Under the pieces are notes generated by a model. The model did not search any database. It was not told the origin of the DNA and was given only the letters and a program-made list of their open reading frames with translations. From Roseibacillus ishigakijimensis (lineage in GTDB: Bacteria > Verrucomicrobiota > Verrucomicrobiia > Verrucomicrobiales > Akkermansiaceae), in NCBI RefSeq assembly GCF_016595415.1, contig NZ_JAENIO010000006.1, positions 1 to 64,000 of the forward strand: a DNA stretch of 64,000 nucleotides, given 5' to 3'. This document shows, piece by piece, positions 1 through 64,000 of the stretch. Made by a program: the position numbers and the translations under genes. The first letter of the stretch is position 1; each line of letters starts with the position of its first letter.

Positions 1-2
1 AT

Positions 3-653
3 TCGGAGATCGAAACAGACTTCCACGTTGGCTACAATTCCACCTACGTGTGGCGTGGTCAGGATCTTGGCGACAACATGTATGAGTATGGCCTCGACGT
101 TGCTGGTTCCTGCGATTGCGGACTCGATTGGAGCGCGGGTGTCTGGTATGCCAATCCTTCTGACAACGAAGCGAATGACGAGCTGAACATCTATGGTGAA
201 GTTTCCAAGGACTTCAGCTACTTCACTGCTGCTCTCGGCTTCATCCACTACGAATTCGACGACACTATCGATGCTGACAACACCGAAGCTTACGGTTCTC
301 TTGGTGCTGCCTTCTACGGCGTTGACCTTGGTGCCACTCTCTACTGGGTTGTCGATGGCGACACCGATGCCAATCCTGCTTGGGGTGAGCTGAGCGCTTC
401 CTACGGTTACGACATCAGCGACAAGCTGAGCGCTTCTTTGGGCCTTACTTGGGGTTTCACTGTCGATGCGGACGGTGGCGATCACTACAACAGCTACAAT
501 GCGGCTCTCTCCTTTGACTACGCTGCTAGCGAGAACATCACTGTTTCTCCCTACGTGGCTTACAACGGTGCCGACGGCTACAATGTGGACCGTATCGGTG
601 TTGAAGACTTCGACGGCATCTACGGTGGTGTTTCCGTCAGCTTCAGCTTCTAA
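3..653 (+). CDS. Outer-membrane porin-like beta-barrel protein, C-terminal part (5' end outside window)
   Basis: The reading frame is open from the first complete codon at base 3, so the start lies upstream of the window; an ATG at 48 is internal. The roughly 216 visible residues are rich in alternating aromatic and polar residues and Asp/Gly turns. They begin with a strand of the type VGYNSTYVWRGQ, close to the first strand of TorF/Gcw_chp-type putative porins, and end in Phe (VSFSF), the usual C-terminal signature for insertion of outer-membrane barrels. It would sit in the outer membrane. The substrate cannot be told. A strong terminator follows directly. Codon use is simpler and more U-ending than in the neighbours, as in highly expressed genes. 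Confidence 0.75.
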   Translation, partial: SEIETDFHVGYNSTYVWRGQDLGDNMYEYGLDVAGSCDCGLDWSAGVWYANPSDNEANDELNIYGEVSKDFSYFTAALGFIHYEFDDTIDADNTEAYGSLGAAFYGVDLGATLYWVVDGDTDANPAWGELSASYGYDISDKLSASLGLTWGFTVDADGGDHYNSYNAALSFDYAASENITVSPYVAYNGADGYNVDRIGVEDFDGIYGGVSVSFSF

Positions 654-685
654 GACTGTTTCATTCGTTTGAATTTTTCCAGAAG

Positions 686-717
686 ACGGCTCCGACTGGG
701 TTCGGGGCCGTTTTTTT
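686..717 (+). terminator. Rho-independent terminator of the porin-like gene
   Basis: A 10-bp stem (ACGGCTCCGA paired with TCGGGGCCGT, one G-U) closes a 6-base loop and is followed by seven Ts, 33 bases after the stop codon. Confidence 0.85.
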
Positions 718-732
718 GTGATCCGGGGAAGA

Positions 733-748
733 GTCCAGATATCTGGAC
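733..748. repeat. Perfect 16-bp palindrome between two convergent genes
   Basis: GTCCAGATATCTGGAC is self-complementary over all 16 bases. It lies between the terminators of the porin-like gene and the DUF1080 gene. It is framed by TCCGGGG (722-728) and CCCCGGA (758-764), so a longer hairpin could form that competes with the minus-strand terminator at 752-785. It could be a protein-binding site or a transcript-end structure; nothing decides between them. Confidence 0.5.
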
Positions 749-751
749 AAG

Positions 752-785
752 AAAAAACCCCGGACGAAGGTCTCGTGCCGGGGTT
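752..785 (-). terminator. Rho-independent terminator of the DUF1080 gene
   Basis: Read on the minus strand, AACCCCGG and CCGGGGTT form an 8-bp stem around an 18-base loop and end in a run of six Ts, 26 bases after the stop codon of the DUF1080 gene. Confidence 0.8.
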
Positions 786-810
786 CGTTGGAAGGGGAAC
801 GGGGGTTCTC

Positions 811-1542
811 TTAGAGTTCTTTCAGATAGAGGTTTTTCCAGAGAATGTCACCGGATTTTCCACTGTGGACCTGGAGGGCGATGAAGCCTTCGAGGGTGGT
901 GTGCTCGTCGTTGGTGTCGGTGTAATCGGCACGTTTTTCGCCGTTGAGCCAAGTCTGCAGGTGATTCCCCTCGCATTTGATGACGATGGTGTTCCAGTCG
1001 TCCCATTTGAAGACTTTCTCACCTTGCTCGGTGAAGGCGGCTTTCACTTCTTCGGGGGCGTCTTTATGGGGATCGAGCCAGCCACGACGTGCTTCGTCAA
1101 AGATGCCCGCGGTCCAGGAACGTGCGCCGTTTTTCCAGTTGTCGTGCTCGCATTGATAGCCCATCACCCGGCCATCGGGATCGTCACCTTTGTGAATGCC
1201 GCGGAACATGCAGCCGGAGTTGCCGTCTTTGTCGATGAATTTGAATTGGAAGACGTAAATGAAATCGCCGAAGACCTCATTGGTGCGGAGGAAGGTATTG
1301 CCTTTTACATTTTGCCCGAAGCCTCGGATAGCTCCGTCTTTCACTTCATACTCGGCTGTGCCGCCGGTTTTGCGCCAACCATCGAGGGTTTTGCCATCGA
1401 AGAGAGCGGTGAAGCCGGATTCCTCTAGCTTTGCGGTATCGAGTTGGGCGGGCAGGCCGGCGGGGAGAGCGGCTTTTTCTCCGTGATGGTCGGCCAAGGC
1501 CGGAACGGCGAGGAAGAGGGTGAGAGCGAGTGTTTTCATCAT
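811..1542 (-). CDS. Secreted DUF1080 (3-keto-disaccharide hydrolase-type) protein
   Basis: 243 residues: a signal peptide (MMKTLALTLFLAVPALA) followed by one DUF1080 domain, seen in the FTALFDGKTLDGWR opening, the GCMFRGI and MGYQCEHDN segments and the closing ILWKNLYLKEL strand. The family has a concanavalin-like beta-sandwich fold; members hydrolyse 3-keto-glycosides or bind sugars and are very numerous in Verrucomicrobia and Planctomycetes. It should act outside the inner membrane. The start ATGATG overlaps the TGA of the upstream UDG-like gene by four bases, so the two are probably co-translated although no functional link is apparent. An in-frame ATG one codon later (1539) is equally possible. 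Confidence 0.9.
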   Translation of the reverse strand: MMKTLALTLFLAVPALADHHGEKAALPAGLPAQLDTAKLEESGFTALFDGKTLDGWRKTGGTAEYEVKDGAIRGFGQNVKGNTFLRTNEVFGDFIYVFQFKFIDKDGNSGCMFRGIHKGDDPDGRVMGYQCEHDNWKNGARSWTAGIFDEARRGWLDPHKDAPEEVKAAFTEQGEKVFKWDDWNTIVIKCEGNHLQTWLNGEKRADYTDTNDEHTTLEGFIALQVHSGKSGDILWKNLYLKEL

Positions 1543-2441
1543 TGTTTTGGTAAAAAGTATCCTCGTTGCTTCTCGGAGATGGGCAAGGAAAGCTTTTCCA
1601 TCACTACGAGGAGCTCTTCCCAGATTTTTCGCTTCTCTTGCAAAGCATCGGCATCATTGAGAAGGAGGAAGGAGGGGTGGTGGGTGACGCGGGTGGGCAC
1701 CCCTTCGACTTGGTGCCAAGATCCGCGGAGGTCATCAAAACTGTCCGTGCGGTTGAGGAGGCCTTGCGCGGAGGCCGCGCCGAGGGCGACGATGGCTTTT
1801 GGTTGCACGATGGCGATTTCGGCAGCGAGAAAAGGGAGGGAAAGGTGGACTTCCTCCCGGCGGGGAGGGCGGTTGTTGGTGGTTTGCCCTGGCATGGCGG
1901 GCCGGTATTTGCAGAGGTTGGTCAGGTAGACGTCCTCCCGCGAGAGTTTCATCGCTTTGAGAATGGCGTCCAGTTTCTCGCCTGCGGGGCCGGCGAAGGG
2001 ATGGCCTTTTTGCTCGTCGTGGTGGCCGGGTGCGTCGCCCACCAGCATGAGGTCGGCGGTGACCTTGCCGCTGCCGAAGACCAGGTGCTTGCGGAAGGAA
2101 CCCAGCTCGCGGAAGGGGGGCCAGTGGGCGGCTAGAGACTGGAGGGAGGCGAGCTTTTCGGCAGGACTGGAGCCTTGGGGGACTGGTCGAGGTGCTGGTT
2201 CGTTACCTGCTGCCGGGGAGGGGGATGGGGTCGCCTTTTTGGCCGGGCGATCCAAGCGAGGAAGCTCTTCAGACGAAGGAGCTTGCTTCGCCAGGTCGGG
2301 GGCTTTCCTCTCACTGGGGCCATCGGGGCCGAGGGTGAGTTCTTGTTTGTAGAGTTTGCGCAATACCGCCCGGGCCTCGGGGGTGACCGCGAGGTGGGTC
2401 TCGCCCTGGGCAAGGAGTTGGCGGAGGTAGGGCAGCAACAT
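1539..2441 (-). CDS. Uracil-DNA glycosylase family protein lacking the family-4 iron-sulfur cysteines
   Basis: 300 residues. The N-terminal 90 residues are a helical stretch plus a Pro/Ser/Lys-rich linker. The rest is the UDG fold: motif 1 appears as VGDAPG with HPFAGPAG (usual form GEAPG and GxPFVGxAG), the middle block as TNLCKYRP and NRPPRREE, and motif 3 as THHPSF. Family-4 enzymes remove uracil from DNA and bind a 4Fe-4S cluster through four Cys. Here the CxxC before motif 1 is absent (AAHWPPFRELGSF), the residue before RP is Tyr rather than Cys, and the only nearby Cys is shifted. It therefore probably folds without the cluster, and glycosylase activity is uncertain. It overlaps the DUF1080 start by four bases. 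Confidence 0.85.
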   Translation of the reverse strand: MLLPYLRQLLAQGETHLAVTPEARAVLRKLYKQELTLGPDGPSERKAPDLAKQAPSSEELPRLDRPAKKATPSPSPAAGNEPAPRPVPQGSSPAEKLASLQSLAAHWPPFRELGSFRKHLVFGSGKVTADLMLVGDAPGHHDEQKGHPFAGPAGEKLDAILKAMKLSREDVYLTNLCKYRPAMPGQTTNNRPPRREEVHLSLPFLAAEIAIVQPKAIVALGAASAQGLLNRTDSFDDLRGSWHQVEGVPTRVTHHPSFLLLNDADALQEKRKIWEELLVVMEKLSLPISEKQRGYFLPKQ

Positions 2442-2549
2442 GGCGGGGGCGAGCTTGGGTAAGTTGGGGAGGGGAAACCAGCTCTTTTTAAGGGGAAACC
2501 TTGCTCACCATGTTTGCGAAAGAGTCTTTATGAAGATCGTTGGCTCTCG

Positions 2550-4163
2550 CTACCGGGCGGGGTGGATTTTGAGGAAACGACGGGAATTCTCGAAGAAGTA
2601 GCGCTGGTAAAAAGGGCGGAGGCCATCGGTTAGAAAGACCGCTTGGGTGGCCCGGAGGGCGGCGGCGGGATGAGCGCCGTCGGGGAGGAACCAATCGGTG
2701 CCATAGAGCAGCTTGTCGCCGAAGTGGTTCTTATGCTCGGTTTCCTCTTGGAGCAGGTTCGTCAGCCGGTGGCCAAAGCGAGCCTGGTCCTTGGGTTCGA
2801 CCACAAAGGAATTGATGGTGATCTCGCAGTAGACGTGCGGAAACTCGCGGCAGAGGGCGAGAGTCTCCTGGCCCCAGTTGGAGTAGTTCTTTTTCCCCAA
2901 CCAGAATTCTTCGCCGCCGGCGTGGCCGAGGCAGAGCCGCAAGCCGGAGCGACTTTTGCCGGAGGGAGTCTTGCTTTCCAGGTAAGCCCGCCACCATTTG
3001 GGGTGGGAGTGGTGTTCGCCGTAGCCCTTCCTGGCCTCGAACTCGCCATGGCCGGCGTGGGTGAAAACGGGCACGTCATTCTCGAGGCACCAGTCCAGCA
3101 CTTCGGCCAGGCGTCGGTTGAGCTCTGCGGCATCGAGGGAGCCGAAACGATTTTCCCACTGGGCACCCGGATGGCGGGTGAAGAGGGGGCGGGGTTTGCG
3201 GGGAATGTCGTTGGCCGCGGGCCGGTAGCCGGAAGGGGGGTAGATTTTGACCCCGCTGGCACCGTATTTTTCCACCGCCTCCCGGACGATGCGCAGGGCC
3301 GAGCCGGGTTGGCCGCCTTCGGTGTGATCGCGGAAGGGGTTGTAGGCGACGAACCAGAGCATGCGGCCCTTTTCCCGGGCGGCTTGTGCCCGGAGGCGGG
3401 GCAGTTGCTCTGTGACGAAGTCGTAGAAGCGGCCTTCTTCGCGCTGTTGAGCATAGACGGGGCCCAGATCCATGGCGTGGGAGACGAGGGTGATGCGGGC
3501 GCCCTGGTCTCCGTGCAATTGGCGGAAGATGGGCACCATATCGCTGTCGCTCTGGGTCAGCAGCCAGAGGAAGCGGACCAGGGCTTGATCGCTGGTGGGT
3601 CCGGAATGATGGGTGAGCAGTTCCTCAAATCCCATCATCTTTCCTGCGGTGCGAATGGCGGTGCGCTCGAGGGGATTCATTTGGTCGGCGACGGCAGTGA
3701 TGCTTGCCAAACGGGTGTCAAAGTCGACTCCGGGGTCCCAGGCCCCGGCTTGGATTCCTTTTTCGATGAGCCCGATGAGGATACCACAGAGAAAGCCGGG
3801 CTGGCCTTCCTGGCGGAGCAGTTCGGGTGTGATTGCTGGCTGGGAGGCGGCTTCGCCTGCGAGTGGTCCCTCGCGGGTGAGGCGGCTGATGGCATCGGCC
3901 AGATGAATGGCGCAGCAGTCGGAGATGAGCCAGGAAAAGGGGGGGAAGAGGTCGCGTTTGCCCAAGAGAATCCCGCGCAGGGGGAGGTAGCGGGAGTTGA
4001 AAGTGTGGGTGTGAATGTCGATGATCTCGGTTTTTTGGGCCAAGGGCTCCGAGACGGGATCGATTTGTTGCAGGGCGTTCTGGAAGCGTTTTTCCGCAGG
4101 AGTGAGGGAGTGGCAGGAGAACATGAGTGGAGTGAGGGTGAGAAGAAGGAGGAGAGATTTCAT
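2550..4163 (-). CDS. Amidohydrolase-family lipoprotein
   Basis: 537 residues from the ATG at 4163. A start at 4280 would add 39 low-quality residues ahead of a perfect lipoprotein signal, and the ATG at 4163 overlaps the upstream stop as ATGA, so 4163 is preferred. The signal is MKSLLLLL...LMFSC with Cys17 as the acylated residue. The mature part has amidohydrolase_2 features: DIHTHTF near residue 50 for the metal site, FTHAGHGEF, LCLGHAGGEEFW and YGTDWF with the terminal metal-site Asp. Such enzymes hydrolyse or decarboxylate small ring compounds or esters. As a lipoprotein it would act on the periplasmic side. It is the last gene of the large oxidoreductase cluster. Confidence 0.85.
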   Translation of the reverse strand: MKSLLLLLTLTPLMFSCHSLTPAEKRFQNALQQIDPVSEPLAQKTEIIDIHTHTFNSRYLPLRGILLGKRDLFPPFSWLISDCCAIHLADAISRLTREGPLAGEAASQPAITPELLRQEGQPGFLCGILIGLIEKGIQAGAWDPGVDFDTRLASITAVADQMNPLERTAIRTAGKMMGFEELLTHHSGPTSDQALVRFLWLLTQSDSDMVPIFRQLHGDQGARITLVSHAMDLGPVYAQQREEGRFYDFVTEQLPRLRAQAAREKGRMLWFVAYNPFRDHTEGGQPGSALRIVREAVEKYGASGVKIYPPSGYRPAANDIPRKPRPLFTRHPGAQWENRFGSLDAAELNRRLAEVLDWCLENDVPVFTHAGHGEFEARKGYGEHHSHPKWWRAYLESKTPSGKSRSGLRLCLGHAGGEEFWLGKKNYSNWGQETLALCREFPHVYCEITINSFVVEPKDQARFGHRLTNLLQEETEHKNHFGDKLLYGTDWFLPDGAHPAAALRATQAVFLTDGLRPFYQRYFFENSRRFLKIHPAR

Positions 4164-6514
4164 GAGTCGGTGGCTGGGTGGTTGCTGGAGTGCGGGAGGT
4201 GGTGGGAAAAATGCCACTGGCGATCGCCTGCTGCAGAAGCGACGGCGGCGTGGAAGAGAATGGTGCCGATGCGGTGCCATTCGGTTCCGGAGAGTTGGCC
4301 GGAGAGGCCTTTGCGAGCCCCTTGGTCGGAAACCCAGATTTCGCCGGAGAGTGGTTCGAGCGTTTTCTCGTTGGCAAAGCGGCGGAGGATTTCCTCGCGA
4401 AAGTCGCTCTCCTGCGAGTCGGTGGTGGGGGGGCTTCCCTGCAGGACCACTTGCAGGAAACGGGGCTCTCCGGCTCCTGAGGTGAGAACGTGAAGGGGGC
4501 GGGTCCAGGGGCTCCGGCTTTGGAAGGGGTAGGTGATGAGAGTGAGAAGAAGGAGGGGCAGGCTTTGGCGTGACAGACGGAGAGTGGCCGGGGGCGAATT
4601 GCTGAGGTGGCTACCGATGATGCTGGGGGCGTGCAGGCCGCCAAAATCTTCGTGGAGAAGAAGTGTGTGGACTTTGTCGTGCTCATTTTCCCGGGGGAAA
4701 AGTTGGCAGGCGAGTCCCAGCGAACGGGGGTGTCCATTCTTGGTCTCGGCAGTGAAGGAGGAAAGACGGGCGAGGAGGGGGAAGTTGGTGCCGGGGGCGA
4801 GCAGGCCTTGGTAGGGGTTGTCTTTGTTTTCGGCGATTTGCCAAGTTCCCTTTAGGCAAATGCCATTGGCGTTGATGAGTTTGGGGTAACCCTGGCCGGT
4901 GGCGCGGAAGGGGGCTTGCGAGTGGAGGATGCGCCGCTGGGCGGCGAGGTAGTCGAAGAGGGGGTGGCGGGTGAGCGTGCCCCACAGAAGGCGCCGAAAG
5001 GAAAGCTGGTGAAGGGGGAGCTCCTGATAGGGCTCGGCGGAGAGCTTTTGCCAGGTTTCCTCGCAGGAGAGGGGAGTGGCCTGGCGGTCTTCGTAGTCGA
5101 AAGCCTGTCCTCCCCTGGAGGGGTTCGCAGCCTGGCGTGCGTGGAATTCTCCCCCCTTCCAAGCGATAAAAAAGAAGAAAGAGGCGGCGGCGAGAGTGGT
5201 GAGCACGAGGGTGAGGAGGAGGAGAGCGAGCTTGAGGCTGGGAGCAAACGAAGCGGCTCCTGCCAGAAGGGTGAGGGCGGGCGCTCCGGCGAGGAAGAGC
5301 AGGCCGAGTTGGGCGGGGAGGAGGCGGGAGCGGGCCCAGAGCTTGGGGGTGACGAGGCCGAGAGCGAGAAGCAGGGCTAGAAGGGGGAAGGCCACTTTGC
5401 GCCAATTGGCCGGGGTGAGGTCCGGGCGGGGGGAGGGGACCCGGGCCGGGTGATGGGAGAGAGCAGGACCAGTCCACGGGGGCGCGAGATAGGGGAATGC
5501 CGCGAGGAAGGGTTTGTCATTTCCCCGGGCCGCATCGTAGTGGGGATCGTCGGTCTTGGCGACTTCCAGCAATTGCCCGTCGCCTTGGATGGCCAAGGGG
5601 AGGAGCACGTCATCATTCAGCGCGCGGCCATTGGGGAAGCGAGCCCTTTGACCCGGGCCCGTCGGCAGGCGGAAGATGACGACGTCGGGGGCGGCGTCGT
5701 AGGGGCGATGGGCGAAGAGTGGGGAGAGGAAGGTGCGCCGAAAGTCCTCTTCCAGGGTTGGTTGCTCGTGACGGCGGAGGATTTCCCGCACGTGTTGCGA
5801 GGGTGGCAGGGTGTTGAGGAGCTCGAAGCGGGGTAGCTGGGTGCGCTGGGCCCGCCCGACATGCTCGACCTTGCGGCCCTTGCGCCAGGCTTCCCCCCAG
5901 ACGATGACCTCCTGAGCGTCGTCCAGGGTATTGAGCGGGAGGCTGATGATGGCGGCGACCACGTTGTGTCGCTCGAAGCGGGGAAGGAGGAAGGGATCGT
6001 CGAAGAGACCGGAAGCCACATTGATGCGCCCGGGCACAAAGTCTCCCTCGGTGAGGGCCTTGCCTGTCGAGAGTCCGGTGACTTCAAAGCGGGCAATTTT
6101 TCCTTGTTCATCGAAGGTGAAATCAAAGGCAATGTCGGCGGCAATCTGTTCGGGGTGGTCGAAGTGGCCCCCGTAGCGCTGCTGCATCATGGCCTTATCG
6201 TGGCGCAGGCCGAGAGTCCCTCCCCGATTCAGATCGAGGGCGAGGCGATACTCCAGATTGTCGAAGTCGAGAGGCAGAGCCTCTTGGGGCGGGCCCAAAC
6301 CGGGGAAAACCCCGAGAATGAGGACGAGAGCCCCGGGGGGATGGCTGGAGTCGCTGAAAACGTAAAGATCGGTCAAGCGGGCTTCCCCATCCTGGGCAGG
6401 TTTCAGGGGGTTGATGACGAGGGGGTCGGCGTGATCAGAGCTCGCCAGAGGAAGGGAGAGGGCCCCGGAGAGCAGCAGGACTAGGCCGGGAAGGTGGAAG
6501 AACGGGAGCTTCAT
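4160..6514 (-). CDS. DUF4331 / membrane / catalase-like fusion protein
   Basis: 784 residues with a signal peptide. Residues about 25-340 are DUF4331-like: SSDHADPLVINP, then LTDLYVFSD and a beta-rich body. Residues about 370-455 form two to four transmembrane helices. Residues about 460-784 resemble the bacterial catalase-family proteins that are much shorter than true catalases: GYPKLINANGICLKG, NPYQGL, LLARLSS, LACQLFP and HEDFGG. I do not see the catalase proximal RxxxY motif or a convincing distal His, so heme binding and peroxidase activity are unproven. The gene starts 7 bases after the GMC/patatin gene and overlaps the amidohydrolase start as ATGA, so all belong to one transcript. The catalase assignment is weaker than DUF4331. 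Confidence 0.75.
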   Translation of the reverse strand: MKLPFFHLPGLVLLLSGALSLPLASSDHADPLVINPLKPAQDGEARLTDLYVFSDSSHPPGALVLILGVFPGLGPPQEALPLDFDNLEYRLALDLNRGGTLGLRHDKAMMQQRYGGHFDHPEQIAADIAFDFTFDEQGKIARFEVTGLSTGKALTEGDFVPGRINVASGLFDDPFLLPRFERHNVVAAIISLPLNTLDDAQEVIVWGEAWRKGRKVEHVGRAQRTQLPRFELLNTLPPSQHVREILRRHEQPTLEEDFRRTFLSPLFAHRPYDAAPDVVIFRLPTGPGQRARFPNGRALNDDVLLPLAIQGDGQLLEVAKTDDPHYDAARGNDKPFLAAFPYLAPPWTGPALSHHPARVPSPRPDLTPANWRKVAFPLLALLLALGLVTPKLWARSRLLPAQLGLLFLAGAPALTLLAGAASFAPSLKLALLLLTLVLTTLAAASFFFFIAWKGGEFHARQAANPSRGGQAFDYEDRQATPLSCEETWQKLSAEPYQELPLHQLSFRRLLWGTLTRHPLFDYLAAQRRILHSQAPFRATGQGYPKLINANGICLKGTWQIAENKDNPYQGLLAPGTNFPLLARLSSFTAETKNGHPRSLGLACQLFPRENEHDKVHTLLLHEDFGGLHAPSIIGSHLSNSPPATLRLSRQSLPLLLLTLITYPFQSRSPWTRPLHVLTSGAGEPRFLQVVLQGSPPTTDSQESDFREEILRRFANEKTLEPLSGEIWVSDQGARKGLSGQLSGTEWHRIGTILFHAAVASAAGDRQWHFSHHLPHSSNHPATDS

Positions 6515-6521
6515 GGCGTGC

Positions 6522-9500
6522 CTAGTCGTGATCGGTCGCTGGCTCCGGTCCGTTGTTCAAATCGCGCAGTACCCGATTTCCAATTTGTTGACCCAAGGCG
6601 CGGTAGCTCTCCCATTGGGCGCTATCGAAGGATTGGTCCAGGGTGGAGTCTTGGGGGAAGTGGGGCCAATTGCTGGCGTAGTTGAGAATGTCGCCCGAGA
6701 GCTCGCGATTCAGGCTGGGCTTGATGAGCAAGAGCCAGCTCACCTGTCGCTCCGGGCTATCCTGATCGCCGGGACCGTGTTCATAGGTGATGCGGGCCAG
6801 AGCGGCGTGGGGGCCATTGCCCTTGAAATCCCGGGTGAGCTGGTCCAGTGAGCCGAGATAGCGAGCGTCGATCCAAGAGCCGAAGTGGGCTCGGGCCTGG
6901 TGGGCGCTTTCTCGCAAGGTCTCCGAATCCGGTGCTGTTGTGGCATCGGGGGGGCGCATGTCGTTCGCAGCGGTGACGATATCATTCCAGGCCTTCTCTT
7001 GCGAGTCGCCGAAAAACGCGGCCGACTGGGGCTGGGGCACCCACTGAATCTGGGCTCCGAAGTCGACGCGGACCCGGCGTTCAAGAAGGGCCAGGTCATT
7101 GTTGCGGTACTTGGGGTCCTCCCCCGCATCGACCAGGATGATGTAAGGCACGCGGCGGCGGACCAGCTCGTAAGCACCGGTCACCTCGAAGTGCCCCCCG
7201 TCGCTGAGGTGCCAGAACCAGCGGGAGGCTCCGTGGAAGCGGCCCCGCCACTCGGCGAGGAGCAGGCTCTGCACTTTGAACAAGCGCACGGGCAGGCTGG
7301 AGAGTTTACGGAAGATATTCTCCGGATAGCGGTTGGGGCGCTCGTTGGCCCAGATGCCGGAGTCCCACCAATAGCCAAGGCGGAAATTGACGAGGCCGAA
7401 GAAGAGGGAGAGCAAGGGGCTGGTCCGGCGGCCCATTCCGGTGCTGAAGGCCGCGCCCGAGATGGCCATCCAAGTTCCCAGCGAGAGGGGCTCGGCGTTG
7501 GCTGCTTCTCCCTGGCGGGTGCCGAGGACGTGGAAGTTGTGGGGGTCGCCGAGGAGAGGGATCGCTTTCAGGGCATTGCGCTCTTTCCCGTTTCTTTCAT
7601 GGCGTCGTTCGGGGCCATCGTGTCCGTGGAGGCGGCGGAAGAATTTTTGCCAGCGGCGGTGGGGGTCTGGTGCGGCCCATTGGGCGAAATACTTCCGCCC
7701 CACCGAGACGCCGGCGGGTCCCAGAGCCATGGGCAGGGCCTTGCGGTCGAGAATGGAGCGATCGGAGGCATTGTCGACGGTCTCGTTGATGCAGACATTG
7801 ATTAGGTGGAGGGGGCCTCCGGCTTTCTCGGGATGATACTGGTCAAAGGGGAGGTCGTCATCGCCATCTGCCAACTTGATATTTTCTCCTCCCGAGCCGC
7901 CGGCTCCGAAGACCCGCCGGGCATTGGTCGCTCCCAGATAGGTGCGGATGAGCCGGGCGGCATAGGACTTGTGGAAAGAGGAGCGATTGAGGACCTCAAA
8001 GGCGTAGCCGAAGGCGAGCGCGAAGCCAAAGGCGGTGAGCACGATGAGGAGAAACCAGGCGCGATGGCAGTGGAGCAGGGAATGGGTGCCGACGTGAACG
8101 ATGAAGAGAAGAAGAGCGAGGAGCGGAAGGGCGAGGACTTTGACCGTGGTCTCGAGATTCCACCCCATCCCTTGGGCCGGGCCCGAAGAGACTTTGTTGG
8201 CTAGGTGGCTGAGGAAGGAAAGGGCGGGGGCGGTCATGAGCAGGGCCCCCAGAGTGGTGAGAAAGTCGCCAAACGAGCAGGTGTAGTGACGGGCGGCGGT
8301 GTCGAGCGTGGCGATCAGAATGGTGGCGACGAAGAGGGTGAGGGCTGTTCCCAACCAGGCGGTGATGCGGTTGCGAATCAAAATGGAATCTGCCCCCCCG
8401 GCTTGAAAATCGGTCCATTCCGTGCCGGGAGGAGAGCCTGCCCGGGATTGGACCCGGGCGAGCTCCTGCCCCAGCCAGCTCAGGAGGAGGATGACGAAGG
8501 CGAGCCCGCCCAGCAAAACTTGACCGGTGCCGAGCAAGAACAGGCTGGCGATGAGGAGCACGAGGGTGGCTGCCAGGGGGAGGGGAGAAAGGGGGCGGTA
8601 GCTCTGGGGGCCGGGGGTCAGCCAGTAACCCAGGGAGAGAGGAATGACGCCAGCGATCAGGAGGAAGATGGGGAAGAAAAAGAGGGGGCTGGGGTTCACC
8701 GTCTCTCCCCCCAGGGTGAAGGAGGCAGGGGCCAAAGTGTCGGGCAGAGCCAGCGAGAGGTAGGCAATGAGAGAGGAGAAAAGAAAGGCCACGGAACCGA
8801 GGAGGAAGTAGACCGTAAAGAGATTCCGCCACAGGATGGCGGCGTGCAGCATCAGGTTGCGGGAGCCTCCCCCCAGAATGTAATCGGCCTGCGAGCGGAG
8901 CCAGGAAATGGGGGCGGAATGATTTTCCCGCAGGAGATCCTGCACTTTGCCCACAGGGTCGGCCGCTTCGCTGCTATCCGGGGGAGCATTGGTCACTTGC
9001 GGACGGGTGAAGAGGCGGCCGAGGAAGCCTCCGGCATAGCCGCCGCCGGAGACTGTGCTGAGGTAGTCCACCCGGCGGAGCAGATTCTTTTCCGCCAGGG
9101 CTTGGAGAAAGCCGAGGCTGAAGGTGGCGCTGCGCACCCCGCCACCGGAAAGGGCCAGCCCCAGAGTGTCGGCCGGGAGGCCATTCGCCGGGGTGTCGGC
9201 CGCTTGCGGCAGGCGGGCCACCCGGCGGCGCTCGGCGATGGCTTGGGCTTCCGCGCGGCAGAATTCGGCGGGAAAATCCTCCCGCTTTTCGTCAGCGAGG
9301 ATGGTGTCGGCGGCCTTTTCACTCACCATAAAGACGGGCGCGACGATGAAGTAGCCGGGAATCCGGGGAAAGACGGAGGCGTCCACCACGCGCAGTCCAC
9401 GCACCCCGTGGACGCGGAACTGGCTGTCGAGGACGGCATGGCGATCGGTGAGCTGGTCCGGGTCTTTTTGCCATTTGTCCGCGCCGATGCGGCAGGTGCA

Positions 9501-11585
9501 GGAGCAGTGGTGCCCCCAGGCCTGGGACTTGGCCCAGAGGGAAAGTTCTTCGGAATGGTCGGGCAGATCGCTCCCGGGTTGGATCTCCCGTCGAAAGGAG
9601 GAGCCGCAGTTGCGGTTGACCTGGCGGAAGAAGGCAATTGCCTCGGTAAGGGCTTCCAGATCGTCTTCCACTTGCTTGGCGGCCCGCTGGGTGAGACGGG
9701 GATCGCGGCCCTTCTGGGGGGCGTCTTTCAGAAACTGGTGGTTGAAGGAATCAAAGCAAATGGCTGGCTGCCTGGCGGGGTCGAGGTTCCAGAGCTTGAC
9801 CCCTCCTTGTTCATTGTGGGTGTAGGCCTTCAGGATGATCCACGACCAGAGGTTTCTTTGCTCTTTGGCCGCCCCCAAAGTGGGCCGGAGAAGCTCTCGC
9901 GACCATCCCCAATAGTAGCCGCGAAAGGCCGCCGGGGCCCCAAAGGCGAAAATATCCGGTTCGGCCCGGTTTTCTCGCCACGCGGCGGGACTTTTGCGCA
10001 AGACCGCGATCGCGCCTCCATTGGTGGCATAAAGTCCGCTGCGATTTTCCAGATAGCTTTTGCGGGCCGGGTCCGCCGGATCACCGGGCGCAAAGGAAAC
10101 TCCGTCGAGGGTGGTGAAGTCCTGCGCCACTTCACTGACCAGACTGACTTCGTAGCGGTCCTGCAGATTGCGCCCGACGCCGGGAAGATGAACGAAGCGC
10201 TCCCTTTTTTTCTCTCCCTCTTTCTGGTCCACGAAGGTGAGAAAGCCAAAGTCGTCCTTCGCGAAGCGATCATTGGCCGAGCGTTGACGGGCTTCCGCCA
10301 CCACTTTGCGGTCGCCAATTCCGCTTAGCATGAGTAGCTGGGGGGTGTTGAAGGCCCCCGCGGAGAGAATGACTTCTCGCCGGGCCCGGACTTCTACCCG
10401 TTTCCCCCCCTTTTTGGTCTCGGTGCAGGCGTCATACTGGTGCTTTCCCTTGCGATAGGAGACGCCACAGGCGATGGGGATGCCGTCGTCTCCTTCCCGG
10501 AAAAGCACGCGCTCGACGTGCACACCGGTGCGGATTTCCAAGCGGTCGGGGCACTTTTCCTGAGTGTTGAGGATGAACTCCCGCACCCCTACCCGTTCCC
10601 CTTTGAGGAGCGGTTTGCCGTCCTTCATGCCCGCTTCGCTCTCGATTCCGGTGGGAATGAGGTAGACTCCTTCCGGGCGTTGGCGTCGATTGTCCGGATC
10701 GTTGGGGTCCAGGTAGGTGGCGAAGTTGAAGCGCACAAGTGCTCGTTTCAGCATCGCGAGGGCGGGGCCGCGATGGTCCAGAGTGCTCGTCACCGCAGTC
10801 TTCAGGACATTGAAGAAGCTCTTGTCGGCCTTGGTGATATTTTCGACCAAAGTGGGTTCGATGAAGCTGGTGGGTTGCCAGCCATCGGAGCCATGGCCAC
10901 CCCGGTTGAGGAGGGAGCGGGGATCGAGCCAGCGGAAAGCCTTCTCCGACAGCTTGACTAGGAGGGGTAGGCGGCTGGCCAGGAAGTTCCGGTAACGGTG
11001 GCGGTAGAGGCAGCGCTCCATTTTGGCAAAATACCCCTGCATGCGCTCTGCCCGCCAGGTCTCGTCTCCCGTCAGATCGGCGATTTCATTCCAATCCCGA
11101 TCATTGGGAGCCACCACGATCATGGCGTGGTGGGAGGTGCAGCCTCCCAGAGAGGCACAGCGGGGGTAGAAGATGCCGCCCCGGCGCTCCTGGTCCTGAG
11201 CCTGATCCAGCCAATCTTCCCGGGGAGGGAAGGACACGATGTGTTCTGGATCGGCCGGATCGCGAAAGCCCTTTTGCAGCTGATTGTATTTCTCGTCCTT
11301 TGCCTGCTGCTCGTCGTCTGCGAAGTGGCGCACCGAGAACTGCCAGCTCATCTCCCGTTCTTCGGTGGAAGCGGCATGATAGCCGGGAGCGCGATGGATT
11401 TCCCCCGCTTCGGCATGGGGGAAGGCCACTGATTTTTCGCTGGTCGGGTTGTCCCCGGCTTCCAGAAGGAGCACGCGGCGCCCGGCGAGGGCGAGGCGGG
11501 CGGCGAGGGGACCGCCCCCGGCACCGGAACCGACGATGATGTAGTCAAAGGAGGGCTCGGCGGCTGTTGAGTCGTTGTTGCTCAT
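6522..11585 (-). CDS. GMC oxidoreductase fused to a membrane-inserted patatin-like phospholipase
   Basis: 1687 residues in one unbroken frame. Residues 1-800 are a full GMC oxidoreductase: FAD-binding VGSGAGGGPLAARLA at 17-31 with the LLLEAG strand end, SAGAFNTPQLLMLSGIG in the middle, and the closing block HHCSCTCRIG, LRVVDASVFP and VSEKAADTIL. Residues 830-1687 are patatin-like: LALSGGGVRSATFSLGF as oxyanion loop, VSGGGYAGG with nucleophile Ser846, and SDGGHFE with Asp1462. About seven hydrophobic helices lie between roughly 930 and 1230, inside the patatin domain. GMC enzymes oxidise alcohols with FAD; patatins hydrolyse acyl esters of lipids. No N-terminal signal is visible, so the GMC part should be cytoplasmic. 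It sits 12 bases after the cytochrome gene. Confidence 0.9.
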   Translation of the reverse strand: MSNNDSTAAEPSFDYIIVGSGAGGGPLAARLALAGRRVLLLEAGDNPTSEKSVAFPHAEAGEIHRAPGYHAASTEEREMSWQFSVRHFADDEQQAKDEKYNQLQKGFRDPADPEHIVSFPPREDWLDQAQDQERRGGIFYPRCASLGGCTSHHAMIVVAPNDRDWNEIADLTGDETWRAERMQGYFAKMERCLYRHRYRNFLASRLPLLVKLSEKAFRWLDPRSLLNRGGHGSDGWQPTSFIEPTLVENITKADKSFFNVLKTAVTSTLDHRGPALAMLKRALVRFNFATYLDPNDPDNRRQRPEGVYLIPTGIESEAGMKDGKPLLKGERVGVREFILNTQEKCPDRLEIRTGVHVERVLFREGDDGIPIACGVSYRKGKHQYDACTETKKGGKRVEVRARREVILSAGAFNTPQLLMLSGIGDRKVVAEARQRSANDRFAKDDFGFLTFVDQKEGEKKRERFVHLPGVGRNLQDRYEVSLVSEVAQDFTTLDGVSFAPGDPADPARKSYLENRSGLYATNGGAIAVLRKSPAAWRENRAEPDIFAFGAPAAFRGYYWGWSRELLRPTLGAAKEQRNLWSWIILKAYTHNEQGGVKLWNLDPARQPAICFDSFNHQFLKDAPQKGRDPRLTQRAAKQVEDDLEALTEAIAFFRQVNRNCGSSFRREIQPGSDLPDHSEELSLWAKSQAWGHHCSCTCRIGADKWQKDPDQLTDRHAVLDSQFRVHGVRGLRVVDASVFPRIPGYFIVAPVFMVSEKAADTILADEKREDFPAEFCRAEAQAIAERRRVARLPQAADTPANGLPADTLGLALSGGGVRSATFSLGFLQALAEKNLLRRVDYLSTVSGGGYAGGFLGRLFTRPQVTNAPPDSSEAADPVGKVQDLLRENHSAPISWLRSQADYILGGGSRNLMLHAAILWRNLFTVYFLLGSVAFLFSSLIAYLSLALPDTLAPASFTLGGETVNPSPLFFFPIFLLIAGVIPLSLGYWLTPGPQSYRPLSPLPLAATLVLLIASLFLLGTGQVLLGGLAFVILLLSWLGQELARVQSRAGSPPGTEWTDFQAGGADSILIRNRITAWLGTALTLFVATILIATLDTAARHYTCSFGDFLTTLGALLMTAPALSFLSHLANKVSSGPAQGMGWNLETTVKVLALPLLALLLFIVHVGTHSLLHCHRAWFLLIVLTAFGFALAFGYAFEVLNRSSFHKSYAARLIRTYLGATNARRVFGAGGSGGENIKLADGDDDLPFDQYHPEKAGGPLHLINVCINETVDNASDRSILDRKALPMALGPAGVSVGRKYFAQWAAPDPHRRWQKFFRRLHGHDGPERRHERNGKERNALKAIPLLGDPHNFHVLGTRQGEAANAEPLSLGTWMAISGAAFSTGMGRRTSPLLSLFFGLVNFRLGYWWDSGIWANERPNRYPENIFRKLSSLPVRLFKVQSLLLAEWRGRFHGASRWFWHLSDGGHFEVTGAYELVRRRVPYIILVDAGEDPKYRNNDLALLERRVRVDFGAQIQWVPQPQSAAFFGDSQEKAWNDIVTAANDMRPPDATTAPDSETLRESAHQARAHFGSWIDARYLGSLDQLTRDFKGNGPHAALARITYEHGPGDQDSPERQVSWLLLIKPSLNRELSGDILNYASNWPHFPQDSTLDQSFDSAQWESYRALGQQIGNRVLRDLNNGPEPATDHD

Positions 11586-11597
11586 GCTCTTGTTTCC

Positions 11598-14500
11598 TCA
11601 CAGGGTTCGCAGGAAAGCCTTCAAGTCCTCCTTCTCTCCATCAGTCAGCTCCTCGCCGAACCAATGGCCGCGATCGAGCACGAAGTCGGGGCACTTGCTG
11701 GCTTCGATCAGGGCGGGAGCTGCTTTTTCTTGGAAAATTCTCCATGCTTCCTCATCGCTCATATCGTCCTCCGTGGCGGCCATGGCCCGCACCAGACCAA
11801 GGACGGCGGCAGGGAGCTTGTCCTTTTTCTCAGGATCCATATTCATCAGGAGGCTGACGGGAGTGCCTTTGGGAATGGGCCCAATCTCGAGGTCGCTTCC
11901 TTTGCCATTGAGAAAGCGATTGGCCAGGGTGCCGAGGACCAGGCTGGCCAGCGCTAGGCCGAGGAAGGTGTAGCGCACCGGTTTGCCCAAATCCCGACCG
12001 GTGAGGAGGAGCCAAACCCCCGCCCCTGCCAGAAGGAGGAAAAAGAGGACGGTCACCCAGCCCACGATACCCAGCAAGAGGCCCGCCACTGCTCCCACCA
12101 GACCGAGAACGGTGAGGAGAATGCCGAGATGGCGGGCCCTCCCCGCCCGGGCTCCCCACAGGAAGAGAACGAAGAGGACAATCCAGATTATGAGGGAAAG
12201 CAGCTTGTGCACGAAGGGCGAGGTGACCCCTCTCACCAGCTGGGGAATGAAGGGCGCGGCGAAGGTGAAATGAGTCGCCTGAGGAGTACGGTAAATCATT
12301 CCCGGATCCTTGGCGGCGAGAGAGCCCGCCCCCGCGCGGCGGAGATCGCCAAAGCGGAAGCCCTTGGGGTCCAATTCATATTCGGCCTGGTAGCTCCGGG
12401 CGCGCTCGCTTTGGTTCAGAAGGCGATCAATGCCGTCCTCGAAGGCGGCCAGCCGCCCGGAGATGCTCGGATCGTGGTTGTAGATTCCTAGGGCGTTGTT
12501 GTGGAAATAGGGAGCGGTGGCCCAGAGGGAAATCAGGGAAGGAGGGCGATAGTAGCCGGGACCCCCACCTCCGGCAGGCGGGGAGAAGGAGTCATTGTTT
12601 CCGTAGGAATCGGGCGCTTCCTTCTTCGCAATATTGAAATAACGGATTTCTCCCACCGAAGGCAATTCCTTGAAAGTCTCCGACGAGTAGTCGGCCCACA
12701 CCGAGCCCCGGGTGGCATTGGTGGCCAGTGCCCGGGCGGCATTGGTTCCCACCAGGGTGACGGGAATGCGGAGTTCATTGGAAAGGAAATTATTCTCGAG
12801 GAAGGGATCGGGGCCCTCCGCTGGAGCATCGCCTGCCAGGGCGTGGATGCGCCGCTGGTAATCGGCCATCGCAGGACTTCGGCGGAAGGCCTCCCAGTCA
12901 GCAAAGGAGGACGGCAGGTGATAGGTGGGCTCTTTCCCCTCCTCGGGAGCCGGCTTGTCGGCCCAGTTTGGTGTAAATTCAAGGTGGAATCCAGGGGGTT
13001 GCTTGCTGGAGTGGCAGAGGGCGCAATTATTGAGGAAAACCTCTCTCCCGGCGGAGACGTTGCCGGTTGCCTGAGTGCTTTTCCATTTCTCCAAGCGGGT
13101 GTTTTCCTCCTGCCAGGGAGCTTGTTCAGCCAGGGATTTGCCTGTGGTTTCGTGGTGTTTTAAGGCGTCCGCCAGCTTCATGGCTGCGGTGCTTTTTGGC
13201 ACGGGCGAAGGATTTCCCTCCCCGTCGGGGCCGCCCAAGAGAAAGAATCGCGCCAAATAGGGCACGCGATATTTCTCGTTGGTCATCCAATAAACGGAGT
13301 TCCGCCGCGAGGTGGCTACCGAGAAAGGACGCTGGGGTTTGAAGCCGATCACGGGATTGTCCACTTTTTCCCACTGTTCGGAAAACATCCCGATATTGAG
13401 ATAGACCCGGGCCAGCGCGGGCTCGGTGCCAACGCTGTCTTCGCCAGGGAAGAGCACCATGGGGCAGGGAGCCTCGAGGGGAGATTCGTCGGCAGAACGA
13501 CCGTAGAAGAGCAAATTGGCCCCAGCCTGCTTCTCCGGCGGCTTCGTCAGGGAGCGTTCAATGCGGCTGGGCACATCGTAGATAGCATTGATGACATTTG
13601 TGTTATTTAGATGATCGGTGCTAACTAACGAGGTATCTATCGTGCCTGGAGGTTGACTATTCAGGAAGTGATAGAGAAAGTTTTTTCCGTCAACTGAATT
13701 GGCAAAGTTTCTCTGGGGTTTCCAATGTTGACTGCCAATGATAGAAGATAAGTTTTCCCAGCGGGGATTCTCCGGATCGAGGGGCGGGAGGAGAGGGTGG
13801 GCACCAATATGGCAAAAGCCACAAGACATGCTGGGACGGAAAGGACGGATGAGATGGGGATCCATCTGGATTTTCCTGTTGCCGTAGTAGTTCTCACCGT
13901 CGCTCAGATTACGATTGGCGGTGACTTGTCTTTGCCAGTATTTCCGCGCCTCGGCGGCGGCCTTGGTGTTGCCAAAGAAATCTGGATTGAGCACGAGACG
14001 GAGTCCGAATATTCCACTAGGAAAGCCGTAGACCGAGTAATCGACTCCGTCCTTGGGGAGGGCCTCGATGACCTGCCGGGCCAGGTCCTTGTCTCCCGGC
14101 TCAAAGAGCAGGCGGTTCCAGTCCGAGAAGTCATAGTCATTATTCGCGTCGCGGTAGGTTCCGGTGGGTGTGGGCACGCTCACCGGTTCGGGGAGGGGGC
14201 GGCCTTGCGCGTCGTGAGTTTGCACCAGACTCCGAGCCCCTTGGCCCGCGGCTGGATCCTGGGGAGGCAGGAGAAGGGCTTCGGGGGTGGCTTGGTCAAT
14301 GCGCAATCCCAACAGTTCAAACAGTTTGTCGTCCTCTCCGGCGGTGACGAAGCCGGGCTGGTTGATGATTCCCTTGTCCCGAAAACGAGAGCTACGCGCC
14401 TTGGAATCCATGAGGACGAGGAAATCCTCCAAGCCATAGCCTTGCTCCTGCAACCAGCCCCAGAAGGCCTCGTTGCCCGCACCCCAGAGCAGCCAGGTAT

Positions 14501-14909
14501 TGCGGCCCCGCACGGCATCGCGTTCTCTTTGCGCCATCGCTCCTTCGCTAACGTCCTCCACCTGGCCGTTGCCATTGGCATCGAAGTCCAGGGGCTTGAT
14601 CTCGCCATCGGCGTGTGCCACCTGGTCCATCAGATAGAAGAGATCGCGGGGCTCGGCGGGAAAGTCTTCCGGAGAGCGAGGGTAGACCGGGGTGCCACGC
14701 AGGGTTTTCCCTCCCAGCGCTTCATCCACTGCCTCGTCCTCGTCGACTTCGGAACGCAATTCCTTAATGACGTCTTCACTACTTTTGTCCCAGTAGTCGG
14801 GAGTGGATGGTTGCTCCTTGCAGGAGATGAATGATAAAGAAACAGTGACTATCACTAAGTGAAGAGTATGATTCGCCAGTTCCCAGCGCCGAATCGACTT
14901 CTTTTTCAT
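11598..14909 (-). CDS. Large diheme c-type cytochrome lipoprotein with C-terminal membrane domain
   Basis: 1103 residues. The lipoprotein signal ends in SFISC with Cys30. Two heme motifs are visible, CGFCH at 363-367 and CALCH at 629-633. The first is followed by IGAHPLLPPLDPENPRWENLSS, typical of large diheme cytochrome c/peroxidase-like proteins; an earlier NTWLLWGAGNEAFW block and a later YRPPSLISLWATAPYFHNNALG block belong to the same family. The layout recalls RoxA-like diheme oxygenases, but I cannot confirm that. Residues about 890-1010 hold four transmembrane helices, then a cytochrome-like tail ending LTDGEKEDLKAFLRTL follows. It leads a four-gene transcript and should face the periplasm. 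Confidence 0.85.
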   Translation of the reverse strand: MKKKSIRRWELANHTLHLVIVTVSLSFISCKEQPSTPDYWDKSSEDVIKELRSEVDEDEAVDEALGGKTLRGTPVYPRSPEDFPAEPRDLFYLMDQVAHADGEIKPLDFDANGNGQVEDVSEGAMAQRERDAVRGRNTWLLWGAGNEAFWGWLQEQGYGLEDFLVLMDSKARSSRFRDKGIINQPGFVTAGEDDKLFELLGLRIDQATPEALLLPPQDPAAGQGARSLVQTHDAQGRPLPEPVSVPTPTGTYRDANNDYDFSDWNRLLFEPGDKDLARQVIEALPKDGVDYSVYGFPSGIFGLRLVLNPDFFGNTKAAAEARKYWQRQVTANRNLSDGENYYGNRKIQMDPHLIRPFRPSMSCGFCHIGAHPLLPPLDPENPRWENLSSIIGSQHWKPQRNFANSVDGKNFLYHFLNSQPPGTIDTSLVSTDHLNNTNVINAIYDVPSRIERSLTKPPEKQAGANLLFYGRSADESPLEAPCPMVLFPGEDSVGTEPALARVYLNIGMFSEQWEKVDNPVIGFKPQRPFSVATSRRNSVYWMTNEKYRVPYLARFFLLGGPDGEGNPSPVPKSTAAMKLADALKHHETTGKSLAEQAPWQEENTRLEKWKSTQATGNVSAGREVFLNNCALCHSSKQPPGFHLEFTPNWADKPAPEEGKEPTYHLPSSFADWEAFRRSPAMADYQRRIHALAGDAPAEGPDPFLENNFLSNELRIPVTLVGTNAARALATNATRGSVWADYSSETFKELPSVGEIRYFNIAKKEAPDSYGNNDSFSPPAGGGGPGYYRPPSLISLWATAPYFHNNALGIYNHDPSISGRLAAFEDGIDRLLNQSERARSYQAEYELDPKGFRFGDLRRAGAGSLAAKDPGMIYRTPQATHFTFAAPFIPQLVRGVTSPFVHKLLSLIIWIVLFVLFLWGARAGRARHLGILLTVLGLVGAVAGLLLGIVGWVTVLFFLLLAGAGVWLLLTGRDLGKPVRYTFLGLALASLVLGTLANRFLNGKGSDLEIGPIPKGTPVSLLMNMDPEKKDKLPAAVLGLVRAMAATEDDMSDEEAWRIFQEKAAPALIEASKCPDFVLDRGHWFGEELTDGEKEDLKAFLRTL

Positions 14910-15238
14910 GGTTATCTTTTTCTTAGAGAAATATTATTGTTAGAGCAAAGGGTAATTTCTCTTTTTTTAGGTTTGTTAGCGGGTTTGCTGGAAAGGGTGT
15001 TAAATAAGTGGATGATACCGCATTTTCATGATGATGATTCAGGGAGAATTGGGGTTTGTGCTCACCGCGAGAGCGGGCCTGCACTTGGGAGAAGGGGGTG
15101 GTGCGGCGTCCTCTCTGGATGGGCTTCATGGGGCCGGGAGGAGCAGGACAATTGTCCATCGCTTTGCTTGCGGTAACTCCAATCTTGACCTCTCCGCTGA
15201 GGGAGGCATGCTTCCCGTTGTAACCTAGGGAGAGAATC
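14910..15238. other. Divergent intergenic region between the cytochrome cluster and the PUR gene
   Basis: 329 bases without a gene. The left third is AT-rich, with TAATAT about 25 bases upstream of the cytochrome start on the minus strand; no convincing -35 partner was found. The right half holds a perfect palindrome GGACAATTGTCC at 15146-15157 and a near-palindrome GGGAGGCATGCTTCCC at 15201-15216 in the leader of the PUR gene. Confidence 0.5.
15152..15179 (+). promoter_or_regulatory. Possible promoter of the PUR gene overlapping a palindrome
   Basis: TTGTCC and TAACTC are separated by 16 bases, 60 bases upstream of the GTG start. The -35 candidate forms the right half of the palindrome GGACAATTGTCC (15146-15157), which could be an operator. 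The hexamers match consensus only in part. Confidence 0.3.
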
Positions 15239-15445
15239 GTGGAGAGTAACTTGTTGCATACGGAAAAGATTTTGGCGGATCGGAAGACCTTTTTCTTGGA
15301 TCTGAAAGAGAACGCGCGCGGGCGAGTGGTGAAGATCACCGAAGACGTGGGCGGGAACCGGGACACCATCATGGTGCCGAGTGAGATTCTCGGGGACTTC
15401 ATCGCCGCCTTGAGTGACATCAAGGCCACCAACGACAGCGTTTAG
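15239..15445 (+). CDS. PUR-family (PurA-like) RNA/DNA-binding protein
   Basis: 68 residues starting at GTG with a good ribosome-binding site (AGGGAGAG, 15227-15234). The whole protein is one short PUR repeat: ILADRKTFFLDLKENARGR, VVKITEDVGG, RDTIMVPSEILGDF. PUR-domain proteins are single-stranded nucleic-acid binders; short single-repeat forms are known in Bacteroidetes, spirochaetes and Verrucomicrobia. It lies upstream of tRNA-Arg and rpsA on the same strand, but the tRNA has its own promoter, so co-transcription is not required. Confidence 0.85.
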   Translation: MESNLLHTEKILADRKTFFLDLKENARGRVVKITEDVGGNRDTIMVPSEILGDFIAALSDIKATNDSV

Positions 15446-15521
15446 TATCTGAGGTCCAGTCCTTCGCCGGGAGGACGGGCCGACGGCGGGAGAAAAAAGT
15501 GAAATTTCTTTTGGTGCGAGC

Positions 15522-15549
15522 TTGACACCGGTGGGGGAATCCTTATTCT
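15522..15549 (+). promoter_or_regulatory. Sigma-70 promoter of the tRNA-Arg unit
   Basis: TTGACA (15522-15527), 16-base spacer, TATTCT (15544-15549). The -35 box is consensus. The expected start near 15556 coincides with the first base of the 13-bp stem that encloses the tRNA. Confidence 0.7.
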
Positions 15550-15557
15550 CCGCCTCC

Positions 15558-15669
<112 letters not shown>

Positions 15670-15778
15670 TATTCGGGCAGTCGATCGGTTGGAGCCCCGG
15701 TAGATCGACCTGTGACAGGGGCAGTTGCCGGATAGAAAGTGAACCAAGGAACCTAACCTTAACCTACAGAAACAGAAC

Positions 15779-17494
15779 ATGAGTGCAGAACTCGCACCCG
15801 TCGACAACGAGGAGTTGTCGGCTCTTATTGATCAGGAGTTTCGCGAATTCCGCGAAGGCTCCATCGTGAATGGAACCATCCTCGACATCCGCCCCCAGGT
15901 CGTGATCGTCGATATCGGATACAAATCGGAGGGCGTCGTCCCCGTGCAGGAATTCGAGGATGAAGAAATCGAAGTCGGCGACGAAGTCGAAATTTTGTTG
16001 GAGAAGCTCGAAGACGATGAAGGCATGATCGTCCTCTCCAAAGAGAAGGCCGCCCACAAGCAGAACTGGGACAAGATTGTCGCCGTTTACGAAGATGGCG
16101 GTCTCGTGCGAGGCAAAGTCAAAGCTGCCGTCAAAGGTGGCCTCATGGTCAACGTCGGGGTGGAAGCCTTCCTGCCCGGCTCCCAGGTGGACATCATTCC
16201 GCCCAAGGACCTCACCGAATACGTGGGCAACATCTACGAATTCAAAATCGTCAAGGTCAACGACGACCGCAAGAACATCGTTCTTTCCCGCCGCGAGGTC
16301 ATCGAGGCCGAGCGCTCCGAGCGCCGCCAGAAGTTCCTCCAGACTGTGGCCGTGGGCGACAAGGTCACTGGCCAAGTCAAGAACCTCACCGATTTCGGTG
16401 CTTTCGTGGACCTCGAGGGCATGGATGGTTTGCTCCACATCACCGACATGAGCTGGGGCCGCATCGCGCATCCCTCCGAGCTCCTTCGCATCGGGCAGGA
16501 AATCGAGGTGCAGATTCTCGAAGTGGACCGCGAAAAAGAGCGTGTTTCCCTCGGGCTCAAGCAGATGACCGACAACCCCTGGGAAGACATTCAGGGCAAG
16601 TTCCCCATCGGCAGCGAAGTGTCTGGCAAGGTCACCAAGCTTCTTCCCTACGGCGCTTTCGTGGAGCTGGAAAAAGGAGTGGAAGGCCTCGTGCACGTTT
16701 CCGAGCTCTCCTGGGTCAAGCGCATCACCCGTCCCAGCGACGTGCTCGAGCTCGACCAGGAGCTCAAGGCGGTCGTTCTCGGCATCAGCGAGGAAGAGCA
16801 GAAGATTTCTCTCGGTGTCCGCCAGCTCGAGCCCAATCCTTGGGACGAGATCGAAGCCCGCTACCCCATTGGCAAGCAGGTCAAGGGCGAGATTCGCAAC
16901 CTCACTGCCTACGGCGCCTTCATGGGCCTCGAGGAAGGCATCGACGGGATGATTCACGTCTCCGACCTCTCCTGGACCCGCAAGATCAACCATCCTTCCG
17001 AAATCCTCAAGAAGGGCGACGAAGTGGAAGCGGTTGTTCTCAGCATCGACAAGGAGAACCAGCGCGTGTCCATGGGCATGAAGCAGCTCGACAGCGACCC
17101 TTGGTCCGACATCGACAGCAAGTTCAAGGTGGGCGACATCGTCAAAGGCACTGTTGCGAAGATCGCCAGCTTTGGCGCCTTCGTCAGCCTCGACGGCGAC
17201 ATCGACGGCCTCATCCACATCTCGCAGCTCAGCGAGGAGCACGTGGAGCGCGTCAAGGACGTCATCAAGGTCGGCGACGAAGTGGAAGCCCGCGTCATCA
17301 AGGTGGACAAGATCGAGCGCCGCGTTGGTCTCTCTATCAAGGCTGTGGCTTACACCGAAGACCAGTTGGAGAAAGAAAGCGCCAGCTTCGAAACCCTGCG
17401 TCCGGCCGGCGACCTGGTGGGTCTGGAGCAGGCCTTCAACCTCGCCTCTTCGTCTTCCGATTCGGAGGAATGGAGCCCCAGCGACGACAACTGA
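15779..17494 (+). CDS. rpsA: 30S ribosomal protein S1
   Basis: 571 residues with six S1 RNA-binding repeats, beginning at about residues 20, 105, 190, 275, 362 and 449. The last four are the most alike, each with the pattern GxVxxxxxxGAFVxLxxGxxGLxHxSxLSW. S1 sits on the small ribosomal subunit and brings mRNA to it; six repeats and this length match the Gram-negative form. The ATG at 15779 opens directly into the conserved ELSALIDQEF N-terminus. No clear Shine-Dalgarno sequence precedes it, as is common for rpsA, which often controls its own translation. An efficient terminator follows. Confidence 0.97.
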   Translation: MSAELAPVDNEELSALIDQEFREFREGSIVNGTILDIRPQVVIVDIGYKSEGVVPVQEFEDEEIEVGDEVEILLEKLEDDEGMIVLSKEKAAHKQNWDKIVAVYEDGGLVRGKVKAAVKGGLMVNVGVEAFLPGSQVDIIPPKDLTEYVGNIYEFKIVKVNDDRKNIVLSRREVIEAERSERRQKFLQTVAVGDKVTGQVKNLTDFGAFVDLEGMDGLLHITDMSWGRIAHPSELLRIGQEIEVQILEVDREKERVSLGLKQMTDNPWEDIQGKFPIGSEVSGKVTKLLPYGAFVELEKGVEGLVHVSELSWVKRITRPSDVLELDQELKAVVLGISEEEQKISLGVRQLEPNPWDEIEARYPIGKQVKGEIRNLTAYGAFMGLEEGIDGMIHVSDLSWTRKINHPSEILKKGDEVEAVVLSIDKENQRVSMGMKQLDSDPWSDIDSKFKVGDIVKGTVAKIASFGAFVSLDGDIDGLIHISQLSEEHVERVKDVIKVGDEVEARVIKVDKIERRVGLSIKAVAYTEDQLEKESASFETLRPAGDLVGLEQAFNLASSSSDSEEWSPSDDN

Positions 17495-17526
17495 AGCTTG
17501 CCGCGTTAACAACTTTTACCACAAAG

Positions 17527-17555
17527 ACGCCTCGGGAAACCGGGGCGTTTTTTTT
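17527..17555 (+). terminator. Rho-independent terminator of rpsA
   Basis: ACGCCTCGG and CCGGGGCGT form a 9-bp stem (one G-U) around a 4-base loop, followed by eight Ts. Confidence 0.9.
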
Positions 17556-17590
17556 GGTTCCCGTCCCGGGTTTGGAATAGGGCCGTTTGG

Positions 17591-18571
17591 CTACTGTGCA
17601 CTTGCCCGGACGAAGGCTGCCAGCAATTCCGGGGTCAGGTTGGTGCGCAGGGCGGCGAGGAGATCCTGCGCATCAAGGTCGGACTGATGCCAGTATTGTC
17701 CGAGAGCGGTTCCTATTTCTTCCGCAGAGGGCTTTTGATAATGGGGGCGGCGCAGGGTGTGGTCTCCGCGATAACCCCGGAAAGCGGCAGCGAAGCTCCA
17801 TTCTGGGTAGCGGGCTTCATCCCGCTCCGGCCGGGCCTGCAACCAAGCCACTGCGCCCGCAAAGTCGCTCATCCCCCAGTTGAGAAAGAGGTCGAAGGGC
17901 ATGGCGCTGAAATGCTCCTGAGGATGAGTCTCCAACCAGGCGTGCATCTCATCCGCTACGAGGCGGTAATCGAAATTCGCAGGCATGTCCACGGCTTGAC
18001 TGGAGTGGAAAGAGCGGTGGGTGCGGCTGGCCTTGAGGGCTTGGAGGAAGGTGGCCTCCGAGTCTTGGGCGGCAACGTCGAGATAGTGCGTGGGCAGGGC
18101 TACACAGTGGTCGACGAGGGTTTCGCCAGCCGCCGTGTGTGTGGTGGCCGGATAGCGCAGGAAGGCTGGCACCAATTCGATGACAAGGGCGATGTCCTTC
18201 TGGCAAAGAGCGGTGAAGACCTCCTCCCCGGGGGAGGAAAAGGCGATTGGCGAGGCAGAGCTTTCTTGGACGAGAATGAAATCGAGGTGCTTGGCAAATT
18301 GGGTTTGTATTTCATCCCGGCTCCAATCGTCACTGGCGATAGCTGCTAGAAAGGGAGCGAGGGCTTCCTCCCGATCGGCCTCAGAGATATAAGCTTTCGA
18401 TGCTGTCTCAGGGCGGTTTTCAGGCTGACTCTTGCTCGCGTGCCCGGGCGGTGCTGATTTGGTATCGTGCTTGCTTGGAGAGTTGGCTGCTTTGGCGACT
18501 CCCGATTGGAAGGGGAGGATGAGGCCAAAGCCGGCGGTGAAAGCGAGGGCGGAGGAAACGATAATTTTCAT
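17591..18571 (-). CDS. Secreted protein of unknown function, paralogue of the upstream gene
   Basis: 326 residues from the ATG at 18571, which overlaps the stop of the upstream gene as ATGA and opens a signal peptide (MKIIVSSALAFTAGFGLIL); the longer frame to 18769 reads through the neighbour and is rejected. After a Ser/Pro/Lys-rich linker the protein is helical. Segments EVFTALCQKDIALVIELV, FLQALKAS, FDYRLVADEMHAWL, FAAAFRGY and the end LRTNLTPELLAAFVRAS align one-to-one with those of the upstream gene, so the pair is a tandem duplication. No known domain was recognised. Function unknown; probably periplasmic. Confidence 0.75.
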   Translation of the reverse strand: MKIIVSSALAFTAGFGLILPFQSGVAKAANSPSKHDTKSAPPGHASKSQPENRPETASKAYISEADREEALAPFLAAIASDDWSRDEIQTQFAKHLDFILVQESSASPIAFSSPGEEVFTALCQKDIALVIELVPAFLRYPATTHTAAGETLVDHCVALPTHYLDVAAQDSEATFLQALKASRTHRSFHSSQAVDMPANFDYRLVADEMHAWLETHPQEHFSAMPFDLFLNWGMSDFAGAVAWLQARPERDEARYPEWSFAAAFRGYRGDHTLRRPHYQKPSAEEIGTALGQYWHQSDLDAQDLLAALRTNLTPELLAAFVRASAQ

Positions 18572-19599
18572 GGTTTTGTAGGAGCGAGAAGGCCACTGGT
18601 TTCGGCAAAGCCGGTGAGGAGCTCGGGAGTGAGGGATTCGGCGAGGACGGCAGCGATAGACTCTCGACTGAGGGTTTGCTCGCGCCAGAGATGGCCGAGA
18701 ATTCGTCCCCCGGCGGCTGCTTCCTTTTCCTCCTTGCTCACGCCGCGGTAGTAGGCGGCCAGATCCCATCCCCGATACCGCGCGGGGTCTTCGTCTTGCT
18801 CCTGGGCTTGTTGCAGGAGGGCGAGAACTGCTTCCGGGTCTCGCTGGGCCCAGTCTTCGTAAAGATCGGCAGGTTGCGGTCCTTTTTGCAAGAGGGTGGG
18901 GGAGTTTTCCGACTGTTGGTAAAAGGCTTTGAGCTCACGATGGACGCTGGCGAAGTCAAAAGAGGGGGGATAGTCGACGGCGACAGACTCCCGATTCTGG
19001 TTCTGCGTAGTGGCCTTGATGGCTGCGAGGAAGAGTTCGGGGGAATTCTCGGCTGCCTTCTGATAGAAAGTGGGGCCCACTCTGATCACGTGGCGACTTT
19101 TTTGGGTGTGGTCCTCAAGGTTCTCTTCATAAATGAGATGGGTCTTGAGGAGTTCCAAAGCGAGGGAGATGTCTCTTTCGCAGACTGCTTGGAAAGCATC
19201 CATTCCTTCCGCATTGAACTGGACGGGCGAGCCTAAGGGCTTCATGTGCGGAAAGAGTTCCTCGAACTGACGGTGAATCTCGTCCGCAGCGAGATGGCCT
19301 TCCCTTACCCGGGCAGTGAAATCGGTCACTTGGGCGAGTTGTTCCGCGCTTGGCAGGAGAGCTGGGGTCGGGGGTGACGTGCTGGAGCTGCCACCAATGG
19401 TGCTTCCTCCCATCGAGCCTCCCAGCGAAAGAGGGGGAGGTGGCTCGTTGACTACTGGCGTGGGAGGAAGGCTGGTGCTGGCCGCCGGGGGAATGTTCGG
19501 AAGACGGGGGTCCGAGGGGGCTGGAGTCGGGCGGAATTTGAGAAAGAGGACCCCGGTGCCCAGCCCTAGCAGGAAAAAGCCCAATAAGCGAAATTTCAC
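18568..19599 (-). CDS. Membrane-anchored or secreted protein of unknown function, tandem paralogue
   Basis: 343 residues if the GTG at 19599 is used; an ATG one base earlier is out of frame and at once meets TGA, and longer versions run into unrelated sequence. A TTG at 19608 is an alternative. The N-terminus is one hydrophobic helix (LLGFFLLGLGTGVLF), then a long Pro-rich linker, then helices: DAFQAVCERDISLALELL, FLAAIKAT, FDFASVHRELKAFY, LAAYYRGV, VLAESLTPELLTGFAETSG. These match the downstream paralogue in order and spacing. Function unknown. The two genes form a two-gene unit 119 bases downstream of a redoxin gene. Confidence 0.7.
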   Translation of the reverse strand: MKFRLLGFFLLGLGTGVLFLKFRPTPAPSDPRLPNIPPAASTSLPPTPVVNEPPPPLSLGGSMGGSTIGGSSSTSPPTPALLPSAEQLAQVTDFTARVREGHLAADEIHRQFEELFPHMKPLGSPVQFNAEGMDAFQAVCERDISLALELLKTHLIYEENLEDHTQKSRHVIRVGPTFYQKAAENSPELFLAAIKATTQNQNRESVAVDYPPSFDFASVHRELKAFYQQSENSPTLLQKGPQPADLYEDWAQRDPEAVLALLQQAQEQDEDPARYRGWDLAAYYRGVSKEEKEAAAGGRILGHLWREQTLSRESIAAVLAESLTPELLTGFAETSGLLAPTKP

Positions 19600-19662
19600 A
19601 TGTTTCAAACTGGCAGAAGGGGGCTTTTCTTCAAGAAAGATTGCGGCAAGGCGTAAAGACAC

Positions 19663-19692
19663 AAAAAAACCCCGGGAGGTTGTCCCGGGGTT
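19663..19692 (-). terminator. Rho-independent terminator of the redoxin gene
   Basis: Read on the minus strand, AACCCCGGGA and TCCCGGGG pair around a short loop and end in seven Ts, 26 bases after the stop codon of the thioredoxin-like gene. Confidence 0.85.
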
Positions 19693-19718
19693 GGTGGAGA
19701 AAGTGGTTTTGAGACCGC

Positions 19719-20816
19719 TTATTGTTCGGCGGCTTTCTGGGCCTGTTGCTCTCTCATGGCCAAGTTGAGCGCTTTGCTGAAGTCTTGCAAAGAGTGGGGA
19801 GTGTCGGTCGCGAAGCTTCCCGCGAAGTCTTCGATCACTCCTGCAGGCACTTTGTCGCTGGTGATTCCGGTCGCCGTTTCCTTGGCCAGCTCCTTGTCGC
19901 CCAGCAGCCACTGCAGGCGGGCGGTGATGGGGCCGTCGTAGAAGTGGGGTGCTTTCGCGGCCTGCACTTTTTGCAAAATGGCCTTGCGAAGGCTGTCGGG
20001 AATGACTTCGCCTTCGGGATCGTCGTATTGGAAGGCCAGCTGGCGAGCGACCATGCTGCCTGCTGCTTCGTCCATATTGGCGAGCAGCTCGGCGGCGGCG
20101 GACCAATCCTCTGCCGCGATTTTCAGGTCGAGTTGGAAGCTCGGCAAGTAAGGGGCACCCGGGGAAAGCTCCGCGATCGCATCGTAAGCGGCTTGCATGG
20201 CGGCCAAATCGTTATCCTTGCTGGCAAGGCGGAAGGCTTTGATTTTCTCGGTGACCAGCTCCTTGTTCTTTTGTTCCTGGAGCACCTTTTCAATCACTGC
20301 GGTTTCCTCGTCTCCGCCGGCGAGCAGACCCTTGATGGTGTCTTCGTGCAGGCTGGCAGGGTGGGTGGTGAAAAGCAGTTTGCCATTTTTCACCACAAAG
20401 GCATGCGGGATGCCGGTCACTCCAGCGGCTTTCAGCCAGCTCTCCTCAAAGGCCCCCCCGCGACCCACGTAGGCCACCGGGTAGGACATGCCGTCACCCT
20501 TCTTCTCGACGAAGCCGCTGACTTTTTCTTTTCCCTCTTCCCACACATTCATGCCGTAGATGTGGAGCCCCTCTTCGTGGAAGGTGTCGAACAGTTCGTC
20601 GACATGGGGAATGGCGGCGATGCAAGGGCCGCACCAAGTGGCCCAGCACTCGAAGATGTAGACCTCGCCCTCTTTCCATTCGCCCGGTGCTTCTCCTTGA
20701 ATGAAATCCGCACTGGAGACGGCTTCCAGAGCCACGCTATCCCCTGGACTGAGGGCTTGCAGAGGAAGGCTAAGACTGAGGCCGGCGAGGGCCCATTGCG
20801 CAAATTGTTTTCTCAT
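19719..20816 (-). CDS. Secreted TlpA/thioredoxin-like redox protein
   Basis: 365 residues. A signal peptide (MRKQFAQWALAGLSLSLPLQA) is followed by a thioredoxin fold at about 25-180 with ECWATWCGPC (redox Cys62 and Cys65) and the cis-Pro segment GIPHAFVV. The remaining 180 residues are helical, resembling the tetratricopeptide-like tails found on many Verrucomicrobia/Planctomycetes TlpA proteins. It should reduce or oxidise disulfides outside the inner membrane, for example during cytochrome c maturation, but the partner is unknown. It stands alone between its terminator and the sulfatase gene. Confidence 0.9.
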   Translation of the reverse strand: MRKQFAQWALAGLSLSLPLQALSPGDSVALEAVSSADFIQGEAPGEWKEGEVYIFECWATWCGPCIAAIPHVDELFDTFHEEGLHIYGMNVWEEGKEKVSGFVEKKGDGMSYPVAYVGRGGAFEESWLKAAGVTGIPHAFVVKNGKLLFTTHPASLHEDTIKGLLAGGDEETAVIEKVLQEQKNKELVTEKIKAFRLASKDNDLAAMQAAYDAIAELSPGAPYLPSFQLDLKIAAEDWSAAAELLANMDEAAGSMVARQLAFQYDDPEGEVIPDSLRKAILQKVQAAKAPHFYDGPITARLQWLLGDKELAKETATGITSDKVPAGVIEDFAGSFATDTPHSLQDFSKALNLAMREQQAQKAAEQ

Positions 20817-20934
20817 AACGACTCAAATGAAGCAGATTTCGGGCTAATATCCACAATTAAACGATTTTGCCGAAAAAATGATTGTGTTCTTCGGCTCTTC
20901 CGAGGGCGGAAAGGCTCTCTTGCCGGTCTGCCGC

Positions 20935-22356
20935 TCACGGCTGCCACCCGGAGAGATCGAGGGGATCGCCCAAGTTTTGCAGCTCCATCCGCAGGCGCTG
21001 GAAGAGCTCTGCCACGCGCTCTTTTTTCGCTTCCTCATGAGCGAGGTCGTTGATTTCGTGAGGATCCCGGGCCAAGTCGAAGTAGCGCACCGTTTGGCTG
21101 GTGGGGTAGACGATGAGTTTTTCCTCGCCGACCCGGATCATCCGTTGATGGTTTTTGTAGGCGGCGACAAAGCTTTCTCTTCCCGAGGGCGCACCGTCCT
21201 CGGCCAGATAGGGAAGAAGGCTTTGGAATTCGATGAAGTCTGGAAGGGAGACTCCTGCCAGTTGGAGAGTGGTGGGAAGGGCGTCCTGAAGGTGGATGAG
21301 CTGTGGGCGGCGCTCATTGGCCGGAATGCCGGGGCCGGCAATGAGGAAGGGGGCCTTGAGGCTGTGCTCATACATGTTTTGTTTGCCGAGGAGGCCGTGT
21401 TCGCCACAGGCCAGCCCGTGGTCGGAGGTGAAGATAATCACGGTGTCCTCGGCCTTGCCGGACTTCTCCAGCGCGGCCAGGATGCGGCCGACTTGGGCGT
21501 CGAGATGGCTGATGGCAGCATAGTATTCGCGCCGATGCACTTGCACGGCATGTGGGGTGCGGGGGAGGGGCGCGAGGTCTTCATCGCGGAGCAGGGGGCG
21601 CCGGCCATCCTGGTTGAGGAGGTCCATGGCTTCCATGTAGGGGTATGTGGGGAGGAAATTCTTGGGAAGGGCGATTTTTTCACTTGGGTAGAGATCGAGG
21701 AACTCCTGAGGCGCTTGCCGGGGATCGTGGGGCGCGGCGAAGGCGAGATACATGAAGAAGGGGTCCTCGCGTTCGGCGATTTCAGCAAAGTAGTGCTCGG
21801 CATCATCGACCAGGACTTCGCTCCAGTGCTTGCCGCCCTTCCAGTGGCCTTCCCATTGGGGGTCGGCGGCATCCCAGGGGTCCGAGCCGTCGGCCTTCGG
21901 GCGTTGGTATCCTTCCTGGAAGTCATTGGGCATCCCGGGCCGTTTGTGGCGCACTTGGTCGAAGATTTTTTCCGGGGGCAAGGGCACGTGCCATTTGCCG
22001 GCAAAGTAGGTTCCGTAGCCGGCATTCTTGAGCAGCTGGGGCCAGGTTTCTCCGCTGGCGATGAGGGCCCGGCCGTCCTCGGGATTGTCGATGGCTTGGG
22101 CCTGCCACAGGGTGCGTCCGTGCAGGAGCATACTGCGGGAGGCGACGCAGACCGCCCCGTGCCAAGCCCCCATGTTGTAGGTGTTGGTGAAGGCGGTGCC
22201 GCTGCGGGCGAGTTTGTCGAGATGAGGGGTCTTGATCTCGCTATTGCCCAACGCCGCGATGGTGTGGTGGCTCTGATCGTCGGTTAGGATGAATAAAAAG
22301 TTGGGCTTTCCCAAGAGGGGAAGGGCAAGGGACAAAAAAGCGAGGACGAACTTCAT
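20935..22356 (-). CDS. Secreted sulfatase (type I, formylglycine-dependent)
   Basis: 473 residues with signal peptide. Motifs in order: NFLFILTDDQ (two metal-binding Asp near residue 25), CVASR with Cys70, which would be converted to formylglycine (CxASR variant of CxPSR), GKWHVPLP, FMYLAFAAPHDP, and TSDHGLACGEHGLLGK. The length is typical of polysaccharide or choline-type sulfatases. It removes sulfate esters, probably from algal or mucin glycans, outside the cytoplasm. Its gene follows the beta-galactosidase by 45 bases on the same strand, suggesting joint breakdown of a sulfated galactan; the maturase is not in the window. Confidence 0.93.
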   Translation of the reverse strand: MKFVLAFLSLALPLLGKPNFLFILTDDQSHHTIAALGNSEIKTPHLDKLARSGTAFTNTYNMGAWHGAVCVASRSMLLHGRTLWQAQAIDNPEDGRALIASGETWPQLLKNAGYGTYFAGKWHVPLPPEKIFDQVRHKRPGMPNDFQEGYQRPKADGSDPWDAADPQWEGHWKGGKHWSEVLVDDAEHYFAEIAEREDPFFMYLAFAAPHDPRQAPQEFLDLYPSEKIALPKNFLPTYPYMEAMDLLNQDGRRPLLRDEDLAPLPRTPHAVQVHRREYYAAISHLDAQVGRILAALEKSGKAEDTVIIFTSDHGLACGEHGLLGKQNMYEHSLKAPFLIAGPGIPANERRPQLIHLQDALPTTLQLAGVSLPDFIEFQSLLPYLAEDGAPSGRESFVAAYKNHQRMIRVGEEKLIVYPTSQTVRYFDLARDPHEINDLAHEEAKKERVAELFQRLRMELQNLGDPLDLSGWQP

Positions 22357-22401
22357 GCCTGAAGAACGTCCTCGCGGATGGGAAAATTGCAGAAAGCTCG
22401 T

Positions 22402-26166
<3,765 letters not shown>

Positions 26167-26170
26167 TTAG

Positions 26171-27163
26171 TCAATTTTGGAAAAATTTTCCAGAAAGATG
26201 GCTTTCTGCCAGGTCTTCGAGCTGAGCGACTGATTCCACTTGAGAGAGGGCGCGGCGCAGGGCCTTGGAGCCGGGAAAGCCCTTGCAGTAGGCCATCAGG
26301 CGCGAGCGCATGGCCATCATGGTGTGGCGCTCGTCACCGTAGCGATCGGACTGGATGGCGAGGCGGCAGTGGCGGAGGATGAGGGGCCAGCGCTCCTCCA
26401 CGGAGAGCGGGGGGAGGGTTTCTCCGGTGGCCAGATAGTGCTTGGCTTCGCGGAAAATCCAGGGCGTTTGCATGGCGGCGCGACCGATCATGAGTCCGGA
26501 AACTGCCGTCTCCTCCTTGCGGCGGGCGATCACTTCCCCGCTGGTTAGGTCGCCATTGCCAATGACCGGCACCTTCACCGCCCGCGCAGCTTGATCGATG
26601 ACCTCCCAATTGGCTTCGCCGGAATAGCCTTGCGAGCGGGTGCGCCCGTGGATGGCGATGCTCTGGATGCCTTCCCCTTCCAGGATGCGGCAGACCTCTT
26701 CGGCATTGATGCTGTCGAAATCCCAACCGACTCGGATCTTGGCAGTGACTGGCACGCGGTGGCCGACCGCCTTCACGATGCCGCGCGCGGTCGCTGCCAG
26801 CAGGGGGCAGTCTTTCAGTAAAGACGAGCCGCCATTCTTGGAGACCACTTTGTTGACCGGGCAGCCGAAGTTGATATCGATGAAGTCCGGGCGCTTCCAA
26901 TCGATGATTTTGTTGGCTGCTTCCCCCATGCGCACGCCGTCGGCACCAAAGAGCTGCACGCCCACCGGTCGTTGCTCGTCAGTGAATTCGGTGTATTTCC
27001 GCGTCCGTTGATCGGCCTGCATGATGCCCTCCGCGGAGACGAATTCGGTGACCATGACATCGGCGCCGAGTTCTTTGCAAATAGTGCGGAAGGTCACGTC
27101 GGTGACTCCGGCCATGGGGGCGAGAAAGAGCGGAAATTGATTGTCGGCGAACCAAGGAAGCAT
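26171..27163 (-). CDS. dusB: tRNA-dihydrouridine synthase, DusB type
   Basis: 330 residues. FMN-binding TIM barrel with LAPMAGVTDVTFR at the N-terminus, VQLFGAD, DINFGCPVNKVV containing catalytic Cys101, AKIRVGWD, SIAIHGRTRSQGYSG and PVIGNGDL. It reduces uridines in the D-loop of tRNA using NADPH and FMN in the cytoplasm. DusB is the widespread bacterial type; the length fits. It is transcribed away from the hypothetical gene at 27358, with two inverted repeats between the start codons. Confidence 0.93.
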   Translation of the reverse strand: MLPWFADNQFPLFLAPMAGVTDVTFRTICKELGADVMVTEFVSAEGIMQADQRTRKYTEFTDEQRPVGVQLFGADGVRMGEAANKIIDWKRPDFIDINFGCPVNKVVSKNGGSSLLKDCPLLAATARGIVKAVGHRVPVTAKIRVGWDFDSINAEEVCRILEGEGIQSIAIHGRTRSQGYSGEANWEVIDQAARAVKVPVIGNGDLTSGEVIARRKEETAVSGLMIGRAAMQTPWIFREAKHYLATGETLPPLSVEERWPLILRHCRLAIQSDRYGDERHTMMAMRSRLMAYCKGFPGSKALRRALSQVESVAQLEDLAESHLSGKFFQN

Positions 27164-27272
27164 GGTGAAAAGTGGACGGAGACCTTACTGGATTTTGCTG
27201 AGAATAAAAGGCAAACTGGTTCGGATTGGGTTGGGTGTCCTGAATGGAATTATCGCGGCGGGAGGCTTTGCT

Positions 27273-27296
27273 GACACCGGTGTCGCCAGCTCTGGC
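27273..27296. promoter_or_regulatory. Two adjacent dyads in the dusB divergent promoter region
   Basis: A perfect 12-bp palindrome GACACCGGTGTC (27273-27284) is immediately followed by GCCAG-CT-CTGGC (27285-27296). They lie 110 bases upstream of dusB and 60 bases upstream of the gene on the other strand, as expected for an operator, but no regulator is indicated. Confidence 0.35.
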
Positions 27297-27357
27297 AGCC
27301 ACCAGCATCTTATGACATTGACGGAAAGAAGGTGATGGTGATAGTTTACTTGAGAAT

Positions 27358-28026
27358 ATGAAACTGTTTTCTGTCGTCGCTGGTTTCGTCTGTTTTCTTT
27401 CTTTGTCCCTGGCGGGGGGCAAGCCGCTTGCCGTGCAATTTGTCGTGCAGGCGCTACCGGAGGGGGCGGAGGAATTTCGCCTCAGTGACGGGCGCCAAGT
27501 ATCTGAGCCTTTTCGGTTGAATATTCACGGGGTGTCCTCGGCTATCAAGGTCGGGACCCGCCAGCTTATCCTCGAAAATCGCAATAATGGCAGTGAGCTG
27601 ACCTCCATTGCCTTGCCGGAAGAGGGGGAGGAGTTCGTAGTTTTTCTTTATCTCGCCAATGACGGGGAGGCCCGGCCGATGAAGAGTTCCGTCCTCTCCT
27701 TGCCGGGGGACTTCCGCCCTGGCACTTATTTTTTCATCAACCGGACGGCGGAGAAGATCGAGTGCGACTTCGGGGACGGGGAGGTCAGCATCGGACCCGG
27801 TGCGGAGGCCTTGCTGAAGCCCCGCTTGGGCGACGGGAAGTCGACCTTGAATGTGGAAATTCATTCCGTGCCTCTTACCGAGGAAGGCGAAGAGGGAGCT
27901 CAGAAGCCTCTCAGCCGCACCCGTTGGCCGTTGACCCGAACCACGCGAAGTTACGTTTTTTTCACCCAGAATGCTGCCGGAACGATTGATTTCCGGGCGG
28001 TGGATGAGTTTGTGGAAGAGAATTGA
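27358..28026 (+). CDS. Secreted hypothetical protein
   Basis: 222 residues with a clear signal peptide (MKLFSVVAGFVCFLSLSLAGG). The mature part is beta-rich: FVVQALPEGAEEFRLSDG, SSAIKVGTRQLILENR, EEFVVFLYL, GTYFFINRTAEKIECDFGDG and RSYVFFTQNAAGTIDF. This order (small strands, then a Tyr-Phe-Phe-x-Asn segment) is seen in families of small secreted Verrucomicrobia proteins without known function. I do not recognise a named domain. It converges on the anti-sigma gene with a small hairpin between them. Confidence 0.75.
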   Translation: MKLFSVVAGFVCFLSLSLAGGKPLAVQFVVQALPEGAEEFRLSDGRQVSEPFRLNIHGVSSAIKVGTRQLILENRNNGSELTSIALPEEGEEFVVFLYLANDGEARPMKSSVLSLPGDFRPGTYFFINRTAEKIECDFGDGEVSIGPGAEALLKPRLGDGKSTLNVEIHSVPLTEEGEEGAQKPLSRTRWPLTRTTRSYVFFTQNAAGTIDFRAVDEFVEEN

Positions 28027-28046
28027 GCGAGTGGTGACGAACTCGC
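28027..28046. terminator. Short hairpin between two convergent genes
   Basis: GCGAGT and ACTCGC form a 6-bp stem with 8-base loop directly after the stop codon of the secreted protein gene and 10 bases before the end of the anti-sigma gene. The following plus-strand sequence is only moderately T-rich, so it is a weak terminator candidate. Confidence 0.4.
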
Positions 28047-28056
28047 CTCCCTTTGT

Positions 28057-29001
28057 TTAAAAAACGGTCGCCAGTTGATCGACATCCATTTTGCCTAAGA
28101 GGAAGAAGGCTTTATCGTCGTCTCGCCATTGCGCCATGGACCAGCCGGTGCGGGTGCACTGGCGGCAGGCGAAGCGGGCATTGGCCAGCTCGGGCAGGTC
28201 ACCCTTGACCGCTTCCCGGCGCAGCACGATGAGGTGCACCACGGGTTGATCCGGCGCTTGTTGGTAGCAGATAAGGGAGGCTGGTTTGCCATTGAAGTTG
28301 ACGATTTTGCAGCCGAGTGGGGAGGCGTTTTCCAAGCCGGCGGGGAGGATATTGGGGGCGGGCAATTGCTTGCTGGTGAGGAAGCGGTAATTGGCCTCTT
28401 TCTCGGGAGCGCGGTGATCGAGGCGGAACTCCTGACCGCTGAGGAAGTTGATGGCCTGGGCCTGCACGTTGTCGGGGGTGATGGAGGCCAACTGGGCTGC
28501 GGGGGTGGTGGTCTGGTCAGGGGCAAGGCCTCCGGTCCAGACGAGAGCAGCCACGATCCCGGCAGCAGCGGCGAGCCCAAAAGAGGGCCAAGTAAACCAG
28601 GTGTTTTTCTTGTGCGGCAGCTCGGAAAGGGGAGCGGCGGCGGGCAGGGCGGTCACTTTTTGCTCCACCTCCATGGCGGCCAAGATGTCGCTGCGGAGAT
28701 TGGAGGGCGGGGCCAAATTCCCCAGCACTTGGGCAAACTCGTGGTCGAACTCGTCATAGCCGGGCGGGTCTTGCACATTGGCGAGGGCCGCAAAGAGATT
28801 CTCCCGCAAATTCTCCGGAATGGGGAACTCGGCGAGACTGTCGGCGAAAGCCATGTCGCGGGCCCGCTCTTGAGCCAGCCATTGGCCCAAGTCCCGGTCT
28901 TCGGCGGCCAAGGCGAGAGCTTCGGCAAAGGCGGGATCCTGGAAATCGGACCCATTGGGGCGGAAGCTGGCGAGAATGAGTTTGGCTTGATCTTGGTCCA
29001 T
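28057..29001 (-). CDS. Anti-sigma factor-like membrane protein
   Basis: 314 residues with a single transmembrane helix (FGLAAAAGIVAALVWTGG, about residue 145). The cytoplasmic half holds helical repeats of the type IPENLRENLFAAL and PPSNLRSDILAAM, without the HxxxCxxC zinc motif of classical ZAS domains. The outer half is a compact beta domain with RFACRQC near the end, a possible redox or metal-binding CxxC. It overlaps the ECF sigma gene as TAATG, which strongly suggests that it binds and restrains that sigma factor. The sensed signal is unknown. Confidence 0.75.
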   Translation of the reverse strand: MDQDQAKLILASFRPNGSDFQDPAFAEALALAAEDRDLGQWLAQERARDMAFADSLAEFPIPENLRENLFAALANVQDPPGYDEFDHEFAQVLGNLAPPSNLRSDILAAMEVEQKVTALPAAAPLSELPHKKNTWFTWPSFGLAAAAGIVAALVWTGGLAPDQTTTPAAQLASITPDNVQAQAINFLSGQEFRLDHRAPEKEANYRFLTSKQLPAPNILPAGLENASPLGCKIVNFNGKPASLICYQQAPDQPVVHLIVLRREAVKGDLPELANARFACRQCTRTGWSMAQWRDDDKAFFLLGKMDVDQLATVF

Positions 29002-29537
29002 TATGAGAGGGCTCCTTTCTGTTGAAAATTAACGATGTTGCGGGTTTCCGGATCGGCGGCGGTTTCCATCAGTTCACGCAACTGCTTTTTGCCACGAGAG
29101 ATACGCGACATGACGGTGCCGATGGGGATATCGAGGGTTTCCGCGATTTCCTTGTAGCTGTGTTCTTGCAGGAAAAAGAGAGTGAGGGGCGCGCGGAAGG
29201 TCTCGTCGAGCTGACTCAGTAGGGCGACGGCGCGCTTGGCATCGAGCTGTCGGTCCGCGTTGGCTTCGTTGGCCGGAAGCTGGAATTCGGCTTCTTCCAA
29301 ATCGCGCTCGGGAAACTTGGTGGAGCGGCGGGCGTGGGAGAGATGCTCCCGGTAGAGAGTGGTGAAAAGCCAAGTCTTGGCCTTGCTGCGATCTTTCAGC
29401 TGGTGCCCTTTCTCAGCCCATTTCACGAAGGTTTGCTGCACCAGATCGGCGGCTCGTTCCGGCGTCTTCGCCAGCGAGTAGCCAAAGCGGTAGAGCGCTT
29501 CGTAGTGCGCGTCGACCAATTCTTCGAATTCTGTCAT
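29001..29537 (-). CDS. ECF-family RNA polymerase sigma factor
   Basis: 178 residues. Region 2: LVDAHYEALYRFGYSLAKTPERAADLVQQTFVKW; region 4: VALLSQLDETFRAPLTLFFLQEHSYKEIAETLDIPIGTVMSRISRGKKQLRE, a helix-turn-helix for the -35 element. It directs transcription of a small regulon when its partner releases it. The stop codon shares a base with the start of the anti-sigma gene (TAATG), so the two are translationally coupled. The ATG at 29537 starts directly at the conserved N-terminus. Many such factors regulate their own operon; no matching promoter could be assigned. Confidence 0.92.
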   Translation of the reverse strand: MTEFEELVDAHYEALYRFGYSLAKTPERAADLVQQTFVKWAEKGHQLKDRSKAKTWLFTTLYREHLSHARRSTKFPERDLEEAEFQLPANEANADRQLDAKRAVALLSQLDETFRAPLTLFFLQEHSYKEIAETLDIPIGTVMSRISRGKKQLRELMETAADPETRNIVNFQQKGALS

Positions 29538-29741
29538 GAGTGTGCTTTTTGCTGCCTTTGGGGCTGTGATTTGGTGGTGAGAGGGTTTCCCCAGGTCTTT
29601 ATTCCGTCATTTTTGTTTTTCTGCTCTTAGCGGGGCGGTGGGAATTTGGCGAGCCGCTCTTTCCGGTTTTTTCCCGCCTAACCGCTAAGGGGGAGGAAAA
29701 GGGTGATAGCTCTCAATCCGCCATCTGGTAGTCATTCTCTC

Positions 29742-30683
29742 ATGAAATCCGGTTGGCAAACGATGATGGCGGCGGGCGGCCTTGGTGCGGGGCTGGCGAC
29801 AGCGGAAGTGACTATCCAGCTTGACGAACAACGGGCGAGTATCCGCTACAATGGCGAGGAGGTCGCCCTTTACCGCGGAGAGGGACGCATCCCCTGCATC
29901 TATCCTCTCCTCGGGCCCACCGGCAGCAATGTGACCCGGCATTATCCTTTTCAGAAAGAGGTGGCGGGGGAGGAGAGCGACCACCCCCACCACGTGTCCT
30001 TTTGGGTGGCCCATGGCAAGGTCAATGGCGTGGACTTCTGGCTCGACAAGGAGCCTGCCAATCGCATCGTGCATCAAGGGTTTACCCAAACCCAGAGCGA
30101 GAGCTCCGGGGGAAAGGAGATGATTTCTTTCGCTGTCGATCTGACTTGGCAGTCTGGGGAGGAGGTGCTTTTGCAGGAACAGCGTTCCTACGCGTTCACT
30201 TTTACGGAAAAGACCTGGCTGGTCGATGTCACCAGCCGCTTCATGGCTCCCGGCGAGGTGGTTTTCGGTGATACCAAGGAAGGCTCCTTTGCCATCCGCA
30301 TGACGCCCAGCCTACGGGTCAAGGGCGAGGTCGCCCAGGGCCAGATGGTGGATTCGGAGGGGCGGAAGAATGACGATTGCTGGGGTCAGCGTTCCAAGTG
30401 GGTCGCCTATCATGGTCCTGATGCAGAGGGGGAGGACCTCGTGCTGGCGCTGATGGACCATCGTGACAATTTGCGCCATCCCACTTGGTGGCATGCGCGC
30501 GATTATGGCCTTTTGGCCGCCAACCCGTTCGGCCGTCACGATTTCGAAGGGCGGCGCGACGAACCGCAGTTGGGGGATTTCACTTTGGAAAAAGGCGAGA
30601 CTCTCACTCAGAGCTACCGGCTTGTTCTCAGTGCGGGCACCTTCGACCGCGAGCAGCTGGGGGCTCTTTGGGAGAAATGGTGA
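29742..30683 (+). CDS. DUF6807 (PmoA-like) secreted protein
   Basis: 313 residues from the ATG at 29742; an ATG at 29703 adds 13 residues without merit. A hydrophobic start (MMAAGGLGAGLATAEV) looks like a short signal peptide. The body fits DUF6807, called methane oxygenase PmoA in domain databases although no such activity is established: RGEGRIPCIYPLLGPTGSNVTRHYPF, DHPHHVSFWVAHGKVNGVDFW, FAIRMTPSLR, WVAYHG, NLRHPTWWHARDYGLLAANPFG. The family is abundant in Planctomycetes and Verrucomicrobia and often lies with sugar dehydrogenases. The real role is unknown. A GC-rich hairpin follows. Confidence 0.85.
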   Translation: MKSGWQTMMAAGGLGAGLATAEVTIQLDEQRASIRYNGEEVALYRGEGRIPCIYPLLGPTGSNVTRHYPFQKEVAGEESDHPHHVSFWVAHGKVNGVDFWLDKEPANRIVHQGFTQTQSESSGGKEMISFAVDLTWQSGEEVLLQEQRSYAFTFTEKTWLVDVTSRFMAPGEVVFGDTKEGSFAIRMTPSLRVKGEVAQGQMVDSEGRKNDDCWGQRSKWVAYHGPDAEGEDLVLALMDHRDNLRHPTWWHARDYGLLAANPFGRHDFEGRRDEPQLGDFTLEKGETLTQSYRLVLSAGTFDREQLGALWEKW

Positions 30684-30703
30684 CCCCGGGGTGAAGGCTG
30701 TTT

Positions 30704-30737
30704 CTCCCGGCTCCCTCGTTAGAGAGCCGGGGGGAGA
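30704..30737. terminator. GC-rich hairpin between the DUF6807 gene and a PEP-CTERM remnant
   Basis: CTCCCGGCTC (30704-30713) pairs with GAGCCGG...GGAG (30724-30736) with a small bulge. It lies 20 bases after the DUF6807 stop and 4 bases beyond the PEP-CTERM remnant's stop on the other strand. There is no T-run, so it may work only weakly or by structure. Confidence 0.4.
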
Positions 30738-30741
30738 GACT

Positions 30742-30930
30742 TTAGGAGCGGCGGCGGCGGGACAGGGTCCACAGGGCACCCAGTCCCAGCAGCATGCTTG
30801 AAGAGGGCTCGGGAATGGCCACGGAATCGAATTCCCGGGCAAACAGGGAGAAGCGAGCCTGTGTTTCGGAGTTGCCTGCTCTGCGGTGCCTTGGGTCTCG
30901 CCTCCACCTTGGAAGGTGGCCTATTGCTAG
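30742..30930 (-). pseudogene. 3' remnant of a PEP-CTERM protein gene
   Basis: Translated on the minus strand, the last 40 or so codons read ...FDSVAIPEPSSSML, then LLGLGALWTLSRRRRS and a TAA stop. This is a textbook PEP-CTERM sorting tail: the PEP box, a hydrophobic helix and a basic end, recognised by an exosortase. The frame is open only to a TGA at 30931-30933, has no start codon, and its upper part (GHLPRWRRDPRHRR) does not look coding. So only the tail of a larger exported-protein gene survives. The upper part overlaps a nested inverted repeat (30886-30994), which may mark the event that cut the gene. Confidence 0.7.
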
Positions 30931-30994
30931 TCATCAAGATATTGAGCCTGCGCGGAAAGGTTTCCCGCCGTCAAGGGGACGAGACCCAAGGGGC
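30886..30994. repeat. 109-base nested inverted repeat (possible MITE or structured RNA)
   Basis: Outer arms CCTTGGGTCTCG (30889-30900) and CGAGACCCAAGG (30980-30991) are perfect over 12 bases; GTG and CAC extend them across a 2-base bulge. Inside lie CCACCTT-GG-AAGGTGG (30904-30919) and GGAAA-GG-TTTCC (30954-30965, extended by GC/GC). The plan is a closed stem carrying two hairpins, in a region without genes. Confidence 0.5.
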
Positions 30995-31302
30995 ACAAGA
31001 GAGAGAGGGGAGTCGACGAGGCCCGAAAGGGTGAGGGGTGAACTAATTTCATGGGTGAGGATGAGGTTGAATTTGAAATTGCTACCAGTTTTCCGAGTGT
31101 TAGCAGTAAAAAATATCTGACCTTCATTTGGTTCAAATTTTGTCAAATCATTACAGCGATTTCTAATAAATCATGCAAAATAATAAGATATATGTAAAGA
31201 TGGTTGTTTCAACTATTGCGGCCGGGCCGATCTTAATCCTTGCGCAATTGTTGCGAAATCCCGCTTTCCATGGGGAACGCAACCTGCTTTTTTCGCCCTC
31301 AG
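30995..31302. other. AT-rich intergenic region upstream of the ParA-like gene
   Basis: 308 bases without a convincing gene; a 69-residue minus-strand frame (30927-31136) has no recognisable features. Base composition drops to AT-rich around 31060-31260. A small dyad CGCAA-TTG-TTGCG (31243-31255) lies 48 bases before the ParA-like start and could be a binding site for that protein or another regulator. Confidence 0.4.
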
Positions 31303-31995
31303 ATGCAACCGACTATTCACCTTGTGGGAGGCGAAAAGGGAGGAGTGGGCAAGTCCGTCTTCACTCGCTTTCTGGCTCAGTATTTGATCGATGAGCAAAT
31401 ACCCTTTGCGGGGCTTGATTCCGACCGTTCCCATCAATCCTTTCTCCGCTTTTACGGCGATTTCGCCCAGGCTATCGACTTGGAAGATCCCGAGAGTCTT
31501 GATGAAATCGTGGAGTTAGCGCTCAGTGAAGAATCCCAGCAAGTGCTCGTCGATCTGGCGGCCCAGAGTGCCAAGTCACTCTGGGAATGGTTCAGTGAAG
31601 CGGAAGTGCTCGAGCTTTTGGAGGAAAGCGGTATCCGGCTGATGTGTTGGCATGTCCTCGACGACAGTCGTGATGGGGTGGAGATGCTGGGTCGTCTGCT
31701 GGATGAGTTTGGGGAGAAAGCCAACTACGTGGCGGTCCTCAATCAGGGGCGGGGCCAGGATTTCACGGTCTTCCGCCGTTCGCCTGAAAGCGAGACCCTC
31801 AAGGAGCTGGGTGGCACGGTGATTGAGTTTCCCAAGCTGCATCACGGCACGATGAGCAAGATTGACCTCGCTGATGCCAGCTTCTGGGCGGCGGCCAACA
31901 ATCCGGGTTCCGGGCTGTCCCTCATGGACCGTCAGCGCTCCCGGGTCTGGCTCAAGCGGGCGCGAGCCAGCGTCGCTTCTCTGCTGGAGGGTTGA
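31303..31995 (+). CDS. Orphan ParA/MinD-like P-loop ATPase
   Basis: 230 residues from the ATG at 31303, chosen because the Walker A strand follows at once (IHLVGGEKGGVGKSVFTRFLA, deviant Walker A with the signature Lys); an earlier ATG at 31240 adds a Cys-rich unconserved stretch. Walker A' and B regions appear as AGLDSDRSHQSFLR and VLVDLAAQS, and VAVLNQGRGQDF occupies the usual base-recognition position. The family includes partition ATPases, cell-pole positioning proteins and plasmid mobilisation accessory proteins. No ParB or centromere-like repeats are nearby, so it is an orphan. Its role is unknown. Confidence 0.8.
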   Translation: MQPTIHLVGGEKGGVGKSVFTRFLAQYLIDEQIPFAGLDSDRSHQSFLRFYGDFAQAIDLEDPESLDEIVELALSEESQQVLVDLAAQSAKSLWEWFSEAEVLELLEESGIRLMCWHVLDDSRDGVEMLGRLLDEFGEKANYVAVLNQGRGQDFTVFRRSPESETLKELGGTVIEFPKLHHGTMSKIDLADASFWAAANNPGSGLSLMDRQRSRVWLKRARASVASLLEG

Positions 31996-31998
31996 AGG

Positions 31999-32029
31999 GG
32001 GACTGGCAAGCTTCGTTCCGGCCAGTCCC
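31999..32029. terminator. Hairpin between the ParA-like gene and the YebC gene
   Basis: GGGACTGGC and GCCAGTCCC are perfect 9-base arms around 13 bases, starting 4 bases after the ParA-like stop codon. The tail on the plus strand (ACTCTTCC) has few Ts, so termination would be modest. Confidence 0.5.
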
Positions 32030-32106
32030 ACTCTTCCGGCGGCGGTAGCGGCTTTGTGCGTCCCGTCGCCCCAGCCACTCGCCTGAGGCTCGCGGGAGGA
32101 TTTCGC

Positions 32107-32814
32107 TCAAGCGATATTGGTGTAGACGGCTTGCACGTCTTCGTCGTCGTCGAGCTTGTCGATGAGGGCTTCCACTTCCTCGATTTGCTCTTCGCTGAAT
32201 TCCATCGGGCTGGAAGGGATGCGCTGGAGATTGGCCTTGGTGGTTTCGATGCCGAGGTCGTCCAGCTTTTTGGAAAGGGAGCCGAAGGCCTCGAACTCGC
32301 CGTAGACGTAGACGGTGTCCTCGTGCACTTCCAGCTCTTCGAGCCCGGCATCGATGAGCTCGAGTTCGATCTCCTCGAGGTCGTGATCGCCCTTCGGGAA
32401 TTGGAAGACGGCCTTGCGGTTGAACATAAAGCCGAGCGCGCCCGACTCCAGGAGCTGGCCATCGTTCTTGTTAAAAATGGTGCGCACGTTGGAGAAGGTG
32501 CGCGTGTTGTTGTCGGTGGCGCATTCCACCCAGATGAGGACGCCGTGGGGGCCTTTTCCCTCGTAGTTCACTTCCTGGAAGTTCGCGGCATCTTTGCCCT
32601 CGGCCCGCTCGATGGCCTTCTTGATGTTGTCCTTGGGCATGTTCTCCGTCTTGGCGGTGGCGATGGCCGCGCGGAGTTTCGGGTTCAGTGCGGGGTCGGC
32701 CCCTCCGTCCTTGACGGCCATCGTGATGGAGCGCGCCAACTTCGGAAAGACCTTCGACATCTTGTCCCAACGTGCTTCTTTGGAAGCCCTGCGATATTCA
32801 AATGCTCTGCCCAT
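32107..32814 (-). CDS. YebC/PmpR-family regulatory protein
   Basis: 235 residues from the ATG at 32814; the longer frame reaching 33621 is an artefact running opposite the membrane-protein gene. The protein matches the family throughout: [21 protein letters not shown] start, [67 protein letters not shown], and a C-terminal alpha/beta domain. Members bind DNA as regulators or act in translation of proline-rich stretches, in the cytoplasm. The acidic end [17 protein letters not shown] is typical. Confidence 0.93.
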
Positions 32815-32952
32815 AAATTCGTGAGGAGGAGTTAACACCAAGGTGCCCGCCAGCTCAACCCTTGTCTCTTCCGGGTCCTCGCGGGTCTGGGAGACGTGAT
32901 TTTGCTCGTTTCCGTCTTTTCTTTTTCTTATTGAGGGCGAGATTTTTGGGCC

Positions 32953-33627
32953 ATGAATCTGCTGAACGTTTTTCACTGGTCGAAGCTGACGCTGACGCTG
33001 GTCGCGCTGGGGTTGGGGATCCTCCTCGCCTCCACGCCCATCATCATCATTGCGCTGGCCTTCCTTTTTCTCATCCGGTTCGAAAAGCGGTTGAAGCTCA
33101 AAATTCCCTCGGGACTGGCCACGACTTTTATGCTCTTTATCATTTCGTCGCTGGTGCTCGGCAGTTACTACAATTTCTACGAGCGCTTCAGCTGGTGGGA
33201 TGATGTTCTGCATGCTTTTTACGGGGGGGCCTTCGCGCTCATTGGCTTTCTCGTGATCCAGTATGTCTCGGTGAAGCGGGGCACGGACAATGATGTCTTC
33301 ATCGTCTGCCTTTTTTCCTTTTGCTTTTCGGTCACCTTCGGAGCGATGTGGGAGATTTATGAATTCACCTACGATTCTCTGACGGGTGGGAACATGCAGC
33401 GCACCGAGCATGGTCGGGGCGTCAATGATACCATGCACGATCTCATTCTGGAGTCTGCTTCCGCTCTGATTCTCAATATCTTCATCTATCTCTACATTGC
33501 TTCGGGGGCGGACAATCTCGTCAGTCGCATTTGGGAAAGCTTTCTCTTGGCCAATAATCCTCGCGAGACTTTGCGGGAGGAGATCGCTAAACGGCGGGAG
33601 GCCCGCCGGGCCCGCGAGCAATCCTAG
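32953..33627 (+). CDS. DUF2238/YjdF-like integral membrane protein
   Basis: 224 residues with about six transmembrane helices. Polar conserved segments lie between helices: [37 protein letters not shown] and [14 protein letters not shown]. The WWDDxxH, WEIYEF and NDTxxDL blocks are the hallmark of the DUF2238/YjdF membrane family, in which Asp, His and Glu may form a buried site. Function is unknown. The C-terminus is a basic tail ([16 protein letters not shown]). It overlaps the end of the convergent glycosyltransferase gene by four bases. Confidence 0.85.
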
Positions 33628-34634
33628 CAGCAGGCAAAGAAGTCCGTGCCTTCCCGGTAGCCGGCCTGTCTGGCCACAGTGCGCACCCGTTCCCGTCCTC
33701 CCCGGCCCACGCAGCCAAGCAGCACTGCGGAGCGGTGAATTTGGCCAAAGTCGCCCATGCCCCAGACGGGAAGGCCGAGGATAGTGCGACCGATTTTGCG
33801 GGCGTTGACCTCGAAGAAGCCGTGCACCCGCACTCCTTCTGCGAGGAGGAGCTTGGCGAGGGCCCGCCCGATGGGGCCTCCTCCGGCGAGGGTCACTCCG
33901 CGTTCCCGCACGGCCGGGAGGCGACCGAGGTGGCGCGCTTTGGTGGCCGTCATCCGGCTTTGTGAGTAATCCTCATGGCTGCGGGTGAGGCGTTGTGGGG
34001 AATCCCGCCAATGGAGGAGCGCCTCCGGGGCCTGGACAAAGCGCGCGCCTTTCTCCAGCATGCGGAGCCAGAGATCGTAGTCCTCGGGGCCGTCTTCGAC
34101 CCGGTAGCCGCCAGCGGCCTCGTAGGCGGCCTTCGTCATGAGCACTCCGGGCTGAATGACGGGAGACTCGACGAAGCGCTCGCGCCGAAAATCCTCTGGC
34201 CGCTGGAGATCATTGGCCCAGGCCACGAAACGCTCCAGGCCCGCTCCGAGGGAGTGGGTCACTTCGATCCGGCTGGTGACGAGGTCCGCCCCTGTCGCTT
34301 GCCAGGTGGCCCACTGCCGGGCAAAGCGCTCCGGGTGAGCCCAGTCGTCGGCATCCATGCGGGCGAGGAGAGGGTGGCGCGCGGCGGCACAGCCGACCCG
34401 GGCCGCTTCCGCCACCCCTCCTTCCGGGGAGGACGAAAGAAGGCGCAGGCGGGGGTCTACGGCGGCCAGGGCCGTCACCCTCTCCCAACTTCCGTCGCTG
34501 CAGCCATTGAGCACCACAATGAGCTCCGAGGGGGCGAGGGTCTGCTGCTGCAAGGAGCGGATTGCATCTTGCACGGTGGACTCGGCGTTTCGCACGGCCA
34601 TCACCACTGAGAACTCGGGAGAGGGGGTCGTCAT
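33624..34634 (-). CDS. Family 2 glycosyltransferase fused to a Rossmann-like domain
   Basis: 336 residues from the ATG at 34634, which overlaps the upstream stop as ATGA; the longer frame to 34709 is not needed. Residues 1-230 are a GT-A glycosyltransferase: [31 protein letters not shown] (the metal-binding DxD) and [11 protein letters not shown]. The rest (about 250-336) starts with [21 protein letters not shown], a glycine-rich nucleotide-binding loop, and continues [21 protein letters not shown], similar to the N-terminal fold of sugar acyltransferases. It ends in Phe-Ala-Cys-Cys. It probably transfers sugars at the cytoplasmic membrane face; the extra domain may bind NAD or a sugar nucleotide. 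Confidence 0.85.
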
Positions 34635-34804
34635 TCTTCCAAACCGAGGGCGTGAATTTCGCTGGGGCTGTTGCACAGAATGCGCAGCGGGCGGCAGCAA
34701 ACCTCGCAATCATAGTCAATTTCGCAGGGGCACTCTTCGGCAGGAGGGGCCATCACGGCAAAGAATTCCCAGCAGGAGGGGCACTGGATGGATTCGGTAT
34801 CCAT
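34631..34804 (-). CDS. CPXCG-motif cysteine-rich small protein
   Basis: 57 residues: MDTESIQCPSCWEFF, then EECPCEIDYDCEVCCRPL and [12 protein letters not shown]. Seven cysteines, with CPSC and CEVC placed as in CPXCG small proteins, which are thought to bind one zinc ion. The ATG at 34804 is chosen because the conserved part starts there; longer starts add an unrelated hydrophobic stretch. It overlaps the glycosyltransferase start by four bases. Role unknown. Confidence 0.8.
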   Translation of the reverse strand: MDTESIQCPSCWEFFAVMAPPAEECPCEIDYDCEVCCRPLRILCNSPSEIHALGLEE

Positions 34805-34955
34805 TGTGCTGAAAAAGTAGATCATGAGGCTCCTGAGGCGAGCGGAAAGCGACAATTGATGTGGCTTTTTGTTCTCCTCGCCTGTCTCTGCGAGAGTAAG
34901 CTTTCGCTGGTATGAGCCCTGACGGGAGCCCAACAACCTACCCCAATAATTGAAC

Positions 34956-35402
34956 ATGAAAAACATTGTCTATTTGACTGCAATCGCTGCTGCCGGTTTG
35001 ACCCTCTCTTCCTGTAAGGAAACGAGCAATGCCGTTGAAGAAGCGGGAGATGCCGTGGAGCGCGGAACTGACGCTGCGGCTGAAAATATGAAGGAAGCCG
35101 GCGAAAAGGCTGCTGAGCAGGCTGAGGAAGCCAAGCAAGCAGCCAAGAATGTGGGGGCCAAGATTTCTGAATCTGCGGAAGAGGCCAAGCAAAACACGGC
35201 GGCCGCCATCGAAGAAGGCAAACAGAAGCTGCAGGAAGCGGAGGAGAATGCCGCGCGCGAAATCGAGGAAGCCCAGCGGAAGGCTGCTGAGAAGACAGAA
35301 GAACTCAAGGAATCTGTCGGTGAAGGAGTGCGCGATGCTGCCGATGGAGTGGGCGAAGCGCTCAAAGAGGCTGGCGAAGAAGTCGAGAAAGTGGGCGAGT
35401 AA
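34956..35402 (+). CDS. Alanine/glutamate-rich helical lipoprotein
   Basis: 148 residues from the ATG at 34956. The lipoprotein signal is MKNIVYLTAIAAAGLTLSSC with Cys20. The rest is almost pure amphipathic helix built of short heptad- and 11-residue-like units (KEAGEKAAEQAEEA, KISESAEEAKQ, VRDAADGVGEALKEAGEE), like LEA- or apolipoprotein-type helices. It would be a periplasmic or outer-membrane coiled coil, perhaps structural or stress-protective, loosely like Lpp. An efficient terminator follows, so it is a single-gene unit and probably well expressed. Confidence 0.85.
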   Translation: MKNIVYLTAIAAAGLTLSSCKETSNAVEEAGDAVERGTDAAAENMKEAGEKAAEQAEEAKQAAKNVGAKISESAEEAKQNTAAAIEEGKQKLQEAEENAAREIEEAQRKAAEKTEELKESVGEGVRDAADGVGEALKEAGEEVEKVGE

Positions 35403-35430
35403 GCTTCCTTGAAACCCCTTGCTTAATGAC

Positions 35431-35458
35431 AAGCCTCCCCTTTTCGGGAGGCTTTTTT
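35431..35458 (+). terminator. Rho-independent terminator of the helical lipoprotein gene
   Basis: AAGCCTCCC pairs with GGGAGGCTT over 9 bp around a 6-base loop, ending in six Ts, 28 bases after the stop codon. Confidence 0.9.
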
Positions 35459-35470
35459 GGTGGAAAACGT

Positions 35471-37378
35471 TCAGGGTTGGATGACCACTTTGTCGCCTAA
35501 ACGGAGCAGTTTCCAGAGCTGGAGCACATTCCCCTTTGGCACGCGGATGCAGCCGTGTGAGGCGGGATACCCGGGCACGGAGCCCTCGTGGAAGCCAAAG
35601 TCGCTGCAGCTGAAGCGTTGGAAATAGGGCATGGAGGACTCGTAGATGGTTGAATTCCAGTTCGGATAGCGATTGGTGATGACGAAGGTTCCCGTGCGGG
35701 TGGCGAAGCCAGTTTTGCCGGTGGAGACGCTGGTGGAATAAATTTCTTCCTCGCCCTCATAGACCCAGGTCCGTTGCTGGGAGAGGTCGACCTTGGCCCA
35801 GCGGGTGACTTGGGAGGGTTCTCGTCCCAGGAGGAGCTGCATCATGGGAACATCGCCGCGTCGTGCCGCCCAGCTGATGGGATACCAGTAGTGGTAGCGC
35901 CCGCCACGGGTGAAAAGGGTGGCGTCGGCCCCGTAGCTGAGGAGCAAACGCGCCAATTCCAAGTCACCGCTATCGACGACGATGGTGAGGGGGGTGACTC
36001 GTCGGGTGTGGCGCAGGGTCGAGCGCGCGATATTAGGGCTGGTCACCTGGTCCTGGAACTCTCGCGAGGGAGGGTGGGCGAAGGGGCGGTTGGGGTCGGC
36101 TCCCCGGCGGAGCATGAGGCTGATGAGGCTGTGATCCAGCAGGGCGACGGCGTGGTGGAAGGGGGTCTGGCCATTGCGACCCGGCAGGTTGGGATGAGCC
36201 CCCGCCTGCAACAGCCGTCTGACCGCCCAGCGATCTTTTTTCCAGAGGGCGAGAGTGAGGGGAGAATCCAGAGCCAACGGGGGGCGCGCCTCAGGATCGG
36301 CTCCGTGGGCCAGTAGAAAGTCGAAAAGCTCTCGATCGCCGTCGGAGAGGGCTTGGAAAAGGTGATGGGGTGAGAGGGGGGCCCCATAGCGCAGCAAGAG
36401 GGAGGCGAAGGCGAAATCACGCTGCGCGAGCGCGTGATCGAGCGCCTGGTGATGCTCAAGGTCGGTGAGTCGCGGATTGGCTCCGAGCGCGAGGAGGGTG
36501 CGGAGGCTGGCCGGAGCGCGGCGTTGCACGGCCCGGTGCAGGGGGCGAAAGCCGTCTCGGTCGGCTTGGTCGAGGGAAACGCCGTGGGCAGCGAGGGCTT
36601 GGATGGCTGGGGAATTGTCGAGAGCGATGGCGGCATGAACGGCATTTTCTCCCTGGGGATTGAGGGCCTGGAGGTCGATGCCTTGCTCTGCCAAGAGGTC
36701 GATGAGGGAGCTTTGTCCAGAGCTGGCTGCGAGGTGGGCGAGGGGCTGCTCCCGCGTGGCGGCAGAGGGGCGATAGTGCCAGCCCCGGCTGATGAGGTCG
36801 GAGACGAGCCAGGCCTGCCCTTTGCGGATAGCGATCTCCATCAAGGGAGACCCCGTGTGGTCCCGGGACTCCAGCCGGGCACCGTGTGCGAGGAGCAAGC
36901 GAGCCGAGGCCAGGCGGCCCGCCGAGAGGCATTCTGCCACCAGGGTGCCTCCCCCGGGCAGATCGTGATTGGGAGAAGCCCCACGCTGCAAGAGCTCACC
37001 CACCAACCAGACCTCGCCCGCGCGGGCGGCGTGGACCAGAGCGGTGTGTCCCTTTTTATCCTGAGGGAGGGTGGCTCCCACTCGCTGGGGCAGGAGCTGC
37101 CAAGCCACCCGGGGGCATCTCGCGCGGGCGGCCGCCATGAGGGCGGTGTGGCCCTCCCGGTCGCGCTCATGCTGCTTGACCCCGTCAGCCAATAGAGCCA
37201 GGGCGAGATCTTGATCCCCGCGTTGCAAGGCCTCAAAAATGGCGAAAGGAGAGTGCCGGGCAGCTTCTCTCGCTTTCGCCGTGATCCCGTTCTGATCTTC
37301 CGGGACACATCCGGTGAGAAGAACCACACCGGCAGCCAGGGACAGAAAAGTGGGGGACTTTCTGTAAAAACTCTTCAT
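35471..37378 (-). CDS. Ankyrin-repeat L,D-transpeptidase lipoprotein
   Basis: 635 residues. The lipoprotein signal ends LLTGC with Cys24. Residues about 40-500 form ten or more ankyrin repeats (examples: GHTALMAAARARCPRVAWQLL, GFRPLHRAVQRRAPASLRTLLALGANP, GQTPFHHAVALLDHSLISLMLRRGADP). Residues about 505-635 are a YkuD domain: STSVSTGKTGFATRTGTF, FHEGSVPGYPASHGCIRVP with catalytic Cys610, and a final DKVVIQP. YkuD enzymes link peptidoglycan stem peptides or attach proteins to them in the periplasm; the ankyrin array probably holds a protein partner. The start is well placed behind AAAGGG. Confidence 0.93.
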   Translation of the reverse strand: MKSFYRKSPTFLSLAAGVVLLTGCVPEDQNGITAKAREAARHSPFAIFEALQRGDQDLALALLADGVKQHERDREGHTALMAAARARCPRVAWQLLPQRVGATLPQDKKGHTALVHAARAGEVWLVGELLQRGASPNHDLPGGGTLVAECLSAGRLASARLLLAHGARLESRDHTGSPLMEIAIRKGQAWLVSDLISRGWHYRPSAATREQPLAHLAASSGQSSLIDLLAEQGIDLQALNPQGENAVHAAIALDNSPAIQALAAHGVSLDQADRDGFRPLHRAVQRRAPASLRTLLALGANPRLTDLEHHQALDHALAQRDFAFASLLLRYGAPLSPHHLFQALSDGDRELFDFLLAHGADPEARPPLALDSPLTLALWKKDRWAVRRLLQAGAHPNLPGRNGQTPFHHAVALLDHSLISLMLRRGADPNRPFAHPPSREFQDQVTSPNIARSTLRHTRRVTPLTIVVDSGDLELARLLLSYGADATLFTRGGRYHYWYPISWAARRGDVPMMQLLLGREPSQVTRWAKVDLSQQRTWVYEGEEEIYSTSVSTGKTGFATRTGTFVITNRYPNWNSTIYESSMPYFQRFSCSDFGFHEGSVPGYPASHGCIRVPKGNVLQLWKLLRLGDKVVIQP

Positions 37379-37393
37379 CCCGCACCCTTTGTA

Positions 37394-37421
37394 GAGAAGT
37401 TTTTAGAAAACACAACTTCTC
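37394..37421. repeat. Inverted repeat in the leader of the ankyrin/L,D-transpeptidase gene
   Basis: GAGAAGTT (37394-37401) and AACTTCTC (37414-37421) are perfect arms around 12 AT-rich bases, 15 bases upstream of the transpeptidase start and 24 bases after the dapL stop. It could be an operator or a weak end signal for dapL. Confidence 0.4.
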
Positions 37422-37445
37422 ATCAGAGGGGTGGAGGGAAATTTG

Positions 37446-38681
37446 TTAATTGCTCAAGTTATCTTTAATTCTTTGGCAGACTTCGATGATGTTTTCGCGG
37501 GAGTTAAAGGCCGAGACGCGGAAGAAGCCCTCGCCCGCAGCCCCGAAGCCGGAACCGGGCGTGATGACCACCTGGGCGTCGTTGAGCATGCGGTCGAACA
37601 TGTCCCAGCTGGTGTTGCCTGCCGGGCAAGCGACCCAGACGTAGGGGGCGTTTTCTCCTCCAAAGACGGAGAGTCCGATCGCTTCGCAGGCTTCGCGCAG
37701 GAGGCGGGCGTTCTCCATGTAGTGGTTGATGAGCTCGCTGACCTGGGCCTTGCCTTCCTCGCTGTAGAGAGCTTCCGCGCCGCGTTGCACGGGGTAGCTG
37801 GCACCGTTGAACTTGGTGGAAGTGCGGCGGGACCAGAGGTCGCGGATGGCCACTTTTTCGCCGCTCTCGGTGGTGCCAAAGACGGACTTGGGCGCGACCA
37901 CCCAGCCGCAGCGCACGCCGGTGAAGCCGCCGTTTTTCGAGAAGGAGCGGAACTCCAGAGCGCAGTCACGGGCACCTTCGATCTCGTAAATGGAGCGTGG
38001 CACCTCGGGGTCCTGGATGAAGGCCTCGTAGGCGGCGTCAAAGAGGATGAGGGCGTTGTGCTTCTTGGCATATTCGACCCAGGCGGTGAGCTGCTCGCGG
38101 GTGGCGGAGGCTCCGGTGGGATTATTGGGGTAGCAGAGGTAGATGAGGTCCACGGGCTCCTCGGGCAAAGCGGGCACGAAGTTGTTTTCCGCCGTGCAGG
38201 GGAGGTAGACGAGGCCTTCGTAGCGGCCGTTCTCATCGGCTTCCCCGGTGTTGCCGATCATCACGTTGGTGTCGACATAGACGGGGTAGACGGGGTCGGT
38301 GATGGCGATGCGGTTGCCGGGGCCGAGGATGTCGAGGATGTTGCCGGAATCGCATTTGGAGCCGTCGGAGACGAAGATTTCGTCGGCTTCGATGTTCAAG
38401 GCGCTATAGTTATTGGCGATGATCGCTTCGCGCAAAAAGTCGTAGCCTTGCTCGGGGCCATAGCCGCGGAAGGTGTCGCGGTTGCCCAGTTCGTCGACCG
38501 CTGCCTTCATGGCATTGCGGGCGGCCTCGGGGAGAGGCTCGGTCACGTCGCCGATGCCACAGCGGATGAGGCGTCCGGCTTTGTCGGGATTGGACTCGGT
38601 AAAGGCCTTCACCCGGCGGGCGATTTCGGGGAAAAGGTAACCAGCTTTCAGTTTCAGGAAGTTCTCGTTGACGCGTGCCAT
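37446..38681 (-). CDS. dapL: LL-diaminopimelate aminotransferase
   Basis: 411 residues from the ATG at 38681, the family's usual length; the frame's extension to 39017 is spurious. Key segments: [85 protein letters not shown], and [18 protein letters not shown], where the Lys after SFS binds pyridoxal phosphate. It converts tetrahydrodipicolinate directly to LL-diaminopimelate for lysine and peptidoglycan synthesis. The pathway is typical of chlamydiae, Verrucomicrobia, plants and cyanobacteria. It sits just upstream of a peptidoglycan enzyme gene. Confidence 0.96.
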
Positions 38682-38800
38682 GATGGCCACGGCATAGCGG
38701 GAACGAGCCCGCGCGCCAAAGAAAAAACCGCGAATCCGCAGTGGGCGCGGGCGGGTTCTTTTGCTTGCGGGAGGACGGGGCGCTAGCGATGGTAGGGAGA

Positions 38801-39742
38801 ATGAAGACTTTCCTTCTCTCTTCCCTATGGCTGGGCGGGCTGGCCCTCGCTGAGGACCCAACCTGGCAGCTGGTGTGGCAGGATGAATTTTCCGGCGACC
38901 AGATCGATGCCAGCAAGTGGGACTATCAGCTGGGAAACGGCTTCTACTCCTATGATGCCCAGATGTGGATCGCGGGTTGGGGGAATGGGGAGCGGCAGTA
39001 TTACACCGACTCGCCAAACAATGCCTTCCTGCGCGAGGGGCACCTGGTCATCCGGGCCCTCAAGCAATCCCTGCATCAATGTGGCTACACCTCGGCGCGG
39101 CTCCGCACCAAGGGGCAAGATGGTCGGTCACTCTTCGCGCAACGCTATGGCCGCTTTGAGGTGAGGGCCCACCTTCCCTCCGGGCAGGGGCTCTGGCCGG
39201 CGATCTGGCTTTTGCCGGAAAAGGAAGATTACGGTCCTTGGGCAGCCTCGGGTGAGATCGACTTGATGGAGGCGCGGGGCCAGGAGCCGGGCAAAGTGCT
39301 CGGCACGATTCACTATGGAGCGCGCTGGCCGCTCAACCAGCACAGTGGCGGCGAGTATCTCTTTCCCGAGGGAGAGGATTTTACGAGCTTTCACACCTAT
39401 GCCCTGGAGTGGGAGCCGGGTGAAATTCGGTGGTTTGTTGATGGTCATCTCTACTCGCGCAAAAACTTCTGGTGGAGTAGCTCCGCGCACGAGAACGGGC
39501 AAGGGCTGCCTCCGCAGTCGGCGGAGGACCTCAATGCTTGGCCGGCACCCTTCAACCAGCCTTTCCACCTCTTGCTCAATCTGGCTGTGGGCGGGCAGTT
39601 CCCCGGTGATCCGGAGGCGACCACGGAGTTTCCCGCCGAGTTCGTCATCGATTATGTGCGCGTCTACCAGCGGGAAGGCGGAGCGGGAGAGGTCCAGCCC
39701 CGCGGGGAGGGAGAGATGCCCTTTGCCCCGGCGGAACCATGA
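38801..39742 (+). CDS. Secreted GH16 beta-glucanase
   Basis: 313 residues from the ATG at 38801, which opens the signal peptide [17 protein letters not shown]; an ATG at 38741 would place 20 unrelated residues in front. The GH16 jelly roll is complete: [53 protein letters not shown], catalytic [10 protein letters not shown] with the two Glu residues around Asp, and [21 protein letters not shown]16 enzymes of this form cleave beta-1,3- or mixed-linked glucans such as laminarin, outside the cell. It converges on the TIM-barrel gene with only 9 bases between them. Confidence 0.94.
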
Positions 39743-39751
39743 GGGCGGGCT

Positions 39752-40603
39752 TCAGGAGAAGAGCGACTTCATGAAGTCCAGGCCCTGCTTGGCGAAGATA
39801 TCCTGGTTGTCGGCAAATTTTTTCCAGATACAGACCGCGCCCGCGAGGTCGCGATTTGCGGGGGTGAAGGACTCGATGGTGATGTGACCGGAGTAGTTGA
39901 TCGCCTGCAGCGCCTCGCGGAAGTCACCCCAGGGAGTGAGCCCGGTGCCGGTGATGCCCCGGTGATTTTCGGAGACCTGCACATGAAGGAGCTGGTCGCC
40001 GGCTTCGCGGATGGCTCCGCCGAGATCGCCCTCCTCAATGGTCATGTGAAAGGTGTCGATCATGACTTTGGCGGCGGGGTGGCCGATGTCCTGGACCATG
40101 CGGAGGGTGTCGGCGGTGGTATTGACCAGATCGGTCTCGAAGCGGTTGATGGCCTCCAAGGCGATCTGGAGATTGCGGGAAGCGGCTTCTTCGCTGACTT
40201 TGCGCAACTGTTCCACGGCCTGGTTCCACTCTGCGAGGCGTTCTTCGGGCGGGAGCTGGCGAGCTTTTCCGACTTCGGAATACATGGGGCCGGCGAAGAA
40301 ATCCGCGCCCAGTTCGGCGGTGAAGTCCAGACAACCCTTGATGTAGTCGTGGGCCCCTTGCACCACCTGGGGGTCGGAGTTGGTCAGATCGCGACCGGGT
40401 CCGAAGGCTCCGCAGACCGTGGCGGTGAGACCTTCGCCATCGAGGGCCTTGCGAATCTCTCCCGCATCCACCAGGGAGAGGTCCTCGATGGGGAGCTCCA
40501 CGCTATCGAAGCCGAGGTTCTTGATGGTGGAGAAAAGGGAGACCTTGTCGGTGCCGAAGGGGGAAGTCCAAAGCCAGGTGCTGGCGCCAAATTGAATGCT
40601 CAT
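39752..40603 (-). CDS. Sugar phosphate isomerase/epimerase (xylose isomerase-like TIM barrel)
   Basis: 283 residues without signal peptide. AP_endonuc_2-type TIM barrel: FGASTWLWTSPFG at the start, LGFDSVELPIEDLSL, FFAGPMYSEVGKARQL, LQIALEAINRFETDLVNT (metal-site Glu), VMIDTFHMTIEEGDLGGAI (Asp and His), LLHVQVSENHRGITGTG and GHITIESFTP (final Glu). These match tagatose/psicose 3-epimerase-like and hydroxypyruvate isomerase-like enzymes, so it probably epimerises or isomerises a ketose in the cytoplasm. The exact sugar cannot be told. The SDR gene 78 bases upstream may be a partner. Confidence 0.88.
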   Translation of the reverse strand: MSIQFGASTWLWTSPFGTDKVSLFSTIKNLGFDSVELPIEDLSLVDAGEIRKALDGEGLTATVCGAFGPGRDLTNSDPQVVQGAHDYIKGCLDFTAELGADFFAGPMYSEVGKARQLPPEERLAEWNQAVEQLRKVSEEAASRNLQIALEAINRFETDLVNTTADTLRMVQDIGHPAAKVMIDTFHMTIEEGDLGGAIREAGDQLLHVQVSENHRGITGTGLTPWGDFREALQAINYSGHITIESFTPANRDLAGAVCIWKKFADNQDIFAKQGLDFMKSLFS

Positions 40604-40681
40604 AGATGGTCCAGTGTCGCGGGATTCCCATTTGGGCTCAATCTCTTTTCATGGCGAACTTTTACCAGAAAATGTGCGAGA

Positions 40682-41398
40682 TTATGCCTTTTGCCCCGCC
40701 GGGCGGAGTTGGATATCACCAATATTGACGTGCGCGGGGGCGGCCAGGATTTGGTAAACGCAGTCGGCGACATCGGCCGGACGGAGGATGGGAGCGGACT
40801 CGCGGAGCTGGCTGAGTTTCTCTTCGCGCCCTTCGAAATACTTGTCCAGAATGGCGGTGTCGACAAAGCCGGGGCTGACGGTGGCGACCTGATGGGGAGA
40901 GCCATCGCCGGCCAACTCGCTGCGCAAGGATTCGGTGAGTGCGCGCACCGCGAACTTGGTGGGTGAGTAGAAGCCGCCGGTCTGGGGCACGCGGTGGCCG
41001 CTCATGCTGGAGAGATTGACGATGCGGCCTCCGCTGGCGGGGAAGAGCTTGAGGGCGTGCTGGGTGGCCATGATGAGCCCGTGGACGTTGACTTGCCACA
41101 TTTGTGCAAAGCGTTCGGGATCGCCATCGCTGACCCGCTCCATCCAGGCCACGCCTGCATTGTTGACGAGGGCGTCGAGGGTGCCGGTGGCTTCCTGGAT
41201 GATCTCAAAGGCATGGCCGATGCGCTCCGGTTGGCTGAGGTCGCAGGAAATGCGATCGGCCCCGGCGGGCACCTTGCCAATCTGGCGGCAGAGGCCAAAG
41301 ACGCGTGCTCCCCGAGCGAGAAGGAGCTCCGTGATGGCGGATCCAATGCCACTGGAAGCTCCGGTGACGGCGATGCATTTCCCTTGTAAATCGGACAT
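40682..41398 (-). CDS. SDR-family NAD(P)-dependent oxidoreductase
   Basis: 238 residues from the ATG at 41398; a GTG start at 41485 would add 29 unconserved residues. Classical SDR: AVTGASSGIGSAITELL (coenzyme loop), LVNNAGVAW, IVNLSSMSGHRV (catalytic Ser), FYSPTKFAVRALTESLRSE (Tyr-x-x-x-Lys) and TVSPGFVDT. It oxidises or reduces an alcohol or ketone with NAD(P) in the cytoplasm; the substrate is unknown. It lies upstream of the TIM-barrel isomerase on the same strand. Confidence 0.92.
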   Translation of the reverse strand: MSDLQGKCIAVTGASSGIGSAITELLLARGARVFGLCRQIGKVPAGADRISCDLSQPERIGHAFEIIQEATGTLDALVNNAGVAWMERVSDGDPERFAQMWQVNVHGLIMATQHALKLFPASGGRIVNLSSMSGHRVPQTGGFYSPTKFAVRALTESLRSELAGDGSPHQVATVSPGFVDTAILDKYFEGREEKLSQLRESAPILRPADVADCVYQILAAPAHVNIGDIQLRPAGQKA

Positions 41399-41496
41399 GG
41401 GTCTACTCAAAACCAGCCCGCCGAACTTGGCAAGAAGACAGCGGGCGAACCCCCGCTGGCCGGACTGCCCTTTTCCTGCTAACACTGCCCCTTCCT

Positions 41497-42180
41497 ATGA
41501 AGCCCACCACCAACGTCGCCGAAACCCGTGCTCCCGACGGCGCGCACTTCCGCCTCATCGAACACGACGGCGAATACTATCTCTACATGAATGATCGCCA
41601 GGTGATGAGCACTAAGATGACCTACTCCGAGCGCATGCTGGCGGACTACGGATGTGACTTCCGGGGCACTCGCCCGGGGTGCCGGGTGCTGGTGGGCGGG
41701 CTGGGTTTGGGCTTCAGCCTGCGGCGCGCGCTGGAACTCACGGGGCCGGATTCCCGCTGCGAGGTGGCGGAGCTCTTGCCCGAGATCGTGCGCTGGAATC
41801 GTGAGTTGGTAGGGGGCTACAATGACGACATTCTCACCGATGAGCGCACGGTGGTGACCATTGACGACGTCTTTCATTGCATCCGCCGGGCGGCCAGAGG
41901 CGAGGTCGCGCCCTACGATGCCATCCTGCTCGATGTCGATGACGGGCCTTCCTCCCTGCTGCAGCCGCAGAATTCCCAGCTCTACCAAGCTGAGGGGCTC
42001 GATCTGCTCAAGCAGGCCCTCGCGCCTGATGGCCGCATCGCCTTCTGGGCGGTCGAAAGGGATCCGCGTCTTTTCCGCAGCCTCAAGAAGGCAAAATTCT
42101 GGGTGGAGGAATATCCCTGTGCCAAGCACGAGCGCGCCAAGCGCAAGGAACATGCCATCTACCTTGCGGTGAGACGATAA
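41497..42180 (+). CDS. Spermidine synthase-like SAM-dependent protein
   Basis: 227 residues. Spermidine-synthase-like Rossmann fold: GEYYLYMNDRQVMSTKMTYSERML, CRVLVGGLGLGFSLRRALEL (glycine-rich SAM loop), CEVAELLPEIVRWN, DAILLDVDDGPSSLL and LDLLKQALAPDGRIAFW. In true polyamine synthases a conserved YxE precedes the glycine loop and a DxxD-type site binds putrescine; here MSTKMTYSER and DVDDGP stand there, so polyamine synthesis is uncertain and a different aminopropyl- or methyltransferase role is possible. Cytoplasmic. It has no close operon partner. Confidence 0.85.
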   Translation: MKPTTNVAETRAPDGAHFRLIEHDGEYYLYMNDRQVMSTKMTYSERMLADYGCDFRGTRPGCRVLVGGLGLGFSLRRALELTGPDSRCEVAELLPEIVRWNRELVGGYNDDILTDERTVVTIDDVFHCIRRAARGEVAPYDAILLDVDDGPSSLLQPQNSQLYQAEGLDLLKQALAPDGRIAFWAVERDPRLFRSLKKAKFWVEEYPCAKHERAKRKEHAIYLAVRR

Positions 42181-42326
42181 GAGGATTTTTCGAGGAGGCT
42201 TCCAGTGGCGTTATTGCCCAGAAAGCGGAGAGTTGTGAGTGCCTCGCAATGTAGGTGGGGGCTTTTGTTGTTTTCTAATTCACGAGAAATATAGTAGGAC
42301 CTCATGCGGTAAACTCGAAATCTCCT

Positions 42327-43376
42327 GTGAACGCGCACTCTCCTTTTATCCTGACTGTTGGCAGCCTTTGGCTGGGCCTATCCACTACCAATGCGGTCAA
42401 TATCGTCCTCGATTTTGTCCCCTCCAATAATCTTTTCTCAGGAAATGCCACCGCGCGGGCAGCGGTTAGCCAAGCGGCCTCCGATATCAGTGCGGCGTTG
42501 ACCAATTCGCTTTCTCCGCTGGCGACTGACACCTACACGGGGACCAATGGCGCGAATTCATCGACCGTAGATTGGCGTTTGCAATACACCCAGCCCAATT
42601 CCGGGAATGCGGTGACATTGGAGAATCCCCACAGTTCTCCCGGGTTCGGTCTTGACGAGATTAAGATTTACGTGGGAGGGCGTGATTTGGGGGGGAACAC
42701 GCTGGGGCAGGGCGGGCCGGGAGGAATTGGCTTTAATTTGGGTGGCACGATCGGGCCGGGTTCATTTGCCGATGCCGTCGACCAGATGGAGGCCCTTTCC
42801 GATGCGGCCATGCTGCGGGGGAGTGGGCCGGTGCTCTACGTTCAGAGCACAACCTTCAACGGAGAAGATGTGACCTTGCAATCGGGAATTTTTGTCGGAA
42901 ATCTCTGGTTTGACACCGATACCGACAATGATGGGAACACGGATAGTGCTGCTGAGTTGGGGTTGAGCTGGCACTATGACCACACCATCGGGGTGGCCGG
43001 TGGAAAGATCGATCTCTACACCGTTGCTCTTCACGAGATTCTCCATGCCATTGGTTTCGGCATTGGCGAAAGCTGGAATAGCCAGGTCTCGGGCAATGAA
43101 TGGACCGGGATGGAGGCCAACAGTGTCTATGAAGGACTAGGCGCGGTGCCCATTGATGGCGGACATTTGGCGGCCGGGACGATGAGCACCAGCATTGTGG
43201 ATGGCTCCACCCAAGAGGCGGTCATGGGCCCCACTCTCAGTGCGGGCCAGCGCAAGACCTTGACCGAGCTGGACCTCGCCATCCTTCGGGACCTTGGCTA
43301 CGAGACCATCCCCGAGCCCTCTTCGCTCTCGCTCTGTGCGTTGGGCTTGCTCGCGGTATTCCGGCGCCGGAAGTAG
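42327..43376 (+). CDS. PEP-CTERM protein with HExxH metalloprotease-like site
   Basis: 349 residues from a GTG start with signal peptide; no clear ribosome-binding site precedes it. A metzincin-like core is visible: VALHEILHAIGFGIGES, with His236, Glu237 and His240, but Ile where the third zinc ligand of a classical HExxHxxGxxH site would stand. A preceding DTDTDNDGNTDSAAELG segment is a calcium-type loop. The end is IPEPSSLSLCALGLLAVFRRRK, a PEP-CTERM tail for exosortase-dependent export. It is probably an extracellular protease or a relative that lost one ligand. The last 79 bases overlap the convergent PLDc_N gene. Confidence 0.85.
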   Translation: MNAHSPFILTVGSLWLGLSTTNAVNIVLDFVPSNNLFSGNATARAAVSQAASDISAALTNSLSPLATDTYTGTNGANSSTVDWRLQYTQPNSGNAVTLENPHSSPGFGLDEIKIYVGGRDLGGNTLGQGGPGGIGFNLGGTIGPGSFADAVDQMEALSDAAMLRGSGPVLYVQSTTFNGEDVTLQSGIFVGNLWFDTDTDNDGNTDSAAELGLSWHYDHTIGVAGGKIDLYTVALHEILHAIGFGIGESWNSQVSGNEWTGMEANSVYEGLGAVPIDGGHLAAGTMSTSIVDGSTQEAVMGPTLSAGQRKTLTELDLAILRDLGYETIPEPSSLSLCALGLLAVFRRRK

Positions 43377-43621
43377 AGCAGTGCGGCGACGGCCCCAAGG
43401 ATCGGACAGAGGAAAATGACGAGCATCCAGAGCGGGACCTCGCTGCCCTCTCCCTCGCACAGCACCCTACGAACGGCTGCAATCGTGCTCCAGACCCAGA
43501 AGACAATGATGAGGACGTTGAGGACCTGAGCGAGAAAGAATGGCCAGCGAAATCCGGAATCGTATGCGAGGTCGCTCTGGACCAAGAGGTCAGTAGGTTG
43601 GGTGAGGAGTGAGGCAGTCAT
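43298..43621 (-). CDS. PLDc_N-type small membrane protein
   Basis: 107 residues with two helices: FFLAQVLNVLIIVFWVWSTI and WMLVIFLCPILGAVAALLYFRRR. The second helix, with its CPILGAxAY/LLYFxxRR pattern, is the phospholipase D N-terminal (PLDc_N) module that also occurs alone as a small membrane protein. No HKD catalytic motif is present, so it is not a phospholipase. The tail (TASKPNAQSESEEGSGMVS) lies in the 79 bases shared with the convergent PEP-CTERM gene. It follows the Lgt-like gene by 6 bases and is the last gene of that operon. Confidence 0.78.
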   Translation of the reverse strand: MTASLLTQPTDLLVQSDLAYDSGFRWPFFLAQVLNVLIIVFWVWSTIAAVRRVLCEGEGSEVPLWMLVIFLCPILGAVAALLYFRRRNTASKPNAQSESEEGSGMVS

Positions 43622-43627
43622 GGCTAT

Positions 43628-44332
43628 TCAAGCGAAGGCTATCGGCGGATGGAGTTGCCGTCGACGAAAAGCGAGCAGACCGATGAAGGTCAGCGCCAAA
43701 GCGAAGAGTTGATAGCCGGAGAGCCCGAGGAAGGGCTTGGGGGTGGCGCGAAGAAATTCGTGACCAAAGCGAAACAAGCCGTAGGCGATGAGGTAGAGGT
43801 GGAAGTGTTGGCCCCGGAGAAGGCCGAAACGGCGAAAGTTGAAGAAGAGAAGGAAGGCGAGCCCATTGAAGGCGATTTCCACCTGCACGGCGGGCCAGTG
43901 GGTGAGGGGCCCGAGCGAGCAGGCGATCCCGCGGCAGCAGCCGTGACTGAGACACCCGAGGCGGCCCACGATGAGGGCGAGGGGGACCACGGCGGCGAAG
44001 CCATCGCCGGTCGCTTTGCGATAGCCGAGAAGTTTCTTGGCCCCCTCCACTCCGAGGAAGCCGCCCAGCAAGGCTCCGGTGACGGATTTGCCAGTGAGCC
44101 AGTGGAGAAGCCGCTGATCGGAGGCCGACACCAGCCAGCCTTCGGAAAGGAGGTAGGCCAGCTTGGCTCCGAGAAAGGCACAGGCCAAGGCGGCGCCGTA
44201 GATGAGCGGGATGAGGGGGTCGTTTTTGCTACGGCGAATCCAGTAAACGGCGGAGAGGATGATTCCCAGCAGCAAGGTGAGGGGGTAGTAGGGAAAACCG
44301 GCGTTGGGAGCGCTGGGGAAGAGCGTGCTCAT
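43628..44332 (-). CDS. Lgt-like prolipoprotein diacylglyceryl transferase family protein
   Basis: 234 residues and about seven transmembrane helices. GALLGGFLGVEGAKKLLG, TGDGFAAVVPLALIVGRLGCLSHGCCRG and GLFRFGHEFLRATPK correspond to the Lgt core, in which GRxGNF/CFxxG carries the essential Arg. Lgt moves diacylglyceryl from phosphatidylglycerol to the cysteine of prelipoproteins in the inner membrane. This copy is shorter than housekeeping Lgt (about 260-300) and has Cys-rich GCLSHGCC where Lgt has GNFIN, so it is a divergent paralogue that may use another acceptor. It starts in the stop codon of the preceding small membrane gene (ATGA). Confidence 0.8.
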   Translation of the reverse strand: MSTLFPSAPNAGFPYYPLTLLLGIILSAVYWIRRSKNDPLIPLIYGAALACAFLGAKLAYLLSEGWLVSASDQRLLHWLTGKSVTGALLGGFLGVEGAKKLLGYRKATGDGFAAVVPLALIVGRLGCLSHGCCRGIACSLGPLTHWPAVQVEIAFNGLAFLLFFNFRRFGLLRGQHFHLYLIAYGLFRFGHEFLRATPKPFLGLSGYQLFALALTFIGLLAFRRRQLHPPIAFA

Positions 44333-44817
44333 GGCTGTTCGGCGGGGGCGGGCAGAGGCTCTCCCGCGGGGGTGAGGTCACGGCCCGTGCCCAAGAACCC
44401 TTCATCTTCATCCGCAGTCGTTTCCCCGGGACTCTCGGTTTCTCGGGCTTTTCGTTCCTCTTGTTGCCGCACCCAATCATCGGGCGGGCGGTGTCCGAAG
44501 CCCTCATCTCCGAGGCTGCCGAGACAACCGGCGAAGAAGATGATGAAACAGAGCGTGGCCTCTGCGATGGGATAAATAATCAAGCCCAGTGCCAGCATGC
44601 CGCCGCTTACTTTTTTCCGGAGAGTGACGAGCAGAAGAATCCACCCAACTAGAATGGCGAAAGCTCCCGAGCCGAGGGCCGAAAAAGCGAGGTCGGGGTT
44701 CTTCTCGATCGCTGCCCAGAGAGAGAGAAGAGCGGTGACCACGATGGGCAGGAGATAAGCGATCCAGAGGCTCTTGGTGTGGACCTTAGCCCGAGGTGGA
44801 AGAGCGGGAGGAGTCAT
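44329..44817 (-). CDS. Small four-helix membrane protein (paralogue B)
   Basis: 162 residues: a short Pro-rich start, a KSLWIAYLLP entry into helix 1, three more helices, the last reading YPIAEATLCFIIFFAGCLGSLG, then an acidic, Pro-rich tail of about 55 residues. The plan (polar start, Trp at helix 1, Tyr-Pro and Gly-Cys around helix 4) is shared with the proteins at 44881-45207 and 46575-46877. No known domain recognised. It lies between paralogue A and the Lgt-like gene, overlapping the latter by four bases. Confidence 0.75.
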   Translation of the reverse strand: MTPPALPPRAKVHTKSLWIAYLLPIVVTALLSLWAAIEKNPDLAFSALGSGAFAILVGWILLLVTLRKKVSGGMLALGLIIYPIAEATLCFIIFFAGCLGSLGDEGFGHRPPDDWVRQQEERKARETESPGETTADEDEGFLGTGRDLTPAGEPLPAPAEQP

Positions 44818-44880
44818 GTTCGGATGGTTTATCAGAGGCGAGCCACAAGGGCGAGAACAAGAAGCGGGATAGAGGTTCCC

Positions 44881-45207
44881 TCAATGGATGGGATTGTCCA
44901 TGAAGTAGAGGGCGCATCCGGTGAGAGCGAGGGTGAGTAAGATAATCAGCTGGGCAAGAGGGTAGAAGAAAACGAGGAGGCAATGACTGCTTCCCTGATA
45001 GCGGTCTGCAGTCATTCTGGCAAAGACTCCCCAGCCTATGCAGTAAGCGGTTGCGAGAGAGATGAATAACCAGGCGCCGACGAGAGGGGGGTCACCTGAA
45101 AAAATGGGGTAGCTAAGGAGGGCGATAACGAGTAAGACGAGCCCGGGCGGCCCCAGCATACTGAGCCACAGTCCACGAGTGTTGAGTTCGGGAGGTTCGT
45201 CGTTCAT
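44881..45207 (-). CDS. Small four-helix membrane protein (paralogue A)
   Basis: 108 residues: polar start MNDEPPELNTRG, then LWLSMLGPPGLVLLVIALLSYP, two central helices, and FFYPLAQLIILLTLALTGCALYF at the end. The layout matches paralogues B and C, including the Tyr-Pro before and Gly-Cys within the last helix. The ATG sits in the TGA that ends the radical SAM frame, so it is translationally coupled to full-length radical SAM translation and not to the shorter product ending at the internal TAA. Function unknown. Confidence 0.78.
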   Translation of the reverse strand: MNDEPPELNTRGLWLSMLGPPGLVLLVIALLSYPIFSGDPPLVGAWLFISLATAYCIGWGVFARMTADRYQGSSHCLLVFFYPLAQLIILLTLALTGCALYFMDNPIH

Positions 45208-46559
45208 CAGGCCAGGCCGTAGTAGCGGCAGAAGGAGTCGAGCTGTCCATCGGGACGAATGACGTGGGTGCAGCAGCGGTCGATGCGGTCGTCATCCCAA
45301 GTGCCGGCATCCATGAAGGGCTTGATGAAGAGGCGGAAGGTGTCCTTTTCGCGCAGTTCGAAGTCCTTCAGAATCGCTCCCAGTTCGGTGTTTTCGCAGC
45401 CACATTACACGAGGTCGGAGAGATGGTAGCGAATCTTGTCCTGCAAAAATCCCTGCACTTTCGCAAAGTCGATGAACTCGGAGACACTGCGCGTGCCCAG
45501 GGGGGTCTTGAGCAGATAGCCAATGGTGGCGCAGTTCGGGTCCCCGCAGGGCAGGGGGGTGAAGTCGTCGGGCCCGAGCTGGTCATCCGATTGCGCCATG
45601 AGCCCGAGAATGATGTCGGCGGTGTTCAAGCGGCGTTCGCGGGCGTGGGTGCGGCCGGAATGGAACAGGGGCTGGAAGGAGACGCCCCGGCAGCTCTCAT
45701 ACCCGAGCCCGAATTGCACCGTCTCCCAGAGGTGGGGAAGATTCTCCGGCATCACGGTCATGGCGAGGGTGACGGGCAGACCGATGGCTTCGCAGTTGGC
45801 GAGCGCTTTTTTCTTCATCTCCCGCAGGTCTGTCCCCCGCAGCTCGACTTGTCCTTCCTGTTGGGGACCATCGAATTGTAAGTAAAGTTGCAGGTGTCCG
45901 CGCGAGACCCGCTTGCCGAGTTCCTCCAAGAAGCCCTTGTCGCCTGCCAGCTTCACGCCGTTGGTATTGATCAAGGCATAGTCGATACGAGGTTCCTCGT
46001 GAATCCAGTCGAGGAGTGCGAAGAACTCGGGATGGAGGGTGGGCTCTCCGCCGGAGAGTTGCAGCAGCTCGATGGGGCCTTTCCGATCGAGGACTCCAGT
46101 GATGCGTTGCTGGAGGGCGGCGAGGGAATGATACTTGAGGCGCTCGCCCGTGCCTGCCGGGGAGTCGGCGAAGCAGGTGGGGCAGGCGAGATTGCACGAG
46201 TCGACAATCTCGATGAGGGCGAGGCAGGTGGAGAGTTTTTCGATGGTGTCGGGCTGCCCGGCGTTTTTTCCCAACGTCCCCGGCAAGCCCGTGGAATCGG
46301 CGGGAGTGCAAGCGCAGCCGGGGCCGCAGCGATTGTCCTCCGAGCCTTGCGCCAGCCAGTAGAAGCGGGCGTCGGAGGAGATCACGGAGGTGCTCTCGCC
46401 ATGTTCGGGACAGCGCCGCCGTAGATGGACCTCGCTGTGGCCCTCGGCGGAGGAGATTTTCAAAACCTCCGCTGGCACCCGCTGGAGACAATCGGGACAA
46501 CGCGAGGTGGTGCGCTTCAGCTCGCGCGGATCGCGTAGGAGTGAGGTGGAAAAGTTCAT
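45207..46559 (-). CDS. Radical SAM enzyme (MJ0619/Tes-like), interrupted by an in-frame TAA
   Basis: 450 codons if codon 385 (TAA) is ignored; 384 residues if it is obeyed. N-terminal zinc-like module: RCPDCLQRVPAE and RRRCPEHGES; then CGPGCAC; then TCLALIEIVDSCNLACPTCF with the CxxxCxxC radical SAM cluster; SGGEPTLHP binds SAM; CGDPNCATIGY and FIDFAKVQ follow. After the TAA the same frame runs 65 more codons (CGCENTELGAILKDFELRE ... RCCTHVIRPDGQLDSFCRYYGLA), the conserved Cys-rich end of this family, and stops in ATGA shared with the next gene. The family includes tetraether lipid synthases and pterin C-methyltransferase candidates. CAA to TAA is the simplest change. Confidence 0.85.
45405..45407 (-). 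other. In-frame TAA inside the radical SAM gene
   Basis: Codon 385 reads TAA between DLV and CGCEN. Reading continues without frame change or other stop to the TGA at 45207-45209. It may be a recent nonsense mutation, an assembly error, or readthrough; UAA is the least likely of the stops to be recoded. Confidence 0.8.
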
Positions 46560-46574
46560 AGAAAAGAGAAGGAT

Positions 46575-46877
46575 TTAAAGAAAGGCCTGACAGCCGAGAC
46601 TCATGGCAAAGATCACGAGCGGGATGACGACAACCTGACAGAGGAGAAAGAGGAAGGTGCTCCAGGCCAGCGTCTTTTTGTTGACTTGAGCGCGCCCCTC
46701 TTCCTTTGAGATTTGGAGATAGGAGGCAAAGAGTCCGCAAGCTAGCAAAACGCAGCCGGCGACAGTTAGGAAAAGGATGTTCAGGGGGATGTGGTGAGGA
46801 TGAGCGCTCAACAAGAGAAGTGTACAGCCCACAAGGGCTCCCCCTGCACAGATGCCGGGCACGATCCAGCAGAGCAA
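46575..46877 (-). CDS. Small four-helix membrane protein (paralogue C), start uncertain
   Basis: 100 residues from a TTG at 46877: IVPGICAGGALVGCTLLLL, two central helices, and QVVVIPLVIFAMSLGCQAFL, again with Gly-Cys in the last helix. Upstream the frame stays open with a Pro-rich polar stretch and a Trp (PQSPPPRPSSASNWLLLL), just like the starts of paralogues A and B, but contains no ATG, GTG or TTG before a TAG. So the true start may be a rare ATT/ATC or may have been lost. It is the first gene of the radical SAM operon, 15 bases before that gene. Confidence 0.65.
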   Translation of the reverse strand: MLCWIVPGICAGGALVGCTLLLLSAHPHHIPLNILFLTVAGCVLLACGLFASYLQISKEEGRAQVNKKTLAWSTFLFLLCQVVVIPLVIFAMSLGCQAFL

Positions 46878-47006
46878 GAGGAGCCAGTTGCTTGCCGACG
46901 AGGGGCGGGGAGGGGGAGATTGCGGTTTGATAATGGAACTCTGCCCGTTTTTTTCCCGCGGGGGAAATTGATTTGTCCGAAGCGACTATCGATTCGGGTG
47001 ATGATT

Positions 47007-48572
47007 TCACTCTCTTTGCCCGTCGCGCAGTTTGAGGATGCGCTTCATTTCGGCGATGGCTTCGGGGTGGTGGAAGGCTCCGTGTCCAGCGGGGATGAGC
47101 TTCTCCGACACCGCGCGGGGGAAGTGGCTGCTTTGCCAAGTGACCACCCCGTCCGAGCTTTTCTCCACCGGGCCCTTGCGCCCGCGAGTGCCGATGATGC
47201 TGTGATAGATCACGGGATGGGCTGGGGGCAGAGTGTCGAGGATTTGCAGCGTGGGCTGGCGGGGGGAGAGCGAACTCACGCTATCCAGCTGTCCTTTGCC
47301 GAGAGCGGCGTAAGCGGGGGTGAAGACACCGGGATTATCGGCGCTGATGCGCTGGTAAAATTCTTGGAAGGGGCGCGGGGGCGCGGCGATGAGGCGGCCC
47401 AGTTTGCCGATGAGATTATCCGCATAACTGCTCCCCCGGTGGGGCACATTGCAGAAGATGATGCGGCCGATGGCTTTCTCGCTTTTCCACTCGAAGGCAT
47501 TGGTCAGCTTTTGCCTATCTTCGGGCGAGAGCTTGAGTTGCTCCGGGGGCACCTGAAAAGCCGCTTTCCAAAAGGTGTCCCGGGGTTCGACTACGAGGGC
47601 CTTGCCCACCAGCCCGCCCATGCTGTGGGTCAGCAGGGTGATGTGTCGACTGGCGTAGTCGTCGCCTTCCGGGTCCAGCAATTGCCGCAGTTCCTTCAGC
47701 TGATTGCGCAATTGCCGCGAGGAGTAGAGGGACGGGGCCGAGGTATTATACTGGTAGTGCCAGATTTGATAACGTTTCTGGATTTCCGGGTCGCCCCACA
47801 TCTCGTTGCTCACCTTGGCCCAGGCCAGGGCGGTGGAGAGGAGGCCGTGGATCATGATGAGAGGTTGCTTGTCCGGATCGTAGGGCTCCATCAGGTAGAG
47901 CTGGGGCGGGCGGTCGGACTTGCGGGTGAGGACGTCGGTGACTCCGGTGCGCCAGAGGCTGCCCGTGCGCTCGAGAAAGGCCGCCCAAGCCACCGAGAAG
48001 TCGGCGGCCAAGGGCACCCGCGAGGGGCCCGGGACATCCTCGTGCAAGAGGGGGCAGGCCAGATAGATGGAGGCCTCGCGGGGGCCGGTCTGGGAGATGA
48101 AGGCGGTCAGGGGGCGGGTGATGCCATGAGGCGGGTAGAATTTTTCAATGGGCAACTCGCCCTTGTTCTCGCGCAGTCCCACCAGCGAGGCCCCCCGCCC
48201 CTTGCGCTTGAAGTGGGGTAATTTGACCACCCGGAAGTCCTCCGCCGGGAGCAGTTGGTCGTAGAACTTGAAGCTGAAATCCGGCTGGGGATGGCTCTCG
48301 AAGTGGACCGTCCAGGGCTGGCTCTCGCCGGGAAGGACGATGGTGTCACGCTCTCCCCGGCCGGCTTCCTTCCATTTTTCCACAAAGTGAGCTAGGGCGT
48401 GATCGGCCTCCTCGTCCTCGCTGAGGGCCAGCTGGAGCAAGGCTCCCTCTTCGGAATGAGCCAAGGCATGGTCGTTGCTGTGAGCCATGCGCTTGATCTG
48501 AGCCGGAACCAGAGAGCAGGAAGGGAGACAAGTGAGGAGGACGAGGGCGAGCAGAAGAGAAGAGAGGCGCAT
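47007..48572 (-). CDS. Alpha/beta hydrolase (lipase-like) lipoprotein
   Basis: 521 residues. The lipoprotein signal is MRLSSLLLALVLLTCLPSC with Cys19. A 220-residue beta-rich N-terminal part of unknown type precedes an alpha/beta hydrolase domain: PLIMIHGLLSTALAWAKV (oxyanion region), HITLLTHSMGGLVGKAL with the nucleophile Ser in HSMGG, FCNVPHRGSSYADN, and a late GHGAFHHPEA with the probable catalytic His. This resembles periplasmic or surface esterases that act on acyl esters. The gene follows uvrA by 11 bases; the pairing looks positional rather than functional. Confidence 0.88.
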   Translation of the reverse strand: MRLSSLLLALVLLTCLPSCSLVPAQIKRMAHSNDHALAHSEEGALLQLALSEDEEADHALAHFVEKWKEAGRGERDTIVLPGESQPWTVHFESHPQPDFSFKFYDQLLPAEDFRVVKLPHFKRKGRGASLVGLRENKGELPIEKFYPPHGITRPLTAFISQTGPREASIYLACPLLHEDVPGPSRVPLAADFSVAWAAFLERTGSLWRTGVTDVLTRKSDRPPQLYLMEPYDPDKQPLIMIHGLLSTALAWAKVSNEMWGDPEIQKRYQIWHYQYNTSAPSLYSSRQLRNQLKELRQLLDPEGDDYASRHITLLTHSMGGLVGKALVVEPRDTFWKAAFQVPPEQLKLSPEDRQKLTNAFEWKSEKAIGRIIFCNVPHRGSSYADNLIGKLGRLIAAPPRPFQEFYQRISADNPGVFTPAYAALGKGQLDSVSSLSPRQPTLQILDTLPPAHPVIYHSIIGTRGRKGPVEKSSDGVVTWQSSHFPRAVSEKLIPAGHGAFHHPEAIAEMKRILKLRDGQRE

Positions 48573-48583
48573 CGCCCCTCACC

Positions 48584-51500
48584 TTACATTGTTAATAAAT
48601 TTTCCAAAGCTTCTTTCAAAAAAGGCGCGGTGCGGGAGGCTTTGCTTTTCGCCACTTGCTCGGGTGGGCCGGCCGCGACGATGGTGCCGCCGGCCGCTCC
48701 GGCTTCGGGGCCGAGGTCGAGGAGGTAGTCGGCCTGGGCCGCGAGGTCCATGTGGTGCTCAATGACGATCACGGTGTGGCCTTCCTCCACCAGGCGATGG
48801 AGGACCTCGACGAGCTTGGCGACATCGGCCCCGTGTAAGCCGATGCTGGGCTCTTCGATGAGATAGAGGTTCGCTTGCTTCACGCCGGAGAGGGCGGCTT
48901 TGGGGGAACGGCCTTTGATGAGTTGGGAAACGAGCTTGATGCGCTGGGCCTCGCCGCCGCTGAGGGTGGGGCTGGGTTGACCGAGCTGCAGATAGCCCAG
49001 GCCGGTGTCGGCGAGGAGGGAGAGGGTCTTGCTCAACTTGGGCACGGCGGCGAAGAATTCCGCGGCCTCCGCAATGGTGAGGTGGAGCACTTCGCCAATG
49101 TTCTTGCCGTGGTAGGTGACCTCGAGGGTGGCGGGATTGTAGCGAGCCCCTTCGCAGGCCTCGCAGTCGATCCAGGTGGAGGGCAGGAAGTCCATCTCGA
49201 GCTTGATGCGGCCATTGCCTTTGCAGTCCGGGCATTGGCCTTCCTTGTTGTTGAAGGAAAAACGGCCTGCCTCGTAGCCGCGCATGCGGGCCTCGGGCAG
49301 TTGGGCGAAGAGCTTGCGAATCTCGTCAAAGAGTTTCACATAGGTCGCCGGGCAGGAGCGGGAGGTCTTGCCGATGGGGGTCTGGTCGACCTCGTAACAG
49401 GCCTTGAGGTGCTCGAAGCCCTTGATGGATTGCCAGCTCTTGTCGCTGTTTTTTTGGGAAAGGGAGTCGAAGGCGGGCTTGAGGGTGCCGCGCATGAGGG
49501 AGGATTTCCCGCAGCCGGAGACGCCGGTGAGCACGGTCAGGCGGCCGAGAGGCAGGGCCACGTCGATGTTTTTGAGGTTGTTGTAGCGGCAGCCCTTGAG
49601 CTTGAGCCAGCCTTCGCGCGCGTTCTTGGCGGGAATCTTGCGTCGGGCTGGAGCGGGCAGGGAAACCCTTTCCACCGCTTCGGGCGTTATCAGCTCGCCG
49701 CCCAGCCGTCCGGCGCCGGGGCCGAGGTGGATTTGGTGGTCCGCGCGGGCCATTGTTTCCTCGTCATGCTCGACGATGAGGAGGCTGTTCCCTTTTTGCT
49801 GCAGGGCGCGCAGGGTGTCGAGGAGCTTGACGTTGTCGCGGGGGTGGAGGCCGATGGTGGGTTCGTCGAGAACGTAGAGCACGCCGCGTAGATTGGAGCC
49901 CAGTTGCGCGGCGAGGCGGATGCGCTGGGCCTCGCCGCCGGAGAGGGTGTTGGCCGAGCGGTCGAGGGTGAGGTAGCCGAGTCCGACCTCGGCGAGGAAG
50001 TGGAGGCGCTGGGTGAGCTCGGGCAGGATGTCGCGGGCGATGAGCTTGTCGCGGCCCGTGAATTGAAGCAGGCCGATGAGTTCCTGGGCCTCCAGCACGG
50101 AGAGGGAGGCGAGTTGGGGCAGGCTGAGCGATTCCTCGCCGTCGTTGGGGAGGAAGACGTGGCGGGCGGCTTCGTTGAGCCGTGAGCCTGCGCACTCGGG
50201 GCAGGTTTTCAGTTCCTCCTCGTCGGCGCGGTCGAGCTTGCGGTCGTAGTCCAGTTCGGCCTCCGAGACCGAGTTGTAGCCGGAGGCGTCGTATTTGCTG
50301 CGCTGGACGGTGACGTGTCCGTAGCCCCGGCATTTGGGGCACCAGCCGCGGGGGGAATTGAAGGAGAAGTGGCTGGGGTCGGGGGCCTCGAAGGAGCGCC
50401 CGGTGGCGGGCGAGACGCGGGCGGTGGAGAGGGGGAGGAGTTCGCCGGAGGCGGTGAGGAGGCGGCAGGTGCCTTTGCCCAACTTGAGGGCCTCGGAGAT
50501 TTTTTCGGCCAGGGCCGTAGCAGAGGGCGGACGCTTCGGCGAAGCGTCCCTACCGCCGAGGAGCACGGCGTCGATATCGTGTTCGACGAAGCGTTCGAGG
50601 CGCTCGAAGTTGGCGGAGTCTTGGAATTCCCCGTCGACGAGGAGTTGTTCGTAGCCGTGTTTGTCGGCCCATTTGGCGACATCGGTGTGGTAGCCTTTGC
50701 GTCCGCGCACGAGGGGGGCCAGCAGGGTGACTGGTCCCTTTTTGGCCTCGTCTTTGACCCGTTGCAAAATGGCGTCCTCGGTTTGGGAAATGACGGGCAG
50801 GCCGGACTCGGGGCAATGCTGCACCCCCACTTTGGCGAAGAGGAGGCGCAGAAAGTGGTAGAGCTCGGTGATGGTGGCGACGGTGGATTTTCCTCCCCCA
50901 CGCGAGACCCGTTGCTCGATGGCGACTGTGGGCGGGAGGCCTTCGATCTTGTCCACCTCCGGTTTCTCCAGTTGTTCGGCGAACTGCCGGGCGTAGGGCG
51001 ACATGGAGTCGAGGAAGCGCCGCTGGCCTTCGGCAAAAACGAGGTCGAAGGCGAGAGTGGATTTTCCGGAGCCAGACAGTCCGGTGACCACCACCATTTC
51101 GTCGCGGGGAATATCGAGAGTGATGTTTTTCAGATTATGGTGACGCGCCCCGTAGATGGAGATGGCGTTTTTCTGCTTTTGAACAGGATGAACAGGATTT
51201 CCTGAAACTTTGTCTGAAACTTTAGTTTTTAAGTTTTTCGTTTTTCGTTTTCCCCCAAGGAGGGGGGCGAGGAATTGCCCGGTAAGGGTCCCCGCCGCCG
51301 CCACCTCCTCCGGCGTGCCTTCAGCCACGATTTGGCCTCCGTGGCGCCCGGCTTCGGGACCGAGGTCGATGAGGTGGTCGGCGCACTTGATGACGTCGAG
51401 GTTGTGCTCAATGACGAGGAGGCTGTGGCCGCTGTCGACGAGCTTCTGGAAGATGAGGAGCAGGCGCTCGATGTCGGTGAAATGCAGGCCGGTGGTGGGC

Positions 51501-54211
51501 TCGTCGAGGATGAGGAGCGCTTTTTGGATCTCAGATTTGGAATTTGAGAATTGGGATTGGGCCAGGAGTTGGCAGAGCTTGAGGCGTTGGGACTCGCCGC
51601 CGGAGAGGGTGTTGAGGGGTTGCCCGAGGCGCAGGTAGCCGAGGCCCACGTCGATGAGGGGCTGCAGGAGAGTGGCGGCTTTGTGGAGGAGTTTCTTTTC
51701 TTTCGCGGATGCCTGCGGCGAGGTCGTTTTGGGTGCGGATGCCTGCGGCGAGGCATCCCTACCGGAGTGGGCCCAAGTGACGAATTCCTCGATGGTTTGG
51801 TCGAGAAGGTCCGCGATACTATGTCCCTCGTAAGTGAAGTCGAGGGCGCTGCGGTTGTAGCGGCGGCCTTCGCACTCGGGGCAGGTGAGATAGAGATCGG
51901 AGAGGAACTGCATCTCGACTTTCTCAAAGCCATTGCCCAGGCAGCGCTCGCAGCGGCCGGCCCCGGAGTTGAAGGAAAAGTAGCCGGGCTTGAGTCCGGC
52001 GGCCTTGGCCTCGGGCATGAGGGTGAAGAGCTGGCGCAGCGCTTCGAAGGCGCCGAGGTAGACCGCCGGGGTGGACTTGGGGGTGCGGGCGAGGGGAGTC
52101 TGATCGATCAATTGCACGGACTGGATTTGTTCCGGGGGGAAGGTCAATTCGCTGATGGGGGCAGGTTCGTCTTCGGTGGCTTCTCCCAGTTCGCGGGCCA
52201 GATTGAGATAGAGCACGTCGTGGGCGAGAGTGGATTTGCCACTGCCCGAGACCCCGGTGAGGCAGGTGAAGGTGCCGAGGGGAAGGTTCAGCTCGACCTC
52301 GCGCAGGTTGTTCTGGTTGGCCCCGGTGAGGGTGAGGAAGGTGTGGGGTGTGCGGCGTTGTTCGGGGAGGGGGATGGTCTTTTGCCCGGTGAGATAGGGC
52401 AAGGTGATGGAGGCCGTTTTTTTCTGCTCGCTGAGGGGACCCTGATAGACCAGCTCGCCGCCGTGCTGTCCGCTGCGGGGACCGATGTCGAGAAGCTGGT
52501 CGGCGGCGCGCATCACGATTTCGTCGTGTTCGACGGCGAGGAGGGTGTTGCCCTTGTCGCGGAGGTCGTGCATCACCTTGACCAGGGCGGAGATGTCGCG
52601 CGGGTGCAGTCCGACGGTGGGCTCGTCGAGCACGAAGAGAGTTTGGGACAGGCTGGTGCCGAGACAGGTGGTGAGATTGACGCGGGCGATTTCGCCGCCG
52701 CTCAGGGTGCGGGCCGGGCGGTCGAGGGTGAGGTAGGAGAGCCCGACTTGGAGGAGGTATTGCAGGCGGGAGGTGATTTCGCCCAGGATGAGGCCCAGGG
52801 TTTTGTCGAAGGCCAGCTTGCGGGTGACCTCGGCGCTGGCCTCGAGTTTCTGGAGAAAATCGGCCAGTTCATCGACCGGCATTTGCCAGAGATCGGGGAG
52901 GGTTTTGCCTTCGATTTTGAAGGCGAGGGCCTCGGGCCGCAGGCGGCGGCCGCGGCAATCCGCGCAGCGGGTGTAGCTGCGGTAGCGGGCGAGGAAGATG
53001 CGCACGTGCATCTTGTAGGACTTGCTCTCCATCCAGTCGAAGAAGCCCTTCACGCCATACCACTTGCCTTCCTGCCAGAGCTTCTCGCTATCATTGCTAC
53101 TACCTTCCCCGTAGAGAATCCACTCCTGCTGGTCGGGGGTGAGGTCGCGATAGGGTTCGTGGAGATCGATGCCGACTTCGGGGGCGAGGCGTGCGAGATC
53201 GGCCTGGCATTCCTCCCCGCGCTCGCCCTGGAAGGGTTTGACCACCCCGTCGGCGATGGAGAGGGAGGGATTGGGGACCGCTTTTTGCAGATCGATGCCT
53301 ATGACGCGACCGAAGCCCCGGCAGGTGGGGCAGGCGCCGAGGGGATTATTGAAAGTGAAGAGCGCGGAGGTCGGTCGTTGCAGGGGCGCCCAACTGGTGG
53401 AGAAGGTCTTCCTTTTGTCCCCCGCTGCAGGGGTCACCGTCGCTTCTCCTTTGCCGAGGCGGAGAGCGGTCTCCAGGGCCTCGAAGAGCCGGGAGCGGTT
53501 GCGGGAGCTGGCCTTCACCCTATCCTGAATGACCTGCACACTTGTCGTCTCGCTGAGGTCGAGGTCCGGGGCCGGATCGTCGGTGCGCACGAGGGTGCCA
53601 TCGGGCAGGAGGAGGCGCAGGTAGCCCTGATTTTGCAAAAAGGGGAAGAGGTCCTCACTACGGGTGTCCTCGGGGATGGGCACGGGAAAGGTGATCAGCA
53701 CGGGCTCGTCAGCGAGGTTTTCCAACGTCCAGGCGGTGGCGCTGGCGGGGGTATCGGGAGCGATTTCCTCGCCCGTGCGGGGGTGGTAGCCCTTTGCCAG
53801 GCGGGGGTAGAGCAGCTTGAGGTAGTCGTTGATCTCGGTGAGGGTGCCGACCGTGGAGCGGGTGGTGCGGATTTGGTTTTTTTGCTCGATGGCAATGGCC
53901 GGGGGGATGTTCTCGATGGCATCGACCGCGGGCTTGTCCATGCGGTCGAAGAACTGGCGCACGTAGGGGGAGAAGGTCTCCACGTAGCGGCGCTGGCCCT
54001 CGGCGTAGAGAGTGTGGAAGGCCAGGGAGGACTTGCCCGAGCCGGAGGGACCGGTGACCACCGTCAGTTGTCCGAGCGGAATATCGACATCAAGGCCCTT
54101 GAGATTGTGTTGGCGTGCGCCCCGCACCTCGATGGAGGGAGCTTTCTTCGCAGTCGAATTTTTAGCGGAAGCCTTCTTGGTGGCTTGGCGGGAACTCTTT
54201 TTGGCGGGCAC
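48584..54211 (-). CDS. uvrA: Double-length UvrA excinuclease subunit (four ATPase sites)
   Basis: 1875 residues: two complete UvrA units in one chain after a Lys/Ala-rich start. Walker A motifs: GPSGSGKSS (54), GVSGSGKST (about 652), GLSGSGKST (about 1043), GVSGCGKSS (about 1561). Each is followed by an LSGGE signature, Walker B ([23 protein letters not shown]) and UvrA Cys pairs ([48 protein letters not shown]). UvrA recognises DNA damage and loads UvrB for nucleotide excision repair; normally two 940-residue chains dimerise. Chlamydial UvrA is likewise double (about 1,790 residues). Two palindromic repeats lie in frame near residues 820 and 1225. Confidence 0.95.
50526..50557. repeat. Palindromic repeat in frame in uvrA (copy 1)
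   Basis: GGACGCTTCG (50529-50538) and CGAAGCGTCC (50540-50549) form a perfect 10-bp stem with a single central base, followed by CTACCGCC. On the coding strand it starts GGCGGTAGGGACGC. It encodes [11 protein letters not shown] between helices of the UvrA chain. Confidence 0.75.
51705..51763. repeat. Palindromic repeat in frame in uvrA (copy 2, with partial duplication)
   Basis: GGATGCCT (51737-51744) and AGGCATCC (51751-51758) pair around GCGGCG and are followed by CTACCGG, the same plan as copy 1. A direct partial copy GCGGATGCCTGCGGCGAGG lies at 51705-51723, 30 bases to the left. Together they encode [12 protein letters not shown] and SPQASAKEK. Confidence 0.75.
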
Positions 54212-54242
54212 GGCAGCAGATTAGCGCGGCCTGTTCACTTGG

Positions 54243-55589
54243 CTAATCGTTTTTTGCGTGGGAGCCTGTTCGTTTTGTCACCTCCTCCCAGCACCAGTCG
54301 GCCACTTGGCGACCGAGCTTTTGCCCTCCTTCGTCGGAAAAGGAGAAGTGAATTCCTCCCAAAATGCGGCTGTGGCCCATCTCGCGGGCGCATTCCCGCA
54401 GACTTTGATAGGTCTTTTCGACATCGGGCACGGAGTCGCTGGTGGTGGAAAAGCTGAGGTCGTCGCGGCCATAGCAAAGTTGCAGAATTCGCGAGCCCGC
54501 TCCGGCAAAGCTGCTGTGGCCGGAGGGGTATTCGGGATGGGGCGGGGCTTCCAGACGAGAGTTCCAAGTGGGGTCTCCCGCTGCCCGGATGGCATCGATG
54601 GGGCGCCAGAAGTTGTGGTGGTATTTGCTGTCCCAGCAGGCGATGGCGGTATCGGCCAAGGTGATATTGAGAACGAGGAAGCGGTGGAGGGCTTCCTGGA
54701 AAGAGAGAGAGGGATCCTCGGCGAGGAGCTCGCAGAGGATGACGTTCCAGTGGCCGGCCGGAGTGGTGGTGTAGGAAAAGCAGGACCAGAATTTGGCGAT
54801 TTCCGCATCTTCGGGATTGGCGCGGGATTGGCCCCCGGCCTCCTGGACCTCGGCGAGGGCGGCCTCGTAAGCGGAAGAGCCCAGGGCGGGGGGCGGGGGA
54901 AGGCGGAATTGATCGGGGCTCTCGAGCGCAAAGGGCCGCACTTTGCCCCAATGGGAGAGCTCGGGGGGGCGAAAGCGGGGAGGCGTGCGCCGCCACTGGC
55001 CGGGCTCGCGGGAGGGCACGTAGGTGCGGCCGCTGCTGGCTCCGTCCTCAATGCGGAGGTCCAGAGTTTCGGCGCTCACTGAGTGCCCGAAACTGGCACT
55101 CAGCTGGAATTGGCCTGCAGGCAGACCTTGGGCGAGCTGTTCCTCGCGATAGGTCTGCCAGCCCTTTCGATAGCTGTGGCGATGGCTGGGAAAGAGGTAC
55201 TCGCTTCCTTGGTAGAGAGCGGCCAGAGCGGCCACTTCGGGATGGCGCGGGGAGTCCGGCGCGGTGACCATTCGGCCTTTGAAATAACAGTCTTCGGAGG
55301 TGGAATCGGCTGCGAGCTGATAGGCATCGTGGGCGGAGATAAAGAGCAGAGCCAGTCGGCGGGAGACCTGCGCTGGTGCCACGGCGTCCTGGCGCACCGA
55401 TTGGAAGAAATGGTCGCACCAGGCGAGAATGGGCGCGGGACCAGCTTTCGGGTCTTCTTCGGCGGGATTTGCCTGCAGGGCGGAGGAACCCAGGAGAAAG
55501 GCGCAGGCGAAGAAAAAAGCCCGGACCGGGTTGCACGGTAGTTGGAAAACCACCGTGAAACCTCGTGCCGGACTGCTGGGGGAGCGCAT
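54243..55589 (-). CDS. Secreted vanadium-dependent haloperoxidase-type (PAP2) enzyme
   Basis: 448 residues. A signal peptide lies at about 24-41 (FFFACAFLLGSSALQA); the ATG at 55589 leaves a long n-region, so a GTG further in may be the real start. The C-terminal half has the vanadate pocket of the PAP2/haloperoxidase fold: YHHNFWRPIDAIR (Lys/Arg motif), PPHPEYPSGHSSFAGAG (PSGH with the acid/base His) and SRILGGIHFSFSDEGGQKLGR (Arg and the vanadate-binding His). Such enzymes oxidise halides with hydrogen peroxide or act as acid phosphatases. It follows the kelch gene by 12 bases on the same strand. Confidence 0.9.
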   Translation of the reverse strand: MRSPSSPARGFTVVFQLPCNPVRAFFFACAFLLGSSALQANPAEEDPKAGPAPILAWCDHFFQSVRQDAVAPAQVSRRLALLFISAHDAYQLAADSTSEDCYFKGRMVTAPDSPRHPEVAALAALYQGSEYLFPSHRHSYRKGWQTYREEQLAQGLPAGQFQLSASFGHSVSAETLDLRIEDGASSGRTYVPSREPGQWRRTPPRFRPPELSHWGKVRPFALESPDQFRLPPPPALGSSAYEAALAEVQEAGGQSRANPEDAEIAKFWSCFSYTTTPAGHWNVILCELLAEDPSLSFQEALHRFLVLNITLADTAIACWDSKYHHNFWRPIDAIRAAGDPTWNSRLEAPPHPEYPSGHSSFAGAGSRILQLCYGRDDLSFSTTSDSVPDVEKTYQSLRECAREMGHSRILGGIHFSFSDEGGQKLGRQVADWCWEEVTKRTGSHAKND

Positions 55590-55601
55590 GGTGAGACAGA
55601 C

Positions 55602-57701
55602 TCAGGGAGTCAGGGTGAATTCGGCAAAGGCCTGAATCGTCCCGGTTCCTTTGGGCACTACGGTATTGAAGGTTGCCGTGCCACTGGCATTGAGGCTCAC
55701 CACCGGGTCGTCTCCACTGGGGAGCTCGATGATGCCCTCGTTGCTGGTGATGCGAACCGAGACCGGGGTGCCCTGCGGGATGTTCTGGCCTTGCACGGTG
55801 ATAGAGACCGGGCCGGCTTCCGTGAAGATGACATCCGGGCTGCTCAAGCTACCGGACGGAGGCTGGGCCACATTCTCTCCGGCCACCGAAATGACGCTGA
55901 GAGCGGGTTGATTGGAGAAGTCGATGGACTCCACGGGCGCGGTGGCACTGGGGACGGGCGAGGCATTGGGGGCCAGGGGGCGGTAGTAGCCCTCCATGCG
56001 GATGCGGCCTTCTCCTCCGCTGCTGGGACCTTCTGCCTCCAGATGACCGGTGCCGATGAGGCGGTCGGCGATGAGGCGGATGGCTCCTCCGGCTCCATAG
56101 CCGCCGTAACTGGCGCCACCGTAGGAGCGGTTCCCACCGTTGGCCTGGATGCCACCGTTGATTTCGATGTCGCGGGAAGAGGCAATGAGAATGGCTCCGC
56201 CCCCGCCCCCGCCATTGCCACCATTGGCATTGGAGGAGGCCGAGCCGCCGCCGCCACCCGAGCCCCCGATGAGAGGTTGCACAAGGGTGTTGCCGTAAAC
56301 ACCGGTGTATTGGCCATGCCCTCCAGTCTGGCGTTCCTCGGTCGGAGCTTCTCCTCCGCCGGGGCCTTGGCCGGGAGTGCCCGCGTAGCGACCGGAAATG
56401 TCAAAGCGCACTCCACCCAATCCTCCGTCATAGCCGCCGGGGCCGCCGAGGGCGACACGGCCGCTGAGGTCGTTGTCGGGTCCGGTTTCGCCATTGAGGT
56501 AGATGCGGCCATTGATGGTGACCTTTTCGGTGGCCAACCAGGTGACGGGAGAATTGGCGGCATTTCTATCGAAGTAAACGGCCACCCACTCTGGAATGTT
56601 GATGGAGGTGAAGTTCCAGATTCCATCAGGCTTTGCAGACATATCGAATCGATAGACGCGTCCTGTCAGCTGGGTCCAGTTTGTGCCGTCCCAGGCACTC
56701 GTGTTTTGGAAGTCTCCCGATCCGGTATCGCCGCCAAAGAGGAGCACGCGCTCGTTGCCGTTGTCCCAGACCATCCCCGCGTATTCTCGGTCGTGATCAG
56801 GGTTCTGTGGGTTTTTCTGCGACCACTCATTGTTCTTAAACACCCAAGTCTGTCCGCTGCTGGTCCCTCCCTGCCAAACAATTTCCTCGTTGAGTGGGTC
56901 ATAGGCCATACGACCGCCGATACCCGTGTTAGGGCTATTGGCGGTCTCGATTTCAGTCCAAGCTTGCCCGTCGAAAGAATAGGTTTCGCGATAATATTCG
57001 TTGTAGTAAACTGCCCGGTTTTGGGTGCTGTCCCAGACAACTTGGCCGTAGCTCTGCTGAGAGGCCGAAGAGCCTGGAGTGTTGGTGGTGGCGATTTGGC
57101 TCCAATTGGTTCCGTCCCAAGTCCAGATGTCAGACAGCCAGCCCGAATCACTGCGACCACCGAAGAGAAGGACTCTATTATTGCTCGAGTCCCAGATCAT
57201 TTGGTGATGATGGCGAGCGGGCGGTGTGGTGGCGGGCTCCTCCTTGTTCCAGTCATTCCCATCCCAAGTCCACGTGTCATCGAGAGTTGTCCCATCGGCG
57301 CGGAGGCCGCCGAACATCACGCATTGCTGCCGTTCCGGATCGTAGGCCATTTCCACCTCGTAACGGGCGGAGACGAAGGTGTCTGTTTGCCGGAGAGTCC
57401 ATTCGGTGCCATCGAAGGTGTAGGTTTCCGGTTTGTAACCGGAGTTTCGAATCGTTCCGCTGAGCCAGGACACGGATTGCCCCCGGTCATAACCTCCGAA
57501 GACGACGGCTTCTTCGCGAGCGGAATCATAGGCAAAAGCGAAGTTGTAGCGGTTGGGCATGCTGGCCGGAGGAGCAAAGGCGCCGTCCGCTCCGGTTGAA
57601 CCGCTCGAGTAGGGAAGGTCCGGCTCCTCGGTTTGCGAGAAGCCGAGCTGCACAGACCACATCAGCGTGGCTGCTGTATATCTGCAGAGGAGTGTTTTCA
57701 T
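55602..57701 (-). CDS. Secreted kelch-repeat protein with glycine-rich tail
   Basis: 699 residues from the ATG at 57701, which opens the signal peptide MKTLLCRYTAATLMWSVQLGFS; upstream codons to 57959 read opposite-strand sequence and are rejected. Residues about 45-350 hold six kelch-like blades: VVFGGYDRG, QCVMFGGLRADGTTLDDTWTWDGNDW, RVLLFGGRSDSGWLSDIWTWDGTNW and similar. A Gly-rich region with GGSGGGGGSASSN and an immunoglobulin-like end follow (VTIQGQ-type strands, LPSGDDPVVSLNASGTATFN). No galactose-oxidase copper ligands can be assigned. Probably a surface or extracellular adhesin-like protein. Confidence 0.85.
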   Translation of the reverse strand: MKTLLCRYTAATLMWSVQLGFSQTEEPDLPYSSGSTGADGAFAPPASMPNRYNFAFAYDSAREEAVVFGGYDRGQSVSWLSGTIRNSGYKPETYTFDGTEWTLRQTDTFVSARYEVEMAYDPERQQCVMFGGLRADGTTLDDTWTWDGNDWNKEEPATTPPARHHHQMIWDSSNNRVLLFGGRSDSGWLSDIWTWDGTNWSQIATTNTPGSSASQQSYGQVVWDSTQNRAVYYNEYYRETYSFDGQAWTEIETANSPNTGIGGRMAYDPLNEEIVWQGGTSSGQTWVFKNNEWSQKNPQNPDHDREYAGMVWDNGNERVLLFGGDTGSGDFQNTSAWDGTNWTQLTGRVYRFDMSAKPDGIWNFTSINIPEWVAVYFDRNAANSPVTWLATEKVTINGRIYLNGETGPDNDLSGRVALGGPGGYDGGLGGVRFDISGRYAGTPGQGPGGGEAPTEERQTGGHGQYTGVYGNTLVQPLIGGSGGGGGSASSNANGGNGGGGGGAILIASSRDIEINGGIQANGGNRSYGGASYGGYGAGGAIRLIADRLIGTGHLEAEGPSSGGEGRIRMEGYYRPLAPNASPVPSATAPVESIDFSNQPALSVISVAGENVAQPPSGSLSSPDVIFTEAGPVSITVQGQNIPQGTPVSVRITSNEGIIELPSGDDPVVSLNASGTATFNTVVPKGTGTIQAFAEFTLTP

Positions 57702-57744
57702 GGTCGTTGTTTCGTTGTTAGAAGTTTTCTTTTTCGAAGGGATG

Positions 57745-60579
57745 TCAGGGAGCCTGGTTTTCGTAAAAGATGACGGAGGAATGAGCTCCGTTCGGCTGGG
57801 GGGCGGGGGAAGGGGTGCTGTTGAGGTAGGAGGCGGTCGGGGAGACCAGGGAGATATCCAGCTCGCTTGGAAGGGGGGCGGGACTGGCATTGAGGTAGGA
57901 GGCCGCTTGCGAGGCGACGACAAACTCGAACTCATCGTCCAGAGTCTCCGGCACGGCATTCAGAAAGCTGCTGACCTGGGAGGAGACGGCGAGGTTGAGA
58001 CCCTCGCCTTCCGCGCCCAGCAGGCCGCCATGGAGGTAGGAGACGACTTGTGAACTGGCTATCATCAAGGGGGCGGAATCCGCATTCAAAGGATCGCTGC
58101 CCTCGCGCAATTCATCTGGATCGGAGATGCCATCGCCATCGCTGTCGATTTTGGTGGGGTCGGTATTGCTGCGGATTTCGTCGCCGTCGTTCAGGCCGTC
58201 GAAGTCGGTGTCCTCGTCCCCGTCTTTGATGCCGTCGCCATCGCTATCGGCCTCGGCGGGATTTTGGAAAAGAATCACTTCCCCGACGTTGGGTAATCCA
58301 TCGTTGTCGAAGTCTTCCATCCCGTCGCGGATGCCGTCGCCGTCGCTGTCGGGGTTTTGCGGATCAAGCCCCAGTGCTTCTTCCAGATCGTCGGGCACAC
58401 CATCGGCATCGCCATCTTCAAAGCCGTAGATTTTGAAAGTGGAAACGAAGGGCTCGCTCAGGCGATTGCCAGCCAGATCGGTGAGCCCGGTCTCTATCCG
58501 GAATTGGTAGATGCCGGGCACGGCGTCGGAGGGAAATTTGAGGAAAAGAGTGGAGGTGTCGTCGTAATACTCGCGGGAGATACTCACGGTTTCGTCATCC
58601 GAGGTGCCGAAGACGCCATCATGCCCGGAGCGCCGCAGGCTCACATTGCGGGCGAGGAGCTCGGGCTTGATGGGCTCGCTGAAGACTGCCAGCAAGCTGG
58701 TCAGAGAACCGATGAGGTCGCCATCGGAAGGGTTCACGGCCCGCACCCGGGGAGGGGTGGCATCGGGGACGAGCTGGAGGCTGACCGTCTCGGAGCGGGC
58801 AATGTTTCCTCCCGTATCGGTGGCAAGGGCATAGACCTCGAAGGTGTCGTCCCCATCCTCGATGGCCGGGCTGATGAGGCCGAGTTCGAAGGGAAAATTG
58901 CCATCTAAGGCTACGGGGACATCGTCGATAAAGTATTCCACGCTGCGGACCATCACGTCATCAGTGGCTGGGGTGCGCACGGAGAAAACCTTGCCTTCTT
59001 CCACTTTGCCGTCGGAGGCTTCCACTTCAATGGCGATGGTGGGGGCCTGTCCGGCGGTGTCGAAGGCCAGAAAGTTGATAACCTGCAGCCCGCTGGAGCC
59101 ATCGGCAATGTAGGCGAGACCGTTGTAGAGGGAGACGGCAATGGCCCGGCCCGGAGTGGGGTAGGTGGTGATGAAGTCGTCTTCTCCAAAATCACCGTCG
59201 AGCCGATAGAGGCTGACGTCGTGGGCTCCGTCGGCCGTGCTGTTGGGGCTCAAGGTGCTCACTCCGAGGGCGCTGCCGGTGGGGACGATTTGTTTCCAGC
59301 CTTGGGCGGCGGTGGAGTTTTGTTCCGAGAGGGAGGGATCGGCCAGATTCGCGAGGTCGAAGACATTGAAGCCAGAGGTGTGGAGGGCGAAGAGAAAATC
59401 GTCGCCAATGACGAGTCGTTGTCGGATTTGACCGGCCCCCAGGGAGCCCGGGGAGTTGTCGTCGCCCAGCAGGGTGAGTTGATCGCCAAAGGTCTCGAAG
59501 GTGTAGAGACGTCCGGTGACGAGAGCATAGAGGTAGCCTCCCCGTTGCCCAAGGTCCTGGATGCGGGAGCGCACCTGGGTGTTCCGGGCGATCTCCAGGC
59601 CAGTGACCATGTCGACCATCACGATGGTGCCATTGTTCAGTCCTGCGAAGGCCACGTTGCCTCGTGCGGTGACGGCATTGACGGGGGAATTGAACTTGAG
59701 CTGGTGCAGCACGCGGGAGGCGGGAGGGTCGGAGATATCAATCACCGCCAAGCCGCCCGGCCCATCGGCCACCGCGATGTAGTTGCTGAAGCAAGCGACC
59801 CCGAGGGCGTTCCCCTGGGTATTGACTTGAGCAATCCGGGTCGGGGCGTCGCCTTGGCGCACATTGAAGACGGAGACGCCGGCTTCGCCACAGGGTACGA
59901 TGGCAATGTTATTGATGGTGCAGACGTCCACGGCGGGGGCGGGGGTCGGTCCGCTCGCGATAATGCCAGTGGCCGCGAAAAAGCCATCAAGGGGATCGCG
60001 CCCTTGCCTCACCTCGGCCCCGTCGGAAAAACCATCGCCATCAGTATCGGGGTTGTTCACATGGGTGCCGGCGATTTCCTCCAAGGGATCGGGTAGGCCA
60101 TCATTATCGCTATCCGGGGCGTTCTCGAGGAGGGCGTAGTCCATGCAGGGGATTTGGAAGGCCCGCCCCGCGCCGGGAGTGGTGAAGTCGATGGTTCCCA
60201 ACGAAAGGGTTTCTTCGTAGAAGGACAACATGCGGTAGGCGGTGCGGGGGCGCAGAATGATATTGTCGATTCCTTCCACGTCCATTTTGCCCCGGGCGAT
60301 GATTTCCGAGCTTTCCAGCTCAGCCATGGCCCAGTAGAAATTACCGCCGCCGAAGACGTCGCGGTCCACCACGAAGTTGGAGATGATTTGCCCCTTCTCA
60401 ATCGCGCCTCCCTCGAATTGACCGCCCGGGGTGGTCGGTGAGGGCTCGGAGGGGACGGGTTCCTCATCTTGAGCGCCGGCGAAGGGCGCTGTCGGAAGAA
60501 GCAGCCCGAGGAGAAGTGCCGGAAAGAGCGGGCGCGGCGGGTCGCCCAAGCTGCAGAGGGAGGGGTGGAACCGTTTCAT
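57745..60579 (-). CDS. Secreted LVIVD and thrombospondin type 3 repeat protein with C-terminal SYLN repeats
   Basis: 944 residues with signal peptide. TSP3-type calcium loops at about 155-190 (DSDNDGLPDPLEE, DTDGDGFSDGAEV) and again at about 730-845 (DGDADGVPDDLEE through DSDGDGISDPDELREGSDP). Between them lie LVIVD-type blades (ITNNIAIVPCGEAGVSVFNV, NYIAVADGPGGLAVIDISDP, NGLAYIADGSSGLQVINF) and Ig-like segments (TPPRVRAVNPSDGDLIGS). The last 95 residues carry four copies of a 23-residue unit ending SYLN or similar. It overlaps its upstream neighbour as ATGA. Likely calcium-stabilised and extracellular; function unknown. Confidence 0.87.
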   Translation of the reverse strand: MKRFHPSLCSLGDPPRPLFPALLLGLLLPTAPFAGAQDEEPVPSEPSPTTPGGQFEGGAIEKGQIISNFVVDRDVFGGGNFYWAMAELESSEIIARGKMDVEGIDNIILRPRTAYRMLSFYEETLSLGTIDFTTPGAGRAFQIPCMDYALLENAPDSDNDGLPDPLEEIAGTHVNNPDTDGDGFSDGAEVRQGRDPLDGFFAATGIIASGPTPAPAVDVCTINNIAIVPCGEAGVSVFNVRQGDAPTRIAQVNTQGNALGVACFSNYIAVADGPGGLAVIDISDPPASRVLHQLKFNSPVNAVTARGNVAFAGLNNGTIVMVDMVTGLEIARNTQVRSRIQDLGQRGGYLYALVTGRLYTFETFGDQLTLLGDDNSPGSLGAGQIRQRLVIGDDFLFALHTSGFNVFDLANLADPSLSEQNSTAAQGWKQIVPTGSALGVSTLSPNSTADGAHDVSLYRLDGDFGEDDFITTYPTPGRAIAVSLYNGLAYIADGSSGLQVINFLAFDTAGQAPTIAIEVEASDGKVEEGKVFSVRTPATDDVMVRSVEYFIDDVPVALDGNFPFELGLISPAIEDGDDTFEVYALATDTGGNIARSETVSLQLVPDATPPRVRAVNPSDGDLIGSLTSLLAVFSEPIKPELLARNVSLRRSGHDGVFGTSDDETVSISREYYDDTSTLFLKFPSDAVPGIYQFRIETGLTDLAGNRLSEPFVSTFKIYGFEDGDADGVPDDLEEALGLDPQNPDSDGDGIRDGMEDFDNDGLPNVGEVILFQNPAEADSDGDGIKDGDEDTDFDGLNDGDEIRSNTDPTKIDSDGDGISDPDELREGSDPLNADSAPLMIASSQVVSYLHGGLLGAEGEGLNLAVSSQVSSFLNAVPETLDDEFEFVVASQAASYLNASPAPLPSELDISLVSPTASYLNSTPSPAPQPNGAHSSVIFYENQAP

Positions 60580-61931
60580 TGTTTTGATTTCTTAAGGAGA
60601 AGGCTCAGGATGATCAGAAAGGCGAGTAGGAGGAGGCCGATCAGCACGGGGACGAGGGGAGAAGGGGACGAAGGGTCGGCCTGCTCTTTTGTCTGGTCCT
60701 CTTCAGACTCGGGCAGGGGCTCGATGAACCCACTTTCTCCAGCCCTAGCAGCCTGCGCCGGAGCATTGGCCGAGTCCGGCTCTTCATCCTCTGCGGTGGC
60801 CGGAAGGGGGGCTGGGCCAGCCAGCTCTCCCCGGAAAAGAGGCAGGAGGACCGGGCCGAAGAAAAAGTTCTCGTCTTTGAGGAGACTGTCGAAAATGCCT
60901 TCCATGTAAAAACTGGCCAACTTGTAGTCTCCGCTCTCCGGCTCCCGGTAAACGGTTTGGGTGCGGACTTGGCCGTCACTAGTTTCGTAAAAGACGAGGA
61001 AGACGGGATCGGCTTTGAGGAGAAAGACGACATGGCAGCCCATGGCCTGCATGTCCCGCACGTAGTCGGCATAGCCCCCGGCGGGCAAAGAGCGGGCCCA
61101 AGCGATGAGCTTTTGCGCGGAAAGCGGCGTGAAATGAGCGGCATACCTAGTGGCTTCGCCGCTGGTGAGGTCTTGTTGGGCCCGCCAGAAGGCCTCTGCT
61201 GCCGGATGGTCAAAGATGTCCGCAGGTTTATCCTTGGCAAAAGCATCCCAGCTACCGGCTTGCCCGTCGAAACGCCAGAAGCCGTCGACCAGAGGGATTT
61301 CCCGTCGATAAGCCAGCGCGAGGGCTTCAGCCGCAGGCACAGGCTCGCTCCGTTCTTCCAGAAGCAATTGTTCCGCCTCCGCCAACACGTTCTGGAGCGC
61401 GGTGAGTTGCACGGGCTCCATCTCCTCCAGCCAAAATTGTCCAGCTTGTAAATCCGCCCGCTTCTTGCTAATGCGAGTGATGCGACGAAAGCGGGTGTCC
61501 TCGACCTCGATTTCCCAGGCGACATCGACCTCGGTGCCCAAATCATAAAGCCCGGTGACTTGCATGCTATCCCAAGAGTCGGCGAAGCCTTGGATGAAGA
61601 GTGCCGCTAGCTCCCTGCTTGGTGTGCCGTCAGGCCCTTGGCGGTTGTGGCTGGCGACGAGACTTTCCGTATCTCCTTCGGCCATCGCTTGGACAAGCCC
61701 CGCAAAGAGGCGCTGGGCGTCAGTCCCGTCATCAGGATTCAGCTGGGCAAAGGGCCGTTGCCAATCCGCGTGGGGCAATTCCAAAAGGAGGTTAGAGGGG
61801 ACTGCCTCTTCATCGATTTGCATCGCGACTCTCAGATATCGCTGGGAAAACTCGGGTTCCCCCGGGGCCTGCGCGAACAAGGGCAGTTGGCTCAGGCTTG
61901 CCAAAAGAAAGCTGGCGAGGAGAACTCTCAT
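60576..61931 (-). CDS. Exported protein with C-terminal membrane anchor, unknown function
   Basis: 451 residues: signal peptide (MRVLLASFLLASLSQLPLFA), a 360-residue mixed alpha/beta body (ALFIQGFADSWDSMQV, FWRAQQDLTSGEATRYAAHF, YVRDMQAMGCHVVFLLKADPVFLVFY), an acidic Pro/Ala linker, then one helix VPVLIGLLLLAFLIILSLLLKKSK as a stop-transfer anchor. It is thus tethered to the inner membrane with the body outside. No known domain recognised. The ATG directly abuts the upstream stop (TAG ATG) and its own stop overlaps the next start, so it belongs tightly to the secreted-protein operon. Confidence 0.8.
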   Translation of the reverse strand: MRVLLASFLLASLSQLPLFAQAPGEPEFSQRYLRVAMQIDEEAVPSNLLLELPHADWQRPFAQLNPDDGTDAQRLFAGLVQAMAEGDTESLVASHNRQGPDGTPSRELAALFIQGFADSWDSMQVTGLYDLGTEVDVAWEIEVEDTRFRRITRISKKRADLQAGQFWLEEMEPVQLTALQNVLAEAEQLLLEERSEPVPAAEALALAYRREIPLVDGFWRFDGQAGSWDAFAKDKPADIFDHPAAEAFWRAQQDLTSGEATRYAAHFTPLSAQKLIAWARSLPAGGYADYVRDMQAMGCHVVFLLKADPVFLVFYETSDGQVRTQTVYREPESGDYKLASFYMEGIFDSLLKDENFFFGPVLLPLFRGELAGPAPLPATAEDEEPDSANAPAQAARAGESGFIEPLPESEEDQTKEQADPSSPSPLVPVLIGLLLLAFLIILSLLLKKSKQ

Positions 61932-64000
61932 CTAAAAGACCTTTCCTCCTTTCCAGACCAACTGGGTGAACTCGAGAGGAACGCCACAGTAGCTGATGGC
62001 AGCTCGGAAAATGATGCCCCCGATCGTCACGCTCCCATTAAAGCCCGAGCAAGAGGTTCGGGAGTTCCACCCAATAGAGCCGGAGATGGGGATGTGGAGG
62101 GATAGGGGGGTCACTTCAATGTCTTTGAGACCAACGGTGCTTCCAAAAATGCGGACGTAGGCGCTGAGCTTGATGGTGACATTTGGAATGAGGGTGAAAT
62201 TGACTCCGACTTGTCCATAGTTACAAGCCACGCCTTCGCAACGATTTTCCCGGGTTCCGCCGCTAGCGTGAAAGCGCACATCGGGAAGATCCACATTGAT
62301 GCCGGCATCCAAAACGAGCGCCGCCTTTAGGACCTTGAAGTCCGCCACGTGGCGAATGGTGGGAGGGCCCCAGAGTTTCGCCTTCGCCTGGCCTGAGATC
62401 GCGTATTGCCCTTCTGTGAAGAATTCGCCCCCAGTGAGAAGTTCGCTACCTTGACAGCAATCCCGGATGCCGCTGCTTAAGGAACCGACGGTCTCCTCAA
62501 GTTTCAGGTTCAACCGTGGAATGCGGTTTACCGTGTTCTCGATCTTGCGCACGAGAGGCTTGATGTTAGGGAGTTTGAGCGAGCCTGAAACGGTGCTGAA
62601 CTCACCCTCTTCACAATCAGGATCAGGATCGGGGTCTGGATCAGGATCAGGGTCTGGATCAGGGTCTGGATCAGGGTCTGGATCAGGGTCTGGATCGGGA
62701 TCGGGGTCTGGATCCGGGTCTGGATCAGGATCAGGATCGGGGTCAGGATCAGGATCAGGATCAGGATCAGGATCAGGATCGGGGTCTGGATCGGGATCGG
62801 GATCTGGATCGGGGTTGCCATCCGGGCCGCCATTGGGGTTGCCGTCGGGGCCTCCATTGGGATCACCTCCCCCCCCACCAGTGCCGGGGCCTTGACCATG
62901 CCAACCGGGTTGGCGCACACCCACGCCGAGATCGGTCACGACCCACAGACCGTCTTCGGTGACGTGCATGGGACCGGCAATTTCCCAGTCTCCCGTATCG
63001 TGGTTGAAGCTCCAGAGGGCGGACTCCTCGCCCGGGGCCAGCCGTTGTCCGGTGATGGGGTCGGGGGTATTGGGAAGTCGCACCGGAACGGGACGGTCGA
63101 AGTTGGTCGCTCCATCCGTCTGAATGGTGATCACGAGCGGGAGATCGAGACCTTCGGGAAGAGGTTCGGGCAGTCGGTCTGGCGGGACCGGGGCGATACC
63201 GACGCGTCCTCCGCGGGTGCCGTCATTGTTGAAAAGAGAGTTGGCGGGGACGTCGATGCGAGTGCCTGCCAGCTCGGGTGATTCCTCGAGAACGTCACCA
63301 GGGAAGGTGACCTCGGTATCGTCGGATGGACTGACAGGTTGCAGACTGCCGGGACAAATGTAGGGGAGAAAAATTTCTCCCGTGCCCGCCGCGAGGTTGT
63401 CGAGCTTGCCCGCCTGGGCTTGCCACACCTTTCCAATGAAAGGGTAGTAGCCACCCTCGGGAAATTCGCCGGTGACCGGGCGCCCATCAATATTAACGAA
63501 AAATTCGCCCGCAGGCACCGGGGTGAGGGTGAAGGAGCCATCGGCGGCAGTGGTGGTGCGGGTGCGCTCTTCATCTCCCACGACTTCGATAATCACTCCC
63601 GAGAGGGGGAGGTTGTCTCCTTGGGGGCTCCGCTTGGCCTCGTAGACCGTTCCAATCACGGCGGTCTGGGCTACGGGGGTGATAGTGGTGGTGTCGAAGT
63701 CAAAGACGAGCTTGCCACCGGCGGAACCATCGCGATCCATGTCGAGTGGGCGGCCTTGTGAGTCGCTGATACCTGCCCCGTCAAAGGTTACCCGCACCCG
63801 GGCACTGCTGGGGAGATTTTCCAAGTAGAAGAGGGTGGCTTTGAGGCGGTCGCTGGAAAGCTCGATGCGGGTGAGCAGCTTTTGGCCGCCGAAGGTAGCG
63901 TAGAAATTGGTGTTGTCCAAGACGGTGCCCTCGGCGAGGGGGAGAGAAAAGCGAACCACCGATTCGCGGGTTAGCGCCACGTTATTCTCGCCATGTCGCG
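61932..64000 (-). CDS. Large exported protein with carboxypeptidase-regulatory-like domain and Pro-Asp repeat (5' end outside window)
   Basis: About 690 residues visible. A GTG at 63980 is a possible start, but the frame stays open to the window edge (HGENN before VALTRES) and begins inside a beta domain, so the gene most likely starts upstream of the window. Order: beta-sandwich with Ig-like RVRVTFDGAGISDSQGRPLDMDRDG, a carboxypeptidase-regulatory-like domain (VIGTVYEAKRSPQGDNLPLSG, TTTAADGSFTLTPVPAGEF), a ZU5-like part (GTRIDVPANSLFN), a Gly/Asn-rich hinge, 33 Pro-Asp repeats, then a beta-rich end (KVFQLVW-type) ending WKGGKVF. Cell-surface or extracellular. Confidence 0.85.
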   Translation of the reverse strand, partial: RHGENNVALTRESVVRFSLPLAEGTVLDNTNFYATFGGQKLLTRIELSSDRLKATLFYLENLPSSARVRVTFDGAGISDSQGRPLDMDRDGSAGGKLVFDFDTTTITPVAQTAVIGTVYEAKRSPQGDNLPLSGVIIEVVGDEERTRTTTAADGSFTLTPVPAGEFFVNIDGRPVTGEFPEGGYYPFIGKVWQAQAGKLDNLAAGTGEIFLPYICPGSLQPVSPSDDTEVTFPGDVLEESPELAGTRIDVPANSLFNNDGTRGGRVGIAPVPPDRLPEPLPEGLDLPLVITIQTDGATNFDRPVPVRLPNTPDPITGQRLAPGEESALWSFNHDTGDWEIAGPMHVTEDGLWVVTDLGVGVRQPGWHGQGPGTGGGGGDPNGGPDGNPNGGPDGNPDPDPDPDPDPDPDPDPDPDPDPDPDPDPDPDPDPDPDPDPDPDPDPDPDPDPDPDPDPDPDPDPDCEEGEFSTVSGSLKLPNIKPLVRKIENTVNRIPRLNLKLEETVGSLSSGIRDCCQGSELLTGGEFFTEGQYAISGQAKAKLWGPPTIRHVADFKVLKAALVLDAGINVDLPDVRFHASGGTRENRCEGVACNYGQVGVNFTLIPNVTIKLSAYVRIFGSTVGLKDIEVTPLSLHIPISGSIGWNSRTSCSGFNGSVTIGGIIFRAAISYCGVPLEFTQLVWKGGKVF
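62616..62813 (-). repeat. 33-fold Pro-Asp coding repeat
   Basis: 198 bases encode 66 alternating Pro and Asp residues in the large exported protein. At DNA level it is an imperfect hexamer array (variants of GATCCA, GATCCC, GATCCT, GACCCC). It forms a stiff, highly acidic rod between the N-terminal domains and the C-terminal beta domain and is likely to vary in length. Confidence 0.95.

Follow-up and report, generated by a model that had tools for sequence, protein, structure and literature searches.

Tes, the archaeal relative of the radical SAM protein (rSAM) described here, acts on a lipid tail by activating its terminal carbon, and in the loci of TrsS the radical SAM gene is paired with that of the methyltransferase TrsM. 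In the lipoproteins processed by Lgt, LspA and Lnt as well as in the DAG-RiPPs (PMC12636315), an Lgt-type enzyme acts on a Cys target with which an N-in helix terminates on the outer side. The MYXO-CTERM proteins of the myxosortase system carry a Cys beside their C-terminal helix, the presumed lipidation of which is ascribed to an Lgt-like enzyme still to be identified (PMC11980579). The window, a stretch of 64,000 nucleotides from Roseibacillus ishigakijimensis, contains a locus that combines an rSAM gene of the Tes fold with a gene for an Lgt-like enzyme and genes for three small membrane proteins, here termed SMP1 to SMP3 (Table 1). The products of these three kinds of genes almost certainly work together. 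The statement of the original prediction that it knew of no described bacterial system with this gene set agrees with a search of the open-licence literature on radical SAM enzymes with Lgt, lipobox or membrane-spanning lipids, which yielded no description of it. The gene set looks like an undescribed route by which proteins within the membrane are modified or lipidated.

Organization of the locus

The six minus-strand genes and the spacing of -4 to 63 bp that had been claimed for them were confirmed from the coordinates of the open reading frames, the successive intergenic gaps being 15, -4, 63, -4 and 6 bases. The start of SMP1 is uncertain, as it is a TTG codon with the frame open farther upstream. 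The sixth open reading frame was rejected as a part of the system, since it lacks the Cys and no counterpart was found beside the rSAM/Lgt-like pair in relatives; it lies outside the conserved set and probably does not belong to the system.

Table 1. Positions of genes and sites of the rSAM/Lgt-like locus in the window
Feature	Position	Strand	Remarks
SMP1, small 3-helix membrane protein	46575-46877	-	Cys96 in last helix at 46590-46592; C-terminal end ...AMSLGCQAFL
Tes-fold rSAM gene	45204-46559	-	450 codons when read through the TAA; assignment based on fold, tree and pn/ps
In-frame TAA, rSAM codon 385	45405-45407	-	CAG (Gln) in Roseibacillus persicicus KCTC 12988
SMP2, small 3-helix membrane protein	44881-45207	-	Cys98 in last helix at 44914-44916; C-terminal end LALTGCALYFMDNPIH
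SMP3, small 3-helix membrane protein	44329-44817	-	Cys98 in last helix at 44524-44526
Lgt-like enzyme, 234 aa	43628-44332	-	Active-site motif GRLGCLSHGCCRG; R124, C127, Y184, R188, E192
Sixth open reading frame, 2-helix protein	43298-43621	-	Last helix without Cys; overlaps a convergent PEP-CTERM-like gene

The TAA triplet within the rSAM gene is a recent nonsense change or a sequence error. The pn/ps ratio is 0.152 upstream of the triplet and 0.130 beyond it, showing that the DNA past the stop is still constrained. A recoding signal of the selenocysteine type was rejected, as relatives have Q, K, T, R or H at codon 385 and the rest is ordinary; selenocysteine recoding moreover requires TGA. 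The stop carried by the rSAM gene of this strain counts against the mechanism proposed below.

Linkage and distribution of the gene pair

A search of 779 genomes revealed that all 49 genomes possessing the Lgt-like gene also contain the rSAM gene, usually nearby. This applies to 11/11 genomes of the Verrucomicrobiota (387 searched) and to 38/38 of the Planctomycetota (392 searched), where 37 of the 39 Lgt-like genes are located within 3 kb of an rSAM gene, with a median gap of 88 bp. The pair was also detected on Mycobacterium plasmids, in Nonomuraea and in Persicobacter, and the neighbourhood, the conservation of which had been put in question at the outset, thereby extends far past the relatives of R. 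ishigakijimensis into four phyla, namely Verrucomicrobiota, Planctomycetota, Actinomycetota and Bacteroidota. In two Haloferula genomes both genes were kept although they are unlinked, being 334 kb apart in Haloferula G345. The Lgt-like protein is obligately associated with the rSAM protein. Neighbouring genes of the ferredoxin-like, ferritin-like and ICMT/PEMT-like types were observed in single lineages only.

The radical SAM protein

For the intact R. persicicus protein, an AF2 model displays the four-domain fold of Tes over the whole length (7TOM, Z 38.7 and rmsd 2.4 over 380 residues; 19.6 for the second-ranking structure), the nearest fold being that of the tetraether synthase and not that of a cofactor enzyme. 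On both points that the original prediction had named as grounds for its refutation, a grouping with cofactor enzymes and a neighbourhood not conserved in relatives, the outcome was in its favour. The window protein reached 133.7 bits against the Tes model NF045702 of NCBIfam, and ten relatives reached 324 bits at most, the cut-off being 450. The TrsS model NF045646 is the top NCBIfam match for the window protein and for nearly all relatives tested, with 182 bits for the former and up to 341 bits for the latter at a cut-off of 490. In a quick tree with one archaeal Tes, the window protein was placed in a separate clade of 21 rows (support 100), and TesMj was paired with the planctomycete protein L153 (support 99). 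Judged from its score under the curated Tes cut-off and its position outside the clade of archaeal Tes, the window protein is not a Tes; the designation as tetraether-synthase-like accordingly holds for the fold of the predicted model but not for family membership.

Proteins of the window type contain the rubredoxin-type C-x2-C..C-x2-H motif, the radical SAM motif CX3CX2C and the cysteines of the C-terminal cluster, which are partly lost in some other Lgt-linked rSAM types. Because of this loss, and because Tes has about 30 more residues between the radical SAM core and the C-terminal cluster, the chemistry of Tes cannot be assumed for the rSAM protein.

The Lgt-like protein

The Lgt-like protein matches PF01790 with 66.5 bits (gathering score 24.9), and its scores against the two NCBIfam Lgt equivalog models, 40.3 and 36 bits, are below the respective cut-offs of 334 and 118.9. 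The predicted model resembles Lgt (5AZB) with a Z score of 12.9, followed by 5.9 for the next structure. Among 44 sequences compared, the equivalents of the E. coli Lgt residues R143, R239 and Y235 are kept in 43, 44 and 44 cases, respectively, and those of E243 and R246 are likewise present, as is the conserved P...E motif of Lgt. The column of His103 is unconserved (V/T/L/M), the position of Asn146 is occupied by Cys in all 44 proteins (C127 in the window), and a Lys that is absent from Lgt is invariant at position 99. The altered His103 and Asn146 positions indicate that acceptor or donor chemistry may differ from that of Lgt. Since a separate ordinary Lgt is encoded in 15 of the 16 carrier genomes checked, the Lgt-like gene does not specify the housekeeping enzyme.

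The small membrane proteins

In SMP1, SMP2 and SMP3 the last helix closes with Gly-Cys (MSLGCQAFL, LTGC and FAGC, respectively). The small proteins encoded beside the pair form at least four unalignable families, and the Gly-Cys pointed out in the original prediction proved to mark the sole feature common to these otherwise unrelated families, a Cys with which the last helix ends on the outer side, approximately 10 residues before the C-terminus (median tail 10 residues). This Cys is the only conserved column in the Verrucomicrobiota family (15/16), the NAAC family (11/11) and the mycobacterial proteins (3/3), and in the family of the Planctomycetota it occurs in addition to zinc-ribbon cysteines. 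In R. persicicus (L020), three homologues of SMP1 are arranged in tandem upstream of the rSAM gene, and one small-protein copy has lost the Cys; SMP3, which has a homologue at L020:9945-10496, continues after Cys98 with a charged, proline-rich tail of 64 residues. Membership of the small proteins in known Pfam families was rejected, as matches were at noise level with the exception of the zinc ribbons.

Small proteins with a Cys in the last helix adjoin 30 of the 42 loci with rSAM and Lgt-like genes, compared with 1/15 rSAM-only loci and 1/134 control strand-windows. Random regions and rSAM-only loci served as controls in place of distant small open reading frames within the same loci, the comparison with which (p 0.05) involved a set that contained extra copies from the same operons. 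Under the strict rule no qualifying small open reading frame was present at 12/42 of the loci with both enzymes, and the search found no small protein at L127, which carries both. As an independent check, a profile search detected stand-alone members away from the pair in both Haloferula genomes, with the endings FGSC, YGCC and FGIC. Among nine relatives that lack the system, it recovered no convincing member.

The loop between helices 2 and 3 contains 65 K/R residues as against 14 in the loop between helices 1 and 2 (19/20 proteins). By this positive-inside distribution of charge, the last helix enters from a basic cytoplasmic loop and its Cys, about 23 residues beyond the last charge, is predicted to reside at the outer face. 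The Cys is embedded in the context [GAV]-[GAS]-Cys, to which the lipobox consensus fits well only at position -1, position -3 often being F, G or N; a strict lipobox [LVI][ASTVI][GAS]C behind an N-terminal signal helix does not occur, as the Cys is part of the last helix. It is probably the site that is modified.

Proposed function and alternative explanations

The data are consistent with a three-part system for the modification of membrane proteins, consisting of the rSAM protein, the Lgt-like enzyme and small polytopic membrane proteins as putative substrates. The last helix of the latter, running outwards to [GAV]-[GAS]-Cys, would be oriented like a lipoprotein signal peptide with its lipobox Cys. 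The Lgt-like enzyme, with the phospholipid-handling Arg, Tyr and Glu of Lgt and an active-site Cys of its own, would move a glycerolipid group onto the Cys thiol, and the Tes-fold rSAM protein would either prepare the donor lipid or form a second bond (tail-to-tail C-C or tail-to-S), with the possible result that the small protein is attached to an unusual lipid, one that may span the membrane. The combined scheme, lipidation of the last-helix Cys by the Lgt-like enzyme and formation of the lipid or the lipid-protein bond by the Tes-like rSAM protein, is plausible and is proposed tentatively. Besides the stop codon and the departures from Tes and Lgt, the limited fit to the lipobox, the distance of the Cys from the last charge, the loci without a qualifying small protein and the R. 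persicicus copy devoid of the Cys speak against it. The initial idea that the operon modifies lipids or lipidates the small proteins is in part sustained by the linkage, the folds and the shared Cys; against it stand an rSAM protein that is no Tes and an active site that differs from that of Lgt.

Alternatively, the operon may make lipids, with the rSAM protein coupling or altering the tails of free lipids of the bacterial tetraether or diabolic type, the Lgt-like enzyme diacylglycerylating a small thiol or a head group, and the small proteins serving as scaffolds or subunits held by their Cys. The Tes fold over the whole rSAM length and the use of phosphatidylglycerol as donor by Lgt would agree with this explanation, as would the proposal of bacterial Tes homologues as makers of brGDGTs, counted with a threshold similar to E < 1e-50 plus 30% identity (PMC8941075, PMC11868695). 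With E scaled to a large database, this threshold against M. jannaschii Tes is passed by the Lgt-linked rSAM proteins L129-L133, L144 and L080 of Persicobacter, all accompanied by an Lgt-like gene and usually by small membrane proteins. Free bacterial tetraether lipids are nevertheless not favoured, and the explanation as a whole appears unlikely, though credible: the window protein attains less than a third of the Tes cut-off and stands outside the Tes clade, and a scaffold role neither explains why at least four unrelated families retain nothing in common but the Cys nor accounts for multiplied or solitary copies of the small proteins.

A maturation resembling that of RiPPs is quite unlikely. 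In this case the rSAM protein would modify the small proteins as precursors of membrane-active peptides, for instance by crosslinking the last-helix Cys through a C-C or thioether bond, and the Lgt-like protein would be a divergent partner that serves a different function. The small proteins are fast-evolving (pn/ps 0.48 for SMP3 versus 0.15 for the rSAM gene) and multi-copy, and the folds ranking next behind Tes include those of the RiPP maturases SuiB and SkfB. However, neither a leader peptide nor a cleavage site was seen in the small proteins, the loci compared show no conserved protease or exporter next to the pair, and the Cys is predicted outside whereas rSAM enzymes are cytoplasmic.

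It is improbable that the Cys of the small proteins and the GC..GCC motif of the Lgt-like protein constitute a membrane thiol relay or a metal site feeding electrons to the rSAM clusters, a role compatible with the invariant C127 and the CC pair of one Lgt-like type; the other type lacks the CC pair and has identical partners, and each small protein offers a single conserved helix Cys on the outer face, far from the cytoplasmic rSAM protein. A chance assembly, in a compact genome, of genes that are unrelated, for which general gene density alone would speak, is refuted by the co-occurrence counts and by adjacency conserved in several phyla, and has practically no likelihood.

With more reserve than the tentative scheme itself, the lipidation reading can be extended to a possible new class of protein lipidation, in which small proteins embedded in the membrane would receive, at an outward-facing Cys of their C-terminal helix, a radical-modified, possibly membrane-spanning lipid through the joint action of the Lgt-like enzyme and the Tes-like rSAM protein. 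If true, this would join lipoprotein biogenesis to radical lipid chemistry, two fields that are now apart, and much of what is counted as bacterial tetraether synthase would belong to the rSAM/Lgt-like system. With the two-gene signature, the question can be put to the test in cultured strains such as Roseibacillus persicicus and Haloferula rosea.

Comparison with known systems

In MYXO-CTERM proteins the Cys motif precedes the C-terminal helix, which has the inverted topology and an Arg-rich tail, and cleavage is performed by a CPBP-family protease; in the small polytopic proteins, which thereby fall outside the MYXO-CTERM definition, the Cys follows the helix, and an rSAM protein, but no protease, is conserved. 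The lipoproteins of the Lgt-LspA-Lnt pathway and the DAG-RiPPs share with the present system the position of the Cys and the Lgt-type enzyme, whereas here a polytopic protein offers its last helix as target, the lipobox is approximate, and the loci compared contain no conserved LspA or Lnt partner. The Lgt-like protein agrees with Lgt in its fold, the five equivalent residues and the P...E motif, and departs from it at His103, Asn146 and Lys99 and by the ordinary Lgt encoded elsewhere. TrsS is distinguished by the 490-bit cut-off, under which the rSAM protein remains, and by the loci L079, L081 and L115, which have a methyltransferase neighbour and no Lgt-like gene. Tes (GDGT-MAS, MJ0619; 7TOL, 7TOM) has 27-28% identity to the window rSAM protein and shares with it the whole-length fold, the N-terminal rubredoxin-type motif, CX3CX2C and a C-terminal FMDA...RCC.H...FC.Y motif. 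Unlike Tes, the rSAM protein has CX3CXC instead of CX3CX2C plus His in the N-terminal cluster, Lys at the position of Met439 and extra invariant cysteines (TC before the radical SAM motif, PLPC after the core), and it is accompanied by an Lgt-like partner.

Organization of the operon and interruption of the rSAM reading frame

The window belongs to a verrucomicrobial genome of 4.14 Mb in 192 contigs, whose closest relative among the genomes compared is Roseibacillus persicicus KCTC 12988. Its operon comprises genes for a radical SAM protein (rSAM), an Lgt-like enzyme related to the prolipoprotein diacylglyceryl transferase Lgt, three small membrane proteins (SMP1 to SMP3) and a sixth small ORF. 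Codon 385 of the rSAM frame is TAA, with CAG in R. persicicus, and the conserved motifs CGC, FMDA, RCCTH and SFCRYY are all encoded 3' of this stop. Because constraint on the codons is no weaker after TAA than before it (pn/ps 0.130 against 0.152), the stop is either a recent change or a sequence error. Recoding was not adopted, since codon 385 varies among relatives. Regarding the flanking genes, the segment of R. persicicus compared is 87% identical to the UvrA-like ORF, the alpha/beta-hydrolase-like gene was not found adjoining the rSAM and Lgt-like genes in relatives, and the PEP-CTERM-like gene is missing at the corresponding place in R. persicicus.

Features of the window and of contig C159 from the same genome
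Feature	Position	Strand	Description
Operon	46877-43298	minus	six ORFs in the order SMP1, rSAM, SMP2, SMP3, Lgt-like enzyme, sixth small ORF; intergenic gaps of 15, -4, 63, -4 and 6 bases
Alpha/beta-hydrolase-like protein	47007-48572	minus	immediately 5' of the operon
UvrA-like ORF	48584-54211	minus	1875 amino acids, roughly double the normal UvrA length; apparently two UvrA copies in tandem
Secreted protein with PEP-CTERM-like C-terminus	42327-43376	plus	convergent with the sixth ORF and overlapping it
SMP1-like protein (locus L257)	C159:89125-89418		outside the window; degenerate, last-helix Cys lost

Co-occurrence of the rSAM and Lgt-like genes

The Lgt-like gene pairs obligately with rSAM in a survey of genome samples of Verrucomicrobiota and Planctomycetota and of plasmid records for two more phyla, Actinomycetota and Bacteroidota. 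The Lgt-like profile separated the family (at least 190 bits) from ordinary Lgt (at most 90 bits) in the training set. Profile searches of 387 Verrucomicrobiota genomes detected rSAM in 13 and the Lgt-like gene in 11 (at least 216 bits; next match 150), all of which fall within the 13; one of the remaining two has a diverged Lgt-like gene adjoining rSAM and the other has none. Among 392 Planctomycetota genomes, rSAM was found in 56 and the Lgt-like gene in 38, each of them also containing rSAM. The hypergeometric probabilities of this co-occurrence, uncorrected for shared ancestry, are 1e-19 and 2e-39, respectively. Of 39 Planctomycetota Lgt-like genes, 38 lie on the rSAM contig and 37 within 3 kb, with a median gap of 88 bp. 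Adjacent pairs were also detected on plasmids of Mycobacterium branderi and M. avium, in Nonomuraea and in Persicobacter, and two Haloferula genomes contain both genes though unlinked, 334 kb apart in one of them.

A search of 20 genomes with a profile built from the Verrucomicrobiota family of small proteins revealed strong members in most carriers of the pair, with no match in carriers G014 and G415. Both Haloferula genomes encode members distant from rSAM and the Lgt-like gene, with the ends FGSCMVVLQ, YGCCFAVLA and FGICMAGMALA; therefore, genomes in which the parts are dispersed still carry all three. Seven of nine genomes without the system gave no match, and two gave marginal ones (E 0.002-0.004) in which the motif is absent.

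Small membrane proteins with a conserved last-helix Cys

The proteins adjoining the pair are small and mostly three-helical, as called from hydropathy alone, and belong to at least four mutually unalignable families, namely a Verrucomicrobiota family, a Planctomycetota family with an N-terminal zinc ribbon, a family ending in NAAC and a mycobacterial family. In each of the four, a Cys ends the last helix; it is present in 15/16 Verrucomicrobiota, 11/11 NAAC and 3/3 mycobacterial members, where no other Cys column is conserved, and in the Planctomycetota family it is conserved besides the zinc-ribbon Cys. In 45 proteins, the Cys is preceded by G, A or V at position -2 and by G, A or S at -1 (34 of 45), is often followed by L, F, I or M and leaves a tail of median 10 residues; the last charged residue, usually K or R, lies a median of 23 residues before it. 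Loop 2-3 contains 65 K/R residues and loop 1-2 only 14 (19 of 20 proteins), from which the Cys is predicted to lie at the outer face of the membrane, the face on which Lgt works.

An ORF with a last-helix Cys was present within 2.5 kb at 30 of 42 loci encoding both rSAM and the Lgt-like enzyme, versus 1 of 15 rSAM loci without the latter and 1 of 134 control strand-windows, which were taken from 450 kb of these genomes or their relatives. Some of the 12 misses (loci L113, L130 and L133) have a Cys excluded by the strict rule. These figures are uncorrected for relatedness, although the existence of at least four unrelated families speaks against a single inherited accident.

Comparison of the two enzymes with Lgt and Tes

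The Lgt-like enzyme matches PF01790 with 66 bits, and its predicted model (pLDDT 90.6) is closest to E. coli Lgt (5AZB; Z 12.9, next match 5.9). When 44 Lgt-like proteins were aligned with ordinary Lgts from ten of their genomes (5AZB numbering), R143 was kept in 43 and Y235 and R239 in all 44, with E or D at E243 and R or K at R246. In contrast to Lgt, His103 is lost, Asn146 is replaced by Cys in 44/44, and a Lys absent from Lgt is invariant (K99 in the window). The family comprises two types, GRxGCxxxGCCxG and GRxGCxxxGLxDxTxG, and a separate strong ordinary Lgt is encoded in 15 of 16 carrier genomes checked.

The top NCBIfam matches of rSAM are TrsS (182 bits; cut-off 490) and the archaeal tetraether synthase Tes (134 bits; cut-off 450), and the Methanocaldococcus jannaschii Tes structure 7TOL is its sole near full-length PDB relative by sequence. 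Superposition of 7TOM on the AlphaFold2 prediction for the uninterrupted R. persicicus protein (pLDDT 83.5) gave Z 38.7 and rmsd 2.4 A over 380 residues (next match Z 19.6), so that rSAM is modelled with the whole Tes architecture of rubredoxin-type, N-terminal cluster, RS core and C-terminal cluster domains (PMC9433317). It differs from Tes by CX3CXC at the N-terminal cluster, by Lys at the position of labile Met439, by extra residues C110 and C336 (R. persicicus numbering), invariant across 46 relatives, and by being about 30 residues shorter ahead of the C-terminal cluster. A quick tree of 59 proteins by maximum likelihood, including only one archaeal Tes, assembled from alignments, placed rSAM in a clade of 21 rows (support 100); all rows but one, which is at a contig end, come from genomes with an Lgt-like gene. 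In this tree, M. jannaschii Tes pairs with a planctomycete protein without an Lgt-like partner (support 99), near haloarchaeal proteins. The window protein is classified, on the R. persicicus model, as a Tes-fold enzyme, and Tes activity is not assigned. Several Lgt-linked rSAM proteins match M. jannaschii Tes with E < 1e-50 (scaled to a large database) and about 30% identity. Members of this system may therefore be among the bacterial Tes homologues that surveys have taken as candidate brGDGT producers (PMC8941075, PMC11868695), although those surveys used a different Tes as query.

Related Tes/TrsS-like rSAM genes occur in tandem pairs without an Lgt-like gene at loci L140, L148 and L155 of Verrucomicrobiota and Planctomycetota, in a separate clade, and adjoin a methyltransferase gene rather than an Lgt-like gene on mycobacterial and haloarchaeal plasmids (L079, L081, L115).

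Proposed mechanism and relation to known systems

Lgt takes diacylglyceryl from phosphatidylglycerol and attaches it to the thiol of a Cys that ends an N-in helix on the outer side, a geometry that the small proteins would present with their last helix. In Tes, hydrogen abstraction at the terminal carbon of a lipid tail leads to the joining of tails, with a carbon-sulfur intermediate formed on a cluster (PMC9433317). As the simplest joint reading, each small protein would be lipidated at its last-helix Cys with a lipid altered by rSAM, or rSAM would join the lipidated protein to a second lipid. At loci L137 and L138, a membrane methyltransferase of the ICMT/PEMT type is encoded between rSAM and the Lgt-like enzyme, suggestive of chemistry at a lipidated Cys. 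On Mycobacterium plasmids (L078, L113), the Lgt-like enzyme, small Cys-ending membrane proteins and rSAM are encoded in one operon. For MYXO-CTERM proteins, an Lgt-like enzyme has been predicted and none identified (PMC11980579). Since their Cys lies on the opposite side of the helix from that of the small proteins described here, the likeness is one of analogy and not of membership.
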